Assembly (NCBI GenBank): GCA_009692425.1
Contig: SHZF01000003.1
Coordinates: 1-64,000, forward strand
From: Myxococcales bacterium
GTDB lineage: Bacteria > Myxococcota_A > UBA9042
Reading direction: 5' to 3'
DNA: 64,000 nucleotides
Part shown: one piece after another, positions 1-64,000 of the stretch
Numbering within the stretch: position 1 is the stretch's first letter
How the letters are laid out: each line of letters begins with the position of its first letter
Notes under the pieces: generated by a model
Told to the model about the DNA's origin: nothing
The model's input: the letters and a program-made list of their open reading frames with translations, nothing else
The model's database searches: none
Made by a program: the position numbers and the translations under genes

Positions 1-3
1 CGC

Positions 4-3000
4 TCACCCCATCCCCACCGAACCCCGCCCCAGCATCCGCTCCAACGTCCCAATCAGTTCCTCGCTGACGGCCACACGCATCTTCGGCCCAGCCTGCACC
101 GTGACCTCGCCGTGGGGCAGCCGGAGTTGGAATTGCACCCGCACCGCGCCCGGCGCCTTCTCCAGCACGCTCGCCACTTCGCGCAACCGCCTCGCCTCGC
201 ACTGTTCGGGTCCAAGCCGGATGCGCAGCGCCTGCAACTCCGCCAGCACCACATCATCGAGCGGCCGCGCCTCCTCCAACACCAGCTTGACCTTCGTGTC
301 GTCGTTGCGGTCGGCATCCGGCGTCAGCTTCAGCAAAAGCGGGGCGTCGCTCTGCAACAGCGCGCCACACTGGTCCAGCGTCCGCGCGAACACGAGGATT
401 TCGGCCTGGCCGGAGCGGTCCTCGATCGTCGTGAACGCCATGCGCGAACCCGCTTGCGTCGCCTTCTCGCGGTGCTCGACCACCACGACGGCGACAGTCC
501 GCGGCGCGCGGCGGCCGTGTTCGGGGCGCTCCTTCAAGATTTCGGGGTCTTTCAGGCGCGCGAGCGGCGTCACCTGCAGGCGCCCCAGTTCGCGGGCGTA
601 GCGGTCGAGCGGGTGGCCGGTGACGTAGAAACCCAGCACCTCTTTCTCGAATGCGAGCATCTGGCGCTGGGTCCAAGATTCTGCCGCGGTGTCATAGGCG
701 TCGGCCCGCTTTGGTGCGGCACCACCCAACATGCCGAACAGCGACGCCTGGGCCGAGTCGCGCTCCTTTTGCTCCGCCGCTGCCGTATCGATGGCGCGGC
801 CGATGTTGGCGAACACGACGTCGCGCGACGGGCCGATGGCGTCGCACGCCCCCGATTTGACCAGACATTCGAGCGCGCGCCGGTTGAACTTGCGCAGGTC
901 CAACCGCCGGCACAGGTCGAACAGGCTCGCGTACGGCTTCGACGCCCGCGCCAGAATGAGCGCGTCGATCGCCGCCTCGCCCAGCCCCTTGATGGCGCCG
1001 AGGCCAAAGCGAATGGCGCCGCCCGTCACGGTAAAGCTGCGCTCCGACTCGTTCACGCCGGGCGGCAGCACCTTCTGCCCCGAAGCGCGCGCGTGCTGGA
1101 TATAGGCCACCACGCTGTCGGTGTCGCCCTGGTCCGCCGTCAGCAGCGCCGCGTAGAACTCCGTGGGATGGTGCGCCTTCAGCCACGCCGTGTGGTAGCT
1201 CACCAGCCCGTACGCTGCGGCGTGCGACTTGTTGAAGCCATACTCCGCAAACGACGCCATCAGACCAAAGATGCGAGTGGCCGTGTCTGGCTCGACGCCG
1301 CGCTGCGTGGCACCATCCTTGAACGTCTGGCCCCACTTCGCCATCTCATCGACTTTCTTCTTGCCCATCGCGCGCCGCAGGTCATCGGCATCGGCGAGAC
1401 TGAAGCCGGCGAGAATCTGCGCGACCTGCATCACCTGTTCCTGGTAGACGATGACACCATACGTCTCTTCCAGCACCCCCGCCAGGCTCGGGTGCTCGAA
1501 CACGACGGGCTCGCGGCCGTGCTTGCGCTCGATGTAGCGCGTGTGCATCCCCATGCCGAGCGGACCTGGGCGGTAGAGCGCACCGGCGGCGATGACGTCT
1601 TCGAAACGCGATGGCTTGAGGCCCTGGACCATCGCAGTGAAGCCCGAGGACTCCATCTGGAAGATGCCGGGTGTATCCCCGCGCCCAATCACATCAAATG
1701 CGGCCTTGTCGTCGAGGGCGATGCGGTCCAATTCGAGCGCCGGCGTCCCAGCCGCCCGCGAACTGTTCACCAATTCCACGCAATGCCGGATCATCGTCAG
1801 GTTCTTCAGACCCAGGAAGTCGAACTTGACGAGCCCCGCCTTCTCGACGTCGTCCTTGTCGAACTGCGCCACGATCTCGTTGTTCGCGCCGCGCCCGACC
1901 GGTACGTGTTCCCACAGCGGCCCGCGGCTGATGACGACGCCCGCGGCGTGGATGCCCACGTTTCTGACCGCCCCTTCGAGCAAGCCCGCAGTCTCGATTA
2001 AGCGGCCAATGGTCGGGTCGAGGTCGGCGCGCTCGCGCAGCCTCGGTTCGCGCTCCATCGCATCGGCGAGGCTCTTGGCGTCGTTGGGCACCAGCTTGGC
2101 GATCTGGTCCACGTCGGGCAGCGGCACACCGAGCACCCGACCGACGTCGCGCAGGGCACCCTTGGCCTTCAGCGTGCCAAAGGTCGCGATCTGGCCCACC
2201 CGATCTCGACCATAGCGTTGGGCCACGTAGTCGATGACCTCGCCGCGCCGCACCACGCAAAAGTCGATGTCGAAGTCGGGCAGGGACTTGCGGCCGGGGT
2301 TCAGGAAGCGCTCGAACAACAGACCATATGGCAACGGATCGAGGTCCGTGATGCGCATCGACCATGCTACCAGCGAGCCCGCTCCCGAGCCGCGCCCGGG
2401 GCCGACGGGGATGCCGTTGTCTTTCGCCCACTTGATGAAGTCCCATACGATCAGGAAGTAACCGGGGAAGTCCATGTCGGTGATGACCTGGATTTCGCGT
2501 TCCAACCGCTGCACGTAGCGCTCGCGGTCGTACTCGACGTGGGTCCTGTCATAGCTCGCCAGCCGATGGTCGAGTCCCGCTCGGGCCACCTCGGCGAAAT
2601 AGCGCACCTCGTCGCCGCCGTCGGGCACGGGAAAACGCGGCAGGATCGGCGTGCCGAGTTCGAGCTTGACCTGGCAGCGCGCGGCGATCCGCAGCGTTTC
2701 ATCGCACAGGTCGTCGTGACCGGCAAAGCGCGCGCGCATCTCCTCGGGGCTGGCGAAATCCAACTGGTCGGTCGGCAGCGCCATGTTTTCGGGCCGGGCC
2801 TGGATGCCGAGCCCGATGCACATCAGCACCTCGTGTGCCCGCGCATTCGGGCGGGCGAGGTAGTGCACGTCGTTCGAAGCCACGCCGCGCACGCCGACCT
2901 GATCGGCCAAGGTGAGCAGGTGCGGGCGCACGGTGTCGTACTCCTGCAAGCCGCCGGCCTGGATTTCCAGGAAGAAGTGCTCCGGCCCGAACAGGTCACG

Positions 3001-3474
3001 GTAGCGCTCAGCGTGGCGGCGGGCTTCGGCGAAATCCTGGCGCAAGATTGCGTTGCTCACCTCGGAGCCGAGATCGCCCGACAGGCAGATGAGGCCGTCC
3101 TTGTGCTCGGCCAGCAGCGTCGGGTCCACACGCGCAAAACCGCCGAGCGGGGCCTTGAGGTGCGCCATCGAGATGAGGTGAAGCAGGTTCTTCCAGCCGG
3201 TCGGCGTCTCGGCGAGCAGGGTCAGGCGGTGGGTCCGGCGCACGTGCTCGCCGACCGCGCGGTGTGCGATCGACAGGCAGCAGCCATAGATCGGCTGGAT
3301 GCCGTGCTTCTGGCAGGCGTCGGTGAACTCGATGGCGCCGTGCAAGTTGTCGTGGTCGGTCAGCGCGAGCGCCGGGCTGCCGAAGCGCTTGGCCGCGGCG
3401 ACGGCGTCGGCGATGCGCGTCGCACCATCGGCGATGCTGAACTGGGTGTGCAGGTGGAGGTGGACGAACGACAT
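4..3474 (-). CDS. dnaE: DNA polymerase III alpha subunit
   Basis: Catalytic subunit of the replicative DNA polymerase holoenzyme. The 1156-residue product has the usual length for the DnaE1 type. An N-terminal PHP domain opens with HLHTQFS at about residues 5-11. The palm carries GPGRGSGAGS near 360, PDFDIDF near 400 (the first two catalytic aspartates) and KFDFLGL near 550 (the third). An OB-fold region follows near 985-1030. The start is ATG at 3474 because PHP homology begins there; an upstream in-frame extension is low-complexity and antisense to the next gene. Transcribed away from the AhpD-like pair, from a shared 160-bp region. Motif assignment is by eye but very clear. Confidence 0.97.
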   Translation of the reverse strand: MSFVHLHLHTQFSIADGATRIADAVAAAKRFGSPALALTDHDNLHGAIEFTDACQKHGIQPIYGCCLSIAHRAVGEHVRRTHRLTLLAETPTGWKNLLHLISMAHLKAPLGGFARVDPTLLAEHKDGLICLSGDLGSEVSNAILRQDFAEARRHAERYRDLFGPEHFFLEIQAGGLQEYDTVRPHLLTLADQVGVRGVASNDVHYLARPNARAHEVLMCIGLGIQARPENMALPTDQLDFASPEEMRARFAGHDDLCDETLRIAARCQVKLELGTPILPRFPVPDGGDEVRYFAEVARAGLDHRLASYDRTHVEYDRERYVQRLEREIQVITDMDFPGYFLIVWDFIKWAKDNGIPVGPGRGSGAGSLVAWSMRITDLDPLPYGLLFERFLNPGRKSLPDFDIDFCVVRRGEVIDYVAQRYGRDRVGQIATFGTLKAKGALRDVGRVLGVPLPDVDQIAKLVPNDAKSLADAMEREPRLRERADLDPTIGRLIETAGLLEGAVRNVGIHAAGVVISRGPLWEHVPVGRGANNEIVAQFDKDDVEKAGLVKFDFLGLKNLTMIRHCVELVNSSRAAGTPALELDRIALDDKAAFDVIGRGDTPGIFQMESSGFTAMVQGLKPSRFEDVIAAGALYRPGPLGMGMHTRYIERKHGREPVVFEHPSLAGVLEETYGVIVYQEQVMQVAQILAGFSLADADDLRRAMGKKKVDEMAKWGQTFKDGATQRGVEPDTATRIFGLMASFAEYGFNKSHAAAYGLVSYHTAWLKAHHPTEFYAALLTADQGDTDSVVAYIQHARASGQKVLPPGVNESERSFTVTGGAIRFGLGAIKGLGEAAIDALILARASKPYASLFDLCRRLDLRKFNRRALECLVKSGACDAIGPSRDVVFANIGRAIDTAAAEQKERDSAQASLFGMLGGAAPKRADAYDTAAESWTQRQMLAFEKEVLGFYVTGHPLDRYARELGRLQVTPLARLKDPEILKERPEHGRRAPRTVAVVVVEHREKATQAGSRMAFTTIEDRSGQAEILVFARTLDQCGALLQSDAPLLLKLTPDADRNDDTKVKLVLEEARPLDDVVLAELQALRIRLGPEQCEARRLREVASVLEKAPGAVRVQFQLRLPHGEVTVQAGPKMRVAVSEELIGTLERMLGRGSVGMG

Positions 3475-3634
3475 GCGGGGCCTGAACCGCCAAGAGAAGC
3501 GCCCGACAGTGGGCGCCGCGGTGGGGAGCATGGCATGCAATGGGATGGGCGATCTACGTGGGCGGCACGCAGGCGTGGCCACGTGCGGGAAGGCGCCGAC
3601 TCGTTGCGCGCTCCCTGCACAGTCACCCCGATTC

Positions 3635-4111
3635 ATGCGACGCTGCCCACCGCGCCGACCCCGCCCGCCCGCCGAGGCCCCATTGCACCCCGACCGCCGC
3701 GCCCTGCTCGATGCCTGGACCACTGCTCCGCTGCAACAGCCGGGCGCCCTCGACCTCGCGATCCGCGCTGCCGCTGCCGCTGCCGGTGTCGCCGGTATCA
3801 AACCCCTCCCAGCGGAGGCCCAGGCGTTGGTCGCCAAGATCCACCACCACGCCTGGCGCATTGCCGACGCCGACATCGCCGCCCTGCGCGCGGCCGGCTG
3901 GAGCGACGAGCGCGTGTTCGAACTGGTCATCGCCAGCGCCGTCGGAGCCGGGGCCCAGCGCCTCAACGCCGGCCTGCAGGCCTTGGCGGCGGCCAGGTCG
4001 ACCCGCCCCGTCATTGCCGACCCAGCGCCCGTCACTTCTGACCCGCCGCCCGTCAATTCTGACACGGTGCCTGCCAGTTCCGAACCTGTGCCTGCAACTC
4101 CGAACCGGTGA
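3635..4111 (+). CDS. carboxymuconolactone decarboxylase/AhpD-like protein lacking the CxxC pair
   Basis: 158 residues. The central part (IADADIAALR, GWSDERVFELVIASAVGAGAQRL) resembles the C-terminal helical part of CMD/AhpD-family proteins. No Cys-x-x-Cys is present, so it is probably not itself a peroxidase; it may be a structural partner or paralogue of the selenoprotein that follows 12 bp downstream. The start is the ATG at 3635 just ahead of the first conserved helix. The last ~34 residues are a Pro/Ser/Thr-rich tail encoded by five degenerate 21-bp repeats ending exactly at the stop codon. Family assignment rests on short motifs and is moderate. Confidence 0.6.
   Translation: MRRCPPRRPRPPAEAPLHPDRRALLDAWTTAPLQQPGALDLAIRAAAAAAGVAGIKPLPAEAQALVAKIHHHAWRIADADIAALRAAGWSDERVFELVIASAVGAGAQRLNAGLQALAAARSTRPVIADPAPVTSDPPPVNSDTVPASSEPVPATPNR
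4007..4111 (+). repeat. five degenerate 21-bp tandem units forming the gene's 3' end
   Basis: Units start at 4007, 4028, 4049, 4070 and 4091. The first three begin CCCGTCA and the last two CCTGC. The fifth ends in the TGA stop of the preceding CMD-like gene. In frame they encode a PVxxD/E-type heptad that looks unstructured. Divergence between units suggests an old slippage expansion. Confidence 0.8.
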
Positions 4112-4123
4112 AGGAGTAGTCCG

Positions 4124-4714
4124 ATGCCGATGCGCCTGCCCAACGTCGAATCGGGTCACTCGCTGCCCGCCCGCCTCAAGCTGTTGGCGATTCGCGTGTT
4201 CAGCGCACGCCGGCCGCCCTCGGTCATCAAGACACTGCTGTATCGCCCCACGTTTTTCGGTGCACCGCTGTCGCGCGTGTTCCAGCACGCCCTGCGCGGA
4301 CCGTCGGACTGGTCGGTCGGCGAGCGGGAGCTCATGGCCGCTTTCGTGTCGAGCGTCAACTCGTGCGCGTTTTGAACGGGTGCCCACGGCGCGGTCGCGT
4401 CGTTGACCCTTGGCGATGCGGTGACCCAGGCCGTCTTGCTCGATTGGACCACTGCTCCCATCGATGAGCGGCTGCGCGCCACGCTCGGCTTTCTGCGCAA
4501 GCTCACTCTGGAGCCCGACGCGCTCACCGGCGCCGATGCCGCCGCGGTGCTGGCGACGGGCACGAGCCCGCAGGCCCTCGAAGACGCCATCGTAGTCGCC
4601 GCCGGTTTCAACGCGATCGATCGCGTGGCCGATGCGCTGGGATTCGAGGTGCCGGATGCGGCGGGGTTCGAGGCGTCAGGGCGCTCGCTGCTGCGGTTCG
4701 GGTACGTGGTGTAG
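4124..4714 (+). CDS. AhpD-like (CMD family) selenoprotein with UGA-encoded selenocysteine
   Basis: The reading frame from ATG 4124 meets TGA at 4373-4375 and continues in the same frame, without any shift, to a stop at 4712-4714, giving 196 residues. Across the TGA the protein reads SSVNSCAF-U-TGAHGAV. This puts Sec84 exactly where AhpD-family proteins have the second Cys of CxxC followed by xxxH (C81-A-F-U84-T-G-A-H88). The second half (FLRKLTLEP, ALEDAIVVAAGFNAIDR) is normal CMD sequence. A SECIS-like hairpin lies 17 nt after the UGA. AAGGAG at 4111-4116 is a good ribosome site 7 nt before the start. Likely role: thiol/selenol peroxidase or disulfide reductase. Selenoproteins of this family have been reported in other bacteria. 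A nonsense mutation is the alternative, but the exact replacement of a redox Cys argues against it. Confidence 0.88.
4386..4403 (+). promoter_or_regulatory. bacterial SECIS-like hairpin for UGA recoding
   Basis: Positions 4386-4392 (ACGGCGC) pair with 4397-4403 (GCGTCGT): seven pairs including one G-U, closing a GGUC loop at 4393-4396. The loop begins 17 nt after the UGA. Known bacterial SECIS elements, such as that of E. coli fdhF, place a GGUC-containing loop at nearly this distance. Folding was done by hand. Confidence 0.75.
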
Positions 4715-4807
4715 CCGACAGCCCTTGGTTTGGATGACTACCCGGGCGAGGCTCCGCGCCAGTCTACCGCATCGACGCCCGGAATCCTTGCGAAGGCGTG
4801 CATCGGC

Positions 4808-5515
4808 CTACCAGAAACACCCCTTCCAACTGCCCGAGTCGTCGTCGTGCGCCGCCTGCTGCATGTCGAGCAGTGTCTGTTCGAACAGGAGCCCCTTCGC
4901 GAACGGGTAGTACACCTGCGCCATGCCCTTGCGCACCAGCCAGGCGTTGACCAGGAACGTCTTGCCGGCCTGTTCGACCCAGGCATAGCGCAGCAACCGG
5001 TCGTACTTGTCCTTGTCGGTCTTGGTCGCGTCCTTGACGAGGCACACCTTGGCGTCCTTCGGCAGGAGTTCGATCAGCCGGGCCTTGGCCTCCTTGGCGC
5101 CGCACTCGGGACCACTATCGCCGGTCATCTCGGGCGTGTTGATGCCGAGCAACCGGACCCTGGCGCCGCCTGCGACCTCGAACGTATCGCCGTCATAGAC
5201 GTACCCGGCGGTGGTCCAGTCGGCCGGTTGGGCGCACGTGCCGGCGGGGGCCAAGACAAATTCTGACACGGTGGGCGCTGCGATGTCGTTGGCCGGGACT
5301 GCACCGTCAGTGACCTTGCTGGCGTCGGCAGGGCGCGTGGCTGCAGTCGCGTTGGCGTCGGCAGCCGTGGCGTCCTGGGCATCGACGTGGGCATCGACGT
5401 GGGCGGCGCCGTCGAGGCACGCGGCAGGTGGGGCGGCGGCCGCCGTGAAGTCGGCACACGCAGCGCACACCGCGCCCACTGCACACAACCGTTGAGAAGA
5501 CCATGCACCTCGCAT
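4808..5515 (-). CDS. staphylococcal-nuclease-like (thermonuclease) exported protein
   Basis: 235 residues. The C-terminal ~140 residues carry SNase-fold motifs: YDGDTF, RLLGINTPE, ECGAKEAKA, KYDRLLRYAWV and NAWLVRKGMAQVY. The arginine, threonine and glutamate typical of the active site are visible; the aspartate of the usual GIDTPE is Asn here. The N-terminus is hydrophobic with cysteines (CAVGAVCAAC) followed by an Ala/Asp-rich linker to about residue 95, which fits an exported, perhaps lipid-anchored protein, though the lipobox is poor. Likely a secreted phosphodiesterase acting on DNA/RNA. Start at ATG 5515 is the only one that keeps the hydrophobic N-terminus. Confidence 0.85.
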   Translation of the reverse strand: MRGAWSSQRLCAVGAVCAACADFTAAAAPPAACLDGAAHVDAHVDAQDATAADANATAATRPADASKVTDGAVPANDIAAPTVSEFVLAPAGTCAQPADWTTAGYVYDGDTFEVAGGARVRLLGINTPEMTGDSGPECGAKEAKARLIELLPKDAKVCLVKDATKTDKDKYDRLLRYAWVEQAGKTFLVNAWLVRKGMAQVYYPFAKGLLFEQTLLDMQQAAHDDDSGSWKGCFW

Positions 5516-5678
5516 CGTTCGGTCCCTTCGCGCACCGCCGACGCGGCGCCCATCATTGCCCAGGTCCGGGAGCCTGCGCGCGCGTGGCCCGCTCGCAATG
5601 CCAAGCCTCCAAGTTTTCTTGGATTGCTGGCGCCGTCAGGAGACGATTTCGTCGCTGCAGGCAAGTCCGGCGCAGCAG

Positions 5679-8186
5679 TTACTTCACAAACACCCGCATC
5701 CGGTTCTGGCCCGTGCTCGCCGCGCCCGTGTTCAGGTTGAGCGCCAAGCCAAAGCCGACGTTGGCCTGTTCGGTCGCCGGCTCGCTCGTCACCGCGCCCA
5801 GGCCGCCCGCCCAGCCCGGGTCGTCGAAGCAACCCGACTCGCGATCGACCCGCCACGCCGGACCCCACGTGTGCTCCGGGTCGCCGTCCGTGCACTGCGT
5901 TGCGCTGCCGTCGTGATCGCCGGCATTGAGGTAGAGGTTCGTGTCGCACAGCTTGCCGCCCGCCTTCAGGGTGCCGGCCGTCATCGCCACGCCCTGGCCG
6001 GTTTGCGCGTAGCACACCGGACCGCCGACGGCCGCGATCTTCTGTCCCAACGAGAGCTTGCCATCGGAGACCGCGCCATAGGCCGCCCAGATGTTCGATG
6101 GTGCGTGCTGGAACATCGTTTGCGTCGCCGGCAGCGTCGCCAGCAACGGGGACGCGAAGTCCTTGTCGAGCGCCGCCACTGAGCCGACCGCCTGGCCATT
6201 GGACCACAGGGCCTTGTTGTTCCAACTCCAATGCACGGCACCATCGGCGCTGGCGACCGCGACCAGCGTCCAGCCACCCCCGCCGAGCCCCTGCTCGCAC
6301 CACGTCTGTACGGGTGCGGCGGCCCCTGCCTTGATCCACGCCAGTCCGCTTTTTGCGCCCGGCACGGCGGCCAGCAATGCGGCACAGCTCGCCACTGCCG
6401 TCGCTGGCTCGGCACCCGGGGAGCACGCGCCCTTGCCACACACGCCGCCACTGCCGCATGCCGTGCCGACTGGGGCGGGCGTGTGGCTACAGCCGGTCGG
6501 GCCGCACGCGTCGGTGGTGCACGCGTTGCTGTCATCGCAGTTCGATTTCGCGCCCGCGCACGCACCGGCCACGCACACGCCCCCCGCGACACATTTCGTC
6601 GCATCGCCGCACGGCACCGACGGCAGCGGCCGCTCGCACACGTGGCAGGGCAGGGCGGTGGCGACGCACAGGTCGTTCCATTGGCCGTTGGCAAGAAAGT
6701 GGACAGCGTCCTCCCCTTGCGCGGCGACGCTGCAACACGCCGTGCAGTTGTCGGGTTGGCCACCGCCCCAGTTCGTGTAGGCACCCGCCTGGCCGTCGGT
6801 CCAGACGAACTTGCCCTCTGCCGCCACGTCGTTGAAGCCGTGGAATGCCTGGGCACCCGCGCCGCACGTCGCCGCGACCGCCGCGTAGACCGCTGCGTTG
6901 TCCGCAGGCGACACGACGTGTGCGAGGTGCCCGCCCCAAGCGACGCAAGCCTGTTCGGCGGCCGCGAAGGCCGCGTTGGCGTTGAACGCCTTGACGCAGC
7001 GCCCGCCGATCACGCTGCCGTCACACGCCGGCGCAGCGGCACCCGGCTTGGCTGTGCCGACGCACTTGCCCGTCTTCACGTCGCAGGCGTCGTCCGTACA
7101 CGCGTTGCCGTCGTCGCACGGGCCGGCGGGACCCGCCACGCACTTGTCGATCTTGCAGGTGTCGCCGACGGTACACGCATTGCCGTCGCTGCAGGGGCCG
7201 TCGATGGCCTTCCACGTGCAGACCGAGGTCAGGGGGTCGCACTGATCGAGCGTACACAGCTTGCCGTCGTCGCATCCAGAGTTCGCTGGCGTGGCCTTGC
7301 ACGCGGTCCCGTCGCAGGCCTCGCCCACGCTGCACGGGTTGCCGTCGTTGCAGGGGCCCGCGACCGGCGCATGGCCGCAGCCGGTGGCGGGGGCACACGA
7401 GTCGGCCGTGCACGCGTTGGCGTCGTCGCAGAATTTGGCGATGGCGACGGGCGCGCCAGGCAGGCACTTTAGGAACGCGCACTTTTCGCCTGTCGTGCAC
7501 GCGTTGCCGTCGTTGCAAGTGCCCAGGTTCGCCACCCAACTGCACAGGCCGGCCGCGCACTGGTCGACCGTGCAGGAGTTGCCGTCGTCGCACACCGCCG
7601 GAGCCGCGCAGCCGCCAGAGGCCTCGGCGGCGACCGGCGTGTCCGCAGACGAGGGCACATCGGGTGTCACTGGCGCGTCGGGAACAACGGGCGCGTCGGG
7701 AACAACGGGCGCGTCGGGAACTATGGGCGCGTCGGGAACAACGGGCGCGTCGGGAACAATGGGCGCGTCTGCCATGATGGGCGTGTCGAGCGGAATCGCC
7801 TCGTCGAGGGCGTCCGGCACATCGGGGGCGACGTCATCCGCTGCGCCTGCCTCCTCGACCAGATCGGAGACTCCGACGCGCCCGACGTCTTCGTCGGTTC
7901 CGTCGGCCCCCAGGGCTCCGAGGTCGCCGCTCTCGCTGGCGCGAACCGTGACTTCCCCGCGCGGCGCCAGGTCTGGCGCGGAGCCGTCTGCGGACCGCGT
8001 GGGCTGCGCGGCGTCCGACCCGTCGAGGCCGCGGACACCAGCATTGCTGCCGTCGGTCACGATCGCGTCCGGGGCCGCGGGACCGGCCCCTGTCACGGGC
8101 GTATCGTCCGCACACGCTTGGACCATCACCAGCGCAAGTACGCCCCGCCATCCCCTTGCTCGCGCCGTCAGCTGCCCGTCGTCCAT
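5679..8186 (-). CDS. lipoprotein with DGNxCT repeats, C-type lectin-like and fibrinogen-like domains
   Basis: 835 residues from ATG 8186, chosen for the GGAG six bases upstream and the signal peptide with lipobox VQAC (Cys25). An Asp/Ala/Pro-rich linker with a VPDAP repeat follows. Cysteine-rich repeats of the CDDGNxCT type occupy roughly 195-365. A C-type-lectin-like domain lies at about 395-520 (TNWGGGQPDN, EDAVHF, GQWND). A fibrinogen-C/intelectin-like domain fills about 595-835 (WCEQGLGGGGWTLVA, CDTNLYLNAGDHDG, RMRVFVK at the end). These suggest a surface-anchored glycan-binding or adhesion protein. Domain names are from motif recognition; carbohydrate specificity cannot be told. Confidence 0.85.
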   Translation of the reverse strand: MDDGQLTARARGWRGVLALVMVQACADDTPVTGAGPAAPDAIVTDGSNAGVRGLDGSDAAQPTRSADGSAPDLAPRGEVTVRASESGDLGALGADGTDEDVGRVGVSDLVEEAGAADDVAPDVPDALDEAIPLDTPIMADAPIVPDAPVVPDAPIVPDAPVVPDAPVVPDAPVTPDVPSSADTPVAAEASGGCAAPAVCDDGNSCTVDQCAAGLCSWVANLGTCNDGNACTTGEKCAFLKCLPGAPVAIAKFCDDANACTADSCAPATGCGHAPVAGPCNDGNPCSVGEACDGTACKATPANSGCDDGKLCTLDQCDPLTSVCTWKAIDGPCSDGNACTVGDTCKIDKCVAGPAGPCDDGNACTDDACDVKTGKCVGTAKPGAAAPACDGSVIGGRCVKAFNANAAFAAAEQACVAWGGHLAHVVSPADNAAVYAAVAATCGAGAQAFHGFNDVAAEGKFVWTDGQAGAYTNWGGGQPDNCTACCSVAAQGEDAVHFLANGQWNDLCVATALPCHVCERPLPSVPCGDATKCVAGGVCVAGACAGAKSNCDDSNACTTDACGPTGCSHTPAPVGTACGSGGVCGKGACSPGAEPATAVASCAALLAAVPGAKSGLAWIKAGAAAPVQTWCEQGLGGGGWTLVAVASADGAVHWSWNNKALWSNGQAVGSVAALDKDFASPLLATLPATQTMFQHAPSNIWAAYGAVSDGKLSLGQKIAAVGGPVCYAQTGQGVAMTAGTLKAGGKLCDTNLYLNAGDHDGSATQCTDGDPEHTWGPAWRVDRESGCFDDPGWAGGLGAVTSEPATEQANVGFGLALNLNTGAASTGQNRMRVFVK
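7672..7779 (-). repeat. 18-bp tandem repeat encoding (V/I)VPDAP
   Basis: Six 18-bp units inside the lectin lipoprotein gene, five of them nearly identical (unit on the plus strand GGCGCGTCGGGAACAACG). They encode a six-residue spacer repeat. Perfect phase and high identity suggest length variation between strains. Confidence 0.9.
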
Positions 8187-8339
8187 TGCGATCTCCACCA
8201 CCGAACCCCACATCATGCGCTGTTGCTGCACGTGTCGTGCGAAGGTTTGTGAAGTCTACTCACCCGTTTTGCGCCGCGCACCGAAGGGGTCGTCGACGGG
8301 CCGCTCCTCAACCCTGCCGGCCGGGTGCGCTACGCTCCC

Positions 8340-8575
8340 CGCCCCGTTCGCGGTCGCCGAGACGAAGCCCGATGTTTTCGCCACCGAGTCCACCCAGCGG
8401 ATGCTGATCCGCCACGAGGCGGCCCTCGGCCACCGCTTCGTCCCCAACCAGCACGCGGCGTCCAAGCGGACCTGATCGTGCTCGGCTTTCAGATCGAGAA
8501 CATCGACCGCATCCAGCTGGGGTTTCGGCCCGCGATCGGTCGCGCCAGGGCGTGCTCGTGCCGAAGTTCTGGTGA
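8340..8575 (+). pseudogene. remnant of an SGNH-hydrolase-like gene
   Basis: Two short pieces in different frames look like one family. The first (about 8340-8475) contains FATESTQRMLIRHEAALGH and RFVPNQ, then a TGA. The second (8478-8545, shifted frame) contains LIVLGFQIENIDRI and FRPAIGR, and a third frame gives QGVLVPKFW ending in TGA at 8573. This order resembles interior motifs of exported SGNH/GDSL hydrolases whose catalytic blocks are missing. It is too short to be functional. The assignment is an impression from motifs, not an alignment. Confidence 0.35.
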
Positions 8576-8624
8576 TGTTTTAGGCGACGGGGTGATGTTC
8601 TGGGCGATGGGGCGATGTTCTAGC
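8571..8624 (+). repeat. 20-bp tandem repeat, 2.7 units
   Basis: Units at 8571-8590, 8591-8610 and 8611-8624, of the type GGTGATGTTCTGGGCGATGG. They begin at the stop of the SGNH-like remnant and end one base before the stop codon of the VTC-domain gene. Confidence 0.85.
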
Positions 8625-9374
8625 CTACTCTCCCAGCCACGCCGTGACGCCCGACGCGTACTTCGAATGTCGCCCCGTGCGCCACGGCAGGTCTCGCAGC
8701 GCGTCGCCGGCCAAATCGCGCTCGGCCGCCGCGCACTTCAACTCCACGACCAGCACGCGGTGCTGGTGCACGGTCTGGCGCAGTTCGGGGCGCATGCGGC
8801 CAATCTGTGCCATGGCGACCACGTCGGCGTCGATCGTCACGCGCAGCCGTTCGTCGCGCGAGAGAAAGTAACTGCGCCGGTAGCGCGTGATCAGTACGGG
8901 TTCCGGCCGGGCGTCGATGTGGGGTTGCAGTGCCGTTCCGGTCACCGCTGCACGCAGGAGTGCGGTGATTTCGCGCCAGGTCTGGCGGTGGAGGTCGAGC
9001 GAGGCGGCCATCGCAGCCGACGCCTTCCAGCCCACGGTATCGATGCGGCCCTTGACTTCGAGTTGCGCCTGCACTGGGGTCCACGTTGCGCCGTACCAGC
9101 GCAAGCGGACCTTTTCGCGCAGCGACAGGCCCGCGCCGTTGGCCAAGAAGTCCTCGAGCACCACTGAGTCGTAGTAGACGCTCGTCACGACGCGATCCGC
9201 AAAGCCACTGCGGAACCCGGCCCGGTGCGTGCGTACCCACGCGGCAAGGCGTGCGCCTTCCTCCGCGCGCACGAGCCATTTCACTTCGTGGCGCAGGGGG
9301 CCGGGGCGCAGCGCGGTTGCGATCGGCGCCAGCACGCTCGCGGTCCAGCCCGGCGTGATCGATGTCGGCCTCAC
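8625..9374 (-). CDS. VTC-domain (polyphosphate polymerase-like) protein
   Basis: 249 residues. The tunnel-fold signature of the VTC/CYTH-like group is visible: RHEVKWLV near the N-terminus, SVYYDS, LREKVRLRWYG, LEVKGR, ITRYRRSYF, LRVTIDADV, VLVVELKC and RHSKYASG near the end. In eukaryotes this domain makes polyphosphate. In bacteria such genes sit beside DUF4956 and CotH-like genes, exactly as here. ATG 9374 overlaps the TGA of the upstream gene in an ATGA, implying translational coupling. No membrane segment of its own is seen; it is probably cytoplasmic or at the membrane with DUF4956. Confidence 0.85.
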   Translation of the reverse strand: MRPTSITPGWTASVLAPIATALRPGPLRHEVKWLVRAEEGARLAAWVRTHRAGFRSGFADRVVTSVYYDSVVLEDFLANGAGLSLREKVRLRWYGATWTPVQAQLEVKGRIDTVGWKASAAMAASLDLHRQTWREITALLRAAVTGTALQPHIDARPEPVLITRYRRSYFLSRDERLRVTIDADVVAMAQIGRMRPELRQTVHQHRVLVVELKCAAAERDLAGDALRDLPWRTGRHSKYASGVTAWLGE

Positions 9375-10612
9375 GGCGCAACCCCGCGCGGCCCAGGTGT
9401 GGACTCGTGCAGCCGGAGCGTGTCCGAATGGGCCGCGATCGAAAGGGCGCGGGCCCGCAATGCCAAGGTCTCGCGATGCAGAACGGCAAGATCGACGCCA
9501 GGCAGCGCCCCCGCCACACGCCGGGCCAAGGCCTCCAGCCTGGCTGGCTCCCGCAGGGCTGTCGCTACCACAGTCCGTGCGGCAGCGAACGTCGTGCGGA
9601 AGGTGCCCGACGCGAGCAACCGCTCAACGAGCCGGCCGGCCGTGGCGCTGCGGCCGGTGTCCGCCGGCTGCGGTCGCACGATGGGAAGCAGGCCGACGTC
9701 ACCCGACCCCAACAGCCAGCGCGCGTTCGACCAGTCCATGGCCTCGGGCAACCCGGCCGCTTCGGCGACCGCCAGCGTCAGCGCCGTCGCCGTGATGTCC
9801 ACGGCCAGTTCTGGGGGCAGTTGGCCCGACGCGAGGCCAAGCAACAGCGCGCGCCCGCGCAACCAGGACGGCCCCTGGACGACGCTGCCCGCGACTCCCT
9901 CGGCGCGCGGTTCCAGGTCCGCCGGGTCGCCCCAGGTCCACGCATCGGCCGGCGCTCCCGCGACCGGGGTCGGGTCCCACCCCAGCAGGACGGCGCCGGA
10001 GCGCGTGCCAAGCGCGGCCGGCTCGGGGACTTCGACGAGGACCACGGCACCCGCGGCCTTGGCGTCGATCTCCAACAGGGCCGCCGTCGCCCGCGGAGCC
10101 GGCAATCCCATCATGCGCAGGGCTTCGGCGAGCACGCGCTCGCGCAACAGGTCGGGACGCTGCGGGTCATCGACGACGAAGCGGCGCATTCCACCTACGT
10201 CACCGGCCGCAGCGAGGTGGATGCGCAGGCGTCCCAGACCGTCGTGTCGCGTCTCGGACTCGATGCCACCGTGCAGGGCCACCTCGGCCGGAAAACTCCG
10301 ACCCTCGTAGCGCAACGTCGCGGGTACGTTGCCATTGCTTCCGGCCGTGCGCCCGCCGGATTCGCGCCAGGCTTGGCGCCGGTCGCGCAACTTCTGGAGA
10401 TGCTTGAACTTGAGCTCCAACCCCACGGTGGGCAGCGCCAGCGGCAGCGTGGCGACACCCGACGTGAGCCACGGGCGCCAGCGGTCCAGGGTCAGGCCCA
10501 ACGCCGCGCCGGTTGCCAGGCCCAGTACGGCGGCCATCGCGAGCATGGCGCGCGCAGGTAGCGGAGCATGGAACCCACCGCTCTCGCCGCGAGTCCGGCG
10601 CAAGACCTCCAT
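9371..10612 (-). CDS. divergent CotH-like membrane-anchored protein
   Basis: 413 residues from ATG 10612, which overlaps the preceding gene's TGA. One membrane segment near residues 20-45 (MLAMAAVLGLATGAALGL) is followed by a globular part. RSFPAEVALHGGIESE, LRIHLAA and LAEALRMMGLPAPRATAALLEI follow the order of conserved CotH-family blocks (protein-kinase-like fold). The E-D and D-x-N catalytic signatures of active CotH kinases are not evident, so it may be an inactive or very divergent member. Context between DUF4956 and VTC genes supports the family call, since these three commonly occur together. Confidence 0.55.
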   Translation of the reverse strand: MEVLRRTRGESGGFHAPLPARAMLAMAAVLGLATGAALGLTLDRWRPWLTSGVATLPLALPTVGLELKFKHLQKLRDRRQAWRESGGRTAGSNGNVPATLRYEGRSFPAEVALHGGIESETRHDGLGRLRIHLAAAGDVGGMRRFVVDDPQRPDLLRERVLAEALRMMGLPAPRATAALLEIDAKAAGAVVLVEVPEPAALGTRSGAVLLGWDPTPVAGAPADAWTWGDPADLEPRAEGVAGSVVQGPSWLRGRALLLGLASGQLPPELAVDITATALTLAVAEAAGLPEAMDWSNARWLLGSGDVGLLPIVRPQPADTGRSATAGRLVERLLASGTFRTTFAAARTVVATALREPARLEALARRVAGALPGVDLAVLHRETLALRARALSIAAHSDTLRLHESTPGPRGVAP

Positions 10613-11307
10613 CAGATGGCCGGCAGCCGGCCCTGATCGACAAGCGTCAGGCGCACGCCCGGGAAGCGCGTCTCCAGTTCCCCGCACACGGCGTGCACGT
10701 CGGCGACGCCTCGCACGTCGACGAACCATGCGAGTTCGACGCGGCCTGGCTCGCTGTCAAAACGCCGCAGGTCGATGCGTTGGCAATGGCGCTGCAGGAC
10801 CTGGTGCGCAGGCTGCACGACGGCGGCCGCAGACTCCGCGCCGACGTCGAGCGAGAAGCTCAGGTACAGGTTGCGCGCCGCGAGTCGCCGCCCGCGCAGT
10901 TGGACCAGTCCGACCATCAACGCGATCACAACCGCGCCGGCGGTGGTCGCCACGCGGTAATCGGCACCGAGTCCCAGGCCGATCGTGATCGCGAAAAACA
11001 GGTACGCAAGCTCCTCCGGCTCCTTGATCGGCGTGCGGAATCGCACGATCGACAGCGCGCCCACCAAGCCCAGCGACAACGCGAGCGACGACTTCACCAC
11101 CGCGATGAGCAGCGTCGTCACGGCCGCCACGAACGGCAGCACCCGCGCCAACGCGTCGCGGCTGCCCAGCGTGAGGCCGAAGCGCCGGTAGTGGATGCCG
11201 ACCATCCAGGAGAGGCCGCCGGAGATCACGATGTTGAGAACCAGTTCGGCGACATCGAGCGGCGGTTGCGCGGCGTGCACCAAGTTCAAGGGACCGACTT
11301 CGTTCAT
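10612..11307 (-). CDS. DUF4956 family membrane protein
   Basis: 231 residues. Four hydrophobic segments lie in the first ~130 residues, with the conserved stretch SLGLVGALSIVRFRTPIKEPEE and YLFFAITIGLGLG that marks DUF4956. The C-terminal half is soluble. Biochemical role is unknown; recurrent linkage to VTC and CotH genes suggests a membrane complex with them. It is first in a three-gene operon with ATGA overlaps at both junctions. The start ATG 11307 faces the YihY-type gene across a ~200-bp divergent region. Confidence 0.8.
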   Translation of the reverse strand: MNEVGPLNLVHAAQPPLDVAELVLNIVISGGLSWMVGIHYRRFGLTLGSRDALARVLPFVAAVTTLLIAVVKSSLALSLGLVGALSIVRFRTPIKEPEELAYLFFAITIGLGLGADYRVATTAGAVVIALMVGLVQLRGRRLAARNLYLSFSLDVGAESAAAVVQPAHQVLQRHCQRIDLRRFDSEPGRVELAWFVDVRGVADVHAVCGELETRFPGVRLTLVDQGRLPAI

Positions 11308-11514
11308 GCTCGCTCCGCAGCGGCGGGCACGCGACCAGTCGAACTCGCTGAATTCACTTCAACCAGTTCTTGGCCGACAGGACCCGAACCCACAACCTGA
11401 AGCCTGTTGGACGAGAGGCCGACACGCTCCTAGAACCGGGGCCCGATCTGGGCGATAGTCCCAGCGACTCCCCGTGGGCACCCAGATGCGCGGCCCCCTA
11501 GCCTGAGGTTGCCC

Positions 11515-12630
11515 ATGTCCCGGCGTCGAGGCAAGCAAACTGGCAAGTCGCCTGCCCCGCCGCTCCACCCGTTGCCTGCCGCGCCACGGCCGGCGCGCCC
11601 TGGCGGTGCTCCCGCGCAGGCCCAGGCGTCTGCGTGGCGCCGCGCTCTGGCGGGCGTGCTCCGGTGGCCGCTTCGTACGCAAGCGCTTGTGAAGCAAGCG
11701 AACACCTGGCTGCGCGGCCGCCACCCCATTCTCTCCGACGCGCTGCACCGCATGGTGGTCGCCGACGTGGTGGACCGGGCCGCGGCCCTGGCGTTGTTTT
11801 GTGTGCTCGCCGCCGTGCCGACGCTTTTCGTCGGGCTGTCCGCGCTCGGCTTCGTGCTTGGCGCCGTCGATGAGGCGGGCGACGTCACCGGCGTCGATTT
11901 CGCGTTCCGCAGCCGCAGCCTCATGCGTGTCGCCGCGTGGCTCGAAGGGGCCCTGCCCGGTGTGGCCTGGCAACCGGCTGAGTTTGCCCACGCGCTCGTG
12001 CGCGACCGCACCCAGAACGGGATCGTGGGCACGATCTTCGCCGTCTCGTTGGGCCTGACCGTGTTCACCCGTATCGACGCCGCCGTGCGCGCCGTATTTG
12101 ACAAGCCGGCGCGGTCGGCCCTGCGCGCCGCCGGCTTTTTCAGCGGTTTCGTGCTGCTCGCGGCCCTGCTTGCGGTGGTGGCCACGATTGCAGCCCCGCT
12201 GTCGGAATGGGCCCTGCGTGTGGCCAGCCGCAGCATGAAGCAGGCGTCGCTCGGCATCGTCGATATCGACGCCGTCGCGCTTGCCGTTGCCGCGTCGCAG
12301 GTGCTGCCGGTGGCGATCACCTTCTACGCACTGGTGCGCTGGTCGGTCGGCGACATCGGCAAACGGCGGCTTGGAGTCGTTGCGGTCGGATTCGGCGCGC
12401 TGTGGTTCCTGGGGCAGCGTGTCTTTACGGTATATGTCAAGAATGTCGTGCACATGGATGCCGTGTATGGTGCGCTCACCGGCGTCGTCGCGCTGATCAT
12501 GTGGCTTTTCTATGCAAACATCGCGTTTCTCGTCGCCGTGGCCCTGCTGGCGGCGTGGGAGCGCTGCCGCACGACGCCGCACCGCAGCGGCGACAGGACA
12601 TCGCCACGCCATCCTCCCCATGCCCGGTAG
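11515..12630 (+). CDS. YihY/UPF0761 (BrkB-type) inner-membrane protein
   Basis: 371 residues. A basic, Pro-rich N-terminus of about 60 residues is followed by six or so hydrophobic segments. Family landmarks are ALALFCVLAAVPTLFVG, RIDAAVRAVF, WSVGDIGKRRLG and, near the end, VYGALTGVVALIMWLFY plus the following hydrophobic helix. The family was once called ribonuclease BN but has no proven nuclease activity; function is unknown. I prefer ATG 11515 to the TTG six bases earlier. It is monocistronic and divergent from the DUF4956 operon. Confidence 0.85.
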   Translation: MSRRRGKQTGKSPAPPLHPLPAAPRPARPGGAPAQAQASAWRRALAGVLRWPLRTQALVKQANTWLRGRHPILSDALHRMVVADVVDRAAALALFCVLAAVPTLFVGLSALGFVLGAVDEAGDVTGVDFAFRSRSLMRVAAWLEGALPGVAWQPAEFAHALVRDRTQNGIVGTIFAVSLGLTVFTRIDAAVRAVFDKPARSALRAAGFFSGFVLLAALLAVVATIAAPLSEWALRVASRSMKQASLGIVDIDAVALAVAASQVLPVAITFYALVRWSVGDIGKRRLGVVAVGFGALWFLGQRVFTVYVKNVVHMDAVYGALTGVVALIMWLFYANIAFLVAVALLAAWERCRTTPHRSGDRTSPRHPPHAR

Positions 12631-12726
12631 CAGTTGGCCGGGTCGCCAAGTTCGCGGCTGACGCCGACTCGCGGCAACGGCAAGAGGATCGACTTGTTCC
12701 CGTCGCCGTCCTAAGGTGTGCGCCTC

Positions 12727-13116
12727 ATGCTGACTGCCGCCCTGTTCGAACTGCGCCGCACCTTCCGCTTCGAAGCCGCTCACCGGTTGCCGCACGTGGC
12801 GCCTGAGCACAAGTGTGCGCGCCTGCACGGCCACAGCTTCGAGGTCGAGGTGGTCGTCCGCGGGGCCCTCGATGCGCGGCTCGGTTGGGTCATGGATTAC
12901 GCGGACCTCAAGGCCGCAGCCGGCCCAATCATTGACGAGTTGGACCACCGCTACCTCAACGAACTCGATGGCCTGACGAACCCGACGTCTGAAGTCGTCT
13001 GTGTCTGGCTCTGGCAGCGCCTCGCGCCACGCCTGACGGGACTGTACGCGCTGACGCTGCGCGAAACCTGCACGACGGCCTGTACCTACTATGGGCCGCG
13101 GGGAGGCGAAGCATGA
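12727..13116 (+). CDS. queD: 6-carboxytetrahydropterin synthase-like protein (QueD/PTPS family)
   Basis: 129 residues, normal for QueD. It shows FRFEAAHRL, KCARLHGHSFEVEV, VMDYADLK, LDHRYLN, NPTSEVV and RETCTTACTYYG, covering the zinc histidines, the catalytic Cys before LHGH and the pterin-binding glutamate. QueD makes 6-carboxy-5,6,7,8-tetrahydropterin in queuosine synthesis; a related pterin role is possible. ATG 12727 is chosen; a GTG at 12718 is also in frame. The next gene starts within its stop codon (ATGA). No other queuosine gene is in the window. Confidence 0.9.
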   Translation: MLTAALFELRRTFRFEAAHRLPHVAPEHKCARLHGHSFEVEVVVRGALDARLGWVMDYADLKAAAGPIIDELDHRYLNELDGLTNPTSEVVCVWLWQRLAPRLTGLYALTLRETCTTACTYYGPRGGEA

Positions 13117-13619
13117 CCGCACCCACCGAACGCTTCGGCATTCGCCTCGACAAGCAGTATTTCAACTTTGGGTCCGCCCACTTTCTCATTTTTTCCGATG
13201 GCACGCGCGAAGAGCTTCACGGCCACAACTGGCAGGCCACGCTCGAACTCGACGGCGCGCTCGATTCCGGGCACGTCGTGGCGGATTTCATCGTCGTCAA
13301 GCCGATATTCAAGGCGTGTTGCGACGAGTTGGACCACCGCACGTTGCTGCCGCTCCACAATCCGCTCCTGCGCGTCGAGACCCGCGACGACGGTGTGCAC
13401 GCCTGGTTTGGCGCGGACCACTGGCTGGTGCCCGCGCGCGATGTGCGACTGCTCGACCTCGCCAACACGTCGAGTGAGTTGCTCGCGCGCTGGCTGTGCG
13501 AGCGCCTTCTCGCTCGCATCGCCGCCGTGCTGCCAGCGCTGCGGATCGAGCGCGTGCTCGTCACCGTGCAGGAGTCGCCGGGGCAGTCGGCGGTGTACGA
13601 GCGCCGGGGCCCTGCGTGA
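13113..13619 (+). CDS. second 6-pyruvoyl-tetrahydropterin-synthase-family protein
   Basis: 168 residues. FNFGSAHFL, EELHGHNWQATLEL, VADFIVVK, LDHRTLLPLHNP and NTSSELLARWL show the same fold as the preceding gene, with zinc-type histidines retained. The Cys that QueD has just before LHGH is absent, and there is an insert after the DHR block. It is therefore a paralogue with probably different chemistry. It overlaps the preceding gene by ATGA and the following one by GTGA, so the three are translationally coupled. Substrate unknown. Confidence 0.8.
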   Translation: MTAPTERFGIRLDKQYFNFGSAHFLIFSDGTREELHGHNWQATLELDGALDSGHVVADFIVVKPIFKACCDELDHRTLLPLHNPLLRVETRDDGVHAWFGADHWLVPARDVRLLDLANTSSELLARWLCERLLARIAAVLPALRIERVLVTVQESPGQSAVYERRGPA

Positions 13620-15565
13620 CGATCCGCGCTGCGGCGGGGGCGCCAGCAATGTCGTCGGGCGCGTCCGCCGCGTGGGCTGCCGGCGGCATTGCGACGGCCG
13701 CCCTCGCCTGGTACGGCGCTCCGTCGGCGTCCTGGTTGGATTCCGGCGAGTTGATCGCCGCGGCGCGCGAACTCGGCGTTGTCCATCCGCCGGGCCACCC
13801 CGCCTGGCTCTCGCTGGTTGGGCTCGCAGACGGGCTGCCGCTCGGGCCCCACATGGCTCGCGTGGCGTGGCTGAGCGCCCTGGCCTGTGGCGCCGCCGTG
13901 TTCGCGCTCGTGCACGCGGCCGGCCGTATCGATGCGGCCCCGTTGTCGCGGTGGTGGCAGGCCTTCGCCGCGATCGCACCCGGATTGCTGCTGTTGGGAT
14001 GCACCTCCCTGTGGTTGGTCGGCGTGCGTGCCGAGGTCTATGCCCTGCAACTCGCGACGAACATGTGGGCGCTCGGCGCCGCGCTCGGTGCGGGGGCTGC
14101 GGCGGCGCGCGGCGAAGTCCGGCCGGCCCTCGTCGGCCTGGCAAGCTGCGGTCTGGGCCTCGCGCTCGGCCTGCTCAACCACCATTGGGTCGCTCTTTTT
14201 GCCATGCCCGCTTGTCTGGTTGCGGCCGGGCCGGCCCTGGCGCTGGCGTGGCGGCGCCACCGCAGCGTGCTGGGTGCGGCGGTGCTGGCGTGTGCATGGC
14301 TCGGCGCCGCGTACCTGGCCCTCTACTGGCGCGCCGGAGCCCCTGTCGAACTGCGTTGGGGCGACCCGACCACCTGGGCGGGGTGGTGGGACACGGTAAC
14401 GGCGCGTCACTTCCAGTCCGCAGTCACTGGCTCCGCCGTGCCGGTGCGCGACAACTTCGTTGTGCTGTTCGGCATGGTCCTGAGCGACCTGGGCCCGGTG
14501 GGCGCGGCCGGCGGCCTGGGTGGGCTGGTCGTACTCGGTGTCCAGCAGCGCTGGCGCATCGTGGTCGCGCTGGCGCTGGCGATCGGCGGTGCATTGGCGA
14601 CGAAGGCGCTCATGCCGATCGACACCGGCAACCCGGACGACCACGGCTACGTGCTGCTCGCGCCCGCGGCACTGGCGCTGGCGTTCGGTTGCGTGCTTCG
14701 GGCGCTCCTCGCGGCCGGGCAAGGCTGGGCGTTGCTCGCCACCGTCGCCACCGTCGGTCAACTGGCTGGGCAGGCCGGCGCCATCGCCACGGAACCTGCC
14801 TGCCAACTCGATGGCATGCGGTCGGGCGACGTCGTCGATGGCCACCTGCGCCGTACGTTGCCGCCGGGTGCGCTGTACCTGTCGAACCACTATGCGCTCG
14901 GCTTCAACGAGCAGGCTTTTCGCGTCGGCGAAGGGCGCAGGCCCGACGTGGTGGCCGCGCACTTGTCGTTCCGCACCGGAGACACCGACGGCGGGCTCGC
15001 GTTCCAGCGTGCCTGGGCTCGCGCGCACCCGCATCTGCGCGGCCTCGCGAGCGCTGCCGCGAACCTGCATCGGGCGCCCATCGGCAACGTGCTGGCCCTG
15101 GCCGAGGCACGCCCGGTCTACACGGAACAGGATGCCAGCCTGCGCATCCCGCCCGCCTACTACGGCTTCGACGGCCTGGTGCACCGCTTGCTCCCGGCGG
15201 CTGAGCGCTCCCTCGACTATGACCTTGCCGCCGAACGAGACCGCCGCGACCGCCTGTGGCGCCAGCTCTACGCGGGACTCGGGGCGAGCGCTTTCGACGA
15301 CGGGCCGACGCGTGCCGTGCTGGTGTGGCAGCACGCGCTGCAAGCGGCCCATGCCCTGCGCCGCGGTTGGCCGACCGTCGCCGGCATGGAGATCGAGCGC
15401 GCGCGGCGGCTGAGCCCCGTCGATGCGACGCTCGTCCGTCTCGACGCACGGCGCGCCCAACTGGAGGCGGCATGGCAACGCGCCGATACGAAAGCGTACC
15501 TTGGCCTGTGGCAGCAATACGCCGGCATGGACTGGGAAGCGCTCACGGCCCCGCTGCATCGCTGA
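13616..15565 (+). CDS. DUF2723 multi-spanning membrane protein
   Basis: 649 residues from GTG 13616, which overlaps the previous stop (GTGA); an ATG at 13649 is the alternative. The start of the protein carries the DUF2723 hallmark WLDSGELIAAARELGVVHPPGHP. About ten hydrophobic segments follow to roughly residue 400, then a soluble tail with NHYALGFNEQAFRVGEGRRPDVV. The family (TMEM260-like) has the architecture of GT-C lipid-linked sugar transferases, with an acidic residue in the first loop. An O-mannosyltransferase-like role is inferred, not shown. Its tail overlaps the next, convergent gene by 23 bp. Confidence 0.82.
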   Translation: MTIRAAAGAPAMSSGASAAWAAGGIATAALAWYGAPSASWLDSGELIAAARELGVVHPPGHPAWLSLVGLADGLPLGPHMARVAWLSALACGAAVFALVHAAGRIDAAPLSRWWQAFAAIAPGLLLLGCTSLWLVGVRAEVYALQLATNMWALGAALGAGAAAARGEVRPALVGLASCGLGLALGLLNHHWVALFAMPACLVAAGPALALAWRRHRSVLGAAVLACAWLGAAYLALYWRAGAPVELRWGDPTTWAGWWDTVTARHFQSAVTGSAVPVRDNFVVLFGMVLSDLGPVGAAGGLGGLVVLGVQQRWRIVVALALAIGGALATKALMPIDTGNPDDHGYVLLAPAALALAFGCVLRALLAAGQGWALLATVATVGQLAGQAGAIATEPACQLDGMRSGDVVDGHLRRTLPPGALYLSNHYALGFNEQAFRVGEGRRPDVVAAHLSFRTGDTDGGLAFQRAWARAHPHLRGLASAAANLHRAPIGNVLALAEARPVYTEQDASLRIPPAYYGFDGLVHRLLPAAERSLDYDLAAERDRRDRLWRQLYAGLGASAFDDGPTRAVLVWQHALQAAHALRRGWPTVAGMEIERARRLSPVDATLVRLDARRAQLEAAWQRADTKAYLGLWQQYAGMDWEALTAPLHR

Positions 15566-17000
15566 CTGCGGAGCGCCCGACGCCGCCGACTTCGACGACC
15601 CCGCTGGCAGCCCCACCCTCGTACAGCCGGATCACGCCGCGCGACACCTCGGACGCAAACTCCACCCACACCTTGTCCCGGTCGGCACCGTCGCCTGCCA
15701 CCGCGACCTCGAACGGAGTGCCACCCAGCGCGTGCAGCAAGGCCTGATGCGTCGCATCCTGCCGTTCCTCGTGTGCCGCCATCTCCGACGCATCGGCGCG
15801 GCCCGGCCGCACGACCGGCACAAGCGACTCGCCCAGCGCCAGCACGCTGAGCCGCCACGCACTCTCGGCCCAACTGCGGCGCGGCACGAACGAGGACAGT
15901 TTCTGCACGCCCCCCTTCTGCCCGAGGGCCTGGATGTCGGCGACAAAGCGATCCAGCGCGCCGAACTCGGGCAACTCCAGGGCGCCGGCTGCGCTGTGCT
16001 CGGGCGGCCCGTTCGTCCAACCCTGGAGGTCAGGCGTGTCCTGCCGATCCGGACCGTGGAGCCACTCGTACTCGGCCTCACTCAGCGCATTGTCGAGGAT
16101 CAGGAAAAGCGGCTGAACCGGCACCGACACCAGCGGTCGTCCGAAATCCGCCAGTTCGTCGACGTCGCAGCGCATCAGAAAGCCGGTCACGTCCGTCATC
16201 GACAGCCCGCTGGAGCCGAGTTGGATGCGCTTCTGCTGCAGGTCACCGATCGCGCGCTGCAGCACGGCCTGCCATTGGTGCAACTCCCCGAGCGCGGCGC
16301 CGACCGACTGGGCCGCGCGATAGCAGGCGTCGTCGGCCAGATCGAGCGACTCCACGCATGCCCGCGCCCGCCGGGCCCACGCCAGGTTGCGATCGATGCG
16401 GTCGCGCGCTTCCAGCACCCTCACTTCGGAGTGCGACCGCACCGAGCCCTCGGCATCGTCGACGATGCGGCGCAGGTTGTGGTGGAGGTGCTTGAGCGCG
16501 GGTGTCGCCTCCTGTCCGAGATCGCGGGACAACTCGACGTTCAGCACGCCGAGCGCAAGATCGCCCGCCTCCGGCTGGATGCCGAGCACGCGCCCGACGA
16601 TCGCGTAGAGCGCCTCGCCTCGATCGGTCAGCCGCACCTGGGCATCGACGACCTCGAGCCAGCCGCCCTTGCGCAACGAGCGCAGCACGGCCGCGCGGGC
16701 CTCGGGCAACAACCACGCAAAGTGGCGCGCGATCGCGTCGGTATCCCAGCGCGTGCGGTCCGACGACGCAAGTTCGGTGAGCACGGCCATGCGCACCGCG
16801 AAGTGAGCCTCGCCCAACCGCACGAGGTCGCGCAGAAGCGCAAAGTACGGCATGCCCGCCTGAGCCTGCTGCAGCGATGGCACGCTGGCCGCATCGAACT
16901 CGGGTGCCAACAACTCCGCCAACGCCGCGGCGGGCAGTTCCGGCTCGGGCTCGCCCGTGTCGCGGGCCGAAAGCGTTGGACCTGAGCGAGGGTCGGTCAT
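15543..17000 (-). CDS. winged-helix plus helical-bundle protein of unknown function
   Basis: 485 residues from ATG 17000 (a GTG at 17018 is less likely). Residues about 45-145 look like a winged helix (DAIARHFAWLLP, LRSLRKGGWLEV, VRLTDRGEALYAIVG). Residues about 160-310 are long amphipathic helices with HLHHNLRRI, DRIDRNLAWARRARACVESL and AIGDLQQKRIQL. The rest is mixed (VQPLFLILDNALSEAEYEWL). This order recalls kleisin-type proteins such as MukF, but no SMC gene is nearby and no specific motif proves it. No signal peptide or membrane segment is seen. Confidence 0.75.
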   Translation of the reverse strand: MTDPRSGPTLSARDTGEPEPELPAAALAELLAPEFDAASVPSLQQAQAGMPYFALLRDLVRLGEAHFAVRMAVLTELASSDRTRWDTDAIARHFAWLLPEARAAVLRSLRKGGWLEVVDAQVRLTDRGEALYAIVGRVLGIQPEAGDLALGVLNVELSRDLGQEATPALKHLHHNLRRIVDDAEGSVRSHSEVRVLEARDRIDRNLAWARRARACVESLDLADDACYRAAQSVGAALGELHQWQAVLQRAIGDLQQKRIQLGSSGLSMTDVTGFLMRCDVDELADFGRPLVSVPVQPLFLILDNALSEAEYEWLHGPDRQDTPDLQGWTNGPPEHSAAGALELPEFGALDRFVADIQALGQKGGVQKLSSFVPRRSWAESAWRLSVLALGESLVPVVRPGRADASEMAAHEERQDATHQALLHALGGTPFEVAVAGDGADRDKVWVEFASEVSRGVIRLYEGGAASGVVEVGGVGRSAVSDAAGP

Positions 17001-17054
17001 GGCGGCGCAGTGTGCCACGGGGGGCGACCGCCGGCTACATCCGACGGCGCGCGC

Positions 17055-18164
17055 CTACCACTCGTTGGCGCCCCAGTCGCCGGGCACGGCGTGCAGGCGT
17101 ACCTGGCTCTCGGTCACCGCGAGGGGCAGGCGGTCGGCACCTACCGCCGGCTGGCTGAAACACTCCCCGTCGAGCGTGTACGGCCCAAAAAGGTCGAGAC
17201 GTCGGGCCACCGGGAAATCGTCGACGCCGGGCGCGCCTCCTTCGGACATCAGCGCGGGAATGAGGCGCACGAAACGCGGCGGGTCGGTCTCCCACACCAC
17301 GCGCACCGCAAAACCGGGCGCGTGCAGCGGGCGCCGGATGCTGCGCGCCGAACCGACCGCCAACGTCAGGTCCACGGTGCTGGCCACCACGCCCGAGTAG
17401 CGATCGTAGCGCCGGCCATCGACGGTGAGCGGCGTGGTGTAGGGGCCGAGCTTCCACGCCTCGCGGTCCCACAGGGCCGAGCCGAACGTTGCGCCGCGCG
17501 TGAGTTCGAACAGGAAGCGCGCCAATCCCACGTAGCCCGCGCCAAAGCGGCCATACAATTCGAGGGCGTGAAAGGCGGCCTCTGAGCCGAACACAAAGCC
17601 GTGGCGCCGCGTGCCCGGCAATTGCGTGCCGTCGGGCGCAGTCCAAGCGGCCTCCATCAGAGGCAGGCGCCGGGCGGGCACCCGGCTCAGCGGGGCACCG
17701 CCAAAATCGCGCAGGAAGCGCCCCAACGTCCGCTGCGGCGGGCCGTGAATCTGCGTCGTGCGGCCGACGATGTTGAGCGTGCCGCCGTTCAGGATCAGGA
17801 TGCGCGGCAGCGGCGGCCGCACGCCGGTCGCGACTTCGGCCTCGTGGCTCAGTTCCAGCAGCGCATTGACCGCATGGTGAAGCGTGCCGTCGCCGCCGCA
17901 CACCGCGATGACGTTGGCGCGCCGCCCGCACAGCAACCACGCCAGCGCCCGCCGCACGCTCGCCAGGTCCGGCGTCTCGACCCAACCGTCGCGCCCACCC
18001 ACCAGCGCGCCGAGTTCCTGCCGCACGCCGGACCGCACCAGCCGCCGCGCCCGTGGATTCAAGAGCAATCCGACGCACACGCGGGCCGACTCCGCGCAGG
18101 CCGCAACGCGCGCGGCAACCCCGGTCGGCGACAGCGCCAGGCGAAGTGGATCGTCGCTCGGCAT
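17055..18164 (-). CDS. diacylglycerol kinase-like lipid kinase
   Basis: 369 residues. The DAGK catalytic fold is marked by LLLNPRARRLV, VCGGDGTLHHAVNAL (nucleotide-binding GGDGT near residue 90), ILNGGTLNIVG and, in the second lobe, YTLDGECF. Such enzymes phosphorylate diacylglycerol, sphingoid bases or related lipids at the membrane face. The substrate cannot be read from sequence. ATG 18164 is preferred because a GGGGGAG lies about 12 bases upstream. It is divergent from the twin-FHA gene; a 223-bp promoter region lies between. Confidence 0.85.
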   Translation of the reverse strand: MPSDDPLRLALSPTGVAARVAACAESARVCVGLLLNPRARRLVRSGVRQELGALVGGRDGWVETPDLASVRRALAWLLCGRRANVIAVCGGDGTLHHAVNALLELSHEAEVATGVRPPLPRILILNGGTLNIVGRTTQIHGPPQRTLGRFLRDFGGAPLSRVPARRLPLMEAAWTAPDGTQLPGTRRHGFVFGSEAAFHALELYGRFGAGYVGLARFLFELTRGATFGSALWDREAWKLGPYTTPLTVDGRRYDRYSGVVASTVDLTLAVGSARSIRRPLHAPGFAVRVVWETDPPRFVRLIPALMSEGGAPGVDDFPVARRLDLFGPYTLDGECFSQPAVGADRLPLAVTESQVRLHAVPGDWGANEW

Positions 18165-18386
18165 CGTGCGTCTGAACTCCCCCAGGCCGCGCACCATGCC
18201 GCCGCGGGGCCGCCGGGGTCAATCAGCGCCCCCGGCGCAGGCGTGGCGGCGGTGCCGAGGTGCGCGGACTCCCGAGCGATTCCGCCGCGGCGGCCGTCGC
18301 CTTGTTGCGCCCCGGGTCGCATGCTAGCATGGCCACCTTGTCGTCGCCGTGGACTCGCCCGGCCATTGCAGGAGACCATCGCTTCG

Positions 18387-20177
18387 ATGCTCAAGCTGTC
18401 CATCCAAGATCACGAGGGGCGCAGCACGATCATCCCGCTGTCTGACGGCGAGCTCAGCATCGGCCGCGACGAAGCGAATTCGATCTGCTTGACTGACCGC
18501 AACGTGTCGCGTCAGCACGCCCGCATCACGACGCGCGGCAAGAACGTGTGGATCGAGAACGTCGCTGCGACCTACGGCACGAGATTCAACAGCTTGCTGC
18601 TGCGCGAGAAAGCCGAGGTCAAGCCCGGCGACGTCGTGATGGTCGGCGACTACTCGCTCGAACTGCTGTCCGACGAGGTCAAGCGCGACAACGCGTTGGT
18701 CGATCCGGTCGCAACGCCTGGGAAACCGGCGAGCGCCCCGCCCGCTCCCAAGGGCAAGAGCGGCAGCAGCGACACGGCGATCGTCGATCTGGCCCAGATG
18801 GCATCGCTGATGACGGACGAAAGGCCCGCCGCATCCTCGACGATCATGGAGGCGGCGCAGCCCCGGCTGGTCGTCGAGTCCGAGAACCTGCGCGGCCTCG
18901 AACTGCGCGTCTCCAAGACGCCGATCGTAATCGGGCGCACGCGCGAGTCGGCCGACCTCGTCATCGACCACAAGTCGATTTCGAAGGAGCACGCCCGCCT
19001 GACCCGGCAGGGCGACGGCAGCTGGCTCGTGCTTGATCTGGGCTCGGCGAACGGCATCAAGGTCAATGGAGAGCCCTTTGCGAAATGCGCGATCTCCAGC
19101 GGCGATCGGCTGGAACTGGGCCACGTCGCGCTCCGCTTTCTGGCGCCCGGGGCGAAAGCGCCCGCGCTGGCCGGCGAGAGCAAGGGCGGTCGGGGCGGAG
19201 CCGGGATGCTCATCGCGGTCGTCGCGGTCGTCGTTGTCGTCGTGGGCGCAGCGGCCGTGTTCCTGCTGACGCGCGACAAGGGCAAGGAAGACGACGGCGG
19301 CGAGGCACCGCCGAAGGGTTCGTCGGCAAAAGACAAGGGCTCGAACGCCAAGGGCGGAGGCGCGGGCGACGACCACGCTGGCGGCGAAGGCGCGGGCGCC
19401 GGCAACGAGGGCAATTCGGGCACCAACGAGGGTGCTGGCAGCGCCGCGCCGGTCGCCGACGTGTCCGAGTCCATCCTCAGCGCGACGAAGCTGCGCCAGT
19501 CCGGGTTGCTTGACGAGGCGCTCAGCGTGCTGAAGCAAGCAGAGGCGTCGAACGCCGGCAACGCCAAGCTCGGGCTGGAAATCCGCAAGGTCGAGAACGA
19601 ACTTGGCCGCAAGGGCGAACTCGCGAAGTTGCAGGAACAGTTGGACTCCGATCCAAAGGGCGTCCTCGCGAAGGCGACCGACCTGCGCGACCAGTTGGAA
19701 GCCGGGTCGAGTCTCCGCGGTGAGGCCGAGAAACTGATCGCCGCTGCGGGCGGGGCCATCGACGAGAAGAAAGCTGCGCCGCGGGCTGCTGTGGGGCCCC
19801 GGACAGCCCCTGCACCGCGCGAGGCTCCCCGCTCTGCGGAGCCGCGCGCCGCACCGCAACCCAAAGCGACACCTGAGCCGAAGGCCGCGCCGGAGCCAAA
19901 GGCGATACCTGAGCCCACCGCCGCGAAATCGGGTGCCGACCTGTACAAGGAGGGACGCGACAAGATGGTGGGCGGCGATCAGGACGGCGCGCTGGCCTCG
20001 TTCAAGGCGGCCGCCTCGGCCGGATTTGGCAAGGCTCACGGTCAGTTGGCGCGCATCCACTTCGCCAAGGGCGACAAGGGCGCCTGCGCCAAGCACGCGA
20101 AAGCTTACATCGACAAATACCCCGATGCCGGCGATGCCCAGGCAATTCAGGGCCTCGCGGAGAAGTGTGCGAACTAG
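18387..20177 (+). CDS. twin-FHA-domain single-pass membrane protein
   Basis: 596 residues. FHA domain 1 lies at about 1-95 (IGRDEANSICL, NVSRQHARI, YGTRFNS). FHA domain 2 lies at about 160-255 (IGRTRESADLVI, SISKEHARL, SANGIKVNGE). Both keep the R, SxxH and N positions that bind phosphothreonine. A membrane helix at about 272-294 separates these cytoplasmic domains from a Gly/Asn-rich linker, a helical part, a Pro/Glu/Lys repeat (PEPKAAPEPKA) and a C-terminal TPR/Sel1-like region (GADLYKEGRDKM, AYIDKYPDAGDAQAIQ). It probably links Ser/Thr kinase signalling to the envelope. AGGAGA precedes ATG 18387. Confidence 0.88.
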   Translation: MLKLSIQDHEGRSTIIPLSDGELSIGRDEANSICLTDRNVSRQHARITTRGKNVWIENVAATYGTRFNSLLLREKAEVKPGDVVMVGDYSLELLSDEVKRDNALVDPVATPGKPASAPPAPKGKSGSSDTAIVDLAQMASLMTDERPAASSTIMEAAQPRLVVESENLRGLELRVSKTPIVIGRTRESADLVIDHKSISKEHARLTRQGDGSWLVLDLGSANGIKVNGEPFAKCAISSGDRLELGHVALRFLAPGAKAPALAGESKGGRGGAGMLIAVVAVVVVVVGAAAVFLLTRDKGKEDDGGEAPPKGSSAKDKGSNAKGGGAGDDHAGGEGAGAGNEGNSGTNEGAGSAAPVADVSESILSATKLRQSGLLDEALSVLKQAEASNAGNAKLGLEIRKVENELGRKGELAKLQEQLDSDPKGVLAKATDLRDQLEAGSSLRGEAEKLIAAAGGAIDEKKAAPRAAVGPRTAPAPREAPRSAEPRAAPQPKATPEPKAAPEPKAIPEPTAAKSGADLYKEGRDKMVGGDQDGALASFKAAASAGFGKAHGQLARIHFAKGDKGACAKHAKAYIDKYPDAGDAQAIQGLAEKCAN

Positions 20178-20270
20178 CACGAAAATGTGCGTCGCCACGC
20201 GAAGTGTCCGGGTTGCCGTTTGCCGCGCGCGGCGCGCAAGCTTGGCGTTGCTCCCGTAGCTGCTTCACCC

Positions 20271-21428
20271 ATGCGCGACCCCCTCCACGATGCGGCCCGC
20301 ACCGCCGTCGACCCCGCCATGGCGCGGCGGCTGGCATTGGAATTGTTCGTCGCGGGCTATGAGGGCACGCACCTGCCCGAATCCTATGCGCTAATGCTCG
20401 AGCAAGGCCTGGCCGGCGTCATCCTTTTCAAGCGCAACTTCGCGTTCGATGCAGATGGCGCGATCGACGTGGTGGCGCTCACAGCTCACACGGGGGCCGT
20501 GCAGGCTGCGGCGGCCCGCGGGAGCGCGCGCGAGTTTCCTGTCGTGTGTTCGATCGACCAGGAAGGCGGCGCAGTGCAGCGACTGCGGCGCCCCTTTTCC
20601 GAATGGCCGACGATGCGAGACGTCGGCGATCGCGGCGACCCACGCCTCGCCTATGCCGTGGGCGCCGCCATCGGGCGCGAGTGCCTTGCCGCCGGCTTCA
20701 ACGTCGACTACGCGCCTGTGCTCGACATCGACACGAACCCGAACAACCCCATCATCGGGCGGCGCGCTTTTGGCCGGGACGCGGAGACCGTGGTACGCAT
20801 GGCCGGCGCGTTCCTGGACGGGCTGCAGAGCGCAGGAGTGCTCGGCTGCGGCAAGCACTTTCCCGGTCACGGCGACACCGACGCCGACAGCCACCTGACC
20901 TTGCCGGTACTGACGCACGACCTGGCGCGCCTGGAGGCCGTTGAACTGGTGCCGTTTCGCGCTCTTGCCAATCGAATGCACCTGGTGATGACGGCGCACG
21001 TGCTGTATCCCGCGCTCGACAGCAACCTGCCGGCCACCCTGTCGCCGCACGTGCTCGGTCCGCTGCTGCGCGCCCACTGCGGTTTCTCGGGGGTCATCGT
21101 CAGCGACGACTTGGAAATGAAGGGGGTTGCCGACGTGTTGGATCCAGGCGGCTGTGTCCGCGCGGGGCTGGCGGCAGGCGTGGACCTCTTTCTGGTGTGT
21201 TCCAAGCGCGACGTACTCGAAGCGGGTCTCACTGCGGCGGCCGAGGTGTTCGAGGCCCCGATCGATGACCCGGCGCGGCTGTGTGCCCTGGCTGCCGTTC
21301 GCCGCGTGCGGGGGATGCGCGCCCGTCTCCAGCGACCGGCGCCGTCTCCCGCAGCCGTGGCCTATGCGCTCGCCTCGCCGGCTACGCGTTCCTTGCGGGA
21401 GGTGGACCTTGCTGGCACCCTGTCGTGA
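20271..21428 (+). CDS. nagZ: glycoside hydrolase family 3 beta-N-acetylhexosaminidase (NagZ-like)
   Basis: 385 residues. NagZ-type GH3 motifs are clear: SIDQEGGAVQRLR, GFNVDYAPVLDID, GRRAFGRD, GCGKHFPGHGDTDADSH (the mobile acid/base loop) and IVSDDLEMKG (nucleophile Asp). NagZ removes N-acetylglucosamine from muropeptides in peptidoglycan recycling, normally in the cytoplasm, and no signal peptide is seen. ATG 20271 is chosen because homology starts soon after. It is followed by the S41 protease gene after 19 bp, so the two may be cotranscribed. Confidence 0.9.
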   Translation: MRDPLHDAARTAVDPAMARRLALELFVAGYEGTHLPESYALMLEQGLAGVILFKRNFAFDADGAIDVVALTAHTGAVQAAAARGSAREFPVVCSIDQEGGAVQRLRRPFSEWPTMRDVGDRGDPRLAYAVGAAIGRECLAAGFNVDYAPVLDIDTNPNNPIIGRRAFGRDAETVVRMAGAFLDGLQSAGVLGCGKHFPGHGDTDADSHLTLPVLTHDLARLEAVELVPFRALANRMHLVMTAHVLYPALDSNLPATLSPHVLGPLLRAHCGFSGVIVSDDLEMKGVADVLDPGGCVRAGLAAGVDLFLVCSKRDVLEAGLTAAAEVFEAPIDDPARLCALAAVRRVRGMRARLQRPAPSPAAVAYALASPATRSLREVDLAGTLS

Positions 21429-21447
21429 TAGCGGGCTGCACCGCCAG

Positions 21448-23859
<2,412 letters not shown>

Positions 23860-23939
23860 TTCGCGCCGAATCTGGGCCGACCTCGCGCGGCCACAGCGGA
23901 TCGGACTTCGCGGTGCCTGCGGCCGCTGCAAGGAGCCCC

Positions 23940-24566
23940 GTGCCTGACGCCCCCTCGCCCTCTTCCGCAGAGGCCGCCGCAGTCGGTTCCCTCGTCGCCG
24001 CGCTGCGGTCGCTCGAAGCCCGTGTGGCCGCGCTGGAAGCGGCCGCTGGTGTTGCCCGGGCATCCGCCGCTGTGGCTGCGCCCGTGCCGACGGCCGCCGC
24101 CGAGCCACTGACGGTCGCGGCCGCCGGCGAGGCCCCGACGCAAGCTGCCGGCCCGTACGCACCGCCCGGCCGCAGCGCCGACCCGATGGCTGACGTGCGC
24201 GCGGTGCTGCGCGCCATGTTCGATCTCGCACTGCACACGACGATCACTGACTCGGCCAACCTTGAACAGTCGTTCGAGCAGTTCAAGGAACTCGTACACT
24301 CCGAGCGCAAGGGCTCGCCGCTGCTGAACCAGGAACTGCTGCGCTACAAGTTCTTCCCGCTGTGCGAGCGTGCGCGCTCGTACCTTGCGCGTGCCGACGA
24401 CCCAGCCAGCTTCGAGATCGACAAGACCACCCCCGATCGCGTCGATGGCAACACGTTCGCGGTGCGGGTGTTCCTCAAGGCCGACCGCCGCATGCCGCCG
24501 CCGATTGCACTCAAGCGCGACGAGCGGGTCGGCGGGGCGTTCCGGATCGAAAACTCCTCGCTGTAG
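23940..24566 (+). CDS. hypothetical protein with N-terminal coiled coil
   Basis: 208 residues from GTG 23940, picked because AAGGAG lies four bases upstream. Residues about 10-45 form a likely coiled coil (VGSLVAALRSLEARVAALEAA), then an Ala/Pro linker. A C-terminal domain of ~120 residues contains MFDLALHTTITDSANLEQSF, LNQELLRYKFFPLCERARSYL and DKTTPDRVDGNTFAVRVFL. No enzyme motif, signal peptide or membrane segment is seen. It follows the S41 gene after 80 bp and precedes tRNA-Cys. Function not recognised. Confidence 0.72.
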   Translation: MPDAPSPSSAEAAAVGSLVAALRSLEARVAALEAAAGVARASAAVAAPVPTAAAEPLTVAAAGEAPTQAAGPYAPPGRSADPMADVRAVLRAMFDLALHTTITDSANLEQSFEQFKELVHSERKGSPLLNQELLRYKFFPLCERARSYLARADDPASFEIDKTTPDRVDGNTFAVRVFLKADRRMPPPIALKRDERVGGAFRIENSSL

Positions 24567-24664
24567 CGTCGCGAAACCGCCCCAGGGCGAGTCCGCCGGT
24601 TTGCCGTGCATCGAATTCGCCCTTGACGCCCGGATGGCGGTCAGGTACAAAGCCGCCCGCCTCC

Positions 24665-24736
24665 GGCGCCATAGCCAAGCTGGTAAGGCAGAGGACTGCA
24701 AATCCTCCATCCCCGGTTCAAGTCCGGGTGGCGCCT
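24665..24736 (+). tRNA. tRNA-Cys (anticodon GCA)
   Basis: Acceptor GGCGCCA pairs with TGGCGCC. The anticodon arm is GAGGA-CTGCAAA-TCCTC with anticodon GCA. The T arm is CCCGG-TTCAAGT-CCGGG. The discriminator is T at 24736, and CCA is not encoded. Confidence 0.95.
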
Positions 24737-24746
24737 CTGGGACGAC

Positions 24747-24779
24747 GGACCTGACCTCCACGTGGTGGGTCCGCTTTCT
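24747..24779 (+). terminator. possible intrinsic terminator after tRNA-Cys
   Basis: GGACC (24747-24751) pairs with GGTCC (24768-24772), with ACC/GGT pairing inside, followed by GCTTTCT. The T tract is short and interrupted, so this is weak. Confidence 0.35.
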
Positions 24780-24818
24780 AGGAACGAGACAGGGCCGACC
24801 GCGTACGCAACCGTTAGA

Positions 24819-24898
24819 TTCTCGACAGACGAATTGAATTCCCGACCGACGAACCGAGTTTCCGACCGACGAATTGAGTTCACGACCGACGAATCCTG
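24819..24898 (+). repeat. four tandem 20-bp units
   Basis: Units start at 24819, 24839, 24859 and 24879 and share the core CGACCGACGAA preceded by TTC or TTT. There are no spacers between units. They lie in the tRNA-Cys/rimP spacer with no reading frame around them. Confidence 0.9.
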
Positions 24899-25148
24899 AC
24901 CCAACGCGTGCACTTGACCTGGCCTTCGTTCCTCCCGCTCCCGACCTTCGGGAGGGCGCGCAGCACTTGCTGTGCACCCGTTGCGGTTGCCTTCGGGCAG
25001 CCCGACCGAAGGCCCCGGGGCGTCCTCCGCACAGCATCGCCGAGGATCGCGCAAGCGGGTGCATCCGACCGCCTGCGCAGGTGCGCTTGGCGACGAAGAC
25101 ACGGCCCCTCCGAAGGCATTCGGGGGCTCCGGCGCAGTGCCGATTGCG
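24899..25148. other. structured, gene-free spacer
   Basis: No convincing coding region. Two compact hairpins are visible: CTCCCGA/TCGGGAG with a 3-nt loop at 24938-24954, and TGCC-TTCG-GGCA with a UUCG tetraloop at 24988-24999. A non-coding RNA is possible but nothing identifies one. Confidence 0.5.
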
Positions 25149-25226
25149 GGCAACGCCGGGGTGGGTCGAATGACGGCAACGCCGGGATGGGCCGGTTGAG
25201 GGCAACGCCGAGATGGCGACGGATCG
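25149..25226 (+). repeat. three 26-bp tandem units running into the rimP start
   Basis: Units at 25149-25174, 25175-25200 and 25201-25226 all begin GGCAACGCCG. The third, more diverged unit contains the rimP ATG at 25213, so the repeat supplies the leader and first codons of that gene. Confidence 0.85.
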
Positions 25227-25797
25227 AGAAAATGTCCCTGCGCGCAGCAAGGTCCCTGCCAGCAGTGCGTTCCAGGGGCGGATCGAGGGGATCGTGCGTC
25301 CGCTGGTGGCAGCGGCGAACCTGGACCTCGTCGCGCTCCACGTGCGGTCGGGTTCGCGCGGCGTCGTGCGCCTTGTGCTGGCGATCGACCGGTTGCCGGG
25401 TGCCGGGGCCATCAGCCTCGATGACTGTGCCGCCGTCTCGCGCAAGCTGGCGGCCGTGCTCGACGCTGAGGAGCGCGCGGTGCCGGACTATGAACTCGAA
25501 GTGTCGAGCCCGGGCATGAACCGGCCGCTGCGCCACGAGGCCGACTACCTGCGGTTTGTCGGCACGACTGCAAAGTTCGCCGTGGAGCCCGCGGGCGAAC
25601 CGCGCGAGACGGTGGTCGGGCGCATCGCCAAGGTGGGCGATGGCCTGGTGACCGTCGAACAGGGCAAGGACCGCACGCGCACGTTCGCGTGTGGCACCAT
25701 CCAGGCTGCGACGCTGCAGCCGACGATCGAGCAGTGGCAGACGATCGGTGATCGCCTGCGCAGCGAGAGCAAGCCGGCAGACGTGTCAGAGGGCTGA
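25213..25797 (+). CDS. rimP: ribosome maturation factor RimP
   Basis: 194 residues. The family core is clear: [43 protein letters not shown], and a C-terminal SH3-like part with [16 protein letters not shown]. RimP assists 30S subunit assembly. It heads the conserved rimP-nusA-ylxR-infB-rbfA-truB cluster. The start ATG 25213 lies inside a 26-bp tandem repeat, and no strong ribosome site is visible upstream. About 130 bp separate it from nusA. Confidence 0.92.
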
Positions 25798-25931
25798 CAC
25801 GCCGGACCGGGAATCGGGGCGGCTCATTCCCGCGCCGAACGTTCCCCGGCGGGGCCGCCCGTCGGGAGAGTTCTTGTACAGCGGGCAGCGCCCGCGGGAG
25901 CACGCGCCATGGTGCAGCAGGGAGTCCGGTA

Positions 25932-27551
25932 ATGTTCGGAAATCTGAACACGACCATCGACCAGGTGTCGAAGGAAAAGAGCATCGACAAGAAGGTGCTC
26001 GTGGACGCGCTTGAACAGGGAATCCTGTCGGCCGCGAAGAAAACCTTCGGCCAGGGCCGCAACATGGAGGCCAAGTTCAACGAAGAGACGGGCGACGTGG
26101 AGCTCATGCTCTACATGCTCGTCGTCGAGGACGACGCCGAACAGCAACACGAACGCGAGATGCCCCTGTTCAAGGGGCGCCTCATCGACACCGAGGTGCA
26201 GGCGGGCGACGAACTCGGCTTCCAGATCTTCTACCTCGACAAGGACCGCGCGTCAGCGGAGGCCGAAGACCGCAAGTACGGAGAAATCCTTGGCATCAAG
26301 ACCGCCCGCCAGCAGTTCGGCCGCATCGCCGCCATGACTGCCAAGCAGGTGATCATGCAGCGTGTGCGCGACGCTGAGCGCGACGTCATCTTCAACGAGT
26401 ACAAGGACCGCAAGGGCGAACTCGTTACCGGCATCACGCGCCGGTTCGAGCGCGGCAACGTGATCGTCGATCTCGGCCGTGCCGAAGCGGTGCTGCCTGT
26501 GCGCGAGCAGATGTTCCGCGAGAGCTACCGCGCCGGCGACCGCGTGCAGGCCTACGTCAAGGAGATCAAGCGCGACGCCAAGGGGCCGCAGGTGGTGTTG
26601 AGCCGCACGGACTCGCGCCTCATCGAGAAGCTGTTCGAGCTCGAGGTGCCGGAGATCTATGAGGGCATCGTCAAGATCATGGCCGTCGCGCGCGAACCGG
26701 GCGAGCGGGCGAAGATCGCGGTGGCGTCGAAAGACAGCGACGTCGATCCGGTCGGCGCTTGCGTCGGCATGAAGGGCAGCCGCGTGCAGGCCGTCGTGCA
26801 GGAACTGCGCGGCGAGAAGATCGACATCGTACCGTGGAGCCCCGACATCGCGAAGTTCGTGTGCAACGCGATCCAGCCGGCCGAGGTGAGCCGCGTGCTC
26901 ATCGACGAGGACAACCAGACCATCGAACTCATCGTGCCCGACGACCAACTCTCGCTCGCCATCGGGCGGCGCGGGCAGAACGTGCGGTTGGCGTCGAAGC
27001 TGGTCGGGTGGAAGATCGAAATCCAGTCTGAGGGCAAGATCGAGGACATGAAGAAGCACCTCGGCGAGGCGCTCATCGTCGTGCCGGGCTTGGACGAGTC
27101 GCTGATCAGCTACCTGTTCAAGCTGGGCTACCACAGCCCGGAGAACCTGCTGAACGCGCATACCGAAGACCTGTCCGGCATCCCGGGCATTTCTGAGGAA
27201 ATGGCGATGCAGATCCAGCAGATCGCTCACGAGGTCAAGAAGGTCCGCGACGAGGTGGCCCGCCTGGCCAAGGAAGCGGCAATGCTCGCGGCCCAACAGG
27301 CGGCGGCGCTGGCGGCCCTGCCACCGGCCAACGTCATGTCGGCTGCGGCGGGCGCGGCTGAGTTTCTGGCGACCTCGGTAGAGGGGACGAGCGCATCCGA
27401 CGTTGAATCGGCTGCCGAGTCGGGTGAGTCGGTCGCGGTCCAGGGCGACGAGGCCGTGGACGCGTCGGCCGAGCCGGGGGCAACGGACGGGCCCGGGGAG
27501 CCCGGTGCGGGTGAGGTGGCGAGCGCCGCCTTGCTGGCACCCGCCCTGTGA
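25932..27551 (+). CDS. nusA: transcription termination/antitermination factor NusA
   Basis: 539 residues. The N-terminal RNA-polymerase-binding domain spans about 1-150 ([20 protein letters not shown]). The S1 domain is near 155-220 ([19 protein letters not shown]). Two KH domains follow to about 370 ([38 protein letters not shown]). A helix-hairpin-helix-like part ([18 protein letters not shown]) and an Ala/Glu-rich tail of about 100 residues end it. NusA controls pausing, termination and rRNA antitermination. Position between rimP and ylxR matches the conserved bacterial order. Confidence 0.96.
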
Positions 27552-27564
27552 CGCGGGGAGCGTC

Positions 27565-28083
27565 GTGACGAACGGCGCGTCCGGGCCGCTGCGCACCTGT
27601 GTCGGGTGCCGCCAGCGCCGGCCGCCGGCAGAGTTGATTCGGGTGAAGCCTGCGGGCGACACCCTGCGCGTGACACGCATCGCCGGCGTGGGCGCGCATG
27701 AGCAAACGGGCGGTAGTGTCGTGGAGGAGGCAGGTCGGGGTACGGGTCGCGGGGCCAGTGTGTGCCCCGCCGTGCGTTGCGCGGAGCGGGCCGTTGACGC
27801 CCTGCTGCGCGGGCGCGGAGGGCGCAAGCGCGCGGGCCGCAAGGACGCAGTCGACGGGAGCCCTCCCGGCGGCGGCGGCGGCGCCCACACGCAGCGACTT
27901 GGCACGTCGGGGCGAGCGGTCCTGGAGGCCGCACGCTCCCTGCTCGAGCAGGCCGTGGCGCGCCGGATTGGCGGGCTGCGGCGGCGCGGGCTCGACCCGA
28001 CCGCCGATGCCGCGATGCGTGCCGCCCTGGCGATGCAGGGGCGCCTCGACGAGGCGCTCGCAGCGGAGAGGCGCAGGTCCTGA
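27565..28083 (+). CDS. ylxR: YlxR family RNA-binding protein (DUF448)
   Basis: 172 residues from GTG 27565, preceded by GGGGAG. The N-terminus shows the YlxR signature (GPLRTCVGCRQRRPPAELIRV) and GRGASVCPAVRCAERAVDALL. An insert of about 20 residues separates these blocks, and a 90-residue C-terminal extension, Gly-rich then helical, makes it longer than the usual ~90 residues. YlxR proteins are nucleoid- or RNA-associated; the exact role is unclear. Its position between nusA and infB is standard. Confidence 0.85.
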   Translation: MTNGASGPLRTCVGCRQRRPPAELIRVKPAGDTLRVTRIAGVGAHEQTGGSVVEEAGRGTGRGASVCPAVRCAERAVDALLRGRGGRKRAGRKDAVDGSPPGGGGGAHTQRLGTSGRAVLEAARSLLEQAVARRIGGLRRRGLDPTADAAMRAALAMQGRLDEALAAERRRS

Positions 28084-28107
28084 CAGGCCCGCGCAGGAGT
28101 GTTCATC

Positions 28108-31059
28108 TTGGCTACCCTTCGCGTTCCTGACCTCGCTAAAGAACTCGGCATTTCAGATCGGGACCTGCTCAAGCGGGCCGCCGACGCCGGCATGGTGCTC
28201 TCTTCCTTCGGCCGCCTGCAGGACGATCAGGTCGCCCGGCTGAAGCAGTTGCTGGCCCCCGTGCGCCCCGCGCTGCGGCCCATCGACGCCAAGACGGCGG
28301 CAGTCAGCGGTGTCCCCGACGCCCGAGGTGGGGTCGTGCGGCGCCGCGCGGTCGTGGCGCCGGGCGAAGCGGGCGACAACGGCACGCCTGCTCCCGGGGC
28401 AACGCCAGTTCCGTTGCCAGCCGCGGTGGCGAGCACGCCCGCCCCTGCTCCCGTGCCGGTTGCGGTAGCCCGCCCCGCCGTGGTGCCCGCGCCTGTGCTG
28501 CGCGACGACCGGCCGCGCTTGCGCCGCATCAAGGCCGAAGACCTCGACGGCCAGACGCAGCCGCTGGGCGACCGGGTCGATGCGCCGGCCGGTGGCATCG
28601 ACGAGCCCGTCGCGCCACCGGAGGCGACGCCAGTCGCTGAGCTCCCAGTCGCTGTCGAGGCATCCGCAGAGGGCGAGGCGATCCGGGCCGCAGAGCCCGC
28701 GCCGGAGCCCGCAGCCGGTTCAGGCCACGCGCCGCTTGTCGAATCCGAGGCGGCTTCCGAGGCGCCCATTCTCGCAGATCGCCCCGCGGCGGTGGTGGCT
28801 ACGGCCGCCGTGCCCACGCCGGTGGCTGTCGCGCCTGCCGCAGTGGCCGTTGTCGAAGCGATCGAGGCCCGCAAGGACGCGGCCCCGATGGCGCTGGCCG
28901 AGATCGGCAAAGCACTCGTGACGCCGTCCGCGCTGCCCAGCCACAGCAAGGTGCCGCGCCTGACCCGGATGAAGATGCCGGAGCAGTTGGTCAACATCCC
29001 CAAGGCGACGCCGCGGCCCCCGGCCCCGGAGCCCGCTCCCGTCGTCGCGCCGGCGCCCGGAGTCACCGCTCCCGATGCGCCCGTCGGCCTGCGCACGGGT
29101 CGCGACGAGCGCCCAGTCGATGATTCGAAAGGCCGCGGCCGCAAGCTCATCTACGACCGCCGCCGCGACGCGATGTCGACCGCTGGCGACGTGCGGGTGC
29201 GCGGAAAGAAGCGCGGCAAGGTAAAGGTCGCGCCCGTCATGGCGGCCGCGACCAAGGCTGAGAAGCGCCACTTGCGCATCGAAGACACCGTCACGGTGGC
29301 CAACCTCGCCCACCAACTGTCCGTCAAGGCGACCGAGGTCATCCGCAAGCTGTTCGATCTCGGCATCCTGGCGACCGTCAACCATCCGCTCGACATCGAC
29401 ACTGTCGAACTGATCGCGACGGACTTCGGCTTCACGGTCGAAAACGTCGGCTTCGACCTCGACCAGTACCTGCAGAAGCCCGAAGACGTGAAGGGCGAGG
29501 AGACCCCGCGTTCTCCCGTCGTCACGGTGATGGGCCACGTCGACCATGGCAAGACATCGCTGCTCGACGCGATCCGCAAGACGCATACGGCGGCCAAGGA
29601 AGCCGGCGGCATCACCCAGCACATCGGCGCATACGTCGCCGAGCTCGCAAACCGCGGGCGCGTCGTGTTCCTCGACACCCCGGGCCACGAAGCCTTCACG
29701 GCCATGCGGGCGCGCGGCGCCAAGGCCACCGACGTCATCGTGCTCGTGGTCGCCGCAGACGATGGCGTCATGCCGCAGACCATCGAGGCGGTCAACCACG
29801 CCAAGGCGGCGCAAGTGCCCGTGATCGTAGCGGTCAACAAGGTCGACAAGCCTGGCGCCGATACCGAGAAGGTGCGCCGCGAGTTGGCCGAGCACGGCAT
29901 CGTCAGCGAAGAGTGGGGCGGCGAGGTCACGTTCTGCGAAGTGTCGGCCAAAACGGGCAAGGGCATCGACCACCTGCTCGAGATGCTTGCACTGCAATCC
30001 GACGTGCTGGAACTCAAGGCGAACGCGAAGTGCGACGCCAAGGGCCTCGTCATCGAGTCGCGCCTCGAGAAGGGGCGCGGGCCGGTGGCGACGTTGCTAG
30101 TCCAGCACGGCACGCTCAAGAAGGGCCAGTACATCGTGTCGGGTACGCAGTTCTGCCGCGTGCGCCTCATGCTCGACCACACGGGCCGCACGCTCGAAGA
30201 CGCCGGGCCGGCGACGCCTGCCGAAATCATCGGCTTTGAGAGCGTGACAACCGCCGGCGACGAGTTCTACGTCGTGGCCGACGAAAAGAAGGCCAAGGCG
30301 ATCGTCGAGCACCGCATCGAGAAGCTGCGCGAGAAAGAAGCACTCAAGACGTCGCGGCGCTCGATCGAAGACATGCTCCACAGCGCGACGCAAGTCGGCA
30401 GCGAGCAGAAGGAACTGTGTCTCATCATCAAGGCCGATGTGCACGGCTCGGCGGAAGCGCTCAAGGCGGCCCTGTCGCGCATCGAGCACGAAGAGGTCAA
30501 GGTGCGCGTGCTGCATTCGGCGGTCGGCGGCGTGACGGAGTCGGACATCAACCTGTCGGCGACGGCGAAGGGCGTTATCGTTGCGTTCAACGTCAAGCCC
30601 GAAGCGAAGGGCAAGCGGCTGGCCGACGAACTCGGCGTGCAGATCCGGCAATACTCGGTCATCTACGACGCGATCGACGACGTCACCAGCCTGCTCGAAG
30701 GCATGCTCACGCCGATCGTCGAAGAGGTCGTGCTGGGCCATGCCGAGGTGCGCAACCTGTTCAACGTGCCCAAGCTTGGGGCGATCGCCGGCTGCAACGT
30801 CACCGACGGCAAGCTCGAACGTGGCACGCGGCTGCGGCTGTGGCGCGGCAAGGAACTGGCGTGGGAGGGCGATTTCGCCTCGCTCAAGCGCTTCAAGGAC
30901 GACGTCAAGGAAGTTACGCAGGGTTACGACTGCGGCGTCGGCCTGGTCGGCTATGCGAAGGTGGCGGTCGGCGACAAGCTGGAGTGCTACGAGATCAAGA
31001 AGACGCCGCGCAAGCTGACTACCGGCCCGAGCCGGCCCGTGCGGGACTCCGCGGCCTAG
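28108..31059 (+). CDS. infB: translation initiation factor IF-2
   Basis: 983 residues. I choose TTG 28108 because the protein then begins (M)[14 protein letters not shown], and AGGAG lies nine bases upstream; GTG 28099 abuts that AGGAG. An IF2_N-like domain at the N-terminus, a ~370-residue Ala/Pro-rich linker and a second IF2_N domain ([20 protein letters not shown]) precede the GTPase. The GTPase carries GHVDHGKT near residue 480, DTPGHEAF and NKVDK. Domains II-IV follow ([41 protein letters not shown]). IF-2 places initiator tRNA on the ribosome. Confidence 0.96.
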
Positions 31060-31105
31060 ACACCCACCGCCGGAGCCTCAGGCGATTCTCCCTGGACCCA
31101 CGCCC

Positions 31106-31564
31106 ATGCGTCGCCAGCCCACTTTCACGCGCGCCGACCGCCTCGAACACCTGATGGCGGATGAGGTCGAGCGGTTGCTCGCCTACGAGGCGCGGAGTCC
31201 GCTGGTGCGGCACGTCAAGGTCGTTCACGCCGAACTGTCGGGCGACCTGGGCTTTCTGCGCGTCCAGTACATCGTCCAGCCCGGTGGCGAAGCGACGCCG
31301 GAACTACAGGAAGCCCTCGAACGCAGCGCATCGTGGGTGGGGCGCACGCTGGCGGAGTCGCTGCAACTGCGCAAGGCGGTCGATGTCGCGTTCCGGTTCG
31401 ATCGGGAGGCGATGCGGCTGCACAAGGTCCAGGCGCTGCTCGCGGCGGAAGCGGCCCGGGCTGCCGATCGCGTCACGGTGAGCGTCGGGCCGGACCTCGA
31501 CGCCGTGCTGTCAGGACCCGGAACCGGCACCGCGGCGGACACGGGCGCCGATGGGGAAACCTAG
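31106..31564 (+). CDS. rbfA: ribosome-binding factor A
   Basis: 152 residues. The N-terminus (FTRADRLEHLMADEVERLLAYEA) and KH-like core (VKVVHAELSGDLGFLRVQYIV, ELQEALERSASWVGRTLAESLQLRKAVDVAFRFD) match RbfA, which acts late in 30S maturation. The Ala/Gly tail beyond residue ~125 is low-complexity. Its 3' end overlaps truB by 14 bp in another frame, suggesting coupling. Confidence 0.9.
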   Translation: MRRQPTFTRADRLEHLMADEVERLLAYEARSPLVRHVKVVHAELSGDLGFLRVQYIVQPGGEATPELQEALERSASWVGRTLAESLQLRKAVDVAFRFDREAMRLHKVQALLAAEAARAADRVTVSVGPDLDAVLSGPGTGTAADTGADGET

Positions 31565-32489
31565 ACCTCCCGCCCGGATTCACGGCGTGGTCGCCCTCGA
31601 CAAGCCGGCCGGCCTGACTTCGCGGGTGGCGCTGGACCGGGCGGCGCGCTGCCTCGGCGAGAAGCGCTGCGGGCACGCCGGCACCCTGGACCCGATGGCG
31701 ACGGGCGTGCTGCTGCTGGCGTTTGGCGAGGCCACCAAGGCCGTGTCGGCGTGGATGGCGGCGCCCAAGGCCTACACAGCGGTCGTACGCTTTGGCGCGG
31801 CGACGGCGACCGACGACAGCGAAGGCGCACCGATTCGCCGGGCGCCGGTACCTGCGGCGTTCACCGTGGCCGCGGTGCAGGCGGTCCTCGACGGGTGGAT
31901 CGGCTGGTTCGACCAGTTGGCGCCGCAGGTGACCGCGCTGCATCAGGATGGCGAGCGCGACCATGTCCGGGTGCGCCGGGGCGAGCACGTCGAGCGGCCA
32001 GCGCGGCGCGTGCGCCTGGATGCCGCCCACGTGCTTGCGCTCGACGGGAACGACGCGACACTCGACATCCTCTGCGGAGCCGGGTTCTACGTGCGGGCCT
32101 TGGCGCGCGACCTTGGCGAGGCGCTGGGTTCGGCGGCGCACTTGGCCGGGCTGCGGCGTACGCAGGCGGGCGGCTTCGTGGCGGCCGAAACGGTGACGTT
32201 GGCGCAACTGCAGGCAGACACCCCAGCCGCTGCCCTGGAGCGTGTGGTCCCCATGGTCGAGGCGATGGGACGCGTGCTGCCGATCGTGTCGATCGACGCG
32301 GCGACGGCGACGGCCCTGTGCGATGGCAAGCACCCGCCGATTCCCACGGTCCAGGAGGGGATCCACCTGATCGTGAGCGACGGCGTGCCGGTGTGCCTTG
32401 CCGAGCCCGATCCAGGGCGAGGGCTGGGGTGCGTGGCGATCCTGCGGGGATTCCATTTTCCAGTTGACGCCGAGCACCCCCGAGAGTAG
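31551..32489 (+). CDS. truB: tRNA pseudouridine-55 synthase TruB
   Basis: 312 residues. VVALDKPAGLTSRVALDRAA, CGHAGTLDPMATGVLLLAFG (catalytic Asp), AYTAVVRFGAATATDDSEG and FYVRALARDLGEALGSAAHL are TruB landmarks. The segment after APQVTAL is somewhat divergent from the usual SALKxxGxRAYExAR. TruB makes pseudouridine 55 in the T loop of tRNAs. It overlaps the end of rbfA and is followed 63 bp later by rpsT. Confidence 0.93.
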   Translation: MGKPRPPARIHGVVALDKPAGLTSRVALDRAARCLGEKRCGHAGTLDPMATGVLLLAFGEATKAVSAWMAAPKAYTAVVRFGAATATDDSEGAPIRRAPVPAAFTVAAVQAVLDGWIGWFDQLAPQVTALHQDGERDHVRVRRGEHVERPARRVRLDAAHVLALDGNDATLDILCGAGFYVRALARDLGEALGSAAHLAGLRRTQAGGFVAAETVTLAQLQADTPAAALERVVPMVEAMGRVLPIVSIDAATATALCDGKHPPIPTVQEGIHLIVSDGVPVCLAEPDPGRGLGCVAILRGFHFPVDAEHPRE

Positions 32490-32552
32490 AAACCCCGCCC
32501 GCTCGTCGGCAGGCGCTCCCCGCCGGTTTCGCCGCGAGCCAAGAGGAACGCC

Positions 32553-32807
32553 ATGGCCAACCACGCCTCCGCGCTCAAGCGCGCCCGCCAGAACACCAAG
32601 ACTCGCGACCAGAATCGCTCGGCTCGCGCCGCCACGCGCACGCACGTTAAGGCGTTCGTCACCGCGCTCGAAGAGGGCAACGGGGCCGCCGCGCTGCCGA
32701 TCGTCACGGCCAAGCTCGCCAAGGCTGCGTCGCGCGGGGTTATCCCGAAGAAGCGCGCGGCGCGCAAGACGAGCCGGCTGGCCAAGAAGCTCAGCGCCAC
32801 CAAGTAG
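32553..32807 (+). CDS. rpsT: 30S ribosomal protein S20
   Basis: 84 residues, very basic and helical: MANHASALKRARQNTKTR, a middle LEEGNGAAALPIVTAKLAK and a tail GVIPKKRAARKTSRLAKKL. Length and pattern match S20, a primary 16S-binding protein. An AGAGGA sequence precedes the ATG. It sits just after truB on the same strand and may be cotranscribed. Confidence 0.95.
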   Translation: MANHASALKRARQNTKTRDQNRSARAATRTHVKAFVTALEEGNGAAALPIVTAKLAKAASRGVIPKKRAARKTSRLAKKLSATK

Positions 32808-32854
32808 GCCGCTCGGTACACCCGGCGCGCTGTACTCTGCGCCCGACCCGGCCC

Positions 32855-32964
32855 GGCCCGCGCCCTGTGCCCTTCATGGGTGCCGGCCCGCGCCCTGTGC
32901 CCTTCATGGGTGCCCGCCCGCCCCCTGCGCTCTTGTTGGTGACCAGTTCGCGCCCTGCGCTTGG
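32855..32964 (+). repeat. 30-bp tandem repeat, two perfect and two decayed units
   Basis: Positions 32855-32884 and 32885-32914 are identical 30-mers (beginning GGCCCGCGCCCTGTGCCC). 32915-32944 and 32945-32964 are degenerate copies. They lie between rpsT and the next gene's ribosome site. Confidence 0.9.
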
Positions 32965-32986
32965 CGCAGTGGATCAGGAGTCTGCC

Positions 32987-33718
32987 GTGCCGTTTCTCGA
33001 TGACGCCGCCCGTGCCGCCCTCAAGGATGCCGAGCCGGGCCTCGAACTGATTCAATACTGGAAGAAGGCCGCCGCCGACAGTTCCGAGCACGCGCGCGCC
33101 CTGCTCAGCTACATCGTCGGCTCGCTGCTGAACCGCGGCTGGGTGCACCCGTTCGACAAGACGGTCGAGACGGCGGCGGACCAGATCGGCGAGCCGCAGG
33201 AGAAAATTCGTACGGTGCTCGACGAACTGATCCGCCTGGACCTGATCTCCGTCGAGGGCAACCGCATCGCCACGCTGGCCGGGCTCATCGCGACGAAGCC
33301 GACCGGCCACATCTTCTACCTCGATCACGAGCACCAACTGCACCTGACCGGGCCGCTGGCCGGGCTCGCCGTCGCCAAGGCGCTGCGCCGCAAGGGCGAA
33401 GTGCGATCGTTGGACGGCGTCGACGCGGCCAGGCGCCTGGTGCTGGGCTGCGACGAGTCGGGGATCGCGACGCGGGCGCCAGAATCGATCGCCATGTTCC
33501 TGCCAAGTTGGGATGGAGACGCGGCGCCGTCCGTCGCGATGACCGGAGGTGCCTACTTCGCAGACGACGACGCACTTGGCGCGTGGCAGACGGAGCGCAA
33601 CGACCCCGCAGGCATGCCGGTCGCTTCGTTCCTGTTCCCGATGGCCGCGGTCGATCTCGGCGCGGACTATGGCGCGGCCCTCGACCCTGTGCTGAATCAC
33701 CGGCCCGATTTCGATTGA
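32987..33718 (+). CDS. conserved hypothetical, possibly MerB-fold (alkylmercury lyase-like)
   Basis: 243 residues from GTG 32987, with AGGAG six bases upstream. Residues about 45-110 look like a winged helix (VETAADQIGEPQEKIRTVLDELIRLDLISVEGN). Then come TGHIFYLDHEHQLHLTGPLAGLAVAKAL, VRSLDGVDAARRLVLGCDESG and PESIAMFLPSWDG. The order of an HTH followed by a THxF-type strand and a substrate-domain-like half resembles organomercurial lyase, but the catalytic Cys pair of MerB is not at the expected places. Enzymatic activity is thus doubtful. The 3' end overlaps the convergent gene by 22 bp. Confidence 0.7.
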   Translation: MPFLDDAARAALKDAEPGLELIQYWKKAAADSSEHARALLSYIVGSLLNRGWVHPFDKTVETAADQIGEPQEKIRTVLDELIRLDLISVEGNRIATLAGLIATKPTGHIFYLDHEHQLHLTGPLAGLAVAKALRRKGEVRSLDGVDAARRLVLGCDESGIATRAPESIAMFLPSWDGDAAPSVAMTGGAYFADDDALGAWQTERNDPAGMPVASFLFPMAAVDLGADYGAALDPVLNHRPDFD

Positions 33719-36153
33719 CCGCAGATTTGGTATGACGTTGTGGAGCGCACGTCGCCGGCCGTGGGTGCCCGGGGCCTGCCAGCGATGAACCGACAGCGCG
33801 CCCGGTATTCGGTCGCCCAGGTCTGTGGGGCGGCGCGCGTCGGCAGCAAGATCAGGCTTTCCAGCCGGGCGCAGTCTCCCGTGCGCACGGCGACGCTGGC
33901 GAGCAGGCGCGTGGCTTCGCGTTCGATGGCAGGGGCGATCGCGGCCAGTTCAGCCCGGTGTGCTGCAAGGGCGCCGCCATCGACCGCTTCCGGTCCCCGC
34001 TCGCTCGCCTGGTTGCGCGCCCACAGGTAGGCGGCCACTGCGTCGCCCGGGAGCTCCGCGTGCAGTCGTTCCACGGCGGCGCGGGGCTCCATACGGGCGC
34101 CACCGGCCAGGAACACTTCGCGCAACGCCCGGGCTCCGGCCGGGTGTCGCGCCAGGAGTCGCCGCACCTCGAGTCCGCGCCGTGTCGCCTCGCCGACCGG
34201 GTAGGTGGCGGCCAACGTCCAGTGCCGCGCGGCAGCGGCTGTGTCGCCACACTGGAAAGCCAGGTCACCGCGCACGATCCGGGCGCCGGCGCGCTGCAAC
34301 CGGTTGAGTGCGGGCCCCACGGTCCCGGTCGTGGCGTCGGGCAACGCCAGCAACGCGTCGAGCCGCGCGATGCCGCCGCCACAATCGCCGATGCGCACAC
34401 GGCTCGCAGCCCAGCCCAGCGCCACATCCGGGTCCGGTGGGGCGTCACTGGCACGGTCCAGCGCGGCGACCAGATCGCTCCAGCGCGCTGCGGCCTCGCG
34501 GTGGTTGCCTGCGACCCACGCCACGGTGGCGGCCTCCGTGCAGCGACCCACCTCGAGCACGCACGGCCGGTGGAAAAGGCCCGGGCGCTCGAACCGGGCC
34601 TGGGCGCGATCGAGGTCGTCGGCCGTCAGCGGGTGGCGCGCGGGGTCATCGACGAAGATTTCCCAGTGGCGCACCAGGTCGGCAAGCGTAAGGCCGGCGA
34701 CGGGCGAGCGATCGGGTTCCGCGTACATGCGCAGCGCGGCCTGCCGGCCATGGACGTCGTAGACCCAGCGCAGGAACGAGCCTGCCAGCGTGTACGCCCG
34801 CTCCGGCGCCTGGGCGAGGAAGCCGACCGGCGACCACAGTTCGGCGAGTGGCGGCGCCAGACCGAGCACTCGCATCGCGCGGCTCCAGCGGTGCGGGTCG
34901 AGGTCCGCCCGCATCGGCCACTCCGCCGCCACTGCCAGCCCCTCGATACGCAGGGCGTCGGGCACCACGCCAAAGCGCATCGGCACCCCGAACGGACCCG
35001 ACGCAAACGAGGCCGCGAACACGTGCGCCATCTCGTGGGCAAGTACACTGGCACCCCACTCTGGCAGCACGAGGTGGGCCTGGTGGAGCCACGGCTTGGC
35101 CATGTCGACGCGGTCCGCGCCCATCCAGCGGCGTTTCGACGCAGCATCGGCGTACACGAACACGTCCATGCGGTCCGGCGCGCGCCCAAACCAGGTCCTC
35201 AACTGTTGCCATCGAAATGCGACGTCATCGACCAGACCAGCGCGAGCGGCGGCCAGATCGCGGCCGCGCGGCAGGTGCAGCACGACGACGGCCGCCACGG
35301 CAGCGCAGGGGAGGCCCGCTGCATCGAGGTCGACGCGCACCGGCAGCGCGCGCTCGACGGCCGCTGTAGGCACGCGCCACCGCTCCGATTCGGCCCGCAG
35401 CCCGGCCACGATGGCCGCCGTCAGTGCCAACGCCGCGAGCAGGCCGCTGCGCGGTTGGGCGGCGAGGGCGGCACGCAGGGGGGCGCCGCAGCCAGTCGGG
35501 TGCGTCTGTGCGACCGCGAGGCCAAGCCACGCGATCGGGCCCCACAGCGCCAGATCGAGCAACCGCCACGCGACGTACGGCCATCGGACCGCGACCGCGT
35601 CTTCGTACAGCGCTCCGGCCACGTAGCCGACGAGACCGTGGTAGGCGAAGACTTGCGGTGCGCGCAGGAACGTCCAGACCGGTGGCACCAGGGAGGCGGC
35701 GACCATGCAAGCAAATGTGAGCACTTGCAACGTCTTGACGCGCCGCGGCGGCGTCCGTTCCGGCGCAATCCCGCGCACGGCCAACGCCGCCCCCGCCGCC
35801 ATGCCGCCGCCAACCAGTGCCGAGAAGCCGGGGCCGAGCAAGTAGAAACCAAGCCCATACAAACAGTTGCAGTTCGGGATGAACAGGCTCGCGGCAGCCA
35901 GCACCGCGAGCGGCCCCCCCACCAGCAGCAAGACGGCGCCGCCCCATGCCGCTCCACGCGAGGGCCCGTCGACGCGCGCCAGAACCAGGCCGCCTGCAGC
36001 CAGCCCGACGGTGGGCGCCAGTACGAGGCTCGCATGGTAGTCAAGCACGCCAAGCCCCGGCACGCCGAGGAGAAGGGCGGCGACTGCGCTCGGGCTGAGC
36101 GCCAAGGCCCAGGCGAAACGCGACACTGGGCTGCGGTGCACGGAATCGACCAC
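33697..36153 (-). CDS. multi-pass membrane protein with gluzincin metallopeptidase domain
   Basis: 818 residues from GTG 36153. About seven hydrophobic segments fill the first ~260 residues. A periplasmic-looking domain follows with ASVLAHEMAHVFAASF (HExxH, His373/Glu374/His377) and, some 30 residues on, RIEGLAVAAEW, where a Glu could be the third zinc ligand. This pattern fits peptidase-MA-like gluzincins. The C-terminal ~300 residues are helical and TPR-like (WVAGNHREAAARWSDLV, GDLAFQCGDTAAAARHW). Possible role: envelope proteolysis or a structural domain. Zinc ligands are visible but the family name is inference. Confidence 0.75.
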   Translation of the reverse strand: MVDSVHRSPVSRFAWALALSPSAVAALLLGVPGLGVLDYHASLVLAPTVGLAAGGLVLARVDGPSRGAAWGGAVLLLVGGPLAVLAAASLFIPNCNCLYGLGFYLLGPGFSALVGGGMAAGAALAVRGIAPERTPPRRVKTLQVLTFACMVAASLVPPVWTFLRAPQVFAYHGLVGYVAGALYEDAVAVRWPYVAWRLLDLALWGPIAWLGLAVAQTHPTGCGAPLRAALAAQPRSGLLAALALTAAIVAGLRAESERWRVPTAAVERALPVRVDLDAAGLPCAAVAAVVVLHLPRGRDLAAARAGLVDDVAFRWQQLRTWFGRAPDRMDVFVYADAASKRRWMGADRVDMAKPWLHQAHLVLPEWGASVLAHEMAHVFAASFASGPFGVPMRFGVVPDALRIEGLAVAAEWPMRADLDPHRWSRAMRVLGLAPPLAELWSPVGFLAQAPERAYTLAGSFLRWVYDVHGRQAALRMYAEPDRSPVAGLTLADLVRHWEIFVDDPARHPLTADDLDRAQARFERPGLFHRPCVLEVGRCTEAATVAWVAGNHREAAARWSDLVAALDRASDAPPDPDVALGWAASRVRIGDCGGGIARLDALLALPDATTGTVGPALNRLQRAGARIVRGDLAFQCGDTAAAARHWTLAATYPVGEATRRGLEVRRLLARHPAGARALREVFLAGGARMEPRAAVERLHAELPGDAVAAYLWARNQASERGPEAVDGGALAAHRAELAAIAPAIEREATRLLASVAVRTGDCARLESLILLPTRAAPQTWATEYRARCRFIAGRPRAPTAGDVRSTTSYQICGQSKSGR

Positions 36154-36202
36154 GCGCAGAACCTAGCCCGTCGCGCGGACTCTTGCCAGCCGACCCGTTG
36201 AA

Positions 36203-37891
36203 ATGCGACAAGGCCTCCAGATCGCCAGGGTGTCGGTGTCCGCGGCGAGCGAGGGAGTCTTGGCCGTCACGCCTTGCAAGTTGGTGCGCATCTCGAGCGG
36301 CGCCGGGCAGCAGGAAATCCTGCTCGCCGACGTCACATCCATCGGGCGCCAGCCGACGAACACGATGCAGATCGTCGACCGCCTTGTGTCAAAGGAGCAC
36401 GCGATCATTTCGCGCACGCTTGGCACCGCGTCGTTCTTTCTCGCCGACCTCGACAGCCGCAATGGCACGTATCTGAACGACCGCCTCGTCGAGGGCAAGA
36501 CCAGCCTGAAGCACGGCGACACGCTGCGCATCGGTTCGACGATGTGGCGCTACGTGGCACCGGAGGGTGCGGACTACGAGGACCCTGACACCATCCAGAG
36601 CGTGTCGACCGAGGGAACGACCTCCGCCAGCATCCACGCCACGATGCAGATCGACCTCGCACACGACTTCGTGGCGGCCGATCTGGTGCTCGACGAGCGC
36701 ATGTTGCGGGCTGATTACGAGAAGCTGCGCCTGGCCTATGAGCTGTCGTCGGCGCTGGCCGAGGCGCACGACATCGATATGGTGCTCGATCGCCTGTTGG
36801 AACGCGTCTTCAACTGGCTGCCCGTCGATCGCGGCGTGGTGCTGTTCGTCGACGAGAAGAAGGCAGGCAACCCTGCGGACCACCTCATCCAGATGGCCGT
36901 GCGCATCCGGCCAGGTGCGGCGATCGGCGAGGTCGAAGACATCCGCGTGCCGCGTTCCATCCTCGACCAGACGCTGCGCAAGCGTGAGGCGGTGCTGTCG
37001 ACGGATGCCCGGCTCGATGCCCGCTTCGGCCAGGCGCAGTCGGTCGTGCTGCAGGGCATCCGCTCGTCGATGACCGTGCCGCTCGTGACCAAGGAGCGCA
37101 TGATCGGCATCCTGCACGTCGATTCGCTCATCAGTTCTGGCCTGTTCGGCGAGAAGGACCTTGCGGTGCTGGCCTCGGTGTCCCGCCAAGCGTCGATCTC
37201 GATCGACAACGTGTTGCTGCAGAAGCGGATCGTCGAAGAGGCGACGGTACGCTCGAACCTGTCGCGCATGTTGAGTCCGAACCTCGTCGATCGAATCGTG
37301 TCTGGGGCCCTCGCGATCGAGAAGGGCGGGGCGTTGCGGCGGGTCACCGTGATGTTTGCCGACATCCGCGGCTTCACGAGCCTGACCGAGCGCACGCCGC
37401 CGACCGAGATGGTCGCGTTCATGAACGACTATTTCGAGCGTGTGTCGAACGTGATCTTCAAGTATGAGGGCACGCTCGACAAGTACATCGGCGACGCGGT
37501 CATGGCGCTGTGGGGCGCTCCGCTCGGCACCGACGACGACGACATCCTGGCGGTGCGCGCGGCCTACGAAATGCAGTTGGCCGTGACCGAATTCAACATC
37601 GAGCGGGCCGCAAACGGCGAAGAGGCGATCGGCGTCGGCATCGGCATCGCCACGGCCCAGGTCATTGCGGGCTACGTCGGGTCATCGCGGACCATGAGTT
37701 ACACGGTGTTCGGGCGCGGCGTGAACCTGGCGAGCCGGCTGTGTTCGGCGGCCAAGTCGGGCGAGGTGCTGATCAGCCCAACGACGTGGCTGGCCGTGCG
37801 CCACCAGGTGCAGGCCGAGCAACTGGCCGAACTGAAGCTCAAGGGCATGGCCGACCCGGTAGCGCCGCTGCGCCTGCTGCGGATGAACTGA
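36203..37891 (+). CDS. FHA-GAF-class III adenylate/guanylate cyclase
   Basis: 562 residues. The FHA domain is near 25-115 (SIGRQPTNTMQI, VSKEHAII, DSRNGTYLND). The GAF domain is near 185-345 (ELSSALAEAHDIDMVLDRLL, IRSSMTVPLVTKERMIGILHVDS). The catalytic domain is near 375-560 (VTVMFADIRGFTSLTERT and YIGDAVMALWGAP carry the two metal Asp residues; GRGVNLASRL the transition-state Arg region). It should make a cyclic nucleotide in response to a GAF ligand and/or a phosphothreonine partner. No membrane segment. Base specificity is not certain by eye. The stop codon lies inside a 21-bp tandem repeat. Confidence 0.92.
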   Translation: MRQGLQIARVSVSAASEGVLAVTPCKLVRISSGAGQQEILLADVTSIGRQPTNTMQIVDRLVSKEHAIISRTLGTASFFLADLDSRNGTYLNDRLVEGKTSLKHGDTLRIGSTMWRYVAPEGADYEDPDTIQSVSTEGTTSASIHATMQIDLAHDFVAADLVLDERMLRADYEKLRLAYELSSALAEAHDIDMVLDRLLERVFNWLPVDRGVVLFVDEKKAGNPADHLIQMAVRIRPGAAIGEVEDIRVPRSILDQTLRKREAVLSTDARLDARFGQAQSVVLQGIRSSMTVPLVTKERMIGILHVDSLISSGLFGEKDLAVLASVSRQASISIDNVLLQKRIVEEATVRSNLSRMLSPNLVDRIVSGALAIEKGGALRRVTVMFADIRGFTSLTERTPPTEMVAFMNDYFERVSNVIFKYEGTLDKYIGDAVMALWGAPLGTDDDDILAVRAAYEMQLAVTEFNIERAANGEEAIGVGIGIATAQVIAGYVGSSRTMSYTVFGRGVNLASRLCSAAKSGEVLISPTTWLAVRHQVQAEQLAELKLKGMADPVAPLRLLRMN

Positions 37892-37951
37892 AACGTGCTG
37901 CGGATGAACTGAAACGTGCTGCGGATGAACTGAAACGTGCTGCGGATGAAC
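37876..37951 (+). repeat. 21-bp tandem repeat duplicating the cyclase 3' end
   Basis: Units at 37876, 37897 and 37918 are identical (GCTGCGGATGAACTGAAACGT), with a partial fourth at 37939. The first contains the last codons and TGA of the cyclase gene, so that end (RMN-stop) is repeated downstream. The array stops 10 bp before the convergent prenyl-synthase gene ends. Confidence 0.92.
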
Positions 37952-37961
37952 GGACAGGCGC

Positions 37962-38966
37962 CTACCCGTCCAGCCGCGTCAGCCTCTCCCCGATCGCTTG
38001 GAGCACGGGCGCGAACGCGGCAGGCAAGGCCCGACTCTGCAGGCTGAAGTCGTCGAGGGCCGCCGCCAGGTCCGTCCGCGCAGCTGCCGCCACGTCGCAC
38101 GCCTCCAGGCGCGCCAACCAGTGGCCGATCGTTGCCGCCGGCGGCTTCTCCCCCTGGGCGGCGCGCGTCAACAGACTGCGCAGCGCCGCCGCTTCCGCCG
38201 CCGGCATGCGCTCCAGTGCGATCGCCACCGGCCACGACACCTTGCCCTCGGCGAGATCGGCCCCGCGCAGTCGGCCCTTGGAGCCGACGAGATCGAGCAG
38301 ATCGTCCCGAATCTGGAATGCCAGGCCGAGCGCGCAGGCCGCCGCGTGGGCCTGGGCCGGAGCCGTCCCGTTGACGAGCAGCGCCGCGCCGCCCAGACAG
38401 ACGCCGAAAAGGGGCCCCGTCTTGGCCTCGAACACCGGGCGCAGCATGGCGCGCGTCGGGGCGGTGGCGTCGCGCAGGCCGATGTCGGCCACCTGGCCGG
38501 AGATGGTCTCGACGATCGCTTCGGCCAGGGCGTGGGCCAGCGCGGGGCGCACGGTGCCCTCGATGGGGTGGCTCGCGAGCAAGTGGGCCACCGGACGCAA
38601 CAGCATGAAATCGCCAGCATTGATCGCCTGTGGCACGCCGTGGCGCGTCCACAGCGTCGGCTGGCCGCGGCGCTCACGGTCGCCGTCTTGAATGTCGTCG
38701 TGCACGAGGGTGCCGTTGTGGGCCAGTTCGATGCACGCGCCCAGTTCGAGCGCAGCGTCGAGCGGGCCGCCGGCCGCGGCGACCAGGGCGGGAGGCAGCA
38801 GGCCGCGCAGGCGCTTGCCCCCCGTCGTCAGTTGCGCAGTCGCCATCGTCGCGAGATCGCTTCCGCGCGGCGCTGCGACGCCTGCCCGTGTCGGCGCGCT
38901 GCCGATCGCGTGGAGTCGCGCGTGCAGCGCGGGCATGTGAGGGAGCAGGTGTTCGTCCAGCGTCAT
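37962..38966 (-). CDS. trans-polyprenyl diphosphate synthase
   Basis: 334 residues. GGKRLRGLLPPALV, the first Asp-rich motif LVHDDIQDGDRERRG and the second FQIRDDLLDLVG identify an isoprenyl diphosphate synthase of the FPP/GGPP/long-chain type. It condenses IPP onto allylic diphosphates. Chain length cannot be set by eye. It is the last gene of the mevalonate operon, starting at ATG 38966 within an ATGA overlap, so product of the upstream enzymes can feed it directly. Confidence 0.92.
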   Translation of the reverse strand: MTLDEHLLPHMPALHARLHAIGSAPTRAGVAAPRGSDLATMATAQLTTGGKRLRGLLPPALVAAAGGPLDAALELGACIELAHNGTLVHDDIQDGDRERRGQPTLWTRHGVPQAINAGDFMLLRPVAHLLASHPIEGTVRPALAHALAEAIVETISGQVADIGLRDATAPTRAMLRPVFEAKTGPLFGVCLGGAALLVNGTAPAQAHAAACALGLAFQIRDDLLDLVGSKGRLRGADLAEGKVSWPVAIALERMPAAEAAALRSLLTRAAQGEKPPAATIGHWLARLEACDVAAAARTDLAAALDDFSLQSRALPAAFAPVLQAIGERLTRLDG

Positions 38967-40006
38967 GGCGCATCCAGCCAGACCGTCTGGAGGTCTGGAG
39001 CGGGCCAAGCGACGTCTTCGGGGAGTCGCGCTACGCAGGGAAAGCCGCGCCGCGCCGCTGCCGCCACCAAGGCATCGAGGCGGCCCGGCTCATCCGTCCA
39101 CGCGATCAGGCAGTCGCCGCCACCGGCTCCCGATGTGCGGGCCACGCAGTCGCTCGCGGTCACCAGTGCCGCCAGATCGGTCAGGGCCGGCGCGGCGAGG
39201 TGGGGCGCGGAAAGGACCGCTTCGCCAAACGCCTCCTCGCACGCTGCCACCGCATCGAGGAAAGGTCGTCCGCCTGCAGCCCACACGGCGAGCAGGGCGC
39301 GGGCCGCCGCATCGATGCGGTCGAGCGCTGCAGGGCTGGGGAGCGGACGTTCCAATTGGGCCGCCGTCGCCGCCGGGGTGCCCGACCACAGTGCCGCGCC
39401 GGCCATCCCTGCCGGCCACGGCAACGGAACGGCGACGTCCGGCGTGCGGTGCCACGCGATCGACCCACCGTGCGCGATCGTGCCGACATCGTAGCCGCTG
39501 CCCCGGCCGCCCTGCAGGTTCGCGTGGACGCCGCCCGCGATGCGCGCGAGCCGATGGGCCCGCTCGCCTAGGCCATCAAGGTGTTCCCGTGGGGCGGGGC
39601 CCAGCGCAGCCAGCACGGCGGCGACCGTGACGGCTGCACTCGTGCCGAGGCCGACCTTCGCTGTTCCCGCTTGCGCGAATACGTCGAAGTCCACCGCCCC
39701 TTCGAGACGCGGGCCGCCCGCCTCCTGCCCCGCCGCGAGGCCAGCCGCGGCAAAAGCAATCAAGCCGGTCGCGGGCGGCGCTGGATCATCCCACGCCAGC
39801 CGGGTTTCGCCGCCAAATGCGCGCAAGGTGGCGACCCGCGCTGCGCCGGGCCGCACGCGCACTTCGACGACGCGCCCGACGGCGCAAGCCAGCGCGAGCC
39901 CGTGGGGTCGCAACACGGCATACTCACCGGCGACCATCAGTTTGCCCGGTACCGTCCAGGCCGATCGCTGCGCGGATTGCGATGGGACGGCAGCACGGCG
40001 CGTCAT
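38963..40006 (-). CDS. phosphomevalonate kinase (GHMP family)
   Basis: 347 residues. The N-terminal VPGKLMVAGEYAVLRPHG is typical of ERG8-like phosphomevalonate kinases. AKVGLGTSAAVTVAAV is the GHMP phosphate-binding motif. GGRGSGYDVGTIAHGG and VARTSGAGGGDC complete the pattern. It phosphorylates 5-phosphomevalonate to the diphosphate. Start ATG 40006 and stop both lie in ATGA overlaps with neighbours. Assignment relative to other GHMP kinases is supported by its place between decarboxylase and prenyl synthase. Confidence 0.88.
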   Translation of the reverse strand: MTRRAAVPSQSAQRSAWTVPGKLMVAGEYAVLRPHGLALACAVGRVVEVRVRPGAARVATLRAFGGETRLAWDDPAPPATGLIAFAAAGLAAGQEAGGPRLEGAVDFDVFAQAGTAKVGLGTSAAVTVAAVLAALGPAPREHLDGLGERAHRLARIAGGVHANLQGGRGSGYDVGTIAHGGSIAWHRTPDVAVPLPWPAGMAGAALWSGTPAATAAQLERPLPSPAALDRIDAAARALLAVWAAGGRPFLDAVAACEEAFGEAVLSAPHLAAPALTDLAALVTASDCVARTSGAGGGDCLIAWTDEPGRLDALVAAAARRGFPCVARLPEDVAWPAPDLQTVWLDAP

Positions 40007-40995
40007 GCGCCCGACTCGACCACGCGCGCGCCCGGTCCCACCCGCGTCTCGATGACCTCGTCGATGCCGGCGATCTCGCCCAGCACCTCTGCCACGGCGC
40101 GCACGTCCTGGGCGGTTGCCAGGATCACGACGCTCGCACCGGCGTCGATCGTGAAGCAGCACTCGGTGCCCTCGTGTCGCAACTGCCGCACCGCGTGGAT
40201 GACCGCGACCGTCGCCGGTTGCCAGTAGAGCAGGGGCGGGCGCCCCCACAACATCGTGGCGTGCATCCGCAGGGCATTGCACTCGACGACGTCTGCCAGG
40301 GCGCCGAAGTCGCGCGCCGCGATGGCGTTCCGCGCGGTGGCCACGTCGGCGCGACACGTGGCCGTCCAGGCTTCGAACATCGGCGCGCTCGCGGCGGTCG
40401 ATGCCATGCCTGCCGTCGACGACACCGCCTTGCGCCCGCCCACGTGGGCGACCAGCACGCGCAGCGGCCAGTGCTCTGCGGGGTGCAGGCACTCGGCCAC
40501 GCTGTCCGACCCGTCCGGCGCGCTGCCCGCGTGCCACAAGGCGAATCCGCCGGGCACCGAGCGCGCCGCAGAGCCGGAGCCCAGGCGGGCCAATGCCGAC
40601 AACTCCGCTGGGGAGAGGTCGAGGCCATAGGCCCGCGCCGCCGCGACCGCCAGCGCCGCCATGCCCGAGGCTGACGAAGCGAGGCCGCGCGCCATCGGCA
40701 CCGTGTTCACCGAGCGTACGCCCGCGTGGCCGGTGGCGCCGGCACGCCGCCGCACGGCAGCCAGTACGCGCTCGGCCCGCACCAGGCCCGCTGGATCGAG
40801 TGGCCGGTCATCGACCACCACAATGTCCCGGTCCAGTTGGGCGTCGGGCTGCACGATGGTCAGGCTGCCGAGTTCCTGCAAGGCGACCGACAGCGAAGGA
40901 GCGACCGGCAGGTTGAGCGCTGCATCGCGTTTGCCCCAGTACTTGACCAGCGCGATGTTGATCGGCGCGAACGCCGCCGCGCGCGACGCGGTCAT
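40003..40995 (-). CDS. mvaD: diphosphomevalonate decarboxylase
   Basis: 330 residues. PINIALVKYWGKRD and LNLPVAPSLSVAL at the N-terminus are hallmark MvaD motifs. PMARGLASSASGMAALAVAA is the GHMP P-loop. GSGSAARSVPGGFALW contains the invariant Ser-Arg region. It converts mevalonate diphosphate to isopentenyl diphosphate with loss of CO2. Near the C-terminus CCFTIDAGASVVIL fits the C-terminal GHMP domain with the catalytic Asp region. Overlaps both neighbours by 4 bp. Confidence 0.93.
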   Translation of the reverse strand: MTASRAAAFAPINIALVKYWGKRDAALNLPVAPSLSVALQELGSLTIVQPDAQLDRDIVVVDDRPLDPAGLVRAERVLAAVRRRAGATGHAGVRSVNTVPMARGLASSASGMAALAVAAARAYGLDLSPAELSALARLGSGSAARSVPGGFALWHAGSAPDGSDSVAECLHPAEHWPLRVLVAHVGGRKAVSSTAGMASTAASAPMFEAWTATCRADVATARNAIAARDFGALADVVECNALRMHATMLWGRPPLLYWQPATVAVIHAVRQLRHEGTECCFTIDAGASVVILATAQDVRAVAEVLGEIAGIDEVIETRVGPGARVVESGA

Positions 40996-41966
40996 CGTGG
41001 CTCCTGTGGCGCATTCGCTCCGGGCGCGTCCGGCGCCACGGTGAGCACCCACTGCCCTGCGGTCAGGTTCCTCGTCGCTGCGCGCACCCGTTCGGCGGCG
41101 CCGGCATCGGCGCACAGCGCGAGCAGCATTCCGCCCATGCCCGCGCCGGTCTGCTTGGCGGCACGGGCACCCGAATCGATCGCGGCGTCGAGCACCACGC
41201 GCATCGCGCCATCGACGACGCCCAGCGGCTCCAGGCAGGCGCCCGCGGTCGTCAGCGCCTCGGCGAGGGCATCGACATCTCCGCGCTCGAGCGCAGAGGC
41301 CGCCATGGCCGCCGCCGCCGTCGTCCGGTCGCGCAGGCTCCGAACCGCTTCGGCCCCGAGCCGGCCGCGTGCGGTCTGCGCGGCTTCGATGGCGGTCCGG
41401 GTCGAAGCCGCCACGCCGAGGTCGAGCAGCACCCAGCGCGCCGCCAACAACGCGGGCGTGCAGGCGATCGGCACGCGGTCCAAGATGCCGCCGCCGCGAA
41501 ACAGCACCGCTCCCGTCCCCGCGGCGGCGGCCGGATCCAGCCCAGACGAGCGGCCGTGCACAATGCACTCCACCTCACGTGCGTCGGCCAGCAGGTCGGC
41601 GCCATCCGGAGCCGCGCCGGTCGCGAGTCGGTGTGCAGCGCGCACGGCTGCGACCGCCAGTGCCGCCGACGACCCGAGCCCGCGCCCGAGCGGCACGTTG
41701 GAGCGGATGGCGACCGTAACGTCTGCGTCCACGTCCGCCAAGGTACATGCCTTCGTGAGCATCTTGCGCGTGTCTTCTGCCCACGTGCCGCCCAGGTCGG
41801 TGCCCGCCTCGAACGAAACCGTGAGCGGCCCAGAGCCCCAGCACCCCAGTGTCACGTCTGTGCGGAACCATGGCAGGCCGATCGCCACCGCCGTCGCTCC
41901 GTCCAGCACGTGATGCTCGCCGACGAGGATCGCCTTGCCGTGGCCGTACCCGCTCGCCTCGGTCAT
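40992..41966 (-). CDS. mevalonate kinase
   Basis: 324 residues. GYGHGKAILVGEHHVLDGATAVA is the mevalonate kinase N-terminal motif. NVPLGRGLGSSAALAVA is the phosphate loop. GRSSGLDPAAAAG and KQTGAGMGGMLLAL match the remaining GHMP blocks. It phosphorylates mevalonate to 5-phosphomevalonate. Start ATG 41966 overlaps the fni stop; its own stop overlaps mvaD. Confidence 0.92.
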   Translation of the reverse strand: MTEASGYGHGKAILVGEHHVLDGATAVAIGLPWFRTDVTLGCWGSGPLTVSFEAGTDLGGTWAEDTRKMLTKACTLADVDADVTVAIRSNVPLGRGLGSSAALAVAAVRAAHRLATGAAPDGADLLADAREVECIVHGRSSGLDPAAAAGTGAVLFRGGGILDRVPIACTPALLAARWVLLDLGVAASTRTAIEAAQTARGRLGAEAVRSLRDRTTAAAAMAASALERGDVDALAEALTTAGACLEPLGVVDGAMRVVLDAAIDSGARAAKQTGAGMGGMLLALCADAGAAERVRAATRNLTAGQWVLTVAPDAPGANAPQEPR

Positions 41967-43051
41967 CGCATGCCCACGTCGCGGCCGTCGGGGTGGTGCA
42001 GCAGCACGAGCCCGGCGTCTTCGCGCAACGACACGCGCTGCAACTGCAGCAGGTCCGGCGCCCCGACGAGGAACATGACCGTGCGCAGCGTCTCGACCAC
42101 GCCCTCGATCTCGGTGACGACGGCATCGACGCCGGAGCGCGCCGCGGCCAGAAACGGGTAGGCCATCGCGCACGCATTGGCACCCAAGGCAATGCATTTC
42201 GCGACCTCGAGCCCATCGCGCAGGCCGCCCGAACCGATCACGACCCGCCGCGGAAACGCCTTGCGCGCCAACACGATGCTCTCTGCCGTCGGCGTGCCGA
42301 AGTCTGCCAGGATGCCGCCCGCGATCGAACGCGCCGACCGGTCCGCGTGGCGCAGCGCCTCGATCTGCGCCCACGACGTGCCGCCCACGCCCGCGGTTTC
42401 GACGCCTGCGATGCCGGTCGCCGCGAGCACAGCCAGCGTCTGTTCGCCGAGGCCAGCGCCCACTTCCTTGGCGAGCACCGGCAGGTTGCAGCCGGCGGCA
42501 CACTCGCCGAGCGCGTCGAGCACGCCGCGCCAGTCGCGATCGCCCTCCTTCTGGACGGCCTCTTGCAGCGGGTTCAGGTGCACAAACATCGCGTCGGCCC
42601 CGACTGCGATGCCCAATCGCTCCAGGCCGCGGCCGTCGAGGTGATCGCGCAACTGGATGGCCCCGATGTTGCCGACCACCAGCGTCGTCGGCGCCACGTC
42701 GCGCACCGCAAACGACTCCACCGTCGCGGGCTTGAGGTCCATCATGGGCCGCTGCGACCCCAGGCAGAATCCGACGCCACAGCGCTGCGCCGCCTCGGCC
42801 AGCACCCGGTTGATGTGCGCTGCCTCCGCTGTTCCGCCGGTCATCGCGCCCACCAGCAGGGGTGCTCGCAGTGCGCGGCCCACGAGCGTGCAGCGCGTGT
42901 CGATTTGGTCCAGGTCCAGTTCTGGCAGCGACAGCATCTCGAAGCGCCAGCGGTCGAGCCCGTTGGCACGCCCAGGCCGCTGGGTGTGCGCGCCGTCCAG
43001 CGCCAACTGGAGGTGTTCGGTCTTGCGGTCGAGCAGGGAGTCGGATGCCAT
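41963..43051 (-). CDS. fni: type 2 isopentenyl-diphosphate isomerase (FMN-dependent)
   Basis: 362 residues. RKTEHLQLAL at the N-terminus, LVGAMTGGTAEAAHINRVLAEAAQ, VGFCLGSQRPM, MFVHLNPLQEAVQKEGDRDW and VVIGSGGLRDGLEVAK are characteristic of the TIM-barrel FMN enzyme that interconverts IPP and DMAPP. First gene of the five-gene mevalonate operon. Start ATG 43051 is chosen because the family begins here. The 148 bp to the divergent lipoprotein gene should hold both promoters, but I cannot pick them out. Confidence 0.93.
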   Translation of the reverse strand: MASDSLLDRKTEHLQLALDGAHTQRPGRANGLDRWRFEMLSLPELDLDQIDTRCTLVGRALRAPLLVGAMTGGTAEAAHINRVLAEAAQRCGVGFCLGSQRPMMDLKPATVESFAVRDVAPTTLVVGNIGAIQLRDHLDGRGLERLGIAVGADAMFVHLNPLQEAVQKEGDRDWRGVLDALGECAAGCNLPVLAKEVGAGLGEQTLAVLAATGIAGVETAGVGGTSWAQIEALRHADRSARSIAGGILADFGTPTAESIVLARKAFPRRVVIGSGGLRDGLEVAKCIALGANACAMAYPFLAAARSGVDAVVTEIEGVVETLRTVMFLVGAPDLLQLQRVSLREDAGLVLLHHPDGRDVGMR

Positions 43052-43199
43052 GGGGTGCTGAGCATCGCGCACGGCGGCGGGCGTGGTCAACGCGCGGGCC
43101 AATTGCCCCTTGCCGCACCGCACGGGCGCGACTACCCTCACTCGTTCCAGTCGGCTTCGCGCGGGCGTGCGTCGATCCCGCTTTGTTTTGAGGTTTTTC

Positions 43200-46091
43200 A
43201 TGTTCGTTCGCTTGGTCACCATGGTGTCCGCGTTGGCCTTGGCTGCGGCTTGCAGTGGGCTAGAACCGGGGCAGGGAGCGGGCGCGACCGGGCCAGGCAA
43301 CCAAACGGCGGGTGGCGGCGTCGGCGATGGCGCGGGCGGGCCGGGAGCCGGTACGGTGGGCGGGGCTGCGGATGCGGGCGCCAACAACGGTGCAGCGGTG
43401 GATGGCGCGGCCACGAATCCGGACGGTGCGGCAGATGACGCAGGGGCGGCCGATTTGGCGAGCGCCAGCGATGTGGCAACGGGCGCTGACACGAGTTCTG
43501 GCCCGGACGTTGCGGTCCCTCCCGATGCGATCGGCGGCGATGCAACAGCTCCAGACACCAAGGCCGATGCCAAGGCCGACGCCGGCTCGGCCAAGGAGGA
43601 GTACAAGGAACTGCTCGTGAAAGTGCTCGGCCCCTCGGGCCGCGAGTGGGTGCAGAACGAGGGCGCCAACGTCCAGATCTCGGGCCTCGCGTTCGGCTCG
43701 CCCACATCGATCGACTGGAAGACCTTGAAGGGTCAGGCCGGCACGATCACGGCGGCCCAGTTCTGGGTCAGCGGCATCATCCCGCTGGACCAGGGCGACA
43801 ACGTTGTGACTGTCACGGCGAAAAAGGGCGACCAGATCGCGATCGACACCGTGCGCATCACCTACAACCCCTTCTTCTCGTTCGAGGGCAATCCGGACGT
43901 GGCGCCGGACCTGCTGTTTGTCGGCGAGTCGGCCAAGCTCGTCGTCCACATGCCGGTGGCGGCAGCTCAGGCCGGCATCGGCGGCGGCAACAACGTCGTC
44001 GACCCGAACACGATCACGCTCGTCGAGGTCGATGCAAACGGCAAGGAGATCAAGGACTGGGGCAAGCTCGTCGACAACGGCCAGGTTGGTCAGTGCGACG
44101 ACGTGCCCAAGGACAGCGTGTACTCCTCGTGCCTGACGGCCAAGATCGACGTACCCAAGACGCTCTACTTTCGCGTGCGGGCCAAGGTCAGCGTGTTCGA
44201 AAAGGTCTACGACGCGCTGTCGCCGGTGACGGTCGTCGATGTCGTGGAGCGCTTCAACAAGCAGGAGTGCACGCAAATCGTGTCGCTCCAGCAGAAGGTG
44301 AAGGCCGACTACCTCGCGGCAGTCGAAGCTCAGGGTGCGGCGGCGGCTCAGGCGGCTGCGCTGGCGGCGCTCAAGGCGGACCCGGCGGTGGCAGAGGCGG
44401 GTCCGGCGGCGAACGGCGGCTACAGCATATGGGTGCGCTACAAGACGGGTCGGCTCGGCGCGCTGAACCTGGCGCCAAAAGGCGTGCGCGGTGGCGGCGG
44501 CGCTCCTGGTGCCAGCCCTGACGCGGACAGCGGTGGCCCGGGACCTGCAGCCGCCCTGCCAACCTTCAGCGTGGGCACCCGACGTGCGCTCGCCTTGGCC
44601 CCGTTTGCGGCTGAGTTCACGACGTCGAAGTGCGCGGCGACGGCGGCCACGTGCGACCCCGGCTGCGCGAAAGGATTCTTGTGCGGCGCCGCGGGCAACT
44701 GTGCGCCGGCCTCGAACGGCTGCGAAGCCCCCTGTGGTGCCGACCAGGCGTGCGTGATCGACGTTGGCGACGAGGCCGACCTGGCCGGCAAGCTGTTGAA
44801 GGCGCGCGAGTGCCCGCCGTTTGCCGTCGACAGTGCCGCCGGCTCCAACGCGCTGCTCAGGTGGTACCGCGACATGTCGAGCTACGGTGCCGTCGCGATC
44901 ACGGGCCACGGCGACGTGCTCTTCGAAGGCATGGACGCCGCCGCCAAAGCCACGCTCGGCTGGGAACATCTCGGCGCCCAAGAGGTCCTGTGGTCCGGCG
45001 AGGCCTCGGACTGCAAGGAACTGTCGGGCACCACGGCCGGTTGCAACCAGGCCGGCGCGGGCTGCCCCAAGGGCGAGAGCTGCGTGAAGACTTCCATGTC
45101 GACCGGCGTCTGCGTCGACAAGACCCAGGGCGACATCATGAAGGGGCGGGTCGCGATCGGAGACTCGACCTATGCCTTGCTGCCCTCGTTCGTGCAGCGC
45201 CACGGCAACGACCCGTTCCCGCAGAGCATCGTCTACCTGGGCGCCTGCCGCACCATGTACAACGGCTCGCTGGCGGTGCAACTGTACGGCAATGGCGCCC
45301 AGGCGGTGGTTGGATTCAGCGACTATGTGTCGAACAAGTTCGCGTTCGAGAAGGGCTGGAAGCTGTTCCAGGGCCTCATCGCCGGCAACCTCGGCGTCTA
45401 CGAGGCGCACGACCCGTCGTTCGAAGACCCCCAGTACGGCGGCCGCATGCGCCTGATGGGCAACGGCAAGGCCAACGCGAAGGAGTCCGCAATCATCAAT
45501 CCGTCGTGGGACCTCGGCAAGCTCATCGGGTGGAAGGCGGTGGGCGACGGCCGCGTCATCTCGCGGTTGGGCGTCACGATCCCGGTCGCGGGCAAGTTCA
45601 TGGGGATCATCTCGACGGGCCTCGGGTTCACCGCCCAGAACGGATCGCTCGAACAGCCCTTCTGCATCGGGCCCGGCAAGACGGAGCTGTGCTATTTCTG
45701 GAAGTTCTATTCTGAGGAGTTCATCGAGTGGTGCGGCTCGCAGTTCATGGACCGCTTCACCGTCACGCTGATGGCCGAGACCCAGAACAAGAAGCTGACG
45801 ATGACCGACGTGTGGATCGATGAACTGTGCCCGTACGACTGCGGCGGCAAGAAGCCGTGCCAGCCCGGCGACCCGGCGTGCCAGTGTGGCAAGCAGTGGA
45901 AGACGTTGACGCAGGCCGACCTCAGCTTCGACCAGGGCGGCGTGTACATGACGCCGTGGCAGAAGCAGTGCGCCGACATCTCGACGCTGGCCGGCTCGAA
46001 CTTGAAGGTCAATCTGTCATTCTTCGCGACGGACAAGGGCGACTCGATCTTCGACACCGCCGTGCTCATCGACGAAGTCACGGTGCAGTAG
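43200..46091 (+). CDS. large lipoprotein with caspase-like (clan CD/CHAT-type) pattern
   Basis: 963 residues. Signal peptide with lipobox LAAAC (MFVRLVTMVSALALAAAC), then ~120 residues of Gly/Ala/Asp linker. Residues ~140-350 look like beta-rich domains. A Cys-rich stretch (CDPGCAKGFLCGAAGNC) follows near 485. Then VAITGHGDVLFEGM (His570) and SIVYLGACRTMYNGSLAVQL (Cys683) followed by AQAVVGFSDYV form the His...Cys order of caspase/CHAT-like peptidases. The C-terminal ~200 residues look like a jelly-roll ending in TAVLIDEVTV. A surface protease is plausible but unproven; the fold could be inactive. Confidence 0.82.
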   Translation: MFVRLVTMVSALALAAACSGLEPGQGAGATGPGNQTAGGGVGDGAGGPGAGTVGGAADAGANNGAAVDGAATNPDGAADDAGAADLASASDVATGADTSSGPDVAVPPDAIGGDATAPDTKADAKADAGSAKEEYKELLVKVLGPSGREWVQNEGANVQISGLAFGSPTSIDWKTLKGQAGTITAAQFWVSGIIPLDQGDNVVTVTAKKGDQIAIDTVRITYNPFFSFEGNPDVAPDLLFVGESAKLVVHMPVAAAQAGIGGGNNVVDPNTITLVEVDANGKEIKDWGKLVDNGQVGQCDDVPKDSVYSSCLTAKIDVPKTLYFRVRAKVSVFEKVYDALSPVTVVDVVERFNKQECTQIVSLQQKVKADYLAAVEAQGAAAAQAAALAALKADPAVAEAGPAANGGYSIWVRYKTGRLGALNLAPKGVRGGGGAPGASPDADSGGPGPAAALPTFSVGTRRALALAPFAAEFTTSKCAATAATCDPGCAKGFLCGAAGNCAPASNGCEAPCGADQACVIDVGDEADLAGKLLKARECPPFAVDSAAGSNALLRWYRDMSSYGAVAITGHGDVLFEGMDAAAKATLGWEHLGAQEVLWSGEASDCKELSGTTAGCNQAGAGCPKGESCVKTSMSTGVCVDKTQGDIMKGRVAIGDSTYALLPSFVQRHGNDPFPQSIVYLGACRTMYNGSLAVQLYGNGAQAVVGFSDYVSNKFAFEKGWKLFQGLIAGNLGVYEAHDPSFEDPQYGGRMRLMGNGKANAKESAIINPSWDLGKLIGWKAVGDGRVISRLGVTIPVAGKFMGIISTGLGFTAQNGSLEQPFCIGPGKTELCYFWKFYSEEFIEWCGSQFMDRFTVTLMAETQNKKLTMTDVWIDELCPYDCGGKKPCQPGDPACQCGKQWKTLTQADLSFDQGGVYMTPWQKQCADISTLAGSNLKVNLSFFATDKGDSIFDTAVLIDEVTVQ

Positions 46092-46161
46092 CCGACCGGT
46101 TCGCAACGGCGCACACGGACGGGCGGGCTCCAGAATGTCCACGGCGGGAGCGGAGTCGACC

Positions 46162-48306
46162 ATGATCGCTCATGTTGCGCGCCGGGCGGGCTGGCTGTTG
46201 CTGGGGCTGGCGGCATGTACGGCGCCGGTCCAGTCGGCCGGCACCGCCGCAGGTCCGTCGACCCCCGATGCCGCCGCGAGCGCTGCCGATGGCGCCTCGT
46301 TCGGCAGTAAGGATGCGGCACCCGCTTCGGACGCGAAGGCACCGACGGACGCGGTCGGCGCAGCGGGCGCGGCCACGCCGACCGGAACCTTTGTGTGGTT
46401 GACGTTCGAGGTCGACGACAGCGCGAACCAGACCTTTGCATCTGGCGACATCCGCTGGACTGGCTCGTTCAAGTGGGACCAGAAGACCAACACGATCGAG
46501 CCCGCGACCTCGTGGCTGCCGACCGACGGCCCCTACCCGCCGCTGTGGGACGATGGCCCGCTCAGCGCGAGCGGCCACGAACGCGAGGGCGCCAAGGCCG
46601 GAGACTTCGTGTTCTCGGTGGCGGTGAAGTTCGCGCCGACCGTGGCCACCACGATCGAATATGGCGCGCTCAACGAGTTCGACAACTGGATGTGGCAGGG
46701 ACCCAACGGTGCGCTCGAAGTGCCCGCGGGCGCCACCGGCGTGCTGGCCGCCAAGGGCATGGTGCTGCCGAAATTTGGGGGCATCGACGTCAAGTTCGCC
46801 CTCGACACGGCCGCGCTGCACAAGAACTTCGCGAAGTGGACGCCGGCGACGCACAAGTTTTTCGCCAAGGGCTCGATGAACCAGTGGACGCCCGTGCAGT
46901 TGCTCGACGACGGCCAGAAGGGCGACGACAAGGCCCAAGACGGCGTGCTGACCTACGTGCACAAGCTGAATCTCGGCAAGCACGACGGCGGCGTGAACTC
47001 GGGCGAAGAGGTGCAGTTCGTGTTCCTGACGACGCAAGGCGACACCGAACCGGCGGCGGGGCTGGAGTACAAGGGTGCGAGCGCGGCGAATGTCGAAGGG
47101 GTCCAAGCGTGGACCTCGACTGGGCTGGCGTCGGCGTGGCAGCTCCAGCCAGTCGTGCTCGTCAAGGAGTCGAAGGGCAAGTTCCTGAACACCGCGATCG
47201 TGGTGCCCAAGCCCAGCGGCGTCGCGAGCGGGTGCGTGCCGGCGTGCGCGGCCGACCAGACCTGTGCCGTCGGCGTGTGCACGAAGAAGCTTCCCGTCAC
47301 CTGCACGCCCGCCTGCAGCGGCGGCGCCACCTGCAAGGACGGCACGTGCACAAGTGGCCCGCCCGGTGCGCCGACGCTGACCGCGATCGAGCCGAAGTGG
47401 GCCGCAGCGAAAGGTGGCAGCATCGTCAAGCTGATCGGCGCCAACCTCGACCCTGCGTTTACGGTCACCTTCGCCAGCCTCGTCGCCGAGCAATTCAAGG
47501 TCAACGGGACCGCAGTCCAGGCGGCGGGCGCCGGTGCGCTGCTGGTCACCGCTCCCGCGCTTGCTGTGGGAGCCGCCGACGTGTTGGTGACGAAGGCCGA
47601 CGCGTCGCTGCTGCTCAAGCTGCCGGCCGCGCTCGACATCGTGCCGATCGACTCGCCGATGGTCGATGGCGTGCTGGGCGAGTGGCACGCGGCGGGGCTG
47701 GCGGCGACGAACGACGTCGCGACGGCTTGGGGCGCCGGCAAGAACGAACTCGGCCAAGCGTGGGCGGCGTACGACAGCAAGAATATGTACTTCGGCCTGA
47801 GCGGCGTGTGCGAGCCGGCCAACGCCATCGTGGTCTACGTCGATGTCGATGTCGGCGCCGGGTCCGGTGTGCAGAGCCCCGCGCAGTTGAAGGACGCGGC
47901 CGGCGCGCTCGACGACGCCATCGCGGGCGTCCTCGAGTTCGAGGGCAGCGGATGGGGCCTCGATTTCGCATTCGGCAGCGTCGGCATGGCGACGTTTGCG
48001 GGCGGTGACCCCGGCAAAGCGCCCGGCGCGGGCTGGCGCGGGCTGGCCAAGCTCGACGACTTCGCGTGGCTCGATGCGCCGGTGGTGGCGAGCGCAAGCG
48101 GCAAGGCGATCGAGGCTTCGATTCCCCTGGCGCAACTGTACCCGGGCGGCGTGCCTCCGGCCGGCATCACGCTGCAGTGGGTGGCGGCGCTCGTGAACAA
48201 GGACGGGCTGGTGCCGTCGAACCAGTTCCTGCCGATGCAGCCCGGGGCGCCGAAGCCGACGACGTTGGTGGCGTTCGGCAAGCTGCGCGTCCACCCGGTC
48301 CCGTAG
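46162..48306 (+). CDS. lipoprotein with IPT/TIG and CBM9-like domains
   Basis: 714 residues from ATG 46162 (GGAG just upstream; an ATG at 46135 is weaker). Signal peptide with lipobox GLAAC (MIAHVARRAGWLLLGLAAC), then an Ala/Asp-rich linker. A beta-rich region (WLTFEVDDSANQTFASGDI, KFFAKGSMNQWTPVQLLDDG) spans ~80-340. Cysteine clusters near 360-400 precede an IPT/TIG-type Ig domain (LTAIEPKWAAAKGGSIVKLIGANL). The C-terminal ~210 residues (VDGVLGEWHAAGLAATND, YDSKNMYFGLSG) resemble CBM9-like/DOMON-type domains. Probably surface-anchored, perhaps glycan-binding. It follows the previous lipoprotein after 70 bp. Confidence 0.82.
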   Translation: MIAHVARRAGWLLLGLAACTAPVQSAGTAAGPSTPDAAASAADGASFGSKDAAPASDAKAPTDAVGAAGAATPTGTFVWLTFEVDDSANQTFASGDIRWTGSFKWDQKTNTIEPATSWLPTDGPYPPLWDDGPLSASGHEREGAKAGDFVFSVAVKFAPTVATTIEYGALNEFDNWMWQGPNGALEVPAGATGVLAAKGMVLPKFGGIDVKFALDTAALHKNFAKWTPATHKFFAKGSMNQWTPVQLLDDGQKGDDKAQDGVLTYVHKLNLGKHDGGVNSGEEVQFVFLTTQGDTEPAAGLEYKGASAANVEGVQAWTSTGLASAWQLQPVVLVKESKGKFLNTAIVVPKPSGVASGCVPACAADQTCAVGVCTKKLPVTCTPACSGGATCKDGTCTSGPPGAPTLTAIEPKWAAAKGGSIVKLIGANLDPAFTVTFASLVAEQFKVNGTAVQAAGAGALLVTAPALAVGAADVLVTKADASLLLKLPAALDIVPIDSPMVDGVLGEWHAAGLAATNDVATAWGAGKNELGQAWAAYDSKNMYFGLSGVCEPANAIVVYVDVDVGAGSGVQSPAQLKDAAGALDDAIAGVLEFEGSGWGLDFAFGSVGMATFAGGDPGKAPGAGWRGLAKLDDFAWLDAPVVASASGKAIEASIPLAQLYPGGVPPAGITLQWVAALVNKDGLVPSNQFLPMQPGAPKPTTLVAFGKLRVHPVP

Positions 48307-48327
48307 CCCCGCGCCGCGTCTGCCACC

Positions 48328-48963
48328 GTGCGCCTGCTGCTGGTCGACCACGCCGACAGTTTCACCTGGAACCTCGCGGCCTTGTTCGTCGAAGCCGCCC
48401 AGCGCGAGGGGATTCGTCTCGACCTGCGCGTGGTCCGCCACGCGGGCCTCGCAGTCGCCGATGTCGACGCCTGGGCCCCCGACGCCCTCGCACTGTCGCC
48501 GGGTCCCTGCAGCCCGGCCGAGGTGCCCGGCAGTCTCGAACTCGTGCGTGCCAACGCGGGCCGGCGGCCGCTGTTCGGCGTGTGTCTGGGGCTGCAGGTG
48601 GCGGCGGCGGCGTTCGGCGGGCGCATCGTGCGGGCGCCGCGGCCGGTGCACGGCAAGGGGGCCTTCGTGCAGCACGACGGAGCGGGCGTGTTCGCTGGGC
48701 TGCCGCGCCCGCTGACGGCCATGCGCTACCACAGCCTCGTCGTCGATGCGGCCAGCCTGCCGCCGGGCTTCGACGTGACTGCCTGGCTCGACGATTGCGA
48801 CGTGCGCCTCGTGATGGGGTTGCGCGACACGGTGCGCGGCATCGAGGCCGTGCAGTTTCACCCGGAGAGCGTCGGCACGCCCGATGGACTGGCAGTGGCG
48901 CGCACGGCGCTGATCGGGATGGCGGCATGGCGCGGGCACGTCGCAGCCCCGTCACCAGCTTGA
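48328..48963 (+). CDS. anthranilate/aminodeoxychorismate synthase glutamine amidotransferase-like
   Basis: 211 residues from GTG 48328. Class I amidotransferase signature: LLLVDHADSFTWNLAALF at the start, LSPGPCSPAEVPGSLELV, nucleophile Cys in FGVCLGLQVAAAAFGG, and the His-Glu pair in VQFHPESVGTPDG. This is the PabA/TrpG type, which supplies ammonia to a chorismate-using partner. No component I gene is in the window, so the partner is unknown. The gene starts 21 bp after the preceding lipoprotein. Confidence 0.85.
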   Translation: MRLLLVDHADSFTWNLAALFVEAAQREGIRLDLRVVRHAGLAVADVDAWAPDALALSPGPCSPAEVPGSLELVRANAGRRPLFGVCLGLQVAAAAFGGRIVRAPRPVHGKGAFVQHDGAGVFAGLPRPLTAMRYHSLVVDAASLPPGFDVTAWLDDCDVRLVMGLRDTVRGIEAVQFHPESVGTPDGLAVARTALIGMAAWRGHVAAPSPA

Positions 48964-49606
48964 TCCCAGGCCGATCCGCGCGTAGGGTCCGCCCGCCGCG
49001 AACTGCGGGGTGGTCGGTGGGCCGCGCACGCAGTCGCTTCATATCACATGAGTGTTGTCCGAGACTTCGCGTCGAAGAGCCCCGGGGGAGCGTAGCGATG
49101 TGTGGCTTCACGGGTCTGGTCGATGCCAAGCTCGACGCCGATCGCCTCGACGCGACCGTGCGCCGCATGACGGCGACCCTTGCGCCCCGCGGACCGGACG
49201 CAGAAGGCCACTTCGTCGGCGCGGGCATCGCGGCCAACATCCCGCTCTACTTGCTCGCGCGCAAGCTGCGGGGCGAGATCAAGGTCGTGTTGCAGGGCGA
49301 CGGCGGCGACGAGTTGTTCGCGGGTTATCGGCGCTACGCCATCTTGCGCCACACTGCGCAGTGGCGGCGGTGGCCACGGGGGCTGACCCCCGTCGTGCGC
49401 GGCTGGCTCGGCAGCCGGGGCCGGCGGGCGGCGCGCATGGCCGACGCGATGGCCGCCCGCGACGATGGCCTGCGCATGGCCCTGCTGCTGACCGTGGAAA
49501 CGCTGGCCGAGCCACCCACGGCGCTGCTCGACGAAGGCGTCGCCCGTCTGGCAGTCCGCCTTCCATCGGCGTGGAAGGTGAGCCGCGTCGCGAATAAGAT
49601 CGTCCT

Positions 49607-49827
49607 GCGTGAGTCCCAGCGCGCCGGCCGGAGCGGTGCTCGTCGAAAAGCATCTCCAAGCGAGCGCGCTGCAGTCCGAAGCGGGCGACGAAGCCGCTGT
49701 CGAGGATGGCCGCGCGCGCGAACCCGTGCAGCTTGTCGCGCAGCCAGAACTCGTACGGCACACCGAAGCCCATCTTGGGGGCGTCGAGGATGTCGTTGGG
49801 GATGCGGCCGCGATCGGGGCTTCACGC
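49607..49827. repeat. imperfect inverted repeat flanking the inverted segment
   Basis: Left arm 49607-49630 begins GCGTGA and ends CGGCCG. Right arm 49805-49827 begins CGGCCG and ends TCACGC. About two thirds of positions pair when the right arm is reverse-complemented, with one gap. It may have guided the inversion. Confidence 0.5.
49613..49821 (-). other. inverted internal segment of the asparagine synthetase gene
   Basis: Read on the minus strand, this segment encodes RGRIPNDILDAPKMGFGVPY, EFWLRDKLHGFARAAILDSG and RLEMLFDEHRSGRRA. These are the ~63 residues expected between KIVLRE and GFTLWKLL on the plus strand. Restoring orientation gives LREAP then RGRIPND after a one-base adjustment. 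The boundaries are approximate. Confidence 0.8.
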
Positions 49828-49870
49828 TGTGGAAGCTCTTGCAGCTCGCGCTGTGGGCCAAGGTTGCCCC

Positions 49871-51031
49871 GTGACGACGCGTCCGCCACCGCCCCCGACC
49901 GGGCCGGTAACGTTCATCTTGTTGGCGCCGACGTCGAATGTCGGCGGCATTTCGACGTGGACTCGCTACCTGCTCGGTTGCTATGACCGCAACCTTATGA
50001 ATCCACTGCACATCGACACCGCGAAGAATTACGAGGAGATCGGCAAGGAGCGCAACTTGCGCGGCACCGTGCTCGGCATCGTGCACTCGCTTGGGATTCT
50101 GGCGCGCATCGTGCGGCTGCGTTTCACGTGCCGGCCGCGGCTGCTCTACACCACGTGCTCGGGTTTCTGGAGCTTCTTCACCCGCGACCTTGCGTACGTG
50201 TGGCTGGCGCGGGGGCTCGGCCTGCCGATCATCCTGCACCTGCACGCCGGCAACCTCGCGTCCTTTTTTGGCTACGGACCAATGACGCGTTGGCTGTCGC
50301 GCCGGGTGATGGGCGGTGCGGCGCGGATCGTCGTCGTCAACCGCGCCATGGAGCGGCGCGCGCGCGAGGCATACCCACACAAGACGCTCTACCTGCCGAA
50401 CATGATCGGCGAGGACATTTTCGGCTGCGTGGCCCGCGTGGCGCGCCCTGCGGACGGGGGCGTGCGCGTGCTGCACATGGCGCACCAGAGCCCAATGAAG
50501 GGGTCCTGCGACATCATCGAGGCCTTGGCCCTGCTCAAGGGACGGCATCCCGGGCTCGTGTGTGACCTGGTCGGCAAGGGCGCTCCCGAGCATGAGGCGG
50601 CGATTCGGCAGCGGATTGCACAACATGGCCTCGAAGCGACCGTGCGCCTGCGCCCCGAAGCGTCTGGCGACGTGAAGTGGAAGTTCTTCAACGATGCCGA
50701 CATCTTCCTGTTTCCATCGCACACCGAAGGGTTTCCCAATGTGATCCTCGAAGCGATGTGCTTCGGCCTGCCGATCCTCGCAACGCCCGTCGGCAACATC
50801 CGCGAGATGATCGGCATCGACACCGCGGACCCGGCGGGCGTGCTGCTGCAGGGCGTGAATCCCGTGTCCGCCGAGGAGCTTGCGCGTGAGCTGACGCGGC
50901 TGGTCGAGGACCCCGGGCTACGCGCTCGGCTGGGAGAGAGCGGGCCACGGCGGGTGCGCGAGCACTTCGTCACCGGGGTCGTCATGCCGCGCATCGAGGC
51001 GCTGATCGTGGATGCGGCGGTGCCAAGGTAG
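49871..51031 (+). CDS. GT4-family glycosyltransferase
   Basis: 386 residues from GTG 49871, whose GTGA overlaps the asparagine synthetase stop. The N-terminal Rossmann lobe shows FILLAPTSNVGGISTWTRYLL and PIILHLHAGNL. The C-terminal lobe shows VRVLHMAHQSPMKGSCDIIEAL, CDLVGKGAPEH and the E-x7-E motif in SHTEGFPNVILEAMCFGLPI, typical of retaining GT-B transferases. Likely adds a sugar from an NDP donor in polysaccharide or glycolipid synthesis at the cytoplasmic membrane face. Linkage of asparagine synthetase-like and GT4 genes is common in exopolysaccharide loci. Confidence 0.88.
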   Translation: MTTRPPPPPTGPVTFILLAPTSNVGGISTWTRYLLGCYDRNLMNPLHIDTAKNYEEIGKERNLRGTVLGIVHSLGILARIVRLRFTCRPRLLYTTCSGFWSFFTRDLAYVWLARGLGLPIILHLHAGNLASFFGYGPMTRWLSRRVMGGAARIVVVNRAMERRAREAYPHKTLYLPNMIGEDIFGCVARVARPADGGVRVLHMAHQSPMKGSCDIIEALALLKGRHPGLVCDLVGKGAPEHEAAIRQRIAQHGLEATVRLRPEASGDVKWKFFNDADIFLFPSHTEGFPNVILEAMCFGLPILATPVGNIREMIGIDTADPAGVLLQGVNPVSAEELARELTRLVEDPGLRARLGESGPRRVREHFVTGVVMPRIEALIVDAAVPR

Positions 51032-51358
51032 CGCCCGGGGCCCGGCGGCGGGCTACGGTGGCGGCAGGTTGGCGACGTCGAGCAGCTTCGGCGGCGGACA
51101 GCAGGTCCTGATTCGCGTGGCCCCACACCGTCTGGCTCGTCGCCGTCAGCACGCTGGCGCCCTGCAAGGCCACGCCCACCGACGCGCCGACCAACCGGGC
51201 GCCCGCGAGCACGACCTGGCCGCCGTCTTGGGCCGCGCGAGGTCAGCGACTCCGATGCCGACGGACCGCACGCCGTGGATGCGCACCCGGTCGAGTTCCA
51301 CCGTCGCGAGCTCCTGGTAGGGTGCGGTGCGCCTGCCCGTGCCTCCCGGTCTAGTCAT
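50982..51358 (-). pseudogene. frameshifted small gene downstream of the AAA+ ATPase
   Basis: ATG 51358 overlaps the end of the ATPase gene by 8 bp. One frame reads ELATVELDRVRIHGVRSVGI to ~51230. Then the sequence continues in another frame as DGGQVVLAGARLVGASVGVA, LQGASVLTATSQ to ~51100, then low-complexity. The alternating V/G pattern resembles beta-helix repeats. A single indel near 51225-51235 would join the frames. Evidence is the frame break and repeat-like pattern only. The tail runs into the 3' end of the GT4 gene. Confidence 0.35.
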
Positions 51359-53516
51359 CGAACGGATAGTGGGGCGCGAGCTTGCCGAGTTCCTTGTACT
51401 CCGAAGCCGCCGCCTCGTAGAGCATCCGCATCGACAGCGGCGTGTCCTTGTGCGCCATGATCATCGCCGCCCGCAGCACGGCGTTGCGCACGTGGCCGCC
51501 GCTCAGTTCGAACGTCTGCCCCATCCACTCGAGGTCGAGGCCTTCTTCGTCCTGCGGCAACTCGGGCGGCATCAGCACCTCCCACAGCCGCGCGCGCTCT
51601 TGGGGCGACGGGAACGGGAACTGCACCCGGAACCGGATGCGCCGCAAGAATGCCTCGTCGATGCTGGTCGCGAAGTTCGTCGTCAGGATCACCACCCCAT
51701 CGAACTCTTCGAGCCGCTGGAGCAGGTAGTTGACCTCGAGGTTGGCGTACCGGTCGTGGCTCGACTTGATCTCGGTGCGCTGGCCGAACATCGAGTCCGC
51801 TTCGTCGAAAAGCAGCGCCGCGCCGACCTGACTCGCTTCGCTGAACAGGGCGCCGAGCCGCTCTTCGGTTTCGCCGATGTACTTGCTGACCACGCGGCTC
51901 AAGTCGACCCGATACAGTTCGATGCCGAGGTCCTTGGCGATGAGGCCCGCGACCATCGTCTTGCCGGTGCCCGACGGGCCCGAGAACATCGCCGACAACG
52001 CACGACCGTACGGCATCAGGCGCTCGAAGCCCCATTGCGTGAACAGCTTGTCGCGCGTGCGCGCAAAGCGGGCCAGGTTGTGGACGGATTCCAGCGTATC
52101 GGCTTCGAGCACCAGGTCGGTCCAGTCCTGCGTGGTGTCGACGCGGCTGCCGTAGGTGCGCAGGCGGTTCGTCGCGGCGGCACCACAGCCCGAACGCAGC
52201 TCTTCGCCGGTCGGCGGCGCGCGCAGCAGGGCCTTGCCGTCGGCCATGGCGCGTGCGGCCCGCGACTGCGCCTTTTGCAGGGCGTACGCCACGGCAGACG
52301 CCACCTGCTCGACCCCCAACGCGTGCTGGCGCGCGCCCGCCGCCAGTGCCTGGCTGTCCGCGTCCTCGACATCAGCGCCCCGCAGGCACGCCAGCAGCAG
52401 CCGCTCGCGCTCTTCGGCGCGCAAGGGCGGCACGTCGAGCTGCAGCACGCCGCCCGCCAGCGCGAGCCGCGCCGCCACGTCGGGCGCCACGGGGCCCTCG
52501 TGGACGAGCACGATCGGTCGCTGGATGCGCCACAGGGCATCGACCAGCCGCGCGCACGCCAACGGATCGTCGCGCCACACCGTCGCCGCCCGCTCGGTGT
52601 GCAGCAGCGCCCACGCGACCGGCAGCAGCCGCGCTTCGGCGTGCAGCATCGCCATCGCTTCGGTCGGCCGGCCCGTCTGCAGATCGTAGACCGCGCCGAG
52701 ACCGATGGCCCGCGAGCCGATCCCGATGCGCTCGGCCACCAACTGCACGAGCGCCGCGCCGCCGAAGCCGTGCGTGCCCGCGAGCACGACGATGCGCCCC
52801 GTGCGGACGGCGCGTTCGAGCGCGTCGAGCCATCCCGCGCGCATCTCGCGCACCGCATCGAGCACCGCCTGGGGAACCGCCATCGCTTCGACGTGCGGCT
52901 CGAGCGGCAGCCAGGCGTCCACGCCGGGCTCCAGAAAGCCGAGCAGCGCCCGGCTCAGCACGAGCTGCCCTTTCTCCTCGACGACCGCACCGCGCACGGC
53001 CAACGCGCCGCCGGGACCCGCCAGCGTGCGGCCGACGCCAGCACCCAGACCGGCCGCGCCAAATGCGTCGTCGACCATCGCAATGTCGGTCGCGCCCTGG
53101 CGTTGCAGCCGCCCCGCCAGCACGCGCGCGGCATGGGCCGTTGCGGCGTCCAAGGTGGTGACCGCAACCACTTCGAGCGCGCGCCGGGCCAGGGGGTCGA
53201 GTTCGAACTGGTTCGCAGCCTCGTCGAGCCGACACACGGCGGTCACGGGCAACGGCTCGCGTGCCTCGGCCAGCGACTTTGCGCGCAGATCGGCTGCGGC
53301 CGACGAAACAGGACCCCCGTGCAGCGTGCGCACCGTCGCGAGCCAGCCGGCGTTGGCGGCATCGGGCAGGTTCGCGGTCGCCTCCTGCCCGACGGGTCCC
53401 ACGATCGCCTCGGGTCCCAATTGCCACGCGAGGTTGCGCCACAAGGCACGCACCCGGGCGATGGCCGCTTCGGACAGGACCGGCAGGGCGGACACGGCGG
53501 GATCAGGGTCGGGCAT
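51351..53516 (-). CDS. AAA+ ATPase with long N-terminal region
   Basis: 721 residues. The C-terminal AAA module has Walker A GPSGTGKT near 512, VVSKYIGETEERLGALF, Walker B ALLFDEADSMFG near 566, sensor-1 VVILTTNFATSIDEAF, arginine-finger FLRRIRFRVQFPFP, and a lid with ELSGGHVRNAVLRAA. The ~480-residue N-terminal part contains a second, degenerate NTPase-like region (GRIVVLAGTHGFGGAALVQL, PIVLVHEG). This build recalls large AAA proteins encoded with contractile-injection (eCIS) systems and similar ATPases, but no tail genes are here. Probably remodels a protein partner, unidentified. Confidence 0.85.
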   Translation of the reverse strand: MPDPDPAVSALPVLSEAAIARVRALWRNLAWQLGPEAIVGPVGQEATANLPDAANAGWLATVRTLHGGPVSSAAADLRAKSLAEAREPLPVTAVCRLDEAANQFELDPLARRALEVVAVTTLDAATAHAARVLAGRLQRQGATDIAMVDDAFGAAGLGAGVGRTLAGPGGALAVRGAVVEEKGQLVLSRALLGFLEPGVDAWLPLEPHVEAMAVPQAVLDAVREMRAGWLDALERAVRTGRIVVLAGTHGFGGAALVQLVAERIGIGSRAIGLGAVYDLQTGRPTEAMAMLHAEARLLPVAWALLHTERAATVWRDDPLACARLVDALWRIQRPIVLVHEGPVAPDVAARLALAGGVLQLDVPPLRAEERERLLLACLRGADVEDADSQALAAGARQHALGVEQVASAVAYALQKAQSRAARAMADGKALLRAPPTGEELRSGCGAAATNRLRTYGSRVDTTQDWTDLVLEADTLESVHNLARFARTRDKLFTQWGFERLMPYGRALSAMFSGPSGTGKTMVAGLIAKDLGIELYRVDLSRVVSKYIGETEERLGALFSEASQVGAALLFDEADSMFGQRTEIKSSHDRYANLEVNYLLQRLEEFDGVVILTTNFATSIDEAFLRRIRFRVQFPFPSPQERARLWEVLMPPELPQDEEGLDLEWMGQTFELSGGHVRNAVLRAAMIMAHKDTPLSMRMLYEAAASEYKELGKLAPHYPFDD

Positions 53517-53709
53517 GGCTTACCTCGTCAAGCGAGCGGCAGCGTGCCCAGCGGAGCGGCGAGCGTCAATGCCGGGCGCGCCCTAGAATCGCGAAGCGTG
53601 TTGAGAGGCCGCGTCTGGAGCCGTGTTGCAGGGTTGCGTCCAACGCCCCGCCACCGTAGCGTCCCCCTGCCCGGCCATCCCACCCGTCGGCCCCAAGGTG
53701 CCCGCCCGC

Positions 53710-54534
53710 GTGAACGCCATCGATGCCATCGGTGCCAAGCTCATCGGCTTCGTCCGCTACCTGTGGTTCGTGCTCGCGTTCCTCTACCTGGCCATCAAGA
53801 TGCTGTGGGTCGGCCGCAGCTTTGGCCAACGCGACCTGTTTCGCCAAGTGCTGCTGCAGGTGTACTTCACCGCGGTCGAAGCGACCGGCCCGGTCGTCGT
53901 GTTGGCCCTGGGCGTCGGCGTGATCGCGATCGTGCAAGGCGTCGGCGGCCTCGGCTCGCTGTCGGGTGCAGACAGCCTCGGCCGCATGGTGACCGTCGTC
54001 GTGCTGCGCGAGGTGGCGCCGCTTCTCACGGGCGCCATCGTGATTGTGCGCTCGGTCACCGCGATCGCGGCCGAACTCGGCATGATGCGAGTGCAGCGCG
54101 AGATCGAGGCAATGGAGGTGATGGGCATCCCGCCGGTGCGACAACTCGTCACCCCGCGGATCATCGGCGGCCTGCTCTCGGTGTTCGGGCTCAGCGTGCT
54201 GTTCAGCGCTGTGGCGCTGGTCGGCGGCTTTGCCATCGCGCAGTTGCTCGTCACGCTGCCGGCCGAGGTGTTCTTCGGCGCAGTGCTGGCGGCGACGGCG
54301 CCTTCAGACCTCGTCGCGTTCCTCGTCAAGGTGACCGTCGGCGGGGTTGGGCTCGTGCTGATCGGCTGCTACCACGGGTTCGACGTGGTCGAGTCTCCCA
54401 CGGAGGTGCCCGTCGCGGTGTCGCGGGCGGCGCTGAACAGCCTCATCTTCCTCATCGCGCTGCACGGCACGGTGTCGCTCTTGACGCTGGTGCCGCAAGG
54501 CGCGCTGGGCCTGCTGTTGGGTGGACTCGGATGA
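53710..54534 (+). CDS. mlaE: MlaE-family lipid ABC transporter permease
   Basis: 274 residues from GTG 53710; GTG 53698 is also in frame. Five or six hydrophobic segments carry MlaE landmarks: FYFTAVEATGPV-type first block (VYFTAVEATGPV), REVAPLLTGAIVIVRSVTAIAAELGMMRVQREIEAMEVMGI and PRIIGGLLSVF. It is the membrane core of the system that moves phospholipids across the envelope of diderm bacteria. First of three genes linked by ATGA overlaps with an MlaF-like and an MlaD-like gene. Confidence 0.92.
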   Translation: MNAIDAIGAKLIGFVRYLWFVLAFLYLAIKMLWVGRSFGQRDLFRQVLLQVYFTAVEATGPVVVLALGVGVIAIVQGVGGLGSLSGADSLGRMVTVVVLREVAPLLTGAIVIVRSVTAIAAELGMMRVQREIEAMEVMGIPPVRQLVTPRIIGGLLSVFGLSVLFSAVALVGGFAIAQLLVTLPAEVFFGAVLAATAPSDLVAFLVKVTVGGVGLVLIGCYHGFDVVESPTEVPVAVSRAALNSLIFLIALHGTVSLLTLVPQGALGLLLGGLG

Positions 54535-55244
54535 GCGAGGCGGTGCTCAGCCTGCCGGCGGGCCTCGAGGTCGACGTGCGTGGCCAGCGGGCCGTCGTGC
54601 CGCCGTTCGAGGCCGAGGTGGGGCGGTGGGTCGCGCTGGCACCGGCTGCGGGTGTCGCCGCCGGCGCCGCGGCCATCGCGATCGCGCGCACCCTCGGCAC
54701 GCTCACGCCTCCGCTGGCCGGCACGCTGCGTTTGTTGGGGGTCGAGACGCGGCGCCTCGAATACGTCGACCTGCTGCGGTTGCGGGCGTGCATCGGCTAC
54801 GTGCATGGCACCGGTGGCCTGCTGTCGAACCGCAGCGTGGCCGACAACATCGCCTTGCCGCTGTCGATCCATGCCCGCCTGGCACTGGCTGACGAACAGG
54901 CCCGCGTCACGGCGGCGCTGCGCACGTTTGGCCTGGAGACCGCCGCGCGCCAGCGCCCCCACGAACTCGACGGCGTCCTGCGCTTTGCGACCCTCGCTGC
55001 ACGCGCGACCGTGCTGGGTCCGGCGTGGGTCGTGGTCGAGGGCCTCGGTGATTTCGACCGCGCGGCCGCTGGTTCGCAGACCTGGCGCGCGCTGCTGGCC
55101 CGCTCCGCCGCGTTCGACGGCAGCGGCGCCGTGTGCCTGGGGCGCGCCGACGCTCCGTTCGAGGCCTGGCTGATCGAGCAAGGGGGCCACGTCGTGCGGT
55201 ACAGCCTCGCGACGCCGGCCGGGGAGGAGGCCGCACAACCATGA
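54531..55244 (+). CDS. MlaF-like ABC ATPase homologue lacking catalytic motifs
   Basis: 237 residues between mlaE and mlaD, where MlaF is expected. The ABC fold is recognisable (GTLRLLGVETRRLEY, LLSNRSVADNIALPLSIHARL). Key motifs have changed. Walker A is PAAGVAAGA (residues 39-47), with no Lys or Ser/Thr. The Q-loop region reads IGYVHGTG. The signature LSGG is LDGV (146-149). Walker B DE is EG in VVVEGLGDFD (168-171). ATP hydrolysis therefore looks impossible. ATGA overlaps at both ends show it is made with its neighbours and not disrupted. Known from family: MlaF powers MlaE. Inference: pseudo-ATPase or scaffold. Confidence 0.82.
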   Translation: MSEAVLSLPAGLEVDVRGQRAVVPPFEAEVGRWVALAPAAGVAAGAAAIAIARTLGTLTPPLAGTLRLLGVETRRLEYVDLLRLRACIGYVHGTGGLLSNRSVADNIALPLSIHARLALADEQARVTAALRTFGLETAARQRPHELDGVLRFATLAARATVLGPAWVVVEGLGDFDRAAAGSQTWRALLARSAAFDGSGAVCLGRADAPFEAWLIEQGGHVVRYSLATPAGEEAAQP

Positions 55245-56383
55245 AGATTTTCCTGACCCGGCGCGAACGGCTCGCCGGCCTGTTCATCGTGGCGACCGTG
55301 CTGCTCGTGGTCGCGTTTTTCGTCGGCGCGGCAGTTCGCAACCGCTGGCTGGCCGACAAGGTGAAGTTCCACACCCGCGTCTCGCGCGGCGATGGCCTGC
55401 GCACGGGCTCTCCGGTGCTGCTGTCGGGCATCGAGGTCGGCGAGGTCGGGCGCATGCAGATTCGCGACGATCTCGCCATCGACGTCGAACTGGTCGTCCT
55501 CGCCGACCACGCCGCACGCATCCGGGTGGGCACGCGCGCCGAGGTGCGCCGCCTGCTCGGCATCGGCGAAAAACGCATCCAACTCATGGCCGCGTCGCCC
55601 GCCGCTCCCGTGTTGCCGCCCGGTTCGATGGTGCCGGCGCTCGAGGCGGTCGATGTGCTGGAGGTGATCGGCGACCTCGATTTGTCTGGGATCATGAAGA
55701 CATCGGGGCGCGCGCTCGGCGTCGTCGAGAAGTTGATGGCGACGCTGGAAGAAAAGGACCGCTTCGAGCGGCTCGTCGGTTCTCTCGACCGCATCGGGCC
55801 GACGCTCGAACGCGTCGACAAACTGCTCGATGCTGTGCACGCCCCGGCCGTCGCCTTGCTGACCGACCCGGCGCTGCACGGCACGCTCGCCGGTGCCGAG
55901 GAACTGTTGGCCGACCCGGCGCTGCGCAAGGTGCTGCGCCACGCCGGGCAAGCGCTCGAGCCGCAGCGCATCGACCGGTTCCTGGCGCGGGCCGACCAGT
56001 TGATTGGCCGCTCCGACTTCCTGATTGACCGCGTGGACACGCTCACCAACGAGAAATCGCGGCTGCCGTCGCTGTTGCAGAACGCCGACAAGCTGCTGTC
56101 CGACACCCGCATCGACCGGTTGATCGGCGCCATCGAGCGACTGACCGACGAGAAGAAGCTCGCGGCGTTGCTGGACAACGTCACGATCCTGGCCGAGCAG
56201 AGCGGCAAGGTGGGGCCAGAGATTCCACGTCTTGTCAAGGACTTGAACATCACGCTGCGCGAAGCCGTGATCGTGCTCAAGGCCGTCCAGAAGACGTGGA
56301 TGCTCGAAGGCAAGGCCGACGACGTGCGTAAGGAGATGAAGGAGGAGCAGAAAGCCGAGCAGGCACCGCCGCCGCCGAAGTGA
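55241..56383 (+). CDS. mlaD: MlaD-type MCE-domain lipid-binding protein
   Basis: 380 residues. One membrane anchor at about 10-32 (LAGLFIVATVLLVVAFFVG) is followed by the MCE domain (FHTRVSRGDGLRTGSPVLLSG, VGEVGRMQI, LGIGEKRIQL). A long helical C-terminal region of ~240 residues has repeated LLxDPAL / RIDRxLxxxD patterns, suggesting an extended helical bundle or tunnel. It ends in a Lys/Glu/Pro tail. It should bind and pass lipids in the periplasm for MlaE. Overlaps the MlaF-like gene by ATGA; converges with the next gene 4 bp downstream. Confidence 0.9.
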   Translation: MKIFLTRRERLAGLFIVATVLLVVAFFVGAAVRNRWLADKVKFHTRVSRGDGLRTGSPVLLSGIEVGEVGRMQIRDDLAIDVELVVLADHAARIRVGTRAEVRRLLGIGEKRIQLMAASPAAPVLPPGSMVPALEAVDVLEVIGDLDLSGIMKTSGRALGVVEKLMATLEEKDRFERLVGSLDRIGPTLERVDKLLDAVHAPAVALLTDPALHGTLAGAEELLADPALRKVLRHAGQALEPQRIDRFLARADQLIGRSDFLIDRVDTLTNEKSRLPSLLQNADKLLSDTRIDRLIGAIERLTDEKKLAALLDNVTILAEQSGKVGPEIPRLVKDLNITLREAVIVLKAVQKTWMLEGKADDVRKEMKEEQKAEQAPPPPK

Positions 56384-56387
56384 CCGG

Positions 56388-57809
56388 TCAGTGCGGCGGG
56401 CTGCGCGGCACCGCGATCTCTGCGGCGAGGCCGCTGTCGATCCAGATCGCCTCGATCTGGAACGGGCCGACCCACTGGCCAAGGCCGGGCACCTCGACGC
56501 GGGCGCCCGGCTGCAGGCGCAGGCCCTGAGTCTGCGCCATCAGGCGTTCGAGATCCGCGCCGAGCCCGCCGACCGCACGCAGGCTGGGGATGCGCCCGCC
56601 GGCCACCGCAGCGGCCCGCGCGGCGGCGGCGGCGCTCGACGCCACCACGAGGTAGCCCGCACCCGCCCGGCAGGCGAGCCCCGCTGCGGCGGCGGGCATC
56701 GCTCCGGCTGCGGGCGTCGCACAGGCGGCCTGCCACGGCGGCGCTGCGGTGTGGGGAGCGAGTTGCAGGGTGAGCGCGACACCGTCCTCGGCCCGGGTTC
56801 CGAACTGTTGCCAGGCGACCTGGCCCGTCAGGAACGGCGCCAAGTTTGCCAGCGCGTGCGCGGCCATCCAGCGGTCGAGCAGCCCCAGCAGCGGGTGGCG
56901 TGTGCGCAGCGCTTCAAGTGCACCGGGATGGAAGCGGGCCACGCCGCGAACGGGAGCGGCGGGGTCGATCAGGGTCGCCGCGTCGAGTTCATGCACGGGG
57001 TCGAGGTGCTGCTTCAGGTAGACCGCGCCGCGCTGGCCGGTGCCGATGTGGGCGTGCCAGACGACATGCTCGGCATCGACGCGCAGGGCGACGGCGGCGA
57101 AGGTGCCGAGTTGCAGGAAGTTCCGCACGACAGGGTCGGGCAGGCGTGAAGCCCACTGCCCCAGGGCCTGCTGGCCAACATACACGTGGGCCTGGCCGCC
57201 GCCGGTGCGTTCCATCGCTTCGCGGAAAAGCGCGTCGTGTTCAAGCCGTTCGCCGGTCGCAGGCGGGGCCCGAGTCGCAGGATCAGGCAACGCAACGGCC
57301 GCTGGGTCCCACGGCAGCGGCCCCGTCGCCCAACGCAAGTACGGTGCAAGGTGCAGGTCCGCTGCAAACGCCGCGCGCTGCGACGCCGTTGTCGGGGCTG
57401 CTGGCGCAACGGACAGTTCCGGCCCCGCCGCGCGGGCGCACAGCCCCCATGCCTGGGTCGCGTCGAGATCGGGGCGGTTCGTCAGCCCGCGCCAGCGCGC
57501 CGCCTCGTCTGCGCCAAACTGTCGCCATGCGGGCGGCACCTGTGCCAGGCCCGCCACCGCTTGCCAGGCCTGCACGCCTTGATCCGGCTCGTCGGCCTGA
57601 GCCACCCACGCGCACTCTTTCGGCAGGCGCGTCCACGGGTACGGCAAGCGCTCGCCGCGCAGCAGCAACCACCCGCTCCACAGCATCGCGGCGCCGGACA
57701 CGAGCGCGAAGGCGAGCAAGACGCCGGCCACGACCGCGGTTTTCAGCGAGCGGGCTTCTGCGGCGGCAACACCCGGCGACGGCGGGCGGGTGGGGTTCAC
57801 GTCCGGCAT
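56388..57809 (-). CDS. single-pass membrane protein of unknown function
   Basis: 473 residues from ATG 57809. A short Pro-rich cytoplasmic segment and one membrane helix (AVVAGVLLAFALVSGAAMLW, about 23-44) precede a ~420-residue external part rich in Ala. It shows YVGQQALGQWASRLPDPV, VVWHAHIGTGQRGAVYL and a C-terminal VPGLGQWVGPFQIEAIWIDS. Pairs of similar halves are suggested by repeated VALxxxxAP and LLxxRxx patterns, reminiscent of DUF3352-like proteins, but I am not sure. No catalytic motif is seen. Confidence 0.72.
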   Translation of the reverse strand: MPDVNPTRPPSPGVAAAEARSLKTAVVAGVLLAFALVSGAAMLWSGWLLLRGERLPYPWTRLPKECAWVAQADEPDQGVQAWQAVAGLAQVPPAWRQFGADEAARWRGLTNRPDLDATQAWGLCARAAGPELSVAPAAPTTASQRAAFAADLHLAPYLRWATGPLPWDPAAVALPDPATRAPPATGERLEHDALFREAMERTGGGQAHVYVGQQALGQWASRLPDPVVRNFLQLGTFAAVALRVDAEHVVWHAHIGTGQRGAVYLKQHLDPVHELDAATLIDPAAPVRGVARFHPGALEALRTRHPLLGLLDRWMAAHALANLAPFLTGQVAWQQFGTRAEDGVALTLQLAPHTAAPPWQAACATPAAGAMPAAAAGLACRAGAGYLVVASSAAAAARAAAVAGGRIPSLRAVGGLGADLERLMAQTQGLRLQPGARVEVPGLGQWVGPFQIEAIWIDSGLAAEIAVPRSPPH

Positions 57810-57927
57810 CGCGACGGGTCGACTCGGCCCGCGCGGTGGGCGGGCAGGGTACGCTGGCACGGGAGGTGCCGTAGTTGCAATGGTGCGGGCCCCAGCGCTC
57901 GGCGCGACAGGACGCCCCAGCGCCGCG

Positions 57928-58338
57928 CTACTTGCTCCACACCCGATGCGACATCCCGAACAAGAAGAACCACCCCTGCGTCGGCGAGTTGCCGACCGAA
58001 TACTCCAGGTTGGTCGGACTCGACAGCCAGAACGCCGAACTCCAGCCGACCTCGAAGCCGATGCTCGATGTCGGTGCCAACGGCGCCTTGCGGCTGCCCT
58101 TGTTGAGCGAGTCGTCACTGCCGAAGTGGCCGATCAGGGCGTGCACCCACAGGTTCGAGTAGCCGTCGCCCGTGTCGTCATAGGTCGTGTCGCCGGTCGT
58201 CGTCACGACGCGCGCGTGGTGGGCCCGGCGGTGAACCGACGACACCAAGAAGAAGGAACTGGTCGGCAACTGCAAGAGCCACGGCCGCGAGTTGCGCCCC
58301 AAGGGTCGACCGGAACCGGCTGACGTTGATGATTTCAT
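57928..58338 (-). pseudogene. C-terminal fragment of an outer-membrane beta-barrel-like protein
   Basis: 136 codons. Alternating polar/aromatic stretches such as YSNLWVHALIGHFGSDDS, SSIGFEVGWSSAFWLSSP and a terminal QGWFFLFGMSHRVWSK look like the last strands of an outer-membrane barrel. No signal peptide precedes them, and upstream sequence on this strand is the IS remnant. It is likely a gene whose 5' part was lost on insertion. Amino-acid composition (many Ser, Trp, Phe) differs from nearby Ala-rich proteins. Confidence 0.45.
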
Positions 58339-58361
58339 GTGAGAACTTTGCCGCACCAGCC

Positions 58362-58570
58362 CGTGCGGGGCCTACGACATGCTGGCGAACTTGGGCTGGG
58401 TGAGCGTTGGCATCAGCGCGGACACCTCAGAATTCGCGGTCGAATCGCTGCGGCGATGGCGGATGTCGAGCATGGGGTGGGTCCTGCTGGTGGCCATGCT
58501 GCGGGGTCGGCGCCTGGGGAACGCCGAACTGCATGGGCAGCGGCAGTCTACCGCAGACGCAGACACTAGC
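58362..58570 (+). mobile_element. decayed ISAzo13-family transposase fragment
   Basis: AYDMLANLGWVSVGISADTS and EFAVESLRRW match the conserved ISAzo13 transposase region that normally reads GWVxVGxDHDTAxFAVExIRRWW. The following LLVAMLRGRRLGNAELHG may be the decayed LLITADGGGSNG...LW block. Catalytic DHD is lost (ISAD). No terminal repeats are visible. Only ~70 codons remain of ~400. Confidence 0.55.
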
Positions 58571-58587
58571 CGCCAAGTACGCGCCTG

Positions 58588-59865
58588 TCATTCGTGGTGC
58601 GGCAACGGTTGGCCCACCGGCGCCACCTGCGCCGGCACCGGGCTTCGCTCAACGACGGGCTCCGGTTGCCACCCCAACGTCGCCAGCAGCACGGCGAACC
58701 CGATGCTGTAGGCCAGCGGCACGTGCCAGCCGTCGCGCAGCCAGCGCCCCACCGATCTCGCCTCTGGATATTGGTTCGCCAGCGCGACCCCGGCCGAGGA
58801 GCCGAACCAGATCATCGAACCGCCAAAACCCACGGCATACGCGAGCATGCCCCAGTCGTAGCCGCCCTGCTTGAGCGCCAGCGCCGTCAACGGAATGTTG
58901 TCGAACAGGGCAGACAAGAAGCCGAGGCCCAAGGTGGTGGGCCACGACGCCATCGGCAGTCGCTCGACTGGCATCAGCGACGCGCTACTGACGAGCGCGA
59001 GCAAGAACGTGGCACCCTTGGCCGCAGCGGGCAGCACGCTCCAGTCTGGCGTCCGCACAGTGGCACTCGCAAGGACGGCCAGCATCACGGCGGCGCCCAG
59101 CCACGGGAACGCGTCGGCCGCAGCAGGGAACTGGATGTTTACTATGATGTTCGTGGCCACGGCTGCCAGCAGGATGAACACGACCACGCCGAGCCGGGGT
59201 CTATCGATACTTATGCCGGCGGGCGGGTCCTTCAAGATGGGTGAGTGCCGGTGCTGCTGCAGCGCCGCCGGAATGCCGCACACGACGACGGCGACGCCGG
59301 CCGCCACATAGGCGTGGAGCACGTCGAGCGGGCTCTTGTGGGCGACCCACATCATCGTGGTGGTCGTGTCGCCGACCACGCTGCCCGCCCCGCCAGCATT
59401 CGACGCCGCGACGATGGCGGCCAGGTAGCCGACGTGGACCTTGCCACCGAACAGCGTCCGCGCCATCGCGCCGCCGATCAGCGCAGCGGCGATGTTGTCG
59501 AGGAATGCCGACAGGACGAAGACGATGAGCAGCATCGCGAAGCCGCCCTTCCAGTCGTCGGGCAGCAACGCGGGCAGCACGGCGGGTACGCGGCTCTCCT
59601 CGAAGTGCCTGGAAAGCAATGCAAAACCCAGAAGAAGTCCCAGCAGGTTCGCGAGTACGACCCATTCGTGTTGAAAATGGCTCGCAAGCCCTGCGAGACC
59701 GACGCCGTGGGCAAAGCTGCCCAGCGTCACCTTGTACAGCACGAGGACCGCCAATCCGACCAGCGCGACCTGCAGCGTGCGGGCGTGGCAGACGGCGACC
59801 CCGAGCAGCGTCAGGCCGAACAGGATGAAGTCCAACGGGACGCCAGCGATATCAATCGTGTGCAT
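58588..59865 (-). CDS. NhaD-like Na+/H+ antiporter (ion transporter superfamily)
   Basis: 425 residues with about eleven hydrophobic segments. ESRVPAVLPALLPDDWKGGF, VLSAFLDNIAAALIGGAMA, SNAGGAGSVVGDTTTTMMW and, in the second half, LSALFDNIPLTALALKQGGYDWG with GFGGSMIWFGSSAGVALAN match the NhaD group, which exchanges Na+ or Li+ for H+. The paired FLDN/FDN motifs in the two halves show the internal duplication of this superfamily. Start ATG 59865; 31 bp after the anti-sigma gene, so probably in the same operon. Confidence 0.88.
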   Translation of the reverse strand: MHTIDIAGVPLDFILFGLTLLGVAVCHARTLQVALVGLAVLVLYKVTLGSFAHGVGLAGLASHFQHEWVVLANLLGLLLGFALLSRHFEESRVPAVLPALLPDDWKGGFAMLLIVFVLSAFLDNIAAALIGGAMARTLFGGKVHVGYLAAIVAASNAGGAGSVVGDTTTTMMWVAHKSPLDVLHAYVAAGVAVVVCGIPAALQQHRHSPILKDPPAGISIDRPRLGVVVFILLAAVATNIIVNIQFPAAADAFPWLGAAVMLAVLASATVRTPDWSVLPAAAKGATFLLALVSSASLMPVERLPMASWPTTLGLGFLSALFDNIPLTALALKQGGYDWGMLAYAVGFGGSMIWFGSSAGVALANQYPEARSVGRWLRDGWHVPLAYSIGFAVLLATLGWQPEPVVERSPVPAQVAPVGQPLPHHE

Positions 59866-59896
59866 GGGCTGCCGCAGACGTCTAGGGTGCCAGGAT

Positions 59897-61135
59897 TCAG
59901 TCCGCCGTTGCGGCACCTTGGCCGACCGCCGGCTCCATTGTCTGGTGCGGCACCTCGATGACGATCTGCTTGCGATCCGCGGGCACCGACGGCGCAATCG
60001 GCGGCGCGGCAACGACCAGCGTGGACGCCATGACGGGCGGGATCGGTGGCACCAGCGTGCCGTGTACGTGACCTGACGGCGGGCGCATTGCACCGGTCGT
60101 CGTCGAAGTTGTGGCCGGCTCCGGCGTTGGCGCGGCCTGCTCCGCCGTGGCAGGCGTGGCCCGGATCGGCTCCAGCGCCATCCGCCCGCCCGCGAAATGC
60201 CACTGGTTGCCGGCGCGCACGGTCGTCATCGTCTCGGCCTGGGGCTGCGCGGGATCGTCGGCGGCATCGACGCGCACGGCCCCCTCGGTCACGACCACGC
60301 CCACCCCACCGTCGCCCCGTGGGTGTTGCACCACGAAGCGCGTGCCGACCACCGAGGCCCGGAAGCCCGCGAACATGACCGCAAAACGCTGCCCAGCGTG
60401 CAGTTTCTCGACTTGGCATTCCACCTGCCCGTCGCGCAACCGCAGCCAGACATCATGGGCGCCCATCGCGAGCACATCCACTTCGGTGCGCGGCGCCAGT
60501 TCGACTTCGAACCGACCCGGCACGACGATGCGCCCGTGCGCCGCCGCCCGCACCCGCAGCCCACCTTTGAGCAGGTCGCCGGGGCGCAGCGCGTGCCAAT
60601 GGCCGGTCGTATCCGCGACCTCGATGCCGCCATCGACGGCGCCGGTGGTCAGTCCAAGGCCGCGCCCGCCGGTCTGGCGCGCGCCTTCGAGTCGTTCCTG
60701 AAAGCCGCGCTGCGACTCCGCTTGCTTCGTGAGCAGCGGATGGCCCAGCGCCGCGACGAGTGCGACTGCGATCGCCACCGCCAGCCCCCACGCCAGCCGC
60801 GGCGTAACGCGGGCCGGTCGCGTCCACGAACCCGCCAGCAACCGCACGCGCTCTTCGACGCTGGCGCGCTGCTCCACCGTCAGCGCCGGTGCCTTGCCGC
60901 GCAGCAACAACGTCTGGTAGCGCCGCACCTCATCGACACCGGCCCGGCACAACCTGCAGCCATCGAGGTGTTCGGCGAGTTCAGAGCGCCGCCCGATCGG
61001 GTCGTCGTCGCGGCTGTTGCAAAGCCATTCACGCCAGGTGTCGGCATCCGGGCACTGGGCCAAGGGTGCGGCCGCCAGCACGGTATCCGCGGCGTTGCCG
61101 GTGGAAACTGCCGTATCGTCCGTCGGTTCTTTCAT
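59897..61135 (-). CDS. zinc-finger anti-sigma factor fused to FecR domain
   Basis: 412 residues. An N-terminal zf-HC2 anti-sigma domain carries ELAEHLDGCRLCRAGV (HxxxCxxC) near residue 60. One membrane helix at about 115-135 (LAWGLAVAIAVALVAAL) leads to a periplasmic FecR-like domain (LRVRAAAHGRIVVP, VWLRLRDGQVECQVEKL, VVGTRFVV) near 190-300. A Pro/Thr tail follows. It should hold the ECF sigma factor encoded just upstream until a periplasmic cue. ATG 61135 overlaps the sigma stop (ATGA), the usual coupling for such pairs. Confidence 0.88.
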   Translation of the reverse strand: MKEPTDDTAVSTGNAADTVLAAAPLAQCPDADTWREWLCNSRDDDPIGRRSELAEHLDGCRLCRAGVDEVRRYQTLLLRGKAPALTVEQRASVEERVRLLAGSWTRPARVTPRLAWGLAVAIAVALVAALGHPLLTKQAESQRGFQERLEGARQTGGRGLGLTTGAVDGGIEVADTTGHWHALRPGDLLKGGLRVRAAAHGRIVVPGRFEVELAPRTEVDVLAMGAHDVWLRLRDGQVECQVEKLHAGQRFAVMFAGFRASVVGTRFVVQHPRGDGGVGVVVTEGAVRVDAADDPAQPQAETMTTVRAGNQWHFAGGRMALEPIRATPATAEQAAPTPEPATTSTTTGAMRPPSGHVHGTLVPPIPPVMASTLVVAAPPIAPSVPADRKQIVIEVPHQTMEPAVGQGAATAD

Positions 61136-61755
61136 TTGATCACCTGCAGCGCATGGGCCGGCAGCACGCCGCGGGCGCGGGCAGCCTCGAACACTTCCTT
61201 GCGCGCGTGGAAAAGCCTCGACTTCACCGTATTGACGCTCACGTCGAGCGTCGCTGCGATCTCTTCGAGCGTCATCCCTTCGAGTTCAAAAAGCGTGAAC
61301 ACCGCGTACTTCTTCTCGCCAAGCTCTCCAAGAATATCATAAAGCTGTCTGCATTCGTCGCGAGCCTCCAGGCGGCCGCTCGTCTCCGTACTGCCGTGCA
61401 TGCCGAGTTCAGACGGGTCGAGCGACAGCCAGCGCAGCCAGCCCTTGCGGCGGCCCTTGCGCACGTGCTGCAGCGCGACGTTGACGGTGATGCGGTGCAG
61501 CCACGTCGTGAAGCGGGACTCGCCGCGGAACTTGTGCAAGGCGCGCTGCACCTCGATGAACGTGTCCTGCACGATGTCTTCGAGCTCGCTGGTCGGCCCG
61601 ACGACGTGGCGTGCCACCGACTCCACGCGGCGCCCATGGCGGCGGTACAGATCGCTCAGTGCATTCGCATTGCCGCGCTGAAACGCTTGGACCAGTTGTT
61701 GGTCCAGCGCGTCGCTCCCTTCGCGGTCGTCGCGGCCTTGCAACGCGGTCATCAT
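61132..61755 (-). CDS. ECF-type RNA polymerase sigma factor
   Basis: 207 residues. Region 2 is seen in LSDLYRRHGRRVESVARHVV, ELEDIVQDTFIEVQRALHKF and RFTTWLHRITVNVALQHVRK. Region 4 is seen in LEGMTLEEIAATLDVSVNTV followed by KSRLFHARKEV. It directs RNA polymerase to a small regulon, probably including its own operon with the anti-sigma factor and the antiporter. Start is ATG 61755, the first of two adjacent ATGs. Target promoters cannot be inferred here. Confidence 0.93.
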   Translation of the reverse strand: MMTALQGRDDREGSDALDQQLVQAFQRGNANALSDLYRRHGRRVESVARHVVGPTSELEDIVQDTFIEVQRALHKFRGESRFTTWLHRITVNVALQHVRKGRRKGWLRWLSLDPSELGMHGSTETSGRLEARDECRQLYDILGELGEKKYAVFTLFELEGMTLEEIAATLDVSVNTVKSRLFHARKEVFEAARARGVLPAHALQVIK

Positions 61756-62089
61756 CGCTCCTCGGCCCTCCCCGGCGCCGCGCAAGGGCGGCTCCTGCAA
61801 GGTAGGTTGCCGGCAAGACGCGCGAGGGTCAATCGTCGCCGCAGTGCCGCGACTGTCGGCGTGCACACCGGGCCGACTTCTGGTGCGGCACCGTCTGCAC
61901 CCGTGTCCTCGTTGGGCGCATCTCCCGCCGCAGCCCCATCGGCGTCGCCACGGCCGGGGCTGCCGTTTTTCATTGCCCGCGCCGCCGCGAGCCGCTACCC
62001 TCTCGCCCCTTCCGCGCCGCCGCTCCCGGCCGGTCGCATTGGATTTCCGTGCGGCCGCTCCGTGCCGGTCGCTGTGCGAGGCGGTGGCC
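61756..62089. other. divergent intergenic region
   Basis: 334 bp between the sigma factor and the cohesin-like lipoprotein, transcribed in opposite directions. Both promoters should be here, perhaps one recognised by the ECF factor, but I see no clear motif and no gene. Confidence 0.5.
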
Positions 62090-62791
62090 GTGCCCGAAAC
62101 CTGTGTCAGCCCGCGCAAGTGGACGACGCCCGCGTGGGCAGTCGCCACGTTGCTCTGCTACGGGCTCGTCGCGTGCACCGAAGATGCGGCGGTCACAGGG
62201 CCCGCCAAGGACGGCGCCAGCGCGCCGGACGTCCCCGACACTGCGATCGACGCCGCCGCGACTCCAGTCGTCGAGCCGGTGACGTTCAACGCCGGACCAG
62301 AGCCAGGTGCCCCCCACTTTCACCTCGAAGGCGCCTGGCTCCCGGAGTCGGGTCGGCTCAAGGTCGTCGTCTGGATCGGCCGCTTCGACGACGTGCTCGG
62401 CGTGGCCGGCCACCTGCGCTTCGACCCCGCCGCGCTCGAACTGGCCAAGGTCGAGGCCGCCGACGTGCCGAGCGGCATCGCCCCGAACACGGATTGGGAG
62501 GTGGTCGGCGTCGCCAAGCAGAGCCCGGCTGGCCGTGTTCTGCTCGGCGGCGCGCGCTTTCGCAAGGAACCTTCGGCATATGCAGCGTTTGCCGGCGCCG
62601 AGGTGTTGCGCGAGGCATGGGCCGTACTGGAATTCGTCCCGAAGAAGGCCGGCACGACGACGATCGCCTTTGATTCTCCGTCGATCGTGGCGCGCGACAG
62701 CGAGGGCAAGGACGTCGCCGTGACGGCCAATCCGGCCACCGTCACGGTGCCCGCTTCCGTTTTCGCCGCCGCCGCGGGAGGCACGCCATGA
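62090..62791 (+). CDS. cohesin-like domain lipoprotein
   Basis: 233 residues from GTG 62090. A signal peptide with lipobox LVAC (AWAVATLLCYGLVAC) is followed by an Ala/Asp linker to about 70. A beta-sandwich follows (LKVVVWIGRFDDVLGVAGHL, RFDPAALELAKVEAADV, EAWAVLEFVPKKAGTTTIAF) whose pattern matches cohesin-like / dockerin-partner domains found in many non-cellulosomal surface proteins. No dockerin is seen in the window. The stop overlaps the start of the M1-type peptidase (ATGA), so the two are made together and may act together on the cell surface. Confidence 0.75.
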   Translation: MPETCVSPRKWTTPAWAVATLLCYGLVACTEDAAVTGPAKDGASAPDVPDTAIDAAATPVVEPVTFNAGPEPGAPHFHLEGAWLPESGRLKVVVWIGRFDDVLGVAGHLRFDPAALELAKVEAADVPSGIAPNTDWEVVGVAKQSPAGRVLLGGARFRKEPSAYAAFAGAEVLREAWAVLEFVPKKAGTTTIAFDSPSIVARDSEGKDVAVTANPATVTVPASVFAAAAGGTP

Positions 62792-64000
62792 TGCGCCGCC
62801 TGCCGTTTGCCACTGTGGCCATGCTGCTGGCCCAGGCCGCTCCGCTCGCCGCGCAAGCCGCTCCGGTTGCCGCCCAAGCCGCAGCGCCCCGCATGCCCGC
62901 CGGCCCCTTCGACGCCCAACTGGAGCCCGGCAGCCGCGCGGCCCTTCGCGCCAGTTGGTTCACGGCGGAGACACAACACCGCAAGCGGCCCCCGGCACTG
63001 CCCGCGCAGCCCACCGGCCCATTCGCGTGGCAGGCCGCGGACTTTGCCCACCTGCCGAAGGGGGCCTGGGAGATCACGCACCAGGACATCACCGCCGAGC
63101 TCTTTCCTGGTCAGTCGCTGCTCAAGCTGCAGATCGTCGCAACGTTCAAGGCCTACGCCGCCAAGGTCGATTCGCTGGCTTTGTCCATGCGCGGATCGGA
63201 ATCGATGCTGGCCGAATTGCCCGACGGCACCACAGCGACCGTAACCGTCGATGTGCAGGAGGGCGGCGCGGCGCTCGTGACGGTGAAACTCCCCAAGGCG
63301 CTGGAGCCCGGCCAGAGCGTGACGCTGGCGTTCGAGCGCGTTGCCAAGCTCGACTGCAAGCCGGGTGGGCTCGGTTTCTTGCCGTGTTCCGTGACGAAGC
63401 CGTATTTCTATGTCGAGTCGCGTTGGTACGTGCTCGACGCGCCGTTTCTCGGCCACATGCCGTCGACGCTGGACCTGCACGTGGTCACGGCAGACACGAC
63501 GCTCGTGGCGGCGGCGCCTGGCAAGCCGACAGGCCCCGATGTGCTGCCCGATGGCCGCCGCGTCTTCCACTTCAAGCAACCTGAGCGCACCGAAAATGGG
63601 GGCTTCGCGCTGGCTCCCTACGCGGTCGTCCAGGCCGCCGACGCCGTGCCGTATCCCGCGCTGCGCATCTACACGATGGGCGGCGCGGTGGCGGCGCAGG
63701 CGACGTTGACGATGGTCAAGGATGTGGCGGCGTTCTACGCGCCGATGTTCGGTCCGTTTGCGTGGCAGGGGCTCAACATCATCCAGCTCATGCCGAATTT
63801 CGGTGGAGGCTATTCGCCGCTGTCGGGCATCTTCGTCTACCGCTGGGCCGTGGAGATGACCGAAGACCAGTACGGCTGGGAACAGACGGTCGAACTCATG
63901 GCCCACGAGGTCGGCCACCAGTGGTGGGGCAATCTGGTCGAGCCCTACACGACCGGCGACGTCGCGCTGTCGGAGTCGATGGCGGAGTACTCCAGCTGCC
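62788..64000 (+). CDS. M1-family-like zinc metallopeptidase (3' end beyond window)
   Basis: The first 404 codons are present. A signal peptide with Ala/Gln repeats (PLAAQAAPVAAQAA) suggests export. Residues ~60-290 form the N-terminal beta domain. AHEVGHQWWGNLVEP (His373, Glu374, His377) and, 18 residues after the second His, Glu in SESMAEYSS form the M1 zinc site. In place of the GxMEN aminopeptidase motif there is NFGGGYSPLSGIFVYRW, so specificity may differ from classical aminopeptidases. It starts at ATG 62788 in an ATGA overlap with the cohesin-like lipoprotein gene. Truncated only by the window end. Confidence 0.88.
   Translation, partial: MMRRLPFATVAMLLAQAAPLAAQAAPVAAQAAAPRMPAGPFDAQLEPGSRAALRASWFTAETQHRKRPPALPAQPTGPFAWQAADFAHLPKGAWEITHQDITAELFPGQSLLKLQIVATFKAYAAKVDSLALSMRGSESMLAELPDGTTATVTVDVQEGGAALVTVKLPKALEPGQSVTLAFERVAKLDCKPGGLGFLPCSVTKPYFYVESRWYVLDAPFLGHMPSTLDLHVVTADTTLVAAAPGKPTGPDVLPDGRRVFHFKQPERTENGGFALAPYAVVQAADAVPYPALRIYTMGGAVAAQATLTMVKDVAAFYAPMFGPFAWQGLNIIQLMPNFGGGYSPLSGIFVYRWAVEMTEDQYGWEQTVELMAHEVGHQWWGNLVEPYTTGDVALSESMAEYSSC

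Follow-up and report, generated by a model that had tools for sequence, protein, structure and literature searches.

A predicted AhpD-like selenoprotein with a conserved SECIS hairpin and an adjoining cysteine-less partner in a Myxococcales bacterium

Organization of the locus

The window analysed here, a 64,000-nt stretch of contig SHZF01000003.1 from the Myxococcales bacterium assembly GCA_009692425.1, carries two adjacent forward-strand genes, herein called B and A. Their features are as follows:

3683–4111, + strand: gene B (partner), 142 aa, no Cys; homologue of the C-terminal half of the CMD fold; TTG start inferred from the family N-terminus
4000–4110, + strand: 21-nt tandem repeat encoding the 35–40 aa C-terminal tail of the window's B, absent from relatives
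4111–4116, + strand: AAGGAG, ribosome-binding site of A
4124–4714, + strand: gene A (Sec-AhpD), 196 aa, ATG start, TAG stop; CMD/TIGR01926 homology, 19 full-length relatives
4328–4387, + strand: putative catalytic set of A, comprising E69 (4328–4330), C81 (4364–4366), U84 and H88 (4385–4387)
4373–4375, + strand: in-frame UGA, predicted to encode selenocysteine as residue 84; TGA or a Cys codon in all aligned relatives
4386–4403, + strand: SECIS hairpin with a 7-bp stem, ACGGCGC-GGUC-GCGUCGU; the family-conserved 6 bp pair 4387–4392 with 4397–4402, and the GGUC loop is 4393–4396

The TGA stop of B (4109–4111) overlaps the ribosome-binding site of A. The flanking genes, dnaE and an SNase-type nuclease gene, both lie on the opposite strand and are apparently unrelated to the pair. 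As separate observations, AATTCTGACACGGTG from the repeat region of the B tail is found again exactly at 5259–5273, inside the SNase gene, and positions 5679–8231 on the reverse strand encode an 850-aa protein with Dicty_CTDC Cys-rich repeats.

The in-frame UGA and its reading as selenocysteine

Gene A contains a single in-frame TGA, at residue 84 of the motif C81-A-F-U84-T-G-A-H88, where it takes the second position of the AhpD C-x-x-C (CAFU), as the first-pass annotation had proposed. Under the standard code the gene falls into an 83-aa and a 103-aa ORF, the split that had been expected of gene callers; in carrier genomes, standard-code annotation would give A as two fragments, and B as a hypothetical protein. 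Against NCBIfam TIGR01926, A scored 74.2 bits (1.1e-20), just below the curated cut-off of 81.8; the same model was matched by all 24 relatives, one of which (L058) exceeds the cut-off. The score against Pfam CMD PF02627 (23.1 bits) was marginally over the gathering cut-off of 23, and that against NF041238 (AhpD_rel_CFYUT selenoprotein), at 52.4 bits, was under its 175-bit cut-off.

Alignment of homologues, which had been suggested as a check, placed Sec in 22 and Cys in 2 of the 24 members at the UGA position. Among the 19 full-length relatives from the phylum (38–66% identical to A), 18 have UGA and one has Cys, and all five homologues from the order of the window genome carry one TGA at the same codon. 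The earlier statement that the frame is open and family-like on either side of the TGA was borne out by its conservation in homologues from independent genomes. If a Cys gene had acquired the TGA through nonsense mutation or sequencing error, leaving half-genes or a pseudogene, gene callers would likewise report two ORFs. Such an origin is nevertheless hard to reconcile with the recurrence of this TGA across independent genomes from many families, with a hairpin that is conserved and covaries, with a frame that is open and conserved on both sides, and with the presence of sel genes; it is considered extremely improbable, and the homologues refute it in practice.

The genome encodes SelA (457 bits), a full-length SelB, two SelD proteins and two tRNA-Sec (selC) genes with UCA anticodons, so that the search for the complete set of sel genes called for earlier had a positive outcome. 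Neither of the findings named beforehand as speaking against selenocysteine, absence of selA, selB, selC and selD or homologues uniformly lacking Cys or Sec, was encountered. If the genome had reassigned UGA, to Trp or Gly for instance, the frame would likewise be open across the codon. Such a reassignment conflicts with the role of UGA as a stop codon in conserved genes, B included, with the complete Sec machinery, with Cys at this position in the Cys forms and with a hairpin specific to the TGA forms. This alternative is more remote still than a sequencing error and is refuted by the ordinary UGA stops in the same operon. The reading as selenocysteine is preferred: the sequence evidence gives good support to A as an AhpD/peroxidase-related (CMD-fold) selenoprotein, with predicted Sec insertion at residue 84.

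At the level of the phylum, 46 of 379 genomes contain an A-type match; in 32 the gene carries TGA and in 14 it is present only with Cys. A selA gene was found in 31/32 Sec-form genomes versus 3/14 Cys-only genomes (Fisher P 3e-7). The sole Sec-form genome without detectable selA is a draft (G296), in which tRNA-Sec is present.

Two side observations concern the selenium genes themselves. The two tRNA-Sec genes of the window genome differ from each other (C68:6545-6637 and C7:4466-4558; L001 and L002), and the other positive genomes in the order have one; the second copy may reflect either duplication or assembly contamination. In the second SelD, the protein forms the C-terminal portion of a fusion with an NAD(P)/FAD oxidoreductase (Ndh-SelD; L076, G000:C84, 1-2000), a kind of fusion known from the GOS paper (PMC2398784).

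The SECIS hairpin

A 7-bp hairpin with a GGUC loop had been reported to start 17 nt past the UGA. The hairpin itself stands and its starting point does not: the stem begins 10 nt and the loop 17 nt after the UGA. The proposed likeness to E. coli fdhF holds, since both elements present GGUC as a small apical loop, 18 nt past the UGA in fdhF (MG1655 record) and 17 nt in A. In contrast, the fdhF stem is bulged, whereas that of A is uninterrupted and more GC-rich. A bacterial SECIS model, another of the checks proposed at the outset, is quoted in a recent review as a loop of 3–9 nt, a stem of 4–16 bp, G in the first two loop positions, a spacing of 16–37 nt and an MFE of at most -7.5 (PMC13188914). 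The A hairpin lies within this model on every count, with 4 nt, 6–7 bp, GG, 17 nt and -9.8 kcal/mol, the last being the energy of the hairpin by itself.

In a 45-nt segment from the UGA, the hairpin pairs have a predicted probability of 1.0. A 53-nt fold at the site, in which a competing structure is present, was no better than shuffles (MFE z 0.22), and the evidence for the element therefore lies in its conservation and not in single-sequence energy. In the 22 Sec homologues pairing is kept in 99.2% of pair cells, and 8 cells have changed on both sides versus 1.4 in shuffles (0/500). Compensatory changes occur at three of the six pairs (G-C to A-U, G-U to C-G and C-G to U-A), and covariation reached 0.236 versus 0.087 in shuffles (0/500), while slid pairs scored lower, the signal being destroyed. 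Furthermore, all 16 genes that encode HGAVAS use identical codons for these six residues over CACGGCGCGGTCGCGTCG, with adjacent codons in the same genes varying freely and protein identity reaching down to 44%; the naive probability of such identity, with kinship ignored, is 4e-24. The GGUC hairpin is lost in both Cys members inspected, L043 (CEWC) and the Ktedonobacter protein L022 (CPFC). The near-frozen element of these 16 genes would make a good natural series for testing SelB recognition.

The Rfam model SECIS_1 (RF00031) gave no match at A, nor in any control; RF00031 represents the non-bacterial SECIS type, so that the result is uninformative for A. In a search of the window's own genome for further copies of the A-type SECIS, only the A hairpin was significant.

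The partner gene

The cysteine-less partner noticed in the first-pass annotation is real: B is an upstream gene of 142 codons without cysteine, and its relatives, of about 100 aa and with no conserved cysteines, adjoin A. Within the peroxidase-related fold, the part to which B is homologous is the C-terminal half (2oyo 120–167; 6k40 117–182). When profiles of the B and A alignments were compared, B matched the fused domains (probability 99). A joint alignment of B rows with the fusion placed B on the A domain and was left out of the modelling.

B lies immediately 5' of A in 20/20 full-length subfamily members, the window included; tblastn recovered 19 of these, and a profile search the one in G296 (L036; C28:11126-11416), at a distance of about 12 nt. 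Among the pairs recovered by tblastn, the junctions vary between an overlap of 20 nt and a gap of 17 nt, and a 4-nt ATGA overlap is frequent. Every B-profile match in the phylum with E < 1e-13 adjoins or is fused to an A gene. In three proteins B is fused C-terminally to A, namely L022 (Cys, Chloroflexota) and L049 and L058 (both Sec). No other conserved neighbours beyond A and B were detected in the 8–12 kb around the 20 loci; the neighbour clusters that did emerge were rejected as antisense readings of A or as A itself.

B might be a mere operon neighbour of a selenocysteine-containing A, either translationally coupled to it or an independent small CMD protein, with no complex formed. Remoter Sec relatives, L032 among them, indeed have no B next to them, which indicates that the fold is able to function on its own. 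Against the neighbour-only view stand the 20/20 adjacency over many families, the frequent overlaps, the lack of any strong B match without A, the three natural fusions and a confident two-domain model of one of them, and this explanation is judged rather improbable. B is better viewed as what its genomic distribution suggests, a near-obligate and co-inherited half-domain homologue beside A.

Predicted fold and active site

The AlphaFold2 model of A (pLDDT 93.9, pTM 0.90) adopts an all-helical CMD fold. Its best PDB match is D. radiodurans AhpD (6k40), and 2prr, 3c1l, 2pfx and 2oyo are also matched (TM about 0.75). E69, C81, U84 and H88 are invariant or near-invariant among aligned A relatives. 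In M. tuberculosis AhpD, the attack on peroxide is ascribed to Cys133. The relay of that enzyme comprises Glu118, Cys130, Cys133 and His137 with the same spacing as in A (PMC3141380), which puts U84 at the Cys133 position. Of the five-residue AhpD proton relay (Glu, Cys, His/Tyr, Cys, His), A has counterparts to four, and the His132 (His/Tyr) position is taken by F83, with Phe in most members. Peroxidase or thiol oxidoreductase activity is what we infer for A. A function other than that of a peroxidase, as a Sec-using thiol-disulfide adaptor or in other CMD chemistry (lyase, decarboxylase or dehalogenase-like), is in keeping with the functional diversity of the fold, with the presence of the debrominase Bmp8 (6ohi) among the structural matches and with Phe in place of the relay His/Tyr. 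The nearest relatives are nevertheless of AhpD type and the E-C-U-H set is near-invariant with AhpD spacing, so that non-peroxidase chemistry is unlikely, if less so than the neighbour-only view of B.

For the A-B architecture, the protein modelled was the L022 fusion, a Cys protein from Chloroflexota, and not the window pair of two separate genes; its B domain was modelled by AF2 from three sequences. The model (pTM 0.91) aligned with Sestrin2 at TM 0.67 over both domains, compared with at most 0.50 for single-domain CMD structures (by query length). Its two CMD domains, one of them dead, are placed in a pseudo-twofold arrangement. Sestrin2 has itself been described as superposing on the 2PRR dimer (PMC4674687). 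This one modelled fusion is most simply read as pointing to a pseudo-homodimer of A and B in which a single Sec site would be active.

Proposed mechanism

Altogether, it is likely that B (3683–4111) and A (4124–4714) constitute one two-gene unit for a SelB-decoded Sec peroxidase or thiol oxidoreductase, acting as a pseudo-homodimer with a trimmed, dead protomer; the complex, substrate and reductant are the conjectural parts of this proposal. At the UGA at 4373, SelB with Sec-tRNA-Sec would bind the GGUC-loop hairpin 17 nt downstream and Sec would be inserted as residue 84, a step that is well supported by the sequence. By analogy with M. tuberculosis AhpD, the U84 selenol, aided by E69 and H88, would attack a hydroperoxide or disulfide, C81 would resolve the intermediate to a selenenyl-sulfide, and a dithiol reductant would recycle the enzyme. 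B, as a dead and trimmed copy of the fold, probably replaces the second protomer of a CMD homodimer; the resulting A/B pseudo-homodimer would resemble the paired halves of Sestrin2. Within such a complex, B may serve to stabilise or regulate A or to shape its substrate site, a role suggested by the obligate adjacency, the gene overlap, the fusions and the fusion model.

Distribution and history

In the order of the window genome, the A gene is present in 6/22 genomes and tRNA-Sec in 21/22; the genomes of the relatives are mostly fragmented drafts. In the tree, the window's A groups with L028 (65% identical), and the Cys member L043 is nested among Sec forms. Members from the window's family fall into three separate clades, with L031 nested in family f38 (support 98/92), which suggests that A has moved between families or that old paralogues have been retained with loss.

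Several related Sec genes were also observed. In G108, a second AhpD-like Sec gene (L042 551-1141; CFYU, 118 bits to TIGR01926) lies directly 5' of the B-A pair, so that two Sec genes and the partner stand in a row. More distant AhpD-like Sec proteins with CFYU or CEYU motifs (L059, L061, L062, L064, L066-L068 and L071-L073) have no partner. In some distant Sec relatives the candidate SECIS seems to lie further 3', as in L066, where GAUCUCC-GGUC-GGAGGUC places the loop about 25 nt past the UGA.

Comparison with known systems

AhpD-like selenoproteins of the CxxU type are on record from the Sargasso Sea study (PMC1088965) onward and in the GOS survey (PMC2398784), under the names AhpD-like 1/2; in addition, a 2026 review lists an 'AhpD-like protein TIGR01926 CxxU' selenoprotein, with MCB9421940.1 as its example (PMC13188914). 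From these entries the class is already known, in agreement with the first-pass annotation. The catalogued proteins share with A the CMD fold, Sec as the second residue of C-x-x-C and a bacterial SECIS just 3'. They differ in that the passages devoted to them mention no partner gene. As they were compared with A by description only, they may or may not belong to the same clade. Within open-access full text, no description of the A/B pair and no paper on a myxococcal selenoproteome was found. The enzyme class is known, and the arrangement of selenium plus a dead partner does not seem to be described.

The Cys forms of TIGR01926 (D. radiodurans AhpD 6k40, 2prr, 3c1l and 2oyo) resemble A in sequence (E 1e-20 to 5e-29, and 7e-30 for the sequence profile against the best solved structures), in structure, at the TM given above, and in the position of C-x-x-C. 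However, they carry Cys instead of Sec, are homo-oligomers and have no described B partner, and A falls just short of the family threshold. M. tuberculosis AhpD shares the relay spacing E-(12)-C-x-x-C/U-(4)-H, but its motif lies in the C-terminal half (another chain topology, with a weak fold match at TM 0.41–0.47), it uses Cys and it works with AhpC.

The closest architectural parallels are Sestrins and bacterial fused AhpD-like dimers, in which an active and a dead CMD domain together form a dimer-like unit; fused dimers with one Cys-less domain have been reported from Corynebacterium ureicelerivorans and Comamonas aquatica (PMC11429811). The acidic hinge DDYDY, through which Sestrin binds GATOR2 (PMC11429811), is absent from the B alignment. 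Moreover, A and B are mostly separate genes, the dead part measures no more than about 100 aa, Sec occupies the active site, and B is C-terminal in the fusions. A bolder proposal, which we hold as tentative and somewhat doubtful, is that the pair is a split-Sestrin-like bacterial selenoenzyme that arose independently of Sestrins, an obligate heteromeric peroxidase in which ligand sensing or gating of the selenol falls to the dead subunit. If A and B do form one enzyme, it would be a selenoenzyme that has a dead subunit dedicated to it, and would offer a bacterial model for the origin of the active/inactive CMD pair of Sestrins.

Follow-up and report, generated by a model that had tools for sequence, protein, structure and literature searches.

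Within the 64,000-nucleotide window analyzed here (the whole stretch of DNA under study), the reading frame at 49098–49874 on the plus strand is most likely a recently rearranged pseudogene of an exopolysaccharide-type asnB gene. It had been described in the initial annotation as an asparagine synthetase gene with an inverted segment and a large deletion, and tblastn against intact relatives agrees. As had also been claimed, the frame is open throughout, running without interruption from an ATG at 49098 to a stop codon at 49872–49874 and encoding a product of 258 residues. About 365 of 622 ancestral residues (∼60% of the length) have been lost through two clean deletions, and a further 64 residues (193 bp) have been flipped. 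The lost parts include those needed for the ancestral function, the mark of a pseudogene, and the remnant is not a new system. We put at roughly 60% the probability that asnB was inactivated recently, by one microhomology-guided template-switching event that left an open remnant in front of an overlapping glycosyltransferase gene.

As references, we used the best intact relatives among 22 loci, the AsnB proteins of a Proteobacteria genome (L003, 625 aa) and a Steroidobacteraceae genome (L004, 622 aa). Comparison by tblastn and by codons resolved the remnant into five AsnB pieces, which keep the order of an ancestor of ∼622 residues (L004 numbering). Piece A (49098–49229, plus strand) corresponds to residues 1–44, the start of the glutaminase domain, and retains Cys2 and RGPD, with 50–58% identity to L003 and L004 in tblastn. 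Piece B (49230–49526, plus strand) corresponds to residues 342–439 and carries LQGDGGDELFAGY; it is 62–72% identical to L004 and L003 and matches Pfam Asn_synthase (PF00733, E 5e-16). Piece C (49527–49619, plus strand) comprises residues ∼507–536 plus SQ (LDEGVARLAVRLPSAWKV...KIVLRESQ), at 57–67% identity. Piece D (49620–49812) lies on the minus strand and corresponds to residues 538–601 (RGRIPNDIL...DEHRSGRR); read on that strand, it is 58–63% identical to the references and again matches PF00733 (E 2e-6). Piece E (49809–49874, plus strand) is the AsnB C-terminus, residues 601–618 (RDRGFTLWKLLQLALWAKVAP, followed by the stop), and is 70–83% identical to L003, L004 and a third relative, L005. 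With the L003 and L004 proteins as queries, tblastn matched residues 1–45 to 49098–49232 and residues 345–448 to 49230–49541 on the plus strand (the latter at 70% identity to L003, E 3e-33), and residues 542–605 to 49812–49621 on the minus strand (E 5e-20 to 7e-20).

Deletion 1 removed ∼298 residues (∼44–341) in frame, taking the greater part of the glutaminase domain together with the N-terminal half of the synthetase domain and its SGGxDS motif (P-loop). A loss of about 300 residues between the two domains had been proposed; the size was right, but the place was not, because what is gone is the glutaminase domain and the SGGxDS half rather than a linker. At the junction (49226–49235, plus strand), GGC ATC GCG is joined to GCC AAC, and GCG is found on both sides in the codons of L004 and L005. 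Deletion 2, which was absent from the initial annotation and was seen on comparison with L004, removed ∼67 residues (L004 440–506), also in frame. It joins PPTALL to LDEGVARLAV near 49524–49535 and eliminates the KVDRATM region; its junction (49521–49535, plus strand) reads GCG CTG CTC GAC GAA, and a CGCTGCT-like sequence occurs on both sides in L004. Because the deleted DNA is gone, both microhomologies are read from the relatives only. A search of the genome found none of the missing AsnB pieces elsewhere, and we rejected their relocation.

The inversion at 49620–49812 is exact and balanced: 193 bp were flipped with nothing lost, and the segment sits between KIVLRESQ and RDRGFTLWKLL. When the flip was undone in silico, the restored joins, LRESQ-RGRIPND and SGRR-DRGFTLWK, aligned to L003 and other relatives without a gap. 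The earlier statement that ∼63 residues lie on the opposite strand exactly between their expected neighbours was borne out by the minus-strand tblastn match and by the ancestral flanks on the plus strand. Of the three origins that the initial annotation had considered (decay, a rare micro-inversion and a reversible switch), the micro-inversion, within a dead gene, is supported. An imperfect inverted repeat had been said to bracket the segment, but 18% of random pairs with this spacing equal its local score of 16. The sole exact sequence common to both ends is CGCG, at 49620–49623 on the left and at 49809–49812 on the right, and a 4-bp inverted match is found in 2.8% of random pairs with that spacing. 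On the left, CGCG is followed by an 8-bp palindrome, CCGGCCGG (49624–49631), and on the right it overlaps another, GCGGCCGC (49804–49811); palindromes of this length beside both ends are expected in ∼1% of cases by chance, a figure calculated post hoc.

Judged from its sequence, the remnant product cannot act as an asparagine synthetase in either orientation of piece D, since both lack the SGGxDS motif and the KVDRATM region, together with almost the entire glutaminase domain. Although Cys2 is kept, residues ∼45–341 are absent, and neither GATase_6 nor GATase_7 is matched in Pfam, while both are present in intact L004. The PP-loop signature SGGxDS does not occur in the remnant translation and falls within deletion 1. 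The C-terminal synthetase domain is interrupted, with residues 440–506 missing and 538–601 on the opposite strand. Compared with glutamine-dependent asparagine synthetases of the AsnB type (GATase plus PF00733) from exopolysaccharide-type clusters, such as those of L003, L004 and L005, all pieces of the remnant align at 50–83% identity, but ∼365 of 622 residues and the catalytic parts are lost and 64 residues are flipped. Other AsnB-like genes in the genome are intact paralogues with 34–40% identity. One nearly full-length copy lies on the same contig ∼28 kb downstream of the remnant (C13:77427–79259; L054 13427–15259) and is 34% identical to L004.

The gene that follows, at 49871–51031 on the plus strand, encodes a GT4-type glycosyltransferase (Pfam Glycos_transf_1, E 4e-27), and its GTG start overlaps the asnB stop (GTGA). 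The same overlap is found in L005, and several relatives likewise have a glycosyltransferase gene after asnB. This arrangement, together with the open frame, favors the idea that the 258-residue product has a use: it may be a new, functional small protein, or its retention may serve to couple translation to the glycosyltransferase. Two in-frame deletions and a stop-free flip would be expected by chance in ∼1/9 × 0.26, or ∼3%, of cases, which is suggestive of selection for read-through, although as a hint this figure is weak and post hoc. Against the idea, the flipped 64 codons are read as an arginine-rich antisense sequence, and no catalytic set is left. We consider such a role very improbable, and only marginally less so the related proposal that an open frame was the sole reason why both deletions and the flip were tolerated, the remnant still being translated and acting either as a new small protein or as a leader that couples translation to the glycosyltransferase.

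The pieces themselves are well preserved. The similarity of every piece to L003 and L004 matches that between these two proteins (62–72% versus 63% for piece B, 58–62% versus 59% for piece D), and piece D, on its own minus strand, keeps its coding pattern, with a GC content of 0.94 at wobble positions. No piece showed substitution decay, a frameshift or a stop, and comparison with 48 homologues revealed no excess change at conserved columns. The His-to-Pro change in the HRGPD motif of the remnant is also present in 2 of these 48 homologues. Because the pieces lack decay and excess change at conserved positions, the break is either recent on the scale of amino-acid change or not biological.

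These data argue against gradual decay, one of the origins proposed initially. Deletions are the commonest route by which bacterial pseudogenes shrink, and it could be supposed that three independent accidents, two deletions and one inversion, piled up stepwise in a dead gene. Three large events would, however, require a gene dead for long enough to have gathered stops, frameshifts and amino-acid drift, none of which was seen; moreover, three independent events within 600 bp are unlikely when none of 179 other genes is flipped. We therefore regard stepwise decay as improbable. An artefact is the more serious alternative, though still an unlikely one: an amplification chimera, or local misassembly of a low-coverage metagenome, may have stitched fragments of an intact gene together. 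The genome is a 4.94-Mb draft of 137 contigs that looks metagenome-assembled, and the pieces are free of decay, as such an origin would have it. Chimeras of multiple displacement amplification are mostly inverted with intervening deletions, and >70% of their junctions are primed at 2–21 complementary bases (PMC1855051); the remnant resembles them in that its inversion and deletions likewise lie where matches are a few bases long. However, those chimeras mostly lose the intervening DNA, whereas the flip here is balanced and both reciprocal junctions are exact. In addition, no repeat of k-mer size is present to mislead an assembler, the site is 49 kb into its 169-kb contig, and neither 179 other genes nor 1.14 Mb of the genome yielded anything comparable.

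The latter figures come from scans in which ∼1.14 Mb of the genome was set against 1.18 Mb from G005, a relative in the same family. In a window-by-window homology test that recovered 108 of 120 planted 192-bp flips (90%), none of 179 other genes was flipped, while the asnB remnant scored 171–175 against a threshold of 25. Earlier settings of this test found just 11% and 15% of planted flips and were not used. A reference-free scan of codon-position GC is blind to flips with no open phase among the three, which limits its sensitivity; in 1.14 Mb it flagged a single interrupted frame, at 49623–49802, and in the 1.18 Mb of G005 none. A loosened frame scan was unspecific (524 matches in the genome, 508 in the relative) and was discarded. 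With no flips among the 179 genes and a single reference-free match, the genome is not generally scrambled, and at the scale tested (179 genes; 1.14 Mb) we rejected a genome-wide habit of flipping or chimerism. A listing of internal deletions was swamped by repeat proteins; after filtering, it held one weak candidate, a sign of a ∼40-residue internal deletion relative to the G005 homologue at C15:32249–33316 (L153 12249–13316), which may be ordinary length variation.

A reversible intragenic inverton, switching the C-terminal part of the protein, would account for an exact flip whose flipped and unflipped forms can both be read in frame, and it was the third origin suggested at the outset. Invertons carry inverted repeats of 10–40 nt (PMC11892184), but here the exact flanking repeat is the 4-bp CGCG, and the longer imperfect match is of the kind that random pairs reach in 18% of cases. 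Unflipping restores neither the P-loop nor the glutaminase domain. The initial annotation had recommended a check for site-specific recombinases: Pfam searches found no serine recombinase (PF00239) in the genome, and tyrosine recombinase matches fell on contigs C52, C45, C82, C18, C22 and C113, with none on C13, the contig of the remnant. An unlinked recombinase could in principle act on the flip. Similar to the intragenic invertons of Chanin et al. 2024, as that work is cited in PMC11892184, and to other programmed inversions, the flip lies inside a coding frame; unlike the invertons as described there, it has no 10–40 nt repeat, no linked recombinase and no functional alternative form. For want of all three we rejected the reversible switch, which we consider barely credible. 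Two of the tyrosine-recombinase-like genes lie on opposite strands a few kb apart on the 18-kb contig C18 (L167 3312–7111), possibly as part of a mobile element.

We favor template switching, according to which the growing strand would have switched template several times during replication at short GC-rich matches. Each deletion would stem from a forward skip, and the exact flip from an excursion to the opposite strand and a return, at two palindromic CGCG 4-mers ∼190 bp apart. Because the changes are close together, no flip occurs in the 179 other genes and no other decay is seen, we infer a single event for all of them; the scrambling was probably recent and probably happened in one go. Template switching is expected to leave short microhomology at several junctions close together; here there is CGCG at the flip ends (2.8% by chance), and at the deletions such matches can be read from relatives only. 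DNA folding of the flipped region gave no notable hairpin (z 0.32), which counts against the mechanism. No close relative has the locus in intact form. Chance (∼3%) may have left the frame open, or it may have stayed so because initiation of the overlapping glycosyltransferase benefits from translation running through the remnant. Near-reciprocal inversions in E. coli have been put down to a pair of template switches in a single replication fork (Lin et al. 2011, PMC3161906). Similar to those inversions, which arose in starving Escherichia coli, the flip lost almost nothing, was accompanied by other rearrangements and has palindromic or stem-forming ends. In contrast, the E. coli inversions were seen in the laboratory, with the states before and after known and with junction indels of a few tens of bp, while the flip here is exact, spans 193 bp and is deduced from sequence alone. 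A search of the genome for Ku came up empty, making end joining less likely, and we rejected end joining by Ku.

The remnant shows in compact form that a gene can be killed by several clean rearrangements with no stop codon introduced. Automatic annotation could still call it an asparagine synthetase from the leftover Asn_synthase match. If reads confirm the arrangement, it would provide a natural case of what template switching should produce in a bacterium: an exact micro-inversion whose ends are 4 bp long.

The asnB gene may have been acquired from outside the family, since piece B is closer to L004 (62% identity) than are the same-family AsnB copies, which reach at most ∼50% identity to L004 over any long stretch. 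Upstream of the remnant, an apparently intact class-I glutamine amidotransferase is encoded at 48328–48963 on the plus strand (Pfam GATase, E 2e-40, positions 1–188 of 190). Elsewhere in the window, the plus-strand gene at 54531–55244 occupies the position of the ATPase MlaF, between an MlaE permease (53623–54534) and an MlaD protein (ending at 56383). Pfam gave no match to it at E 0.01, and where a Walker A motif would be expected it has APAAGVAAGAA instead; it reads as a degenerate or pseudo-ATPase. A putative lipoprotein of 1002 residues without a Pfam match, encoded at 43083–46091 on the plus strand, has an N-terminal part rich in Ala, Gly and Asp.

Follow-up and report, generated by a model that had tools for sequence, protein, structure and literature searches.

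In a genome of the Myxococcota, we found an operon of the Mla type, a kind of lipid transport system between the two membranes of the cell, in which mlaE and mlaD flank a gene for an MlaF-position protein, here called psi-MlaF, that has lost all of its ATP motifs. The protein is conserved, evolves under purifying selection, and co-occurs with one clade of MlaE, while its fold is predicted to be that of an NBD. These features suggest a Mla-type lipid carrier that has dispensed with its motor. We infer that psi-MlaF assembles with the MlaE encoded beside it, that no other ATPase replaces it, and that the resulting complex moves lipids passively.

The window that we analyzed comprises 64,000 nt of a Myxococcales bacterium contig (SHZF01000003.1 of assembly GCA_009692425.1; positions 1 to 64,000, forward strand). 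Features of the triad are collected in Table 1. The longest open reading frame of mlaE begins at a GTG at 53623; alignment with relatives favors a second GTG at 53710. Its product matched the Pfam family MlaE at 6.5e-48 (163.6 bits versus a cutoff of 22.5), and the mlaD product matched Pfam MlaD at 2.5e-10 (40.9 bits versus a cutoff of 25.1) and NCBIfam Mtu_fam_mce at 1e-9. With both products above the Pfam cutoffs and ATGA overlaps at both junctions, the original prediction that mlaE and mlaD look intact and that all three genes are overlap-coupled was upheld. The reading frame between them scored as coding by codon usage. The MlaD protein is of the long type, with a transmembrane helix at residues 7 to 37 in the AlphaFold model, an MCE domain at approximately 40 to 135, and then some 235 residues that are helical at low confidence. 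Its length and helix content would fit a trans-envelope needle, but pLDDT falls below 50 at residues 139 to 360, and we make no further claim. Long MlaD proteins are not special to this operon, as the other two MlaD proteins of the host have 554 and 355 aa. Beyond mlaE, psi-mlaF, and mlaD, no further gene overlapped the triads in the gene calls at the window and at the loci of relatives. MlaC had two matches elsewhere in the host genome, on contigs C79 and C39. Away from the triad, the window carries two overlapping tandem genes of the 6-pyruvoyl tetrahydropterin synthase family (12727-13116 and 13113-13619; Pfam 2.4e-34 and 1.3e-18). On its minus strand (37962-43051) is a cluster encoding a polyprenyl synthetase, GHMP kinases, a diphosphomevalonate decarboxylase, and an FMN-dependent dehydrogenase-type protein, which is probably a mevalonate pathway operon.

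Table 1. Coordinates of the triad and its features within the window
Feature	Position	Strand	Basis or remark
mlaE, lipid ABC permease	53710..54534	+	Pfam MlaE PF02405; start by alignment; conserved coupling-helix segment
ATGA stop/start overlap, mlaE / psi-mlaF	54531..54534	+	-4 offset also in most relatives
psi-mlaF, MlaF-position protein, ABC ATPase fold (predicted), ATP motifs lost	54531..55244	+	ATG start; 237 aa
Most conserved 26-residue stretch, psi-MlaF residues 89-114 (GYVHGTGGLLSNRSVADNIALPLSIH)	54795..54872	+	Entropy scan
ATGA stop/start overlap, psi-mlaF / mlaD	55241..55244	+	Window sequence
mlaD / MCE protein, 380 aa	55241..56383	+	Pfam MlaD; NCBIfam Mtu_fam_mce; AlphaFold model

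To read the ATP site, we used MAFFT to align psi-MlaF with three MlaF-like ATPases that are intact in the host genome. Relative to these host proteins, Walker A has changed from GGSGSGKS to APAAGVAAGAAAI, the Q-loop from LFQNAAL to VHGTGGL with loss of its Gln, the signature from LSGGM to LDGVL, Walker B from VYDEP to VVVEGL with the acidic pair reduced to a single Glu, and the H-loop from SHD to LGRAD with loss of its His. The whole protein contains no lysine. The alterations of the Walker A Lys and the LSGG signature were therefore as originally predicted, and the list of altered motifs stood as far as it went but was incomplete, since the Q-loop and H-loop are lost as well. For the Walker B and catalytic Glu, the predicted change holds for the acidic pair, which is lost under either alignment, but the status of the catalytic Glu depends on the alignment. 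Specifically, HMMER matches E170 of psi-MlaF to the FtsE catalytic Glu and deletes the Walker B Asp, while MAFFT places it at the Walker B Asp. This residue is invariant in all 21 members of the psi-MlaF alignment (A3) and forms a conserved patch with G173. A D-loop-like G-[DN]-[FW] motif is conserved as well.

The motifs have not simply been displaced, as a search of psi-mlaF in all six frames found neither GxxGxGK[ST] nor LSGG[QRMEK]. Nor does a sequencing error account for their loss, because the same losses recur across genomes of two families. All ATP motifs are lost in 21/21 members of A3; Walker A is absent from every one, the signature is replaced at its place in all psi-MlaF relatives, and a His near the H-loop place was seen among them only at locus L035 (VLSHR). 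That psi-MlaF is a dead ATPase, unable to act as a normal one, is well supported, and from sequence, the system of MlaE, psi-MlaF, and MlaD is predicted to make no use of ATP.

Despite this decay, the protein was described in the original prediction as an otherwise collinear ABC protein, and its predicted NBD fold and its sequence similarity to ABC ATPases agree with that description. No Pfam family matched psi-MlaF at E ≤ 0.001; ABC_tran matched 15 of the 21 members of A3, the window protein not among them. The NCBIfam matches to FtsE (1.8e-12) and MlaF (2.2e-9) lay far under the curated cutoffs, and we therefore rejected a named family for the protein. In the PDB, a profile built from ten relatives matched chains of MetN, FtsE, and MlaF with E values between 1e-19 and 1e-13. 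The AlphaFold model of psi-MlaF (pLDDT 92.5) matched 6xgz_E in Foldseek (E 1.3e-13) and, in VIA structure matching, 7ch7_C (Z 23.7; 2.3 Å over 215) and 6xbd_I (Z 23.5; 2.5 Å over 216). LolD scored within 1 Z of MlaF, and FtsE and MetN nearly so, which means that the fold identifies an NBD but not MlaF specifically.

Homologs of psi-MlaF were found in 12 of the 22 genomes of the window's family, two of these being fragments only, and in 12 of 14 genomes, covering all ten genera, of a second Myxococcota order, that of genome G160. A sample of the phylum yielded psi-MlaF in 15/377 genomes, all from the same two families. The named genomes are mostly labeled "uncultured Myxococcales bacterium" or "Deltaproteobacteria bacterium." The searches had little reach beyond Myxococcota: the scan of genome contigs used two short peptide patterns, which missed the f45 type described below, and the wide genome searches scored few candidates per genome (seven in the phylum sample). 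In a class-level search, psi-MlaF scores ended at 8e-95 and the next matches began at 8e-27. Eighteen loci from this search were examined (L103 to L120), of which 15 look ordinary and three (L104, L106, and L120) carry a degenerate gene at the mlaF position (F gene). Nine named relatives (L034 to L042) have mlaE, psi-mlaF, and mlaD together, with other neighbors that do not match those of the triad in the window. At one of them, a radical SAM gene on the opposite strand (L041:3727-5391; Pfam 3.1e-14) lies between mlaE and psi-mlaF, so that the coupling of these two genes is broken there. Every genome with a window-type MlaE (14/14 at E ≤ 1e-35, among the 377) also carried psi-MlaF; the fifteenth psi-MlaF genome, G002, has no more than a fragment, located where a contig stops. 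This conservation makes a family of what would otherwise be an oddity.

The family is under purifying selection. By the NG86 method, four pairs at a dS under 1 gave omega values for psi-MlaF of 0.20, 0.07, 0.34, and 0.25, and two further pairs, at dS of 1.5 and 1.1, gave 0.18 and 0.23. Two pairs that include the window gave 0.36 and 0.52 at dS of 1.7 and 1.0, values that are near saturation. Together with the distribution, the omega values led us to reject a recent pseudogene. MlaE was strongly constrained in the eight pairs (omega 0.05 to 0.17), with psi-MlaF evolving faster than MlaE in 8/8. Within psi-MlaF, residues 89 to 114 had an entropy of 0.79 bits versus a mean of 1.78, and none of 2,000 shuffles was as low. 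The former Walker A loop was more variable than average (2.17 versus the same mean), as was the tail (2.64). The conserved stretch starts at the Q-loop position and covers what, by analogy with ABC structures, is the expected groove for the MlaE coupling helix. In the coupling-helix segment of MlaE, E121, G123, M125, E130, A133, and G138 (numbered by the first row of the MlaE profile alignment A6) were invariant in 14 sequences, partly decayed systems included.

Loss of ATP motifs extends, in graded form, to related loci. MlaE profile searches of the 377 phylum genomes and of 317 genomes in the class of G160 returned 27 at E ≤ 1e-48 and 58 at E ≤ 1e-42, respectively. We surveyed 74 loci, made up of the 58 genomes from the class search and 16 of the window's family. 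A6 had been seeded with L104, L106, and L120 from the psi-MlaF search, and the survey therefore leans toward degenerate neighbors. A same-strand F gene adjoined mlaE at 68 of the 74 loci. The other six were L166, L181, L185, L187, L188, and L204; an opposite-strand F-like gene was present at L181 and L188, none at L166 and L204, and L185 had no gene calls. Each F gene was scored for five features, namely the Walker A Lys, the Ser and last Gly of the signature, the Walker B Asp, the catalytic Glu, and the H-loop His. Only one of the 68 (L193, family f59) was canonical, with some or all of the canonical residues missing from the other 67. None of the five features remained in 30 F genes: 11 from f1 (one cut short), 12 from f45, and 7 from f39, a tally in which L043 ends at a contig edge and has its unread Walker B and His states entered as lost. 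Another 22, from f17, combine GKS and DDP with an S-x-G signature and lack the H-loop His, and 15 fell in between. The f17 genes may keep some activity, as may three F genes in which the signature is missing but Walker A, DE, and His are present, and with motifs partly intact in some F genes we rejected counting the F at all 74 loci as dead. The f17 loci are mlaE-F pairs (L136, L137, L140, L141, L162 to L175, L180, L182 to L184, L191, and L192). There was no adjacent MlaD at the eight of these that we inspected, nor at the inspected f21 loci. Five f1 genomes without psi-MlaF (G018 to G021 and G011) carry instead an MlaE from the wider clade, accompanied by an F that is partly decayed.

Phylogenies of both proteins had many long branches, which makes their deep joins unsure. 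In the MlaE tree (IQ-TREE, 71 rows), a branch with 100/100 support separated the 66 rows with a noncanonical F from five with an ordinary F. Fully dead rows from f1 and f45, 22 in all, grouped together with 100/100 support and were nested with neighbors whose F is partly decayed (L100, a full-loss f45 member, was left out for its short MlaE), while the seven dead f39 rows formed a separate clade (100/99). In the F tree, 13 ordinary F proteins formed a clade (99/96) with all degenerate F outside it. A reading that we hold tentatively, at just short of an even chance, is that a Myxococcota Mla clade loses its ATPase stepwise and has done so completely in at least two lineages (f1 with f45, and f39), becoming an ATP-independent conduit with a dead-NBD clamp whose intermediates are still living.

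For the window operon itself, we lean slightly toward a complex of MlaE, psi-MlaF, and MlaD with the architecture of MlaFED. In such a complex, psi-MlaF would retain the NBD fold and the surface that grips the MlaE coupling helix but would neither bind nor hydrolyze ATP; its role would instead be structural, that of a fixed clamp holding the MlaE dimer. As a conduit or facilitator, the whole would let lipids pass between the inner membrane and the MCE tunnel in the periplasm without ATP, and lipid gradients or partner proteins would set the direction of movement. Supporting precedents are the transfer from MlaD to MlaC reported without ATP hydrolysis (PMC10212509) and a D-loop mutant of TAP that became a gradient-driven facilitator (PMC7756269). 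Other evidence points the opposite way. The K47A and E170Q variants of Escherichia coli MlaF failed to complement (PMC7367683), which suggests that an ordinary Mla complex cannot do its job without the ATPase. The C-terminal extension of E. coli MlaF is needed for assembly and for staying on MlaE (PMC7367683); in the shorter psi-MlaF (237 aa) this extension seems to be missing and the tail is variable, so that assembly with MlaE is not assured. The faster evolution of psi-MlaF relative to MlaE is also what relaxed constraint predicts, and a pure clamp does not necessarily explain the conserved E170 and G-[DN]-[FW].

The original prediction left a choice between passive flow and a second ATPase, and the genome search that it proposed did recover three MlaF-like ATPases with Walker A besides psi-MlaF. 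These are located on contigs C37, C94, and C105, and they are the ones found adjoining MlaE or MlaD among 47 ABC_tran matches in the host. MlaE is encoded on four contigs (C13, C28, C64, and C105) and MlaD on three (C13, C37, and C94). The ordinary Mla genes are split into F-D pairs on C94 and C37, lone mlaE genes on C64 and C28, and an overlapping F-E pair without mlaD on C105. In relative L117, the MlaE of C64 and the F of C94 have homologs that lie side by side; the C28 MlaE is paired with the C37 F by elimination only. With three ordinary MlaF proteins matched by three ordinary MlaE proteins, no MlaF is visibly spare. We accordingly rejected a spare host ATPase for the window MlaE, noting that one pairing is by elimination. 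Two of these otherwise ordinary proteins each deviate at one motif, the C37 MlaF with an IGDG signature (L029:4682-5425) and the C105 MlaF with an Asp-Asp Walker B (L032:4445-5293), so that a single deviation proves nothing.

It is unlikely that a canonical MlaF from elsewhere powers the window MlaE, whether by replacing psi-MlaF part-time or in a mixed pair with it. In mycobacteria, several Mce systems share a single ATPase, MceG, and because the host's Walker A-bearing MlaF-like ATPases and other mla genes are scattered over several contigs, assembly in trans probably happens there. However, psi-MlaF brings neither Walker A nor signature to a mixed pair, which would be left without a complete composite site; with one coupling helix per MlaE, a psi-MlaF dimer would leave an ATPase no seat; the host's ordinary MlaF proteins are matched as described above; and psi-MlaF is kept by every full-length relative. 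The choice posed was the right one, and the genome accounting disfavors its trans-ATPase branch, making passive flow the better-supported branch at the level of sequence.

A rather unlikely role for psi-MlaF is that of a regulator or adaptor that holds MlaE shut or docks a cytoplasmic protein, the triad then not being a lipid transporter. This would suit a protein that evolves fast over much of its length, tail included, yet is conserved along one stretch where it is expected to face MlaE, as well as the conserved E170/G173 patch, but the strong constraint on MlaE is what would be expected if the membrane path does the work. The complex might also be energized by other means, such as a proton gradient or an unknown partner, in analogy with SbmA, which is proton driven and related to ABC transmembrane domains (PMC13316013). 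We consider this quite improbable: it has precedent in its favor, but no partner gene was identified, as the neighbors beyond the triad in the nine named relatives do not match those of the triad in the window. Finally, the assembly is fragmented (137 contigs), but a sequencing error, pseudogene, or wrong frame has a negligible probability given that the gene recurs in 24 genomes from two families, with open frames, coding codon usage, and purifying selection.

Should the passive conduit be correct, natural evolution would have converted an ABC transporter into a facilitator, and living relatives would still show the intermediate stages. The role of ATP in driving lipids through MCE systems is a matter of dispute, as is the direction of that movement; a review reports both ATP-independent transfer from MlaD to MlaC and ATP-dependent retrograde transport (PMC10212509). 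A natural MlaE-MlaD system with a dead ATPase, together with its intermediate relatives, would separate the role of the membrane path from the contribution of ATP. The parts of the system are known, but in the open-access papers searched we found no description of their pairing with a dead NBD retained across lineages, of a dead MlaF, or of a psi-MlaF family. To our knowledge, it would also be unusual for the sole NBD encoded with an ABC transporter to be dead lineage-wide and yet kept by selection.

SbmA-type proteins, as far as we know, have no NBD, whereas the window triad retains an NBD-shaped subunit. What the SbmA/SLiPT peptide transporters share with our proposal is an ABC-type membrane part that works without ATP (PMC13316013). 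The degenerate sites of the heterodimeric ABC exporters TAP, TM287/288, and Pdr5 show decay of the same residues (the signature, the catalytic Glu to Asp, and the H-loop) with conservation kept (PMC7756269). In those exporters, however, one of the two sites is canonical and hydrolyzes ATP (PMC7756269), while the only F of the window triad has no intact half-site. MlaFEDB of E. coli, Pseudomonas aeruginosa, and Acinetobacter baumannii (PDB 6xbd, 7ch7, 7cha, and 7d06) is likewise encoded by an operon with mlaE, an MCE gene, and a gene for an NBD-fold protein. Relative to it, psi-MlaF has lost all ATP motifs and has a shorter C terminus (237 versus 269 aa), no MlaB-like gene was seen in the window triad, and the window MlaD is twice as long. 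A likeness in layout is seen in MlaEFD of Veillonella parvula, a three-gene E-F-D set with overlapping F and D genes (PMC10665443), described in a report that makes no mention of "Myxococc" or "Deltaproteobacteria." Its long MlaD has been proposed as a trans-envelope bridge (PMC10665443), and the window MlaD is also long; what sets the window triad apart from the V. parvula system is that its ATPase is dead.
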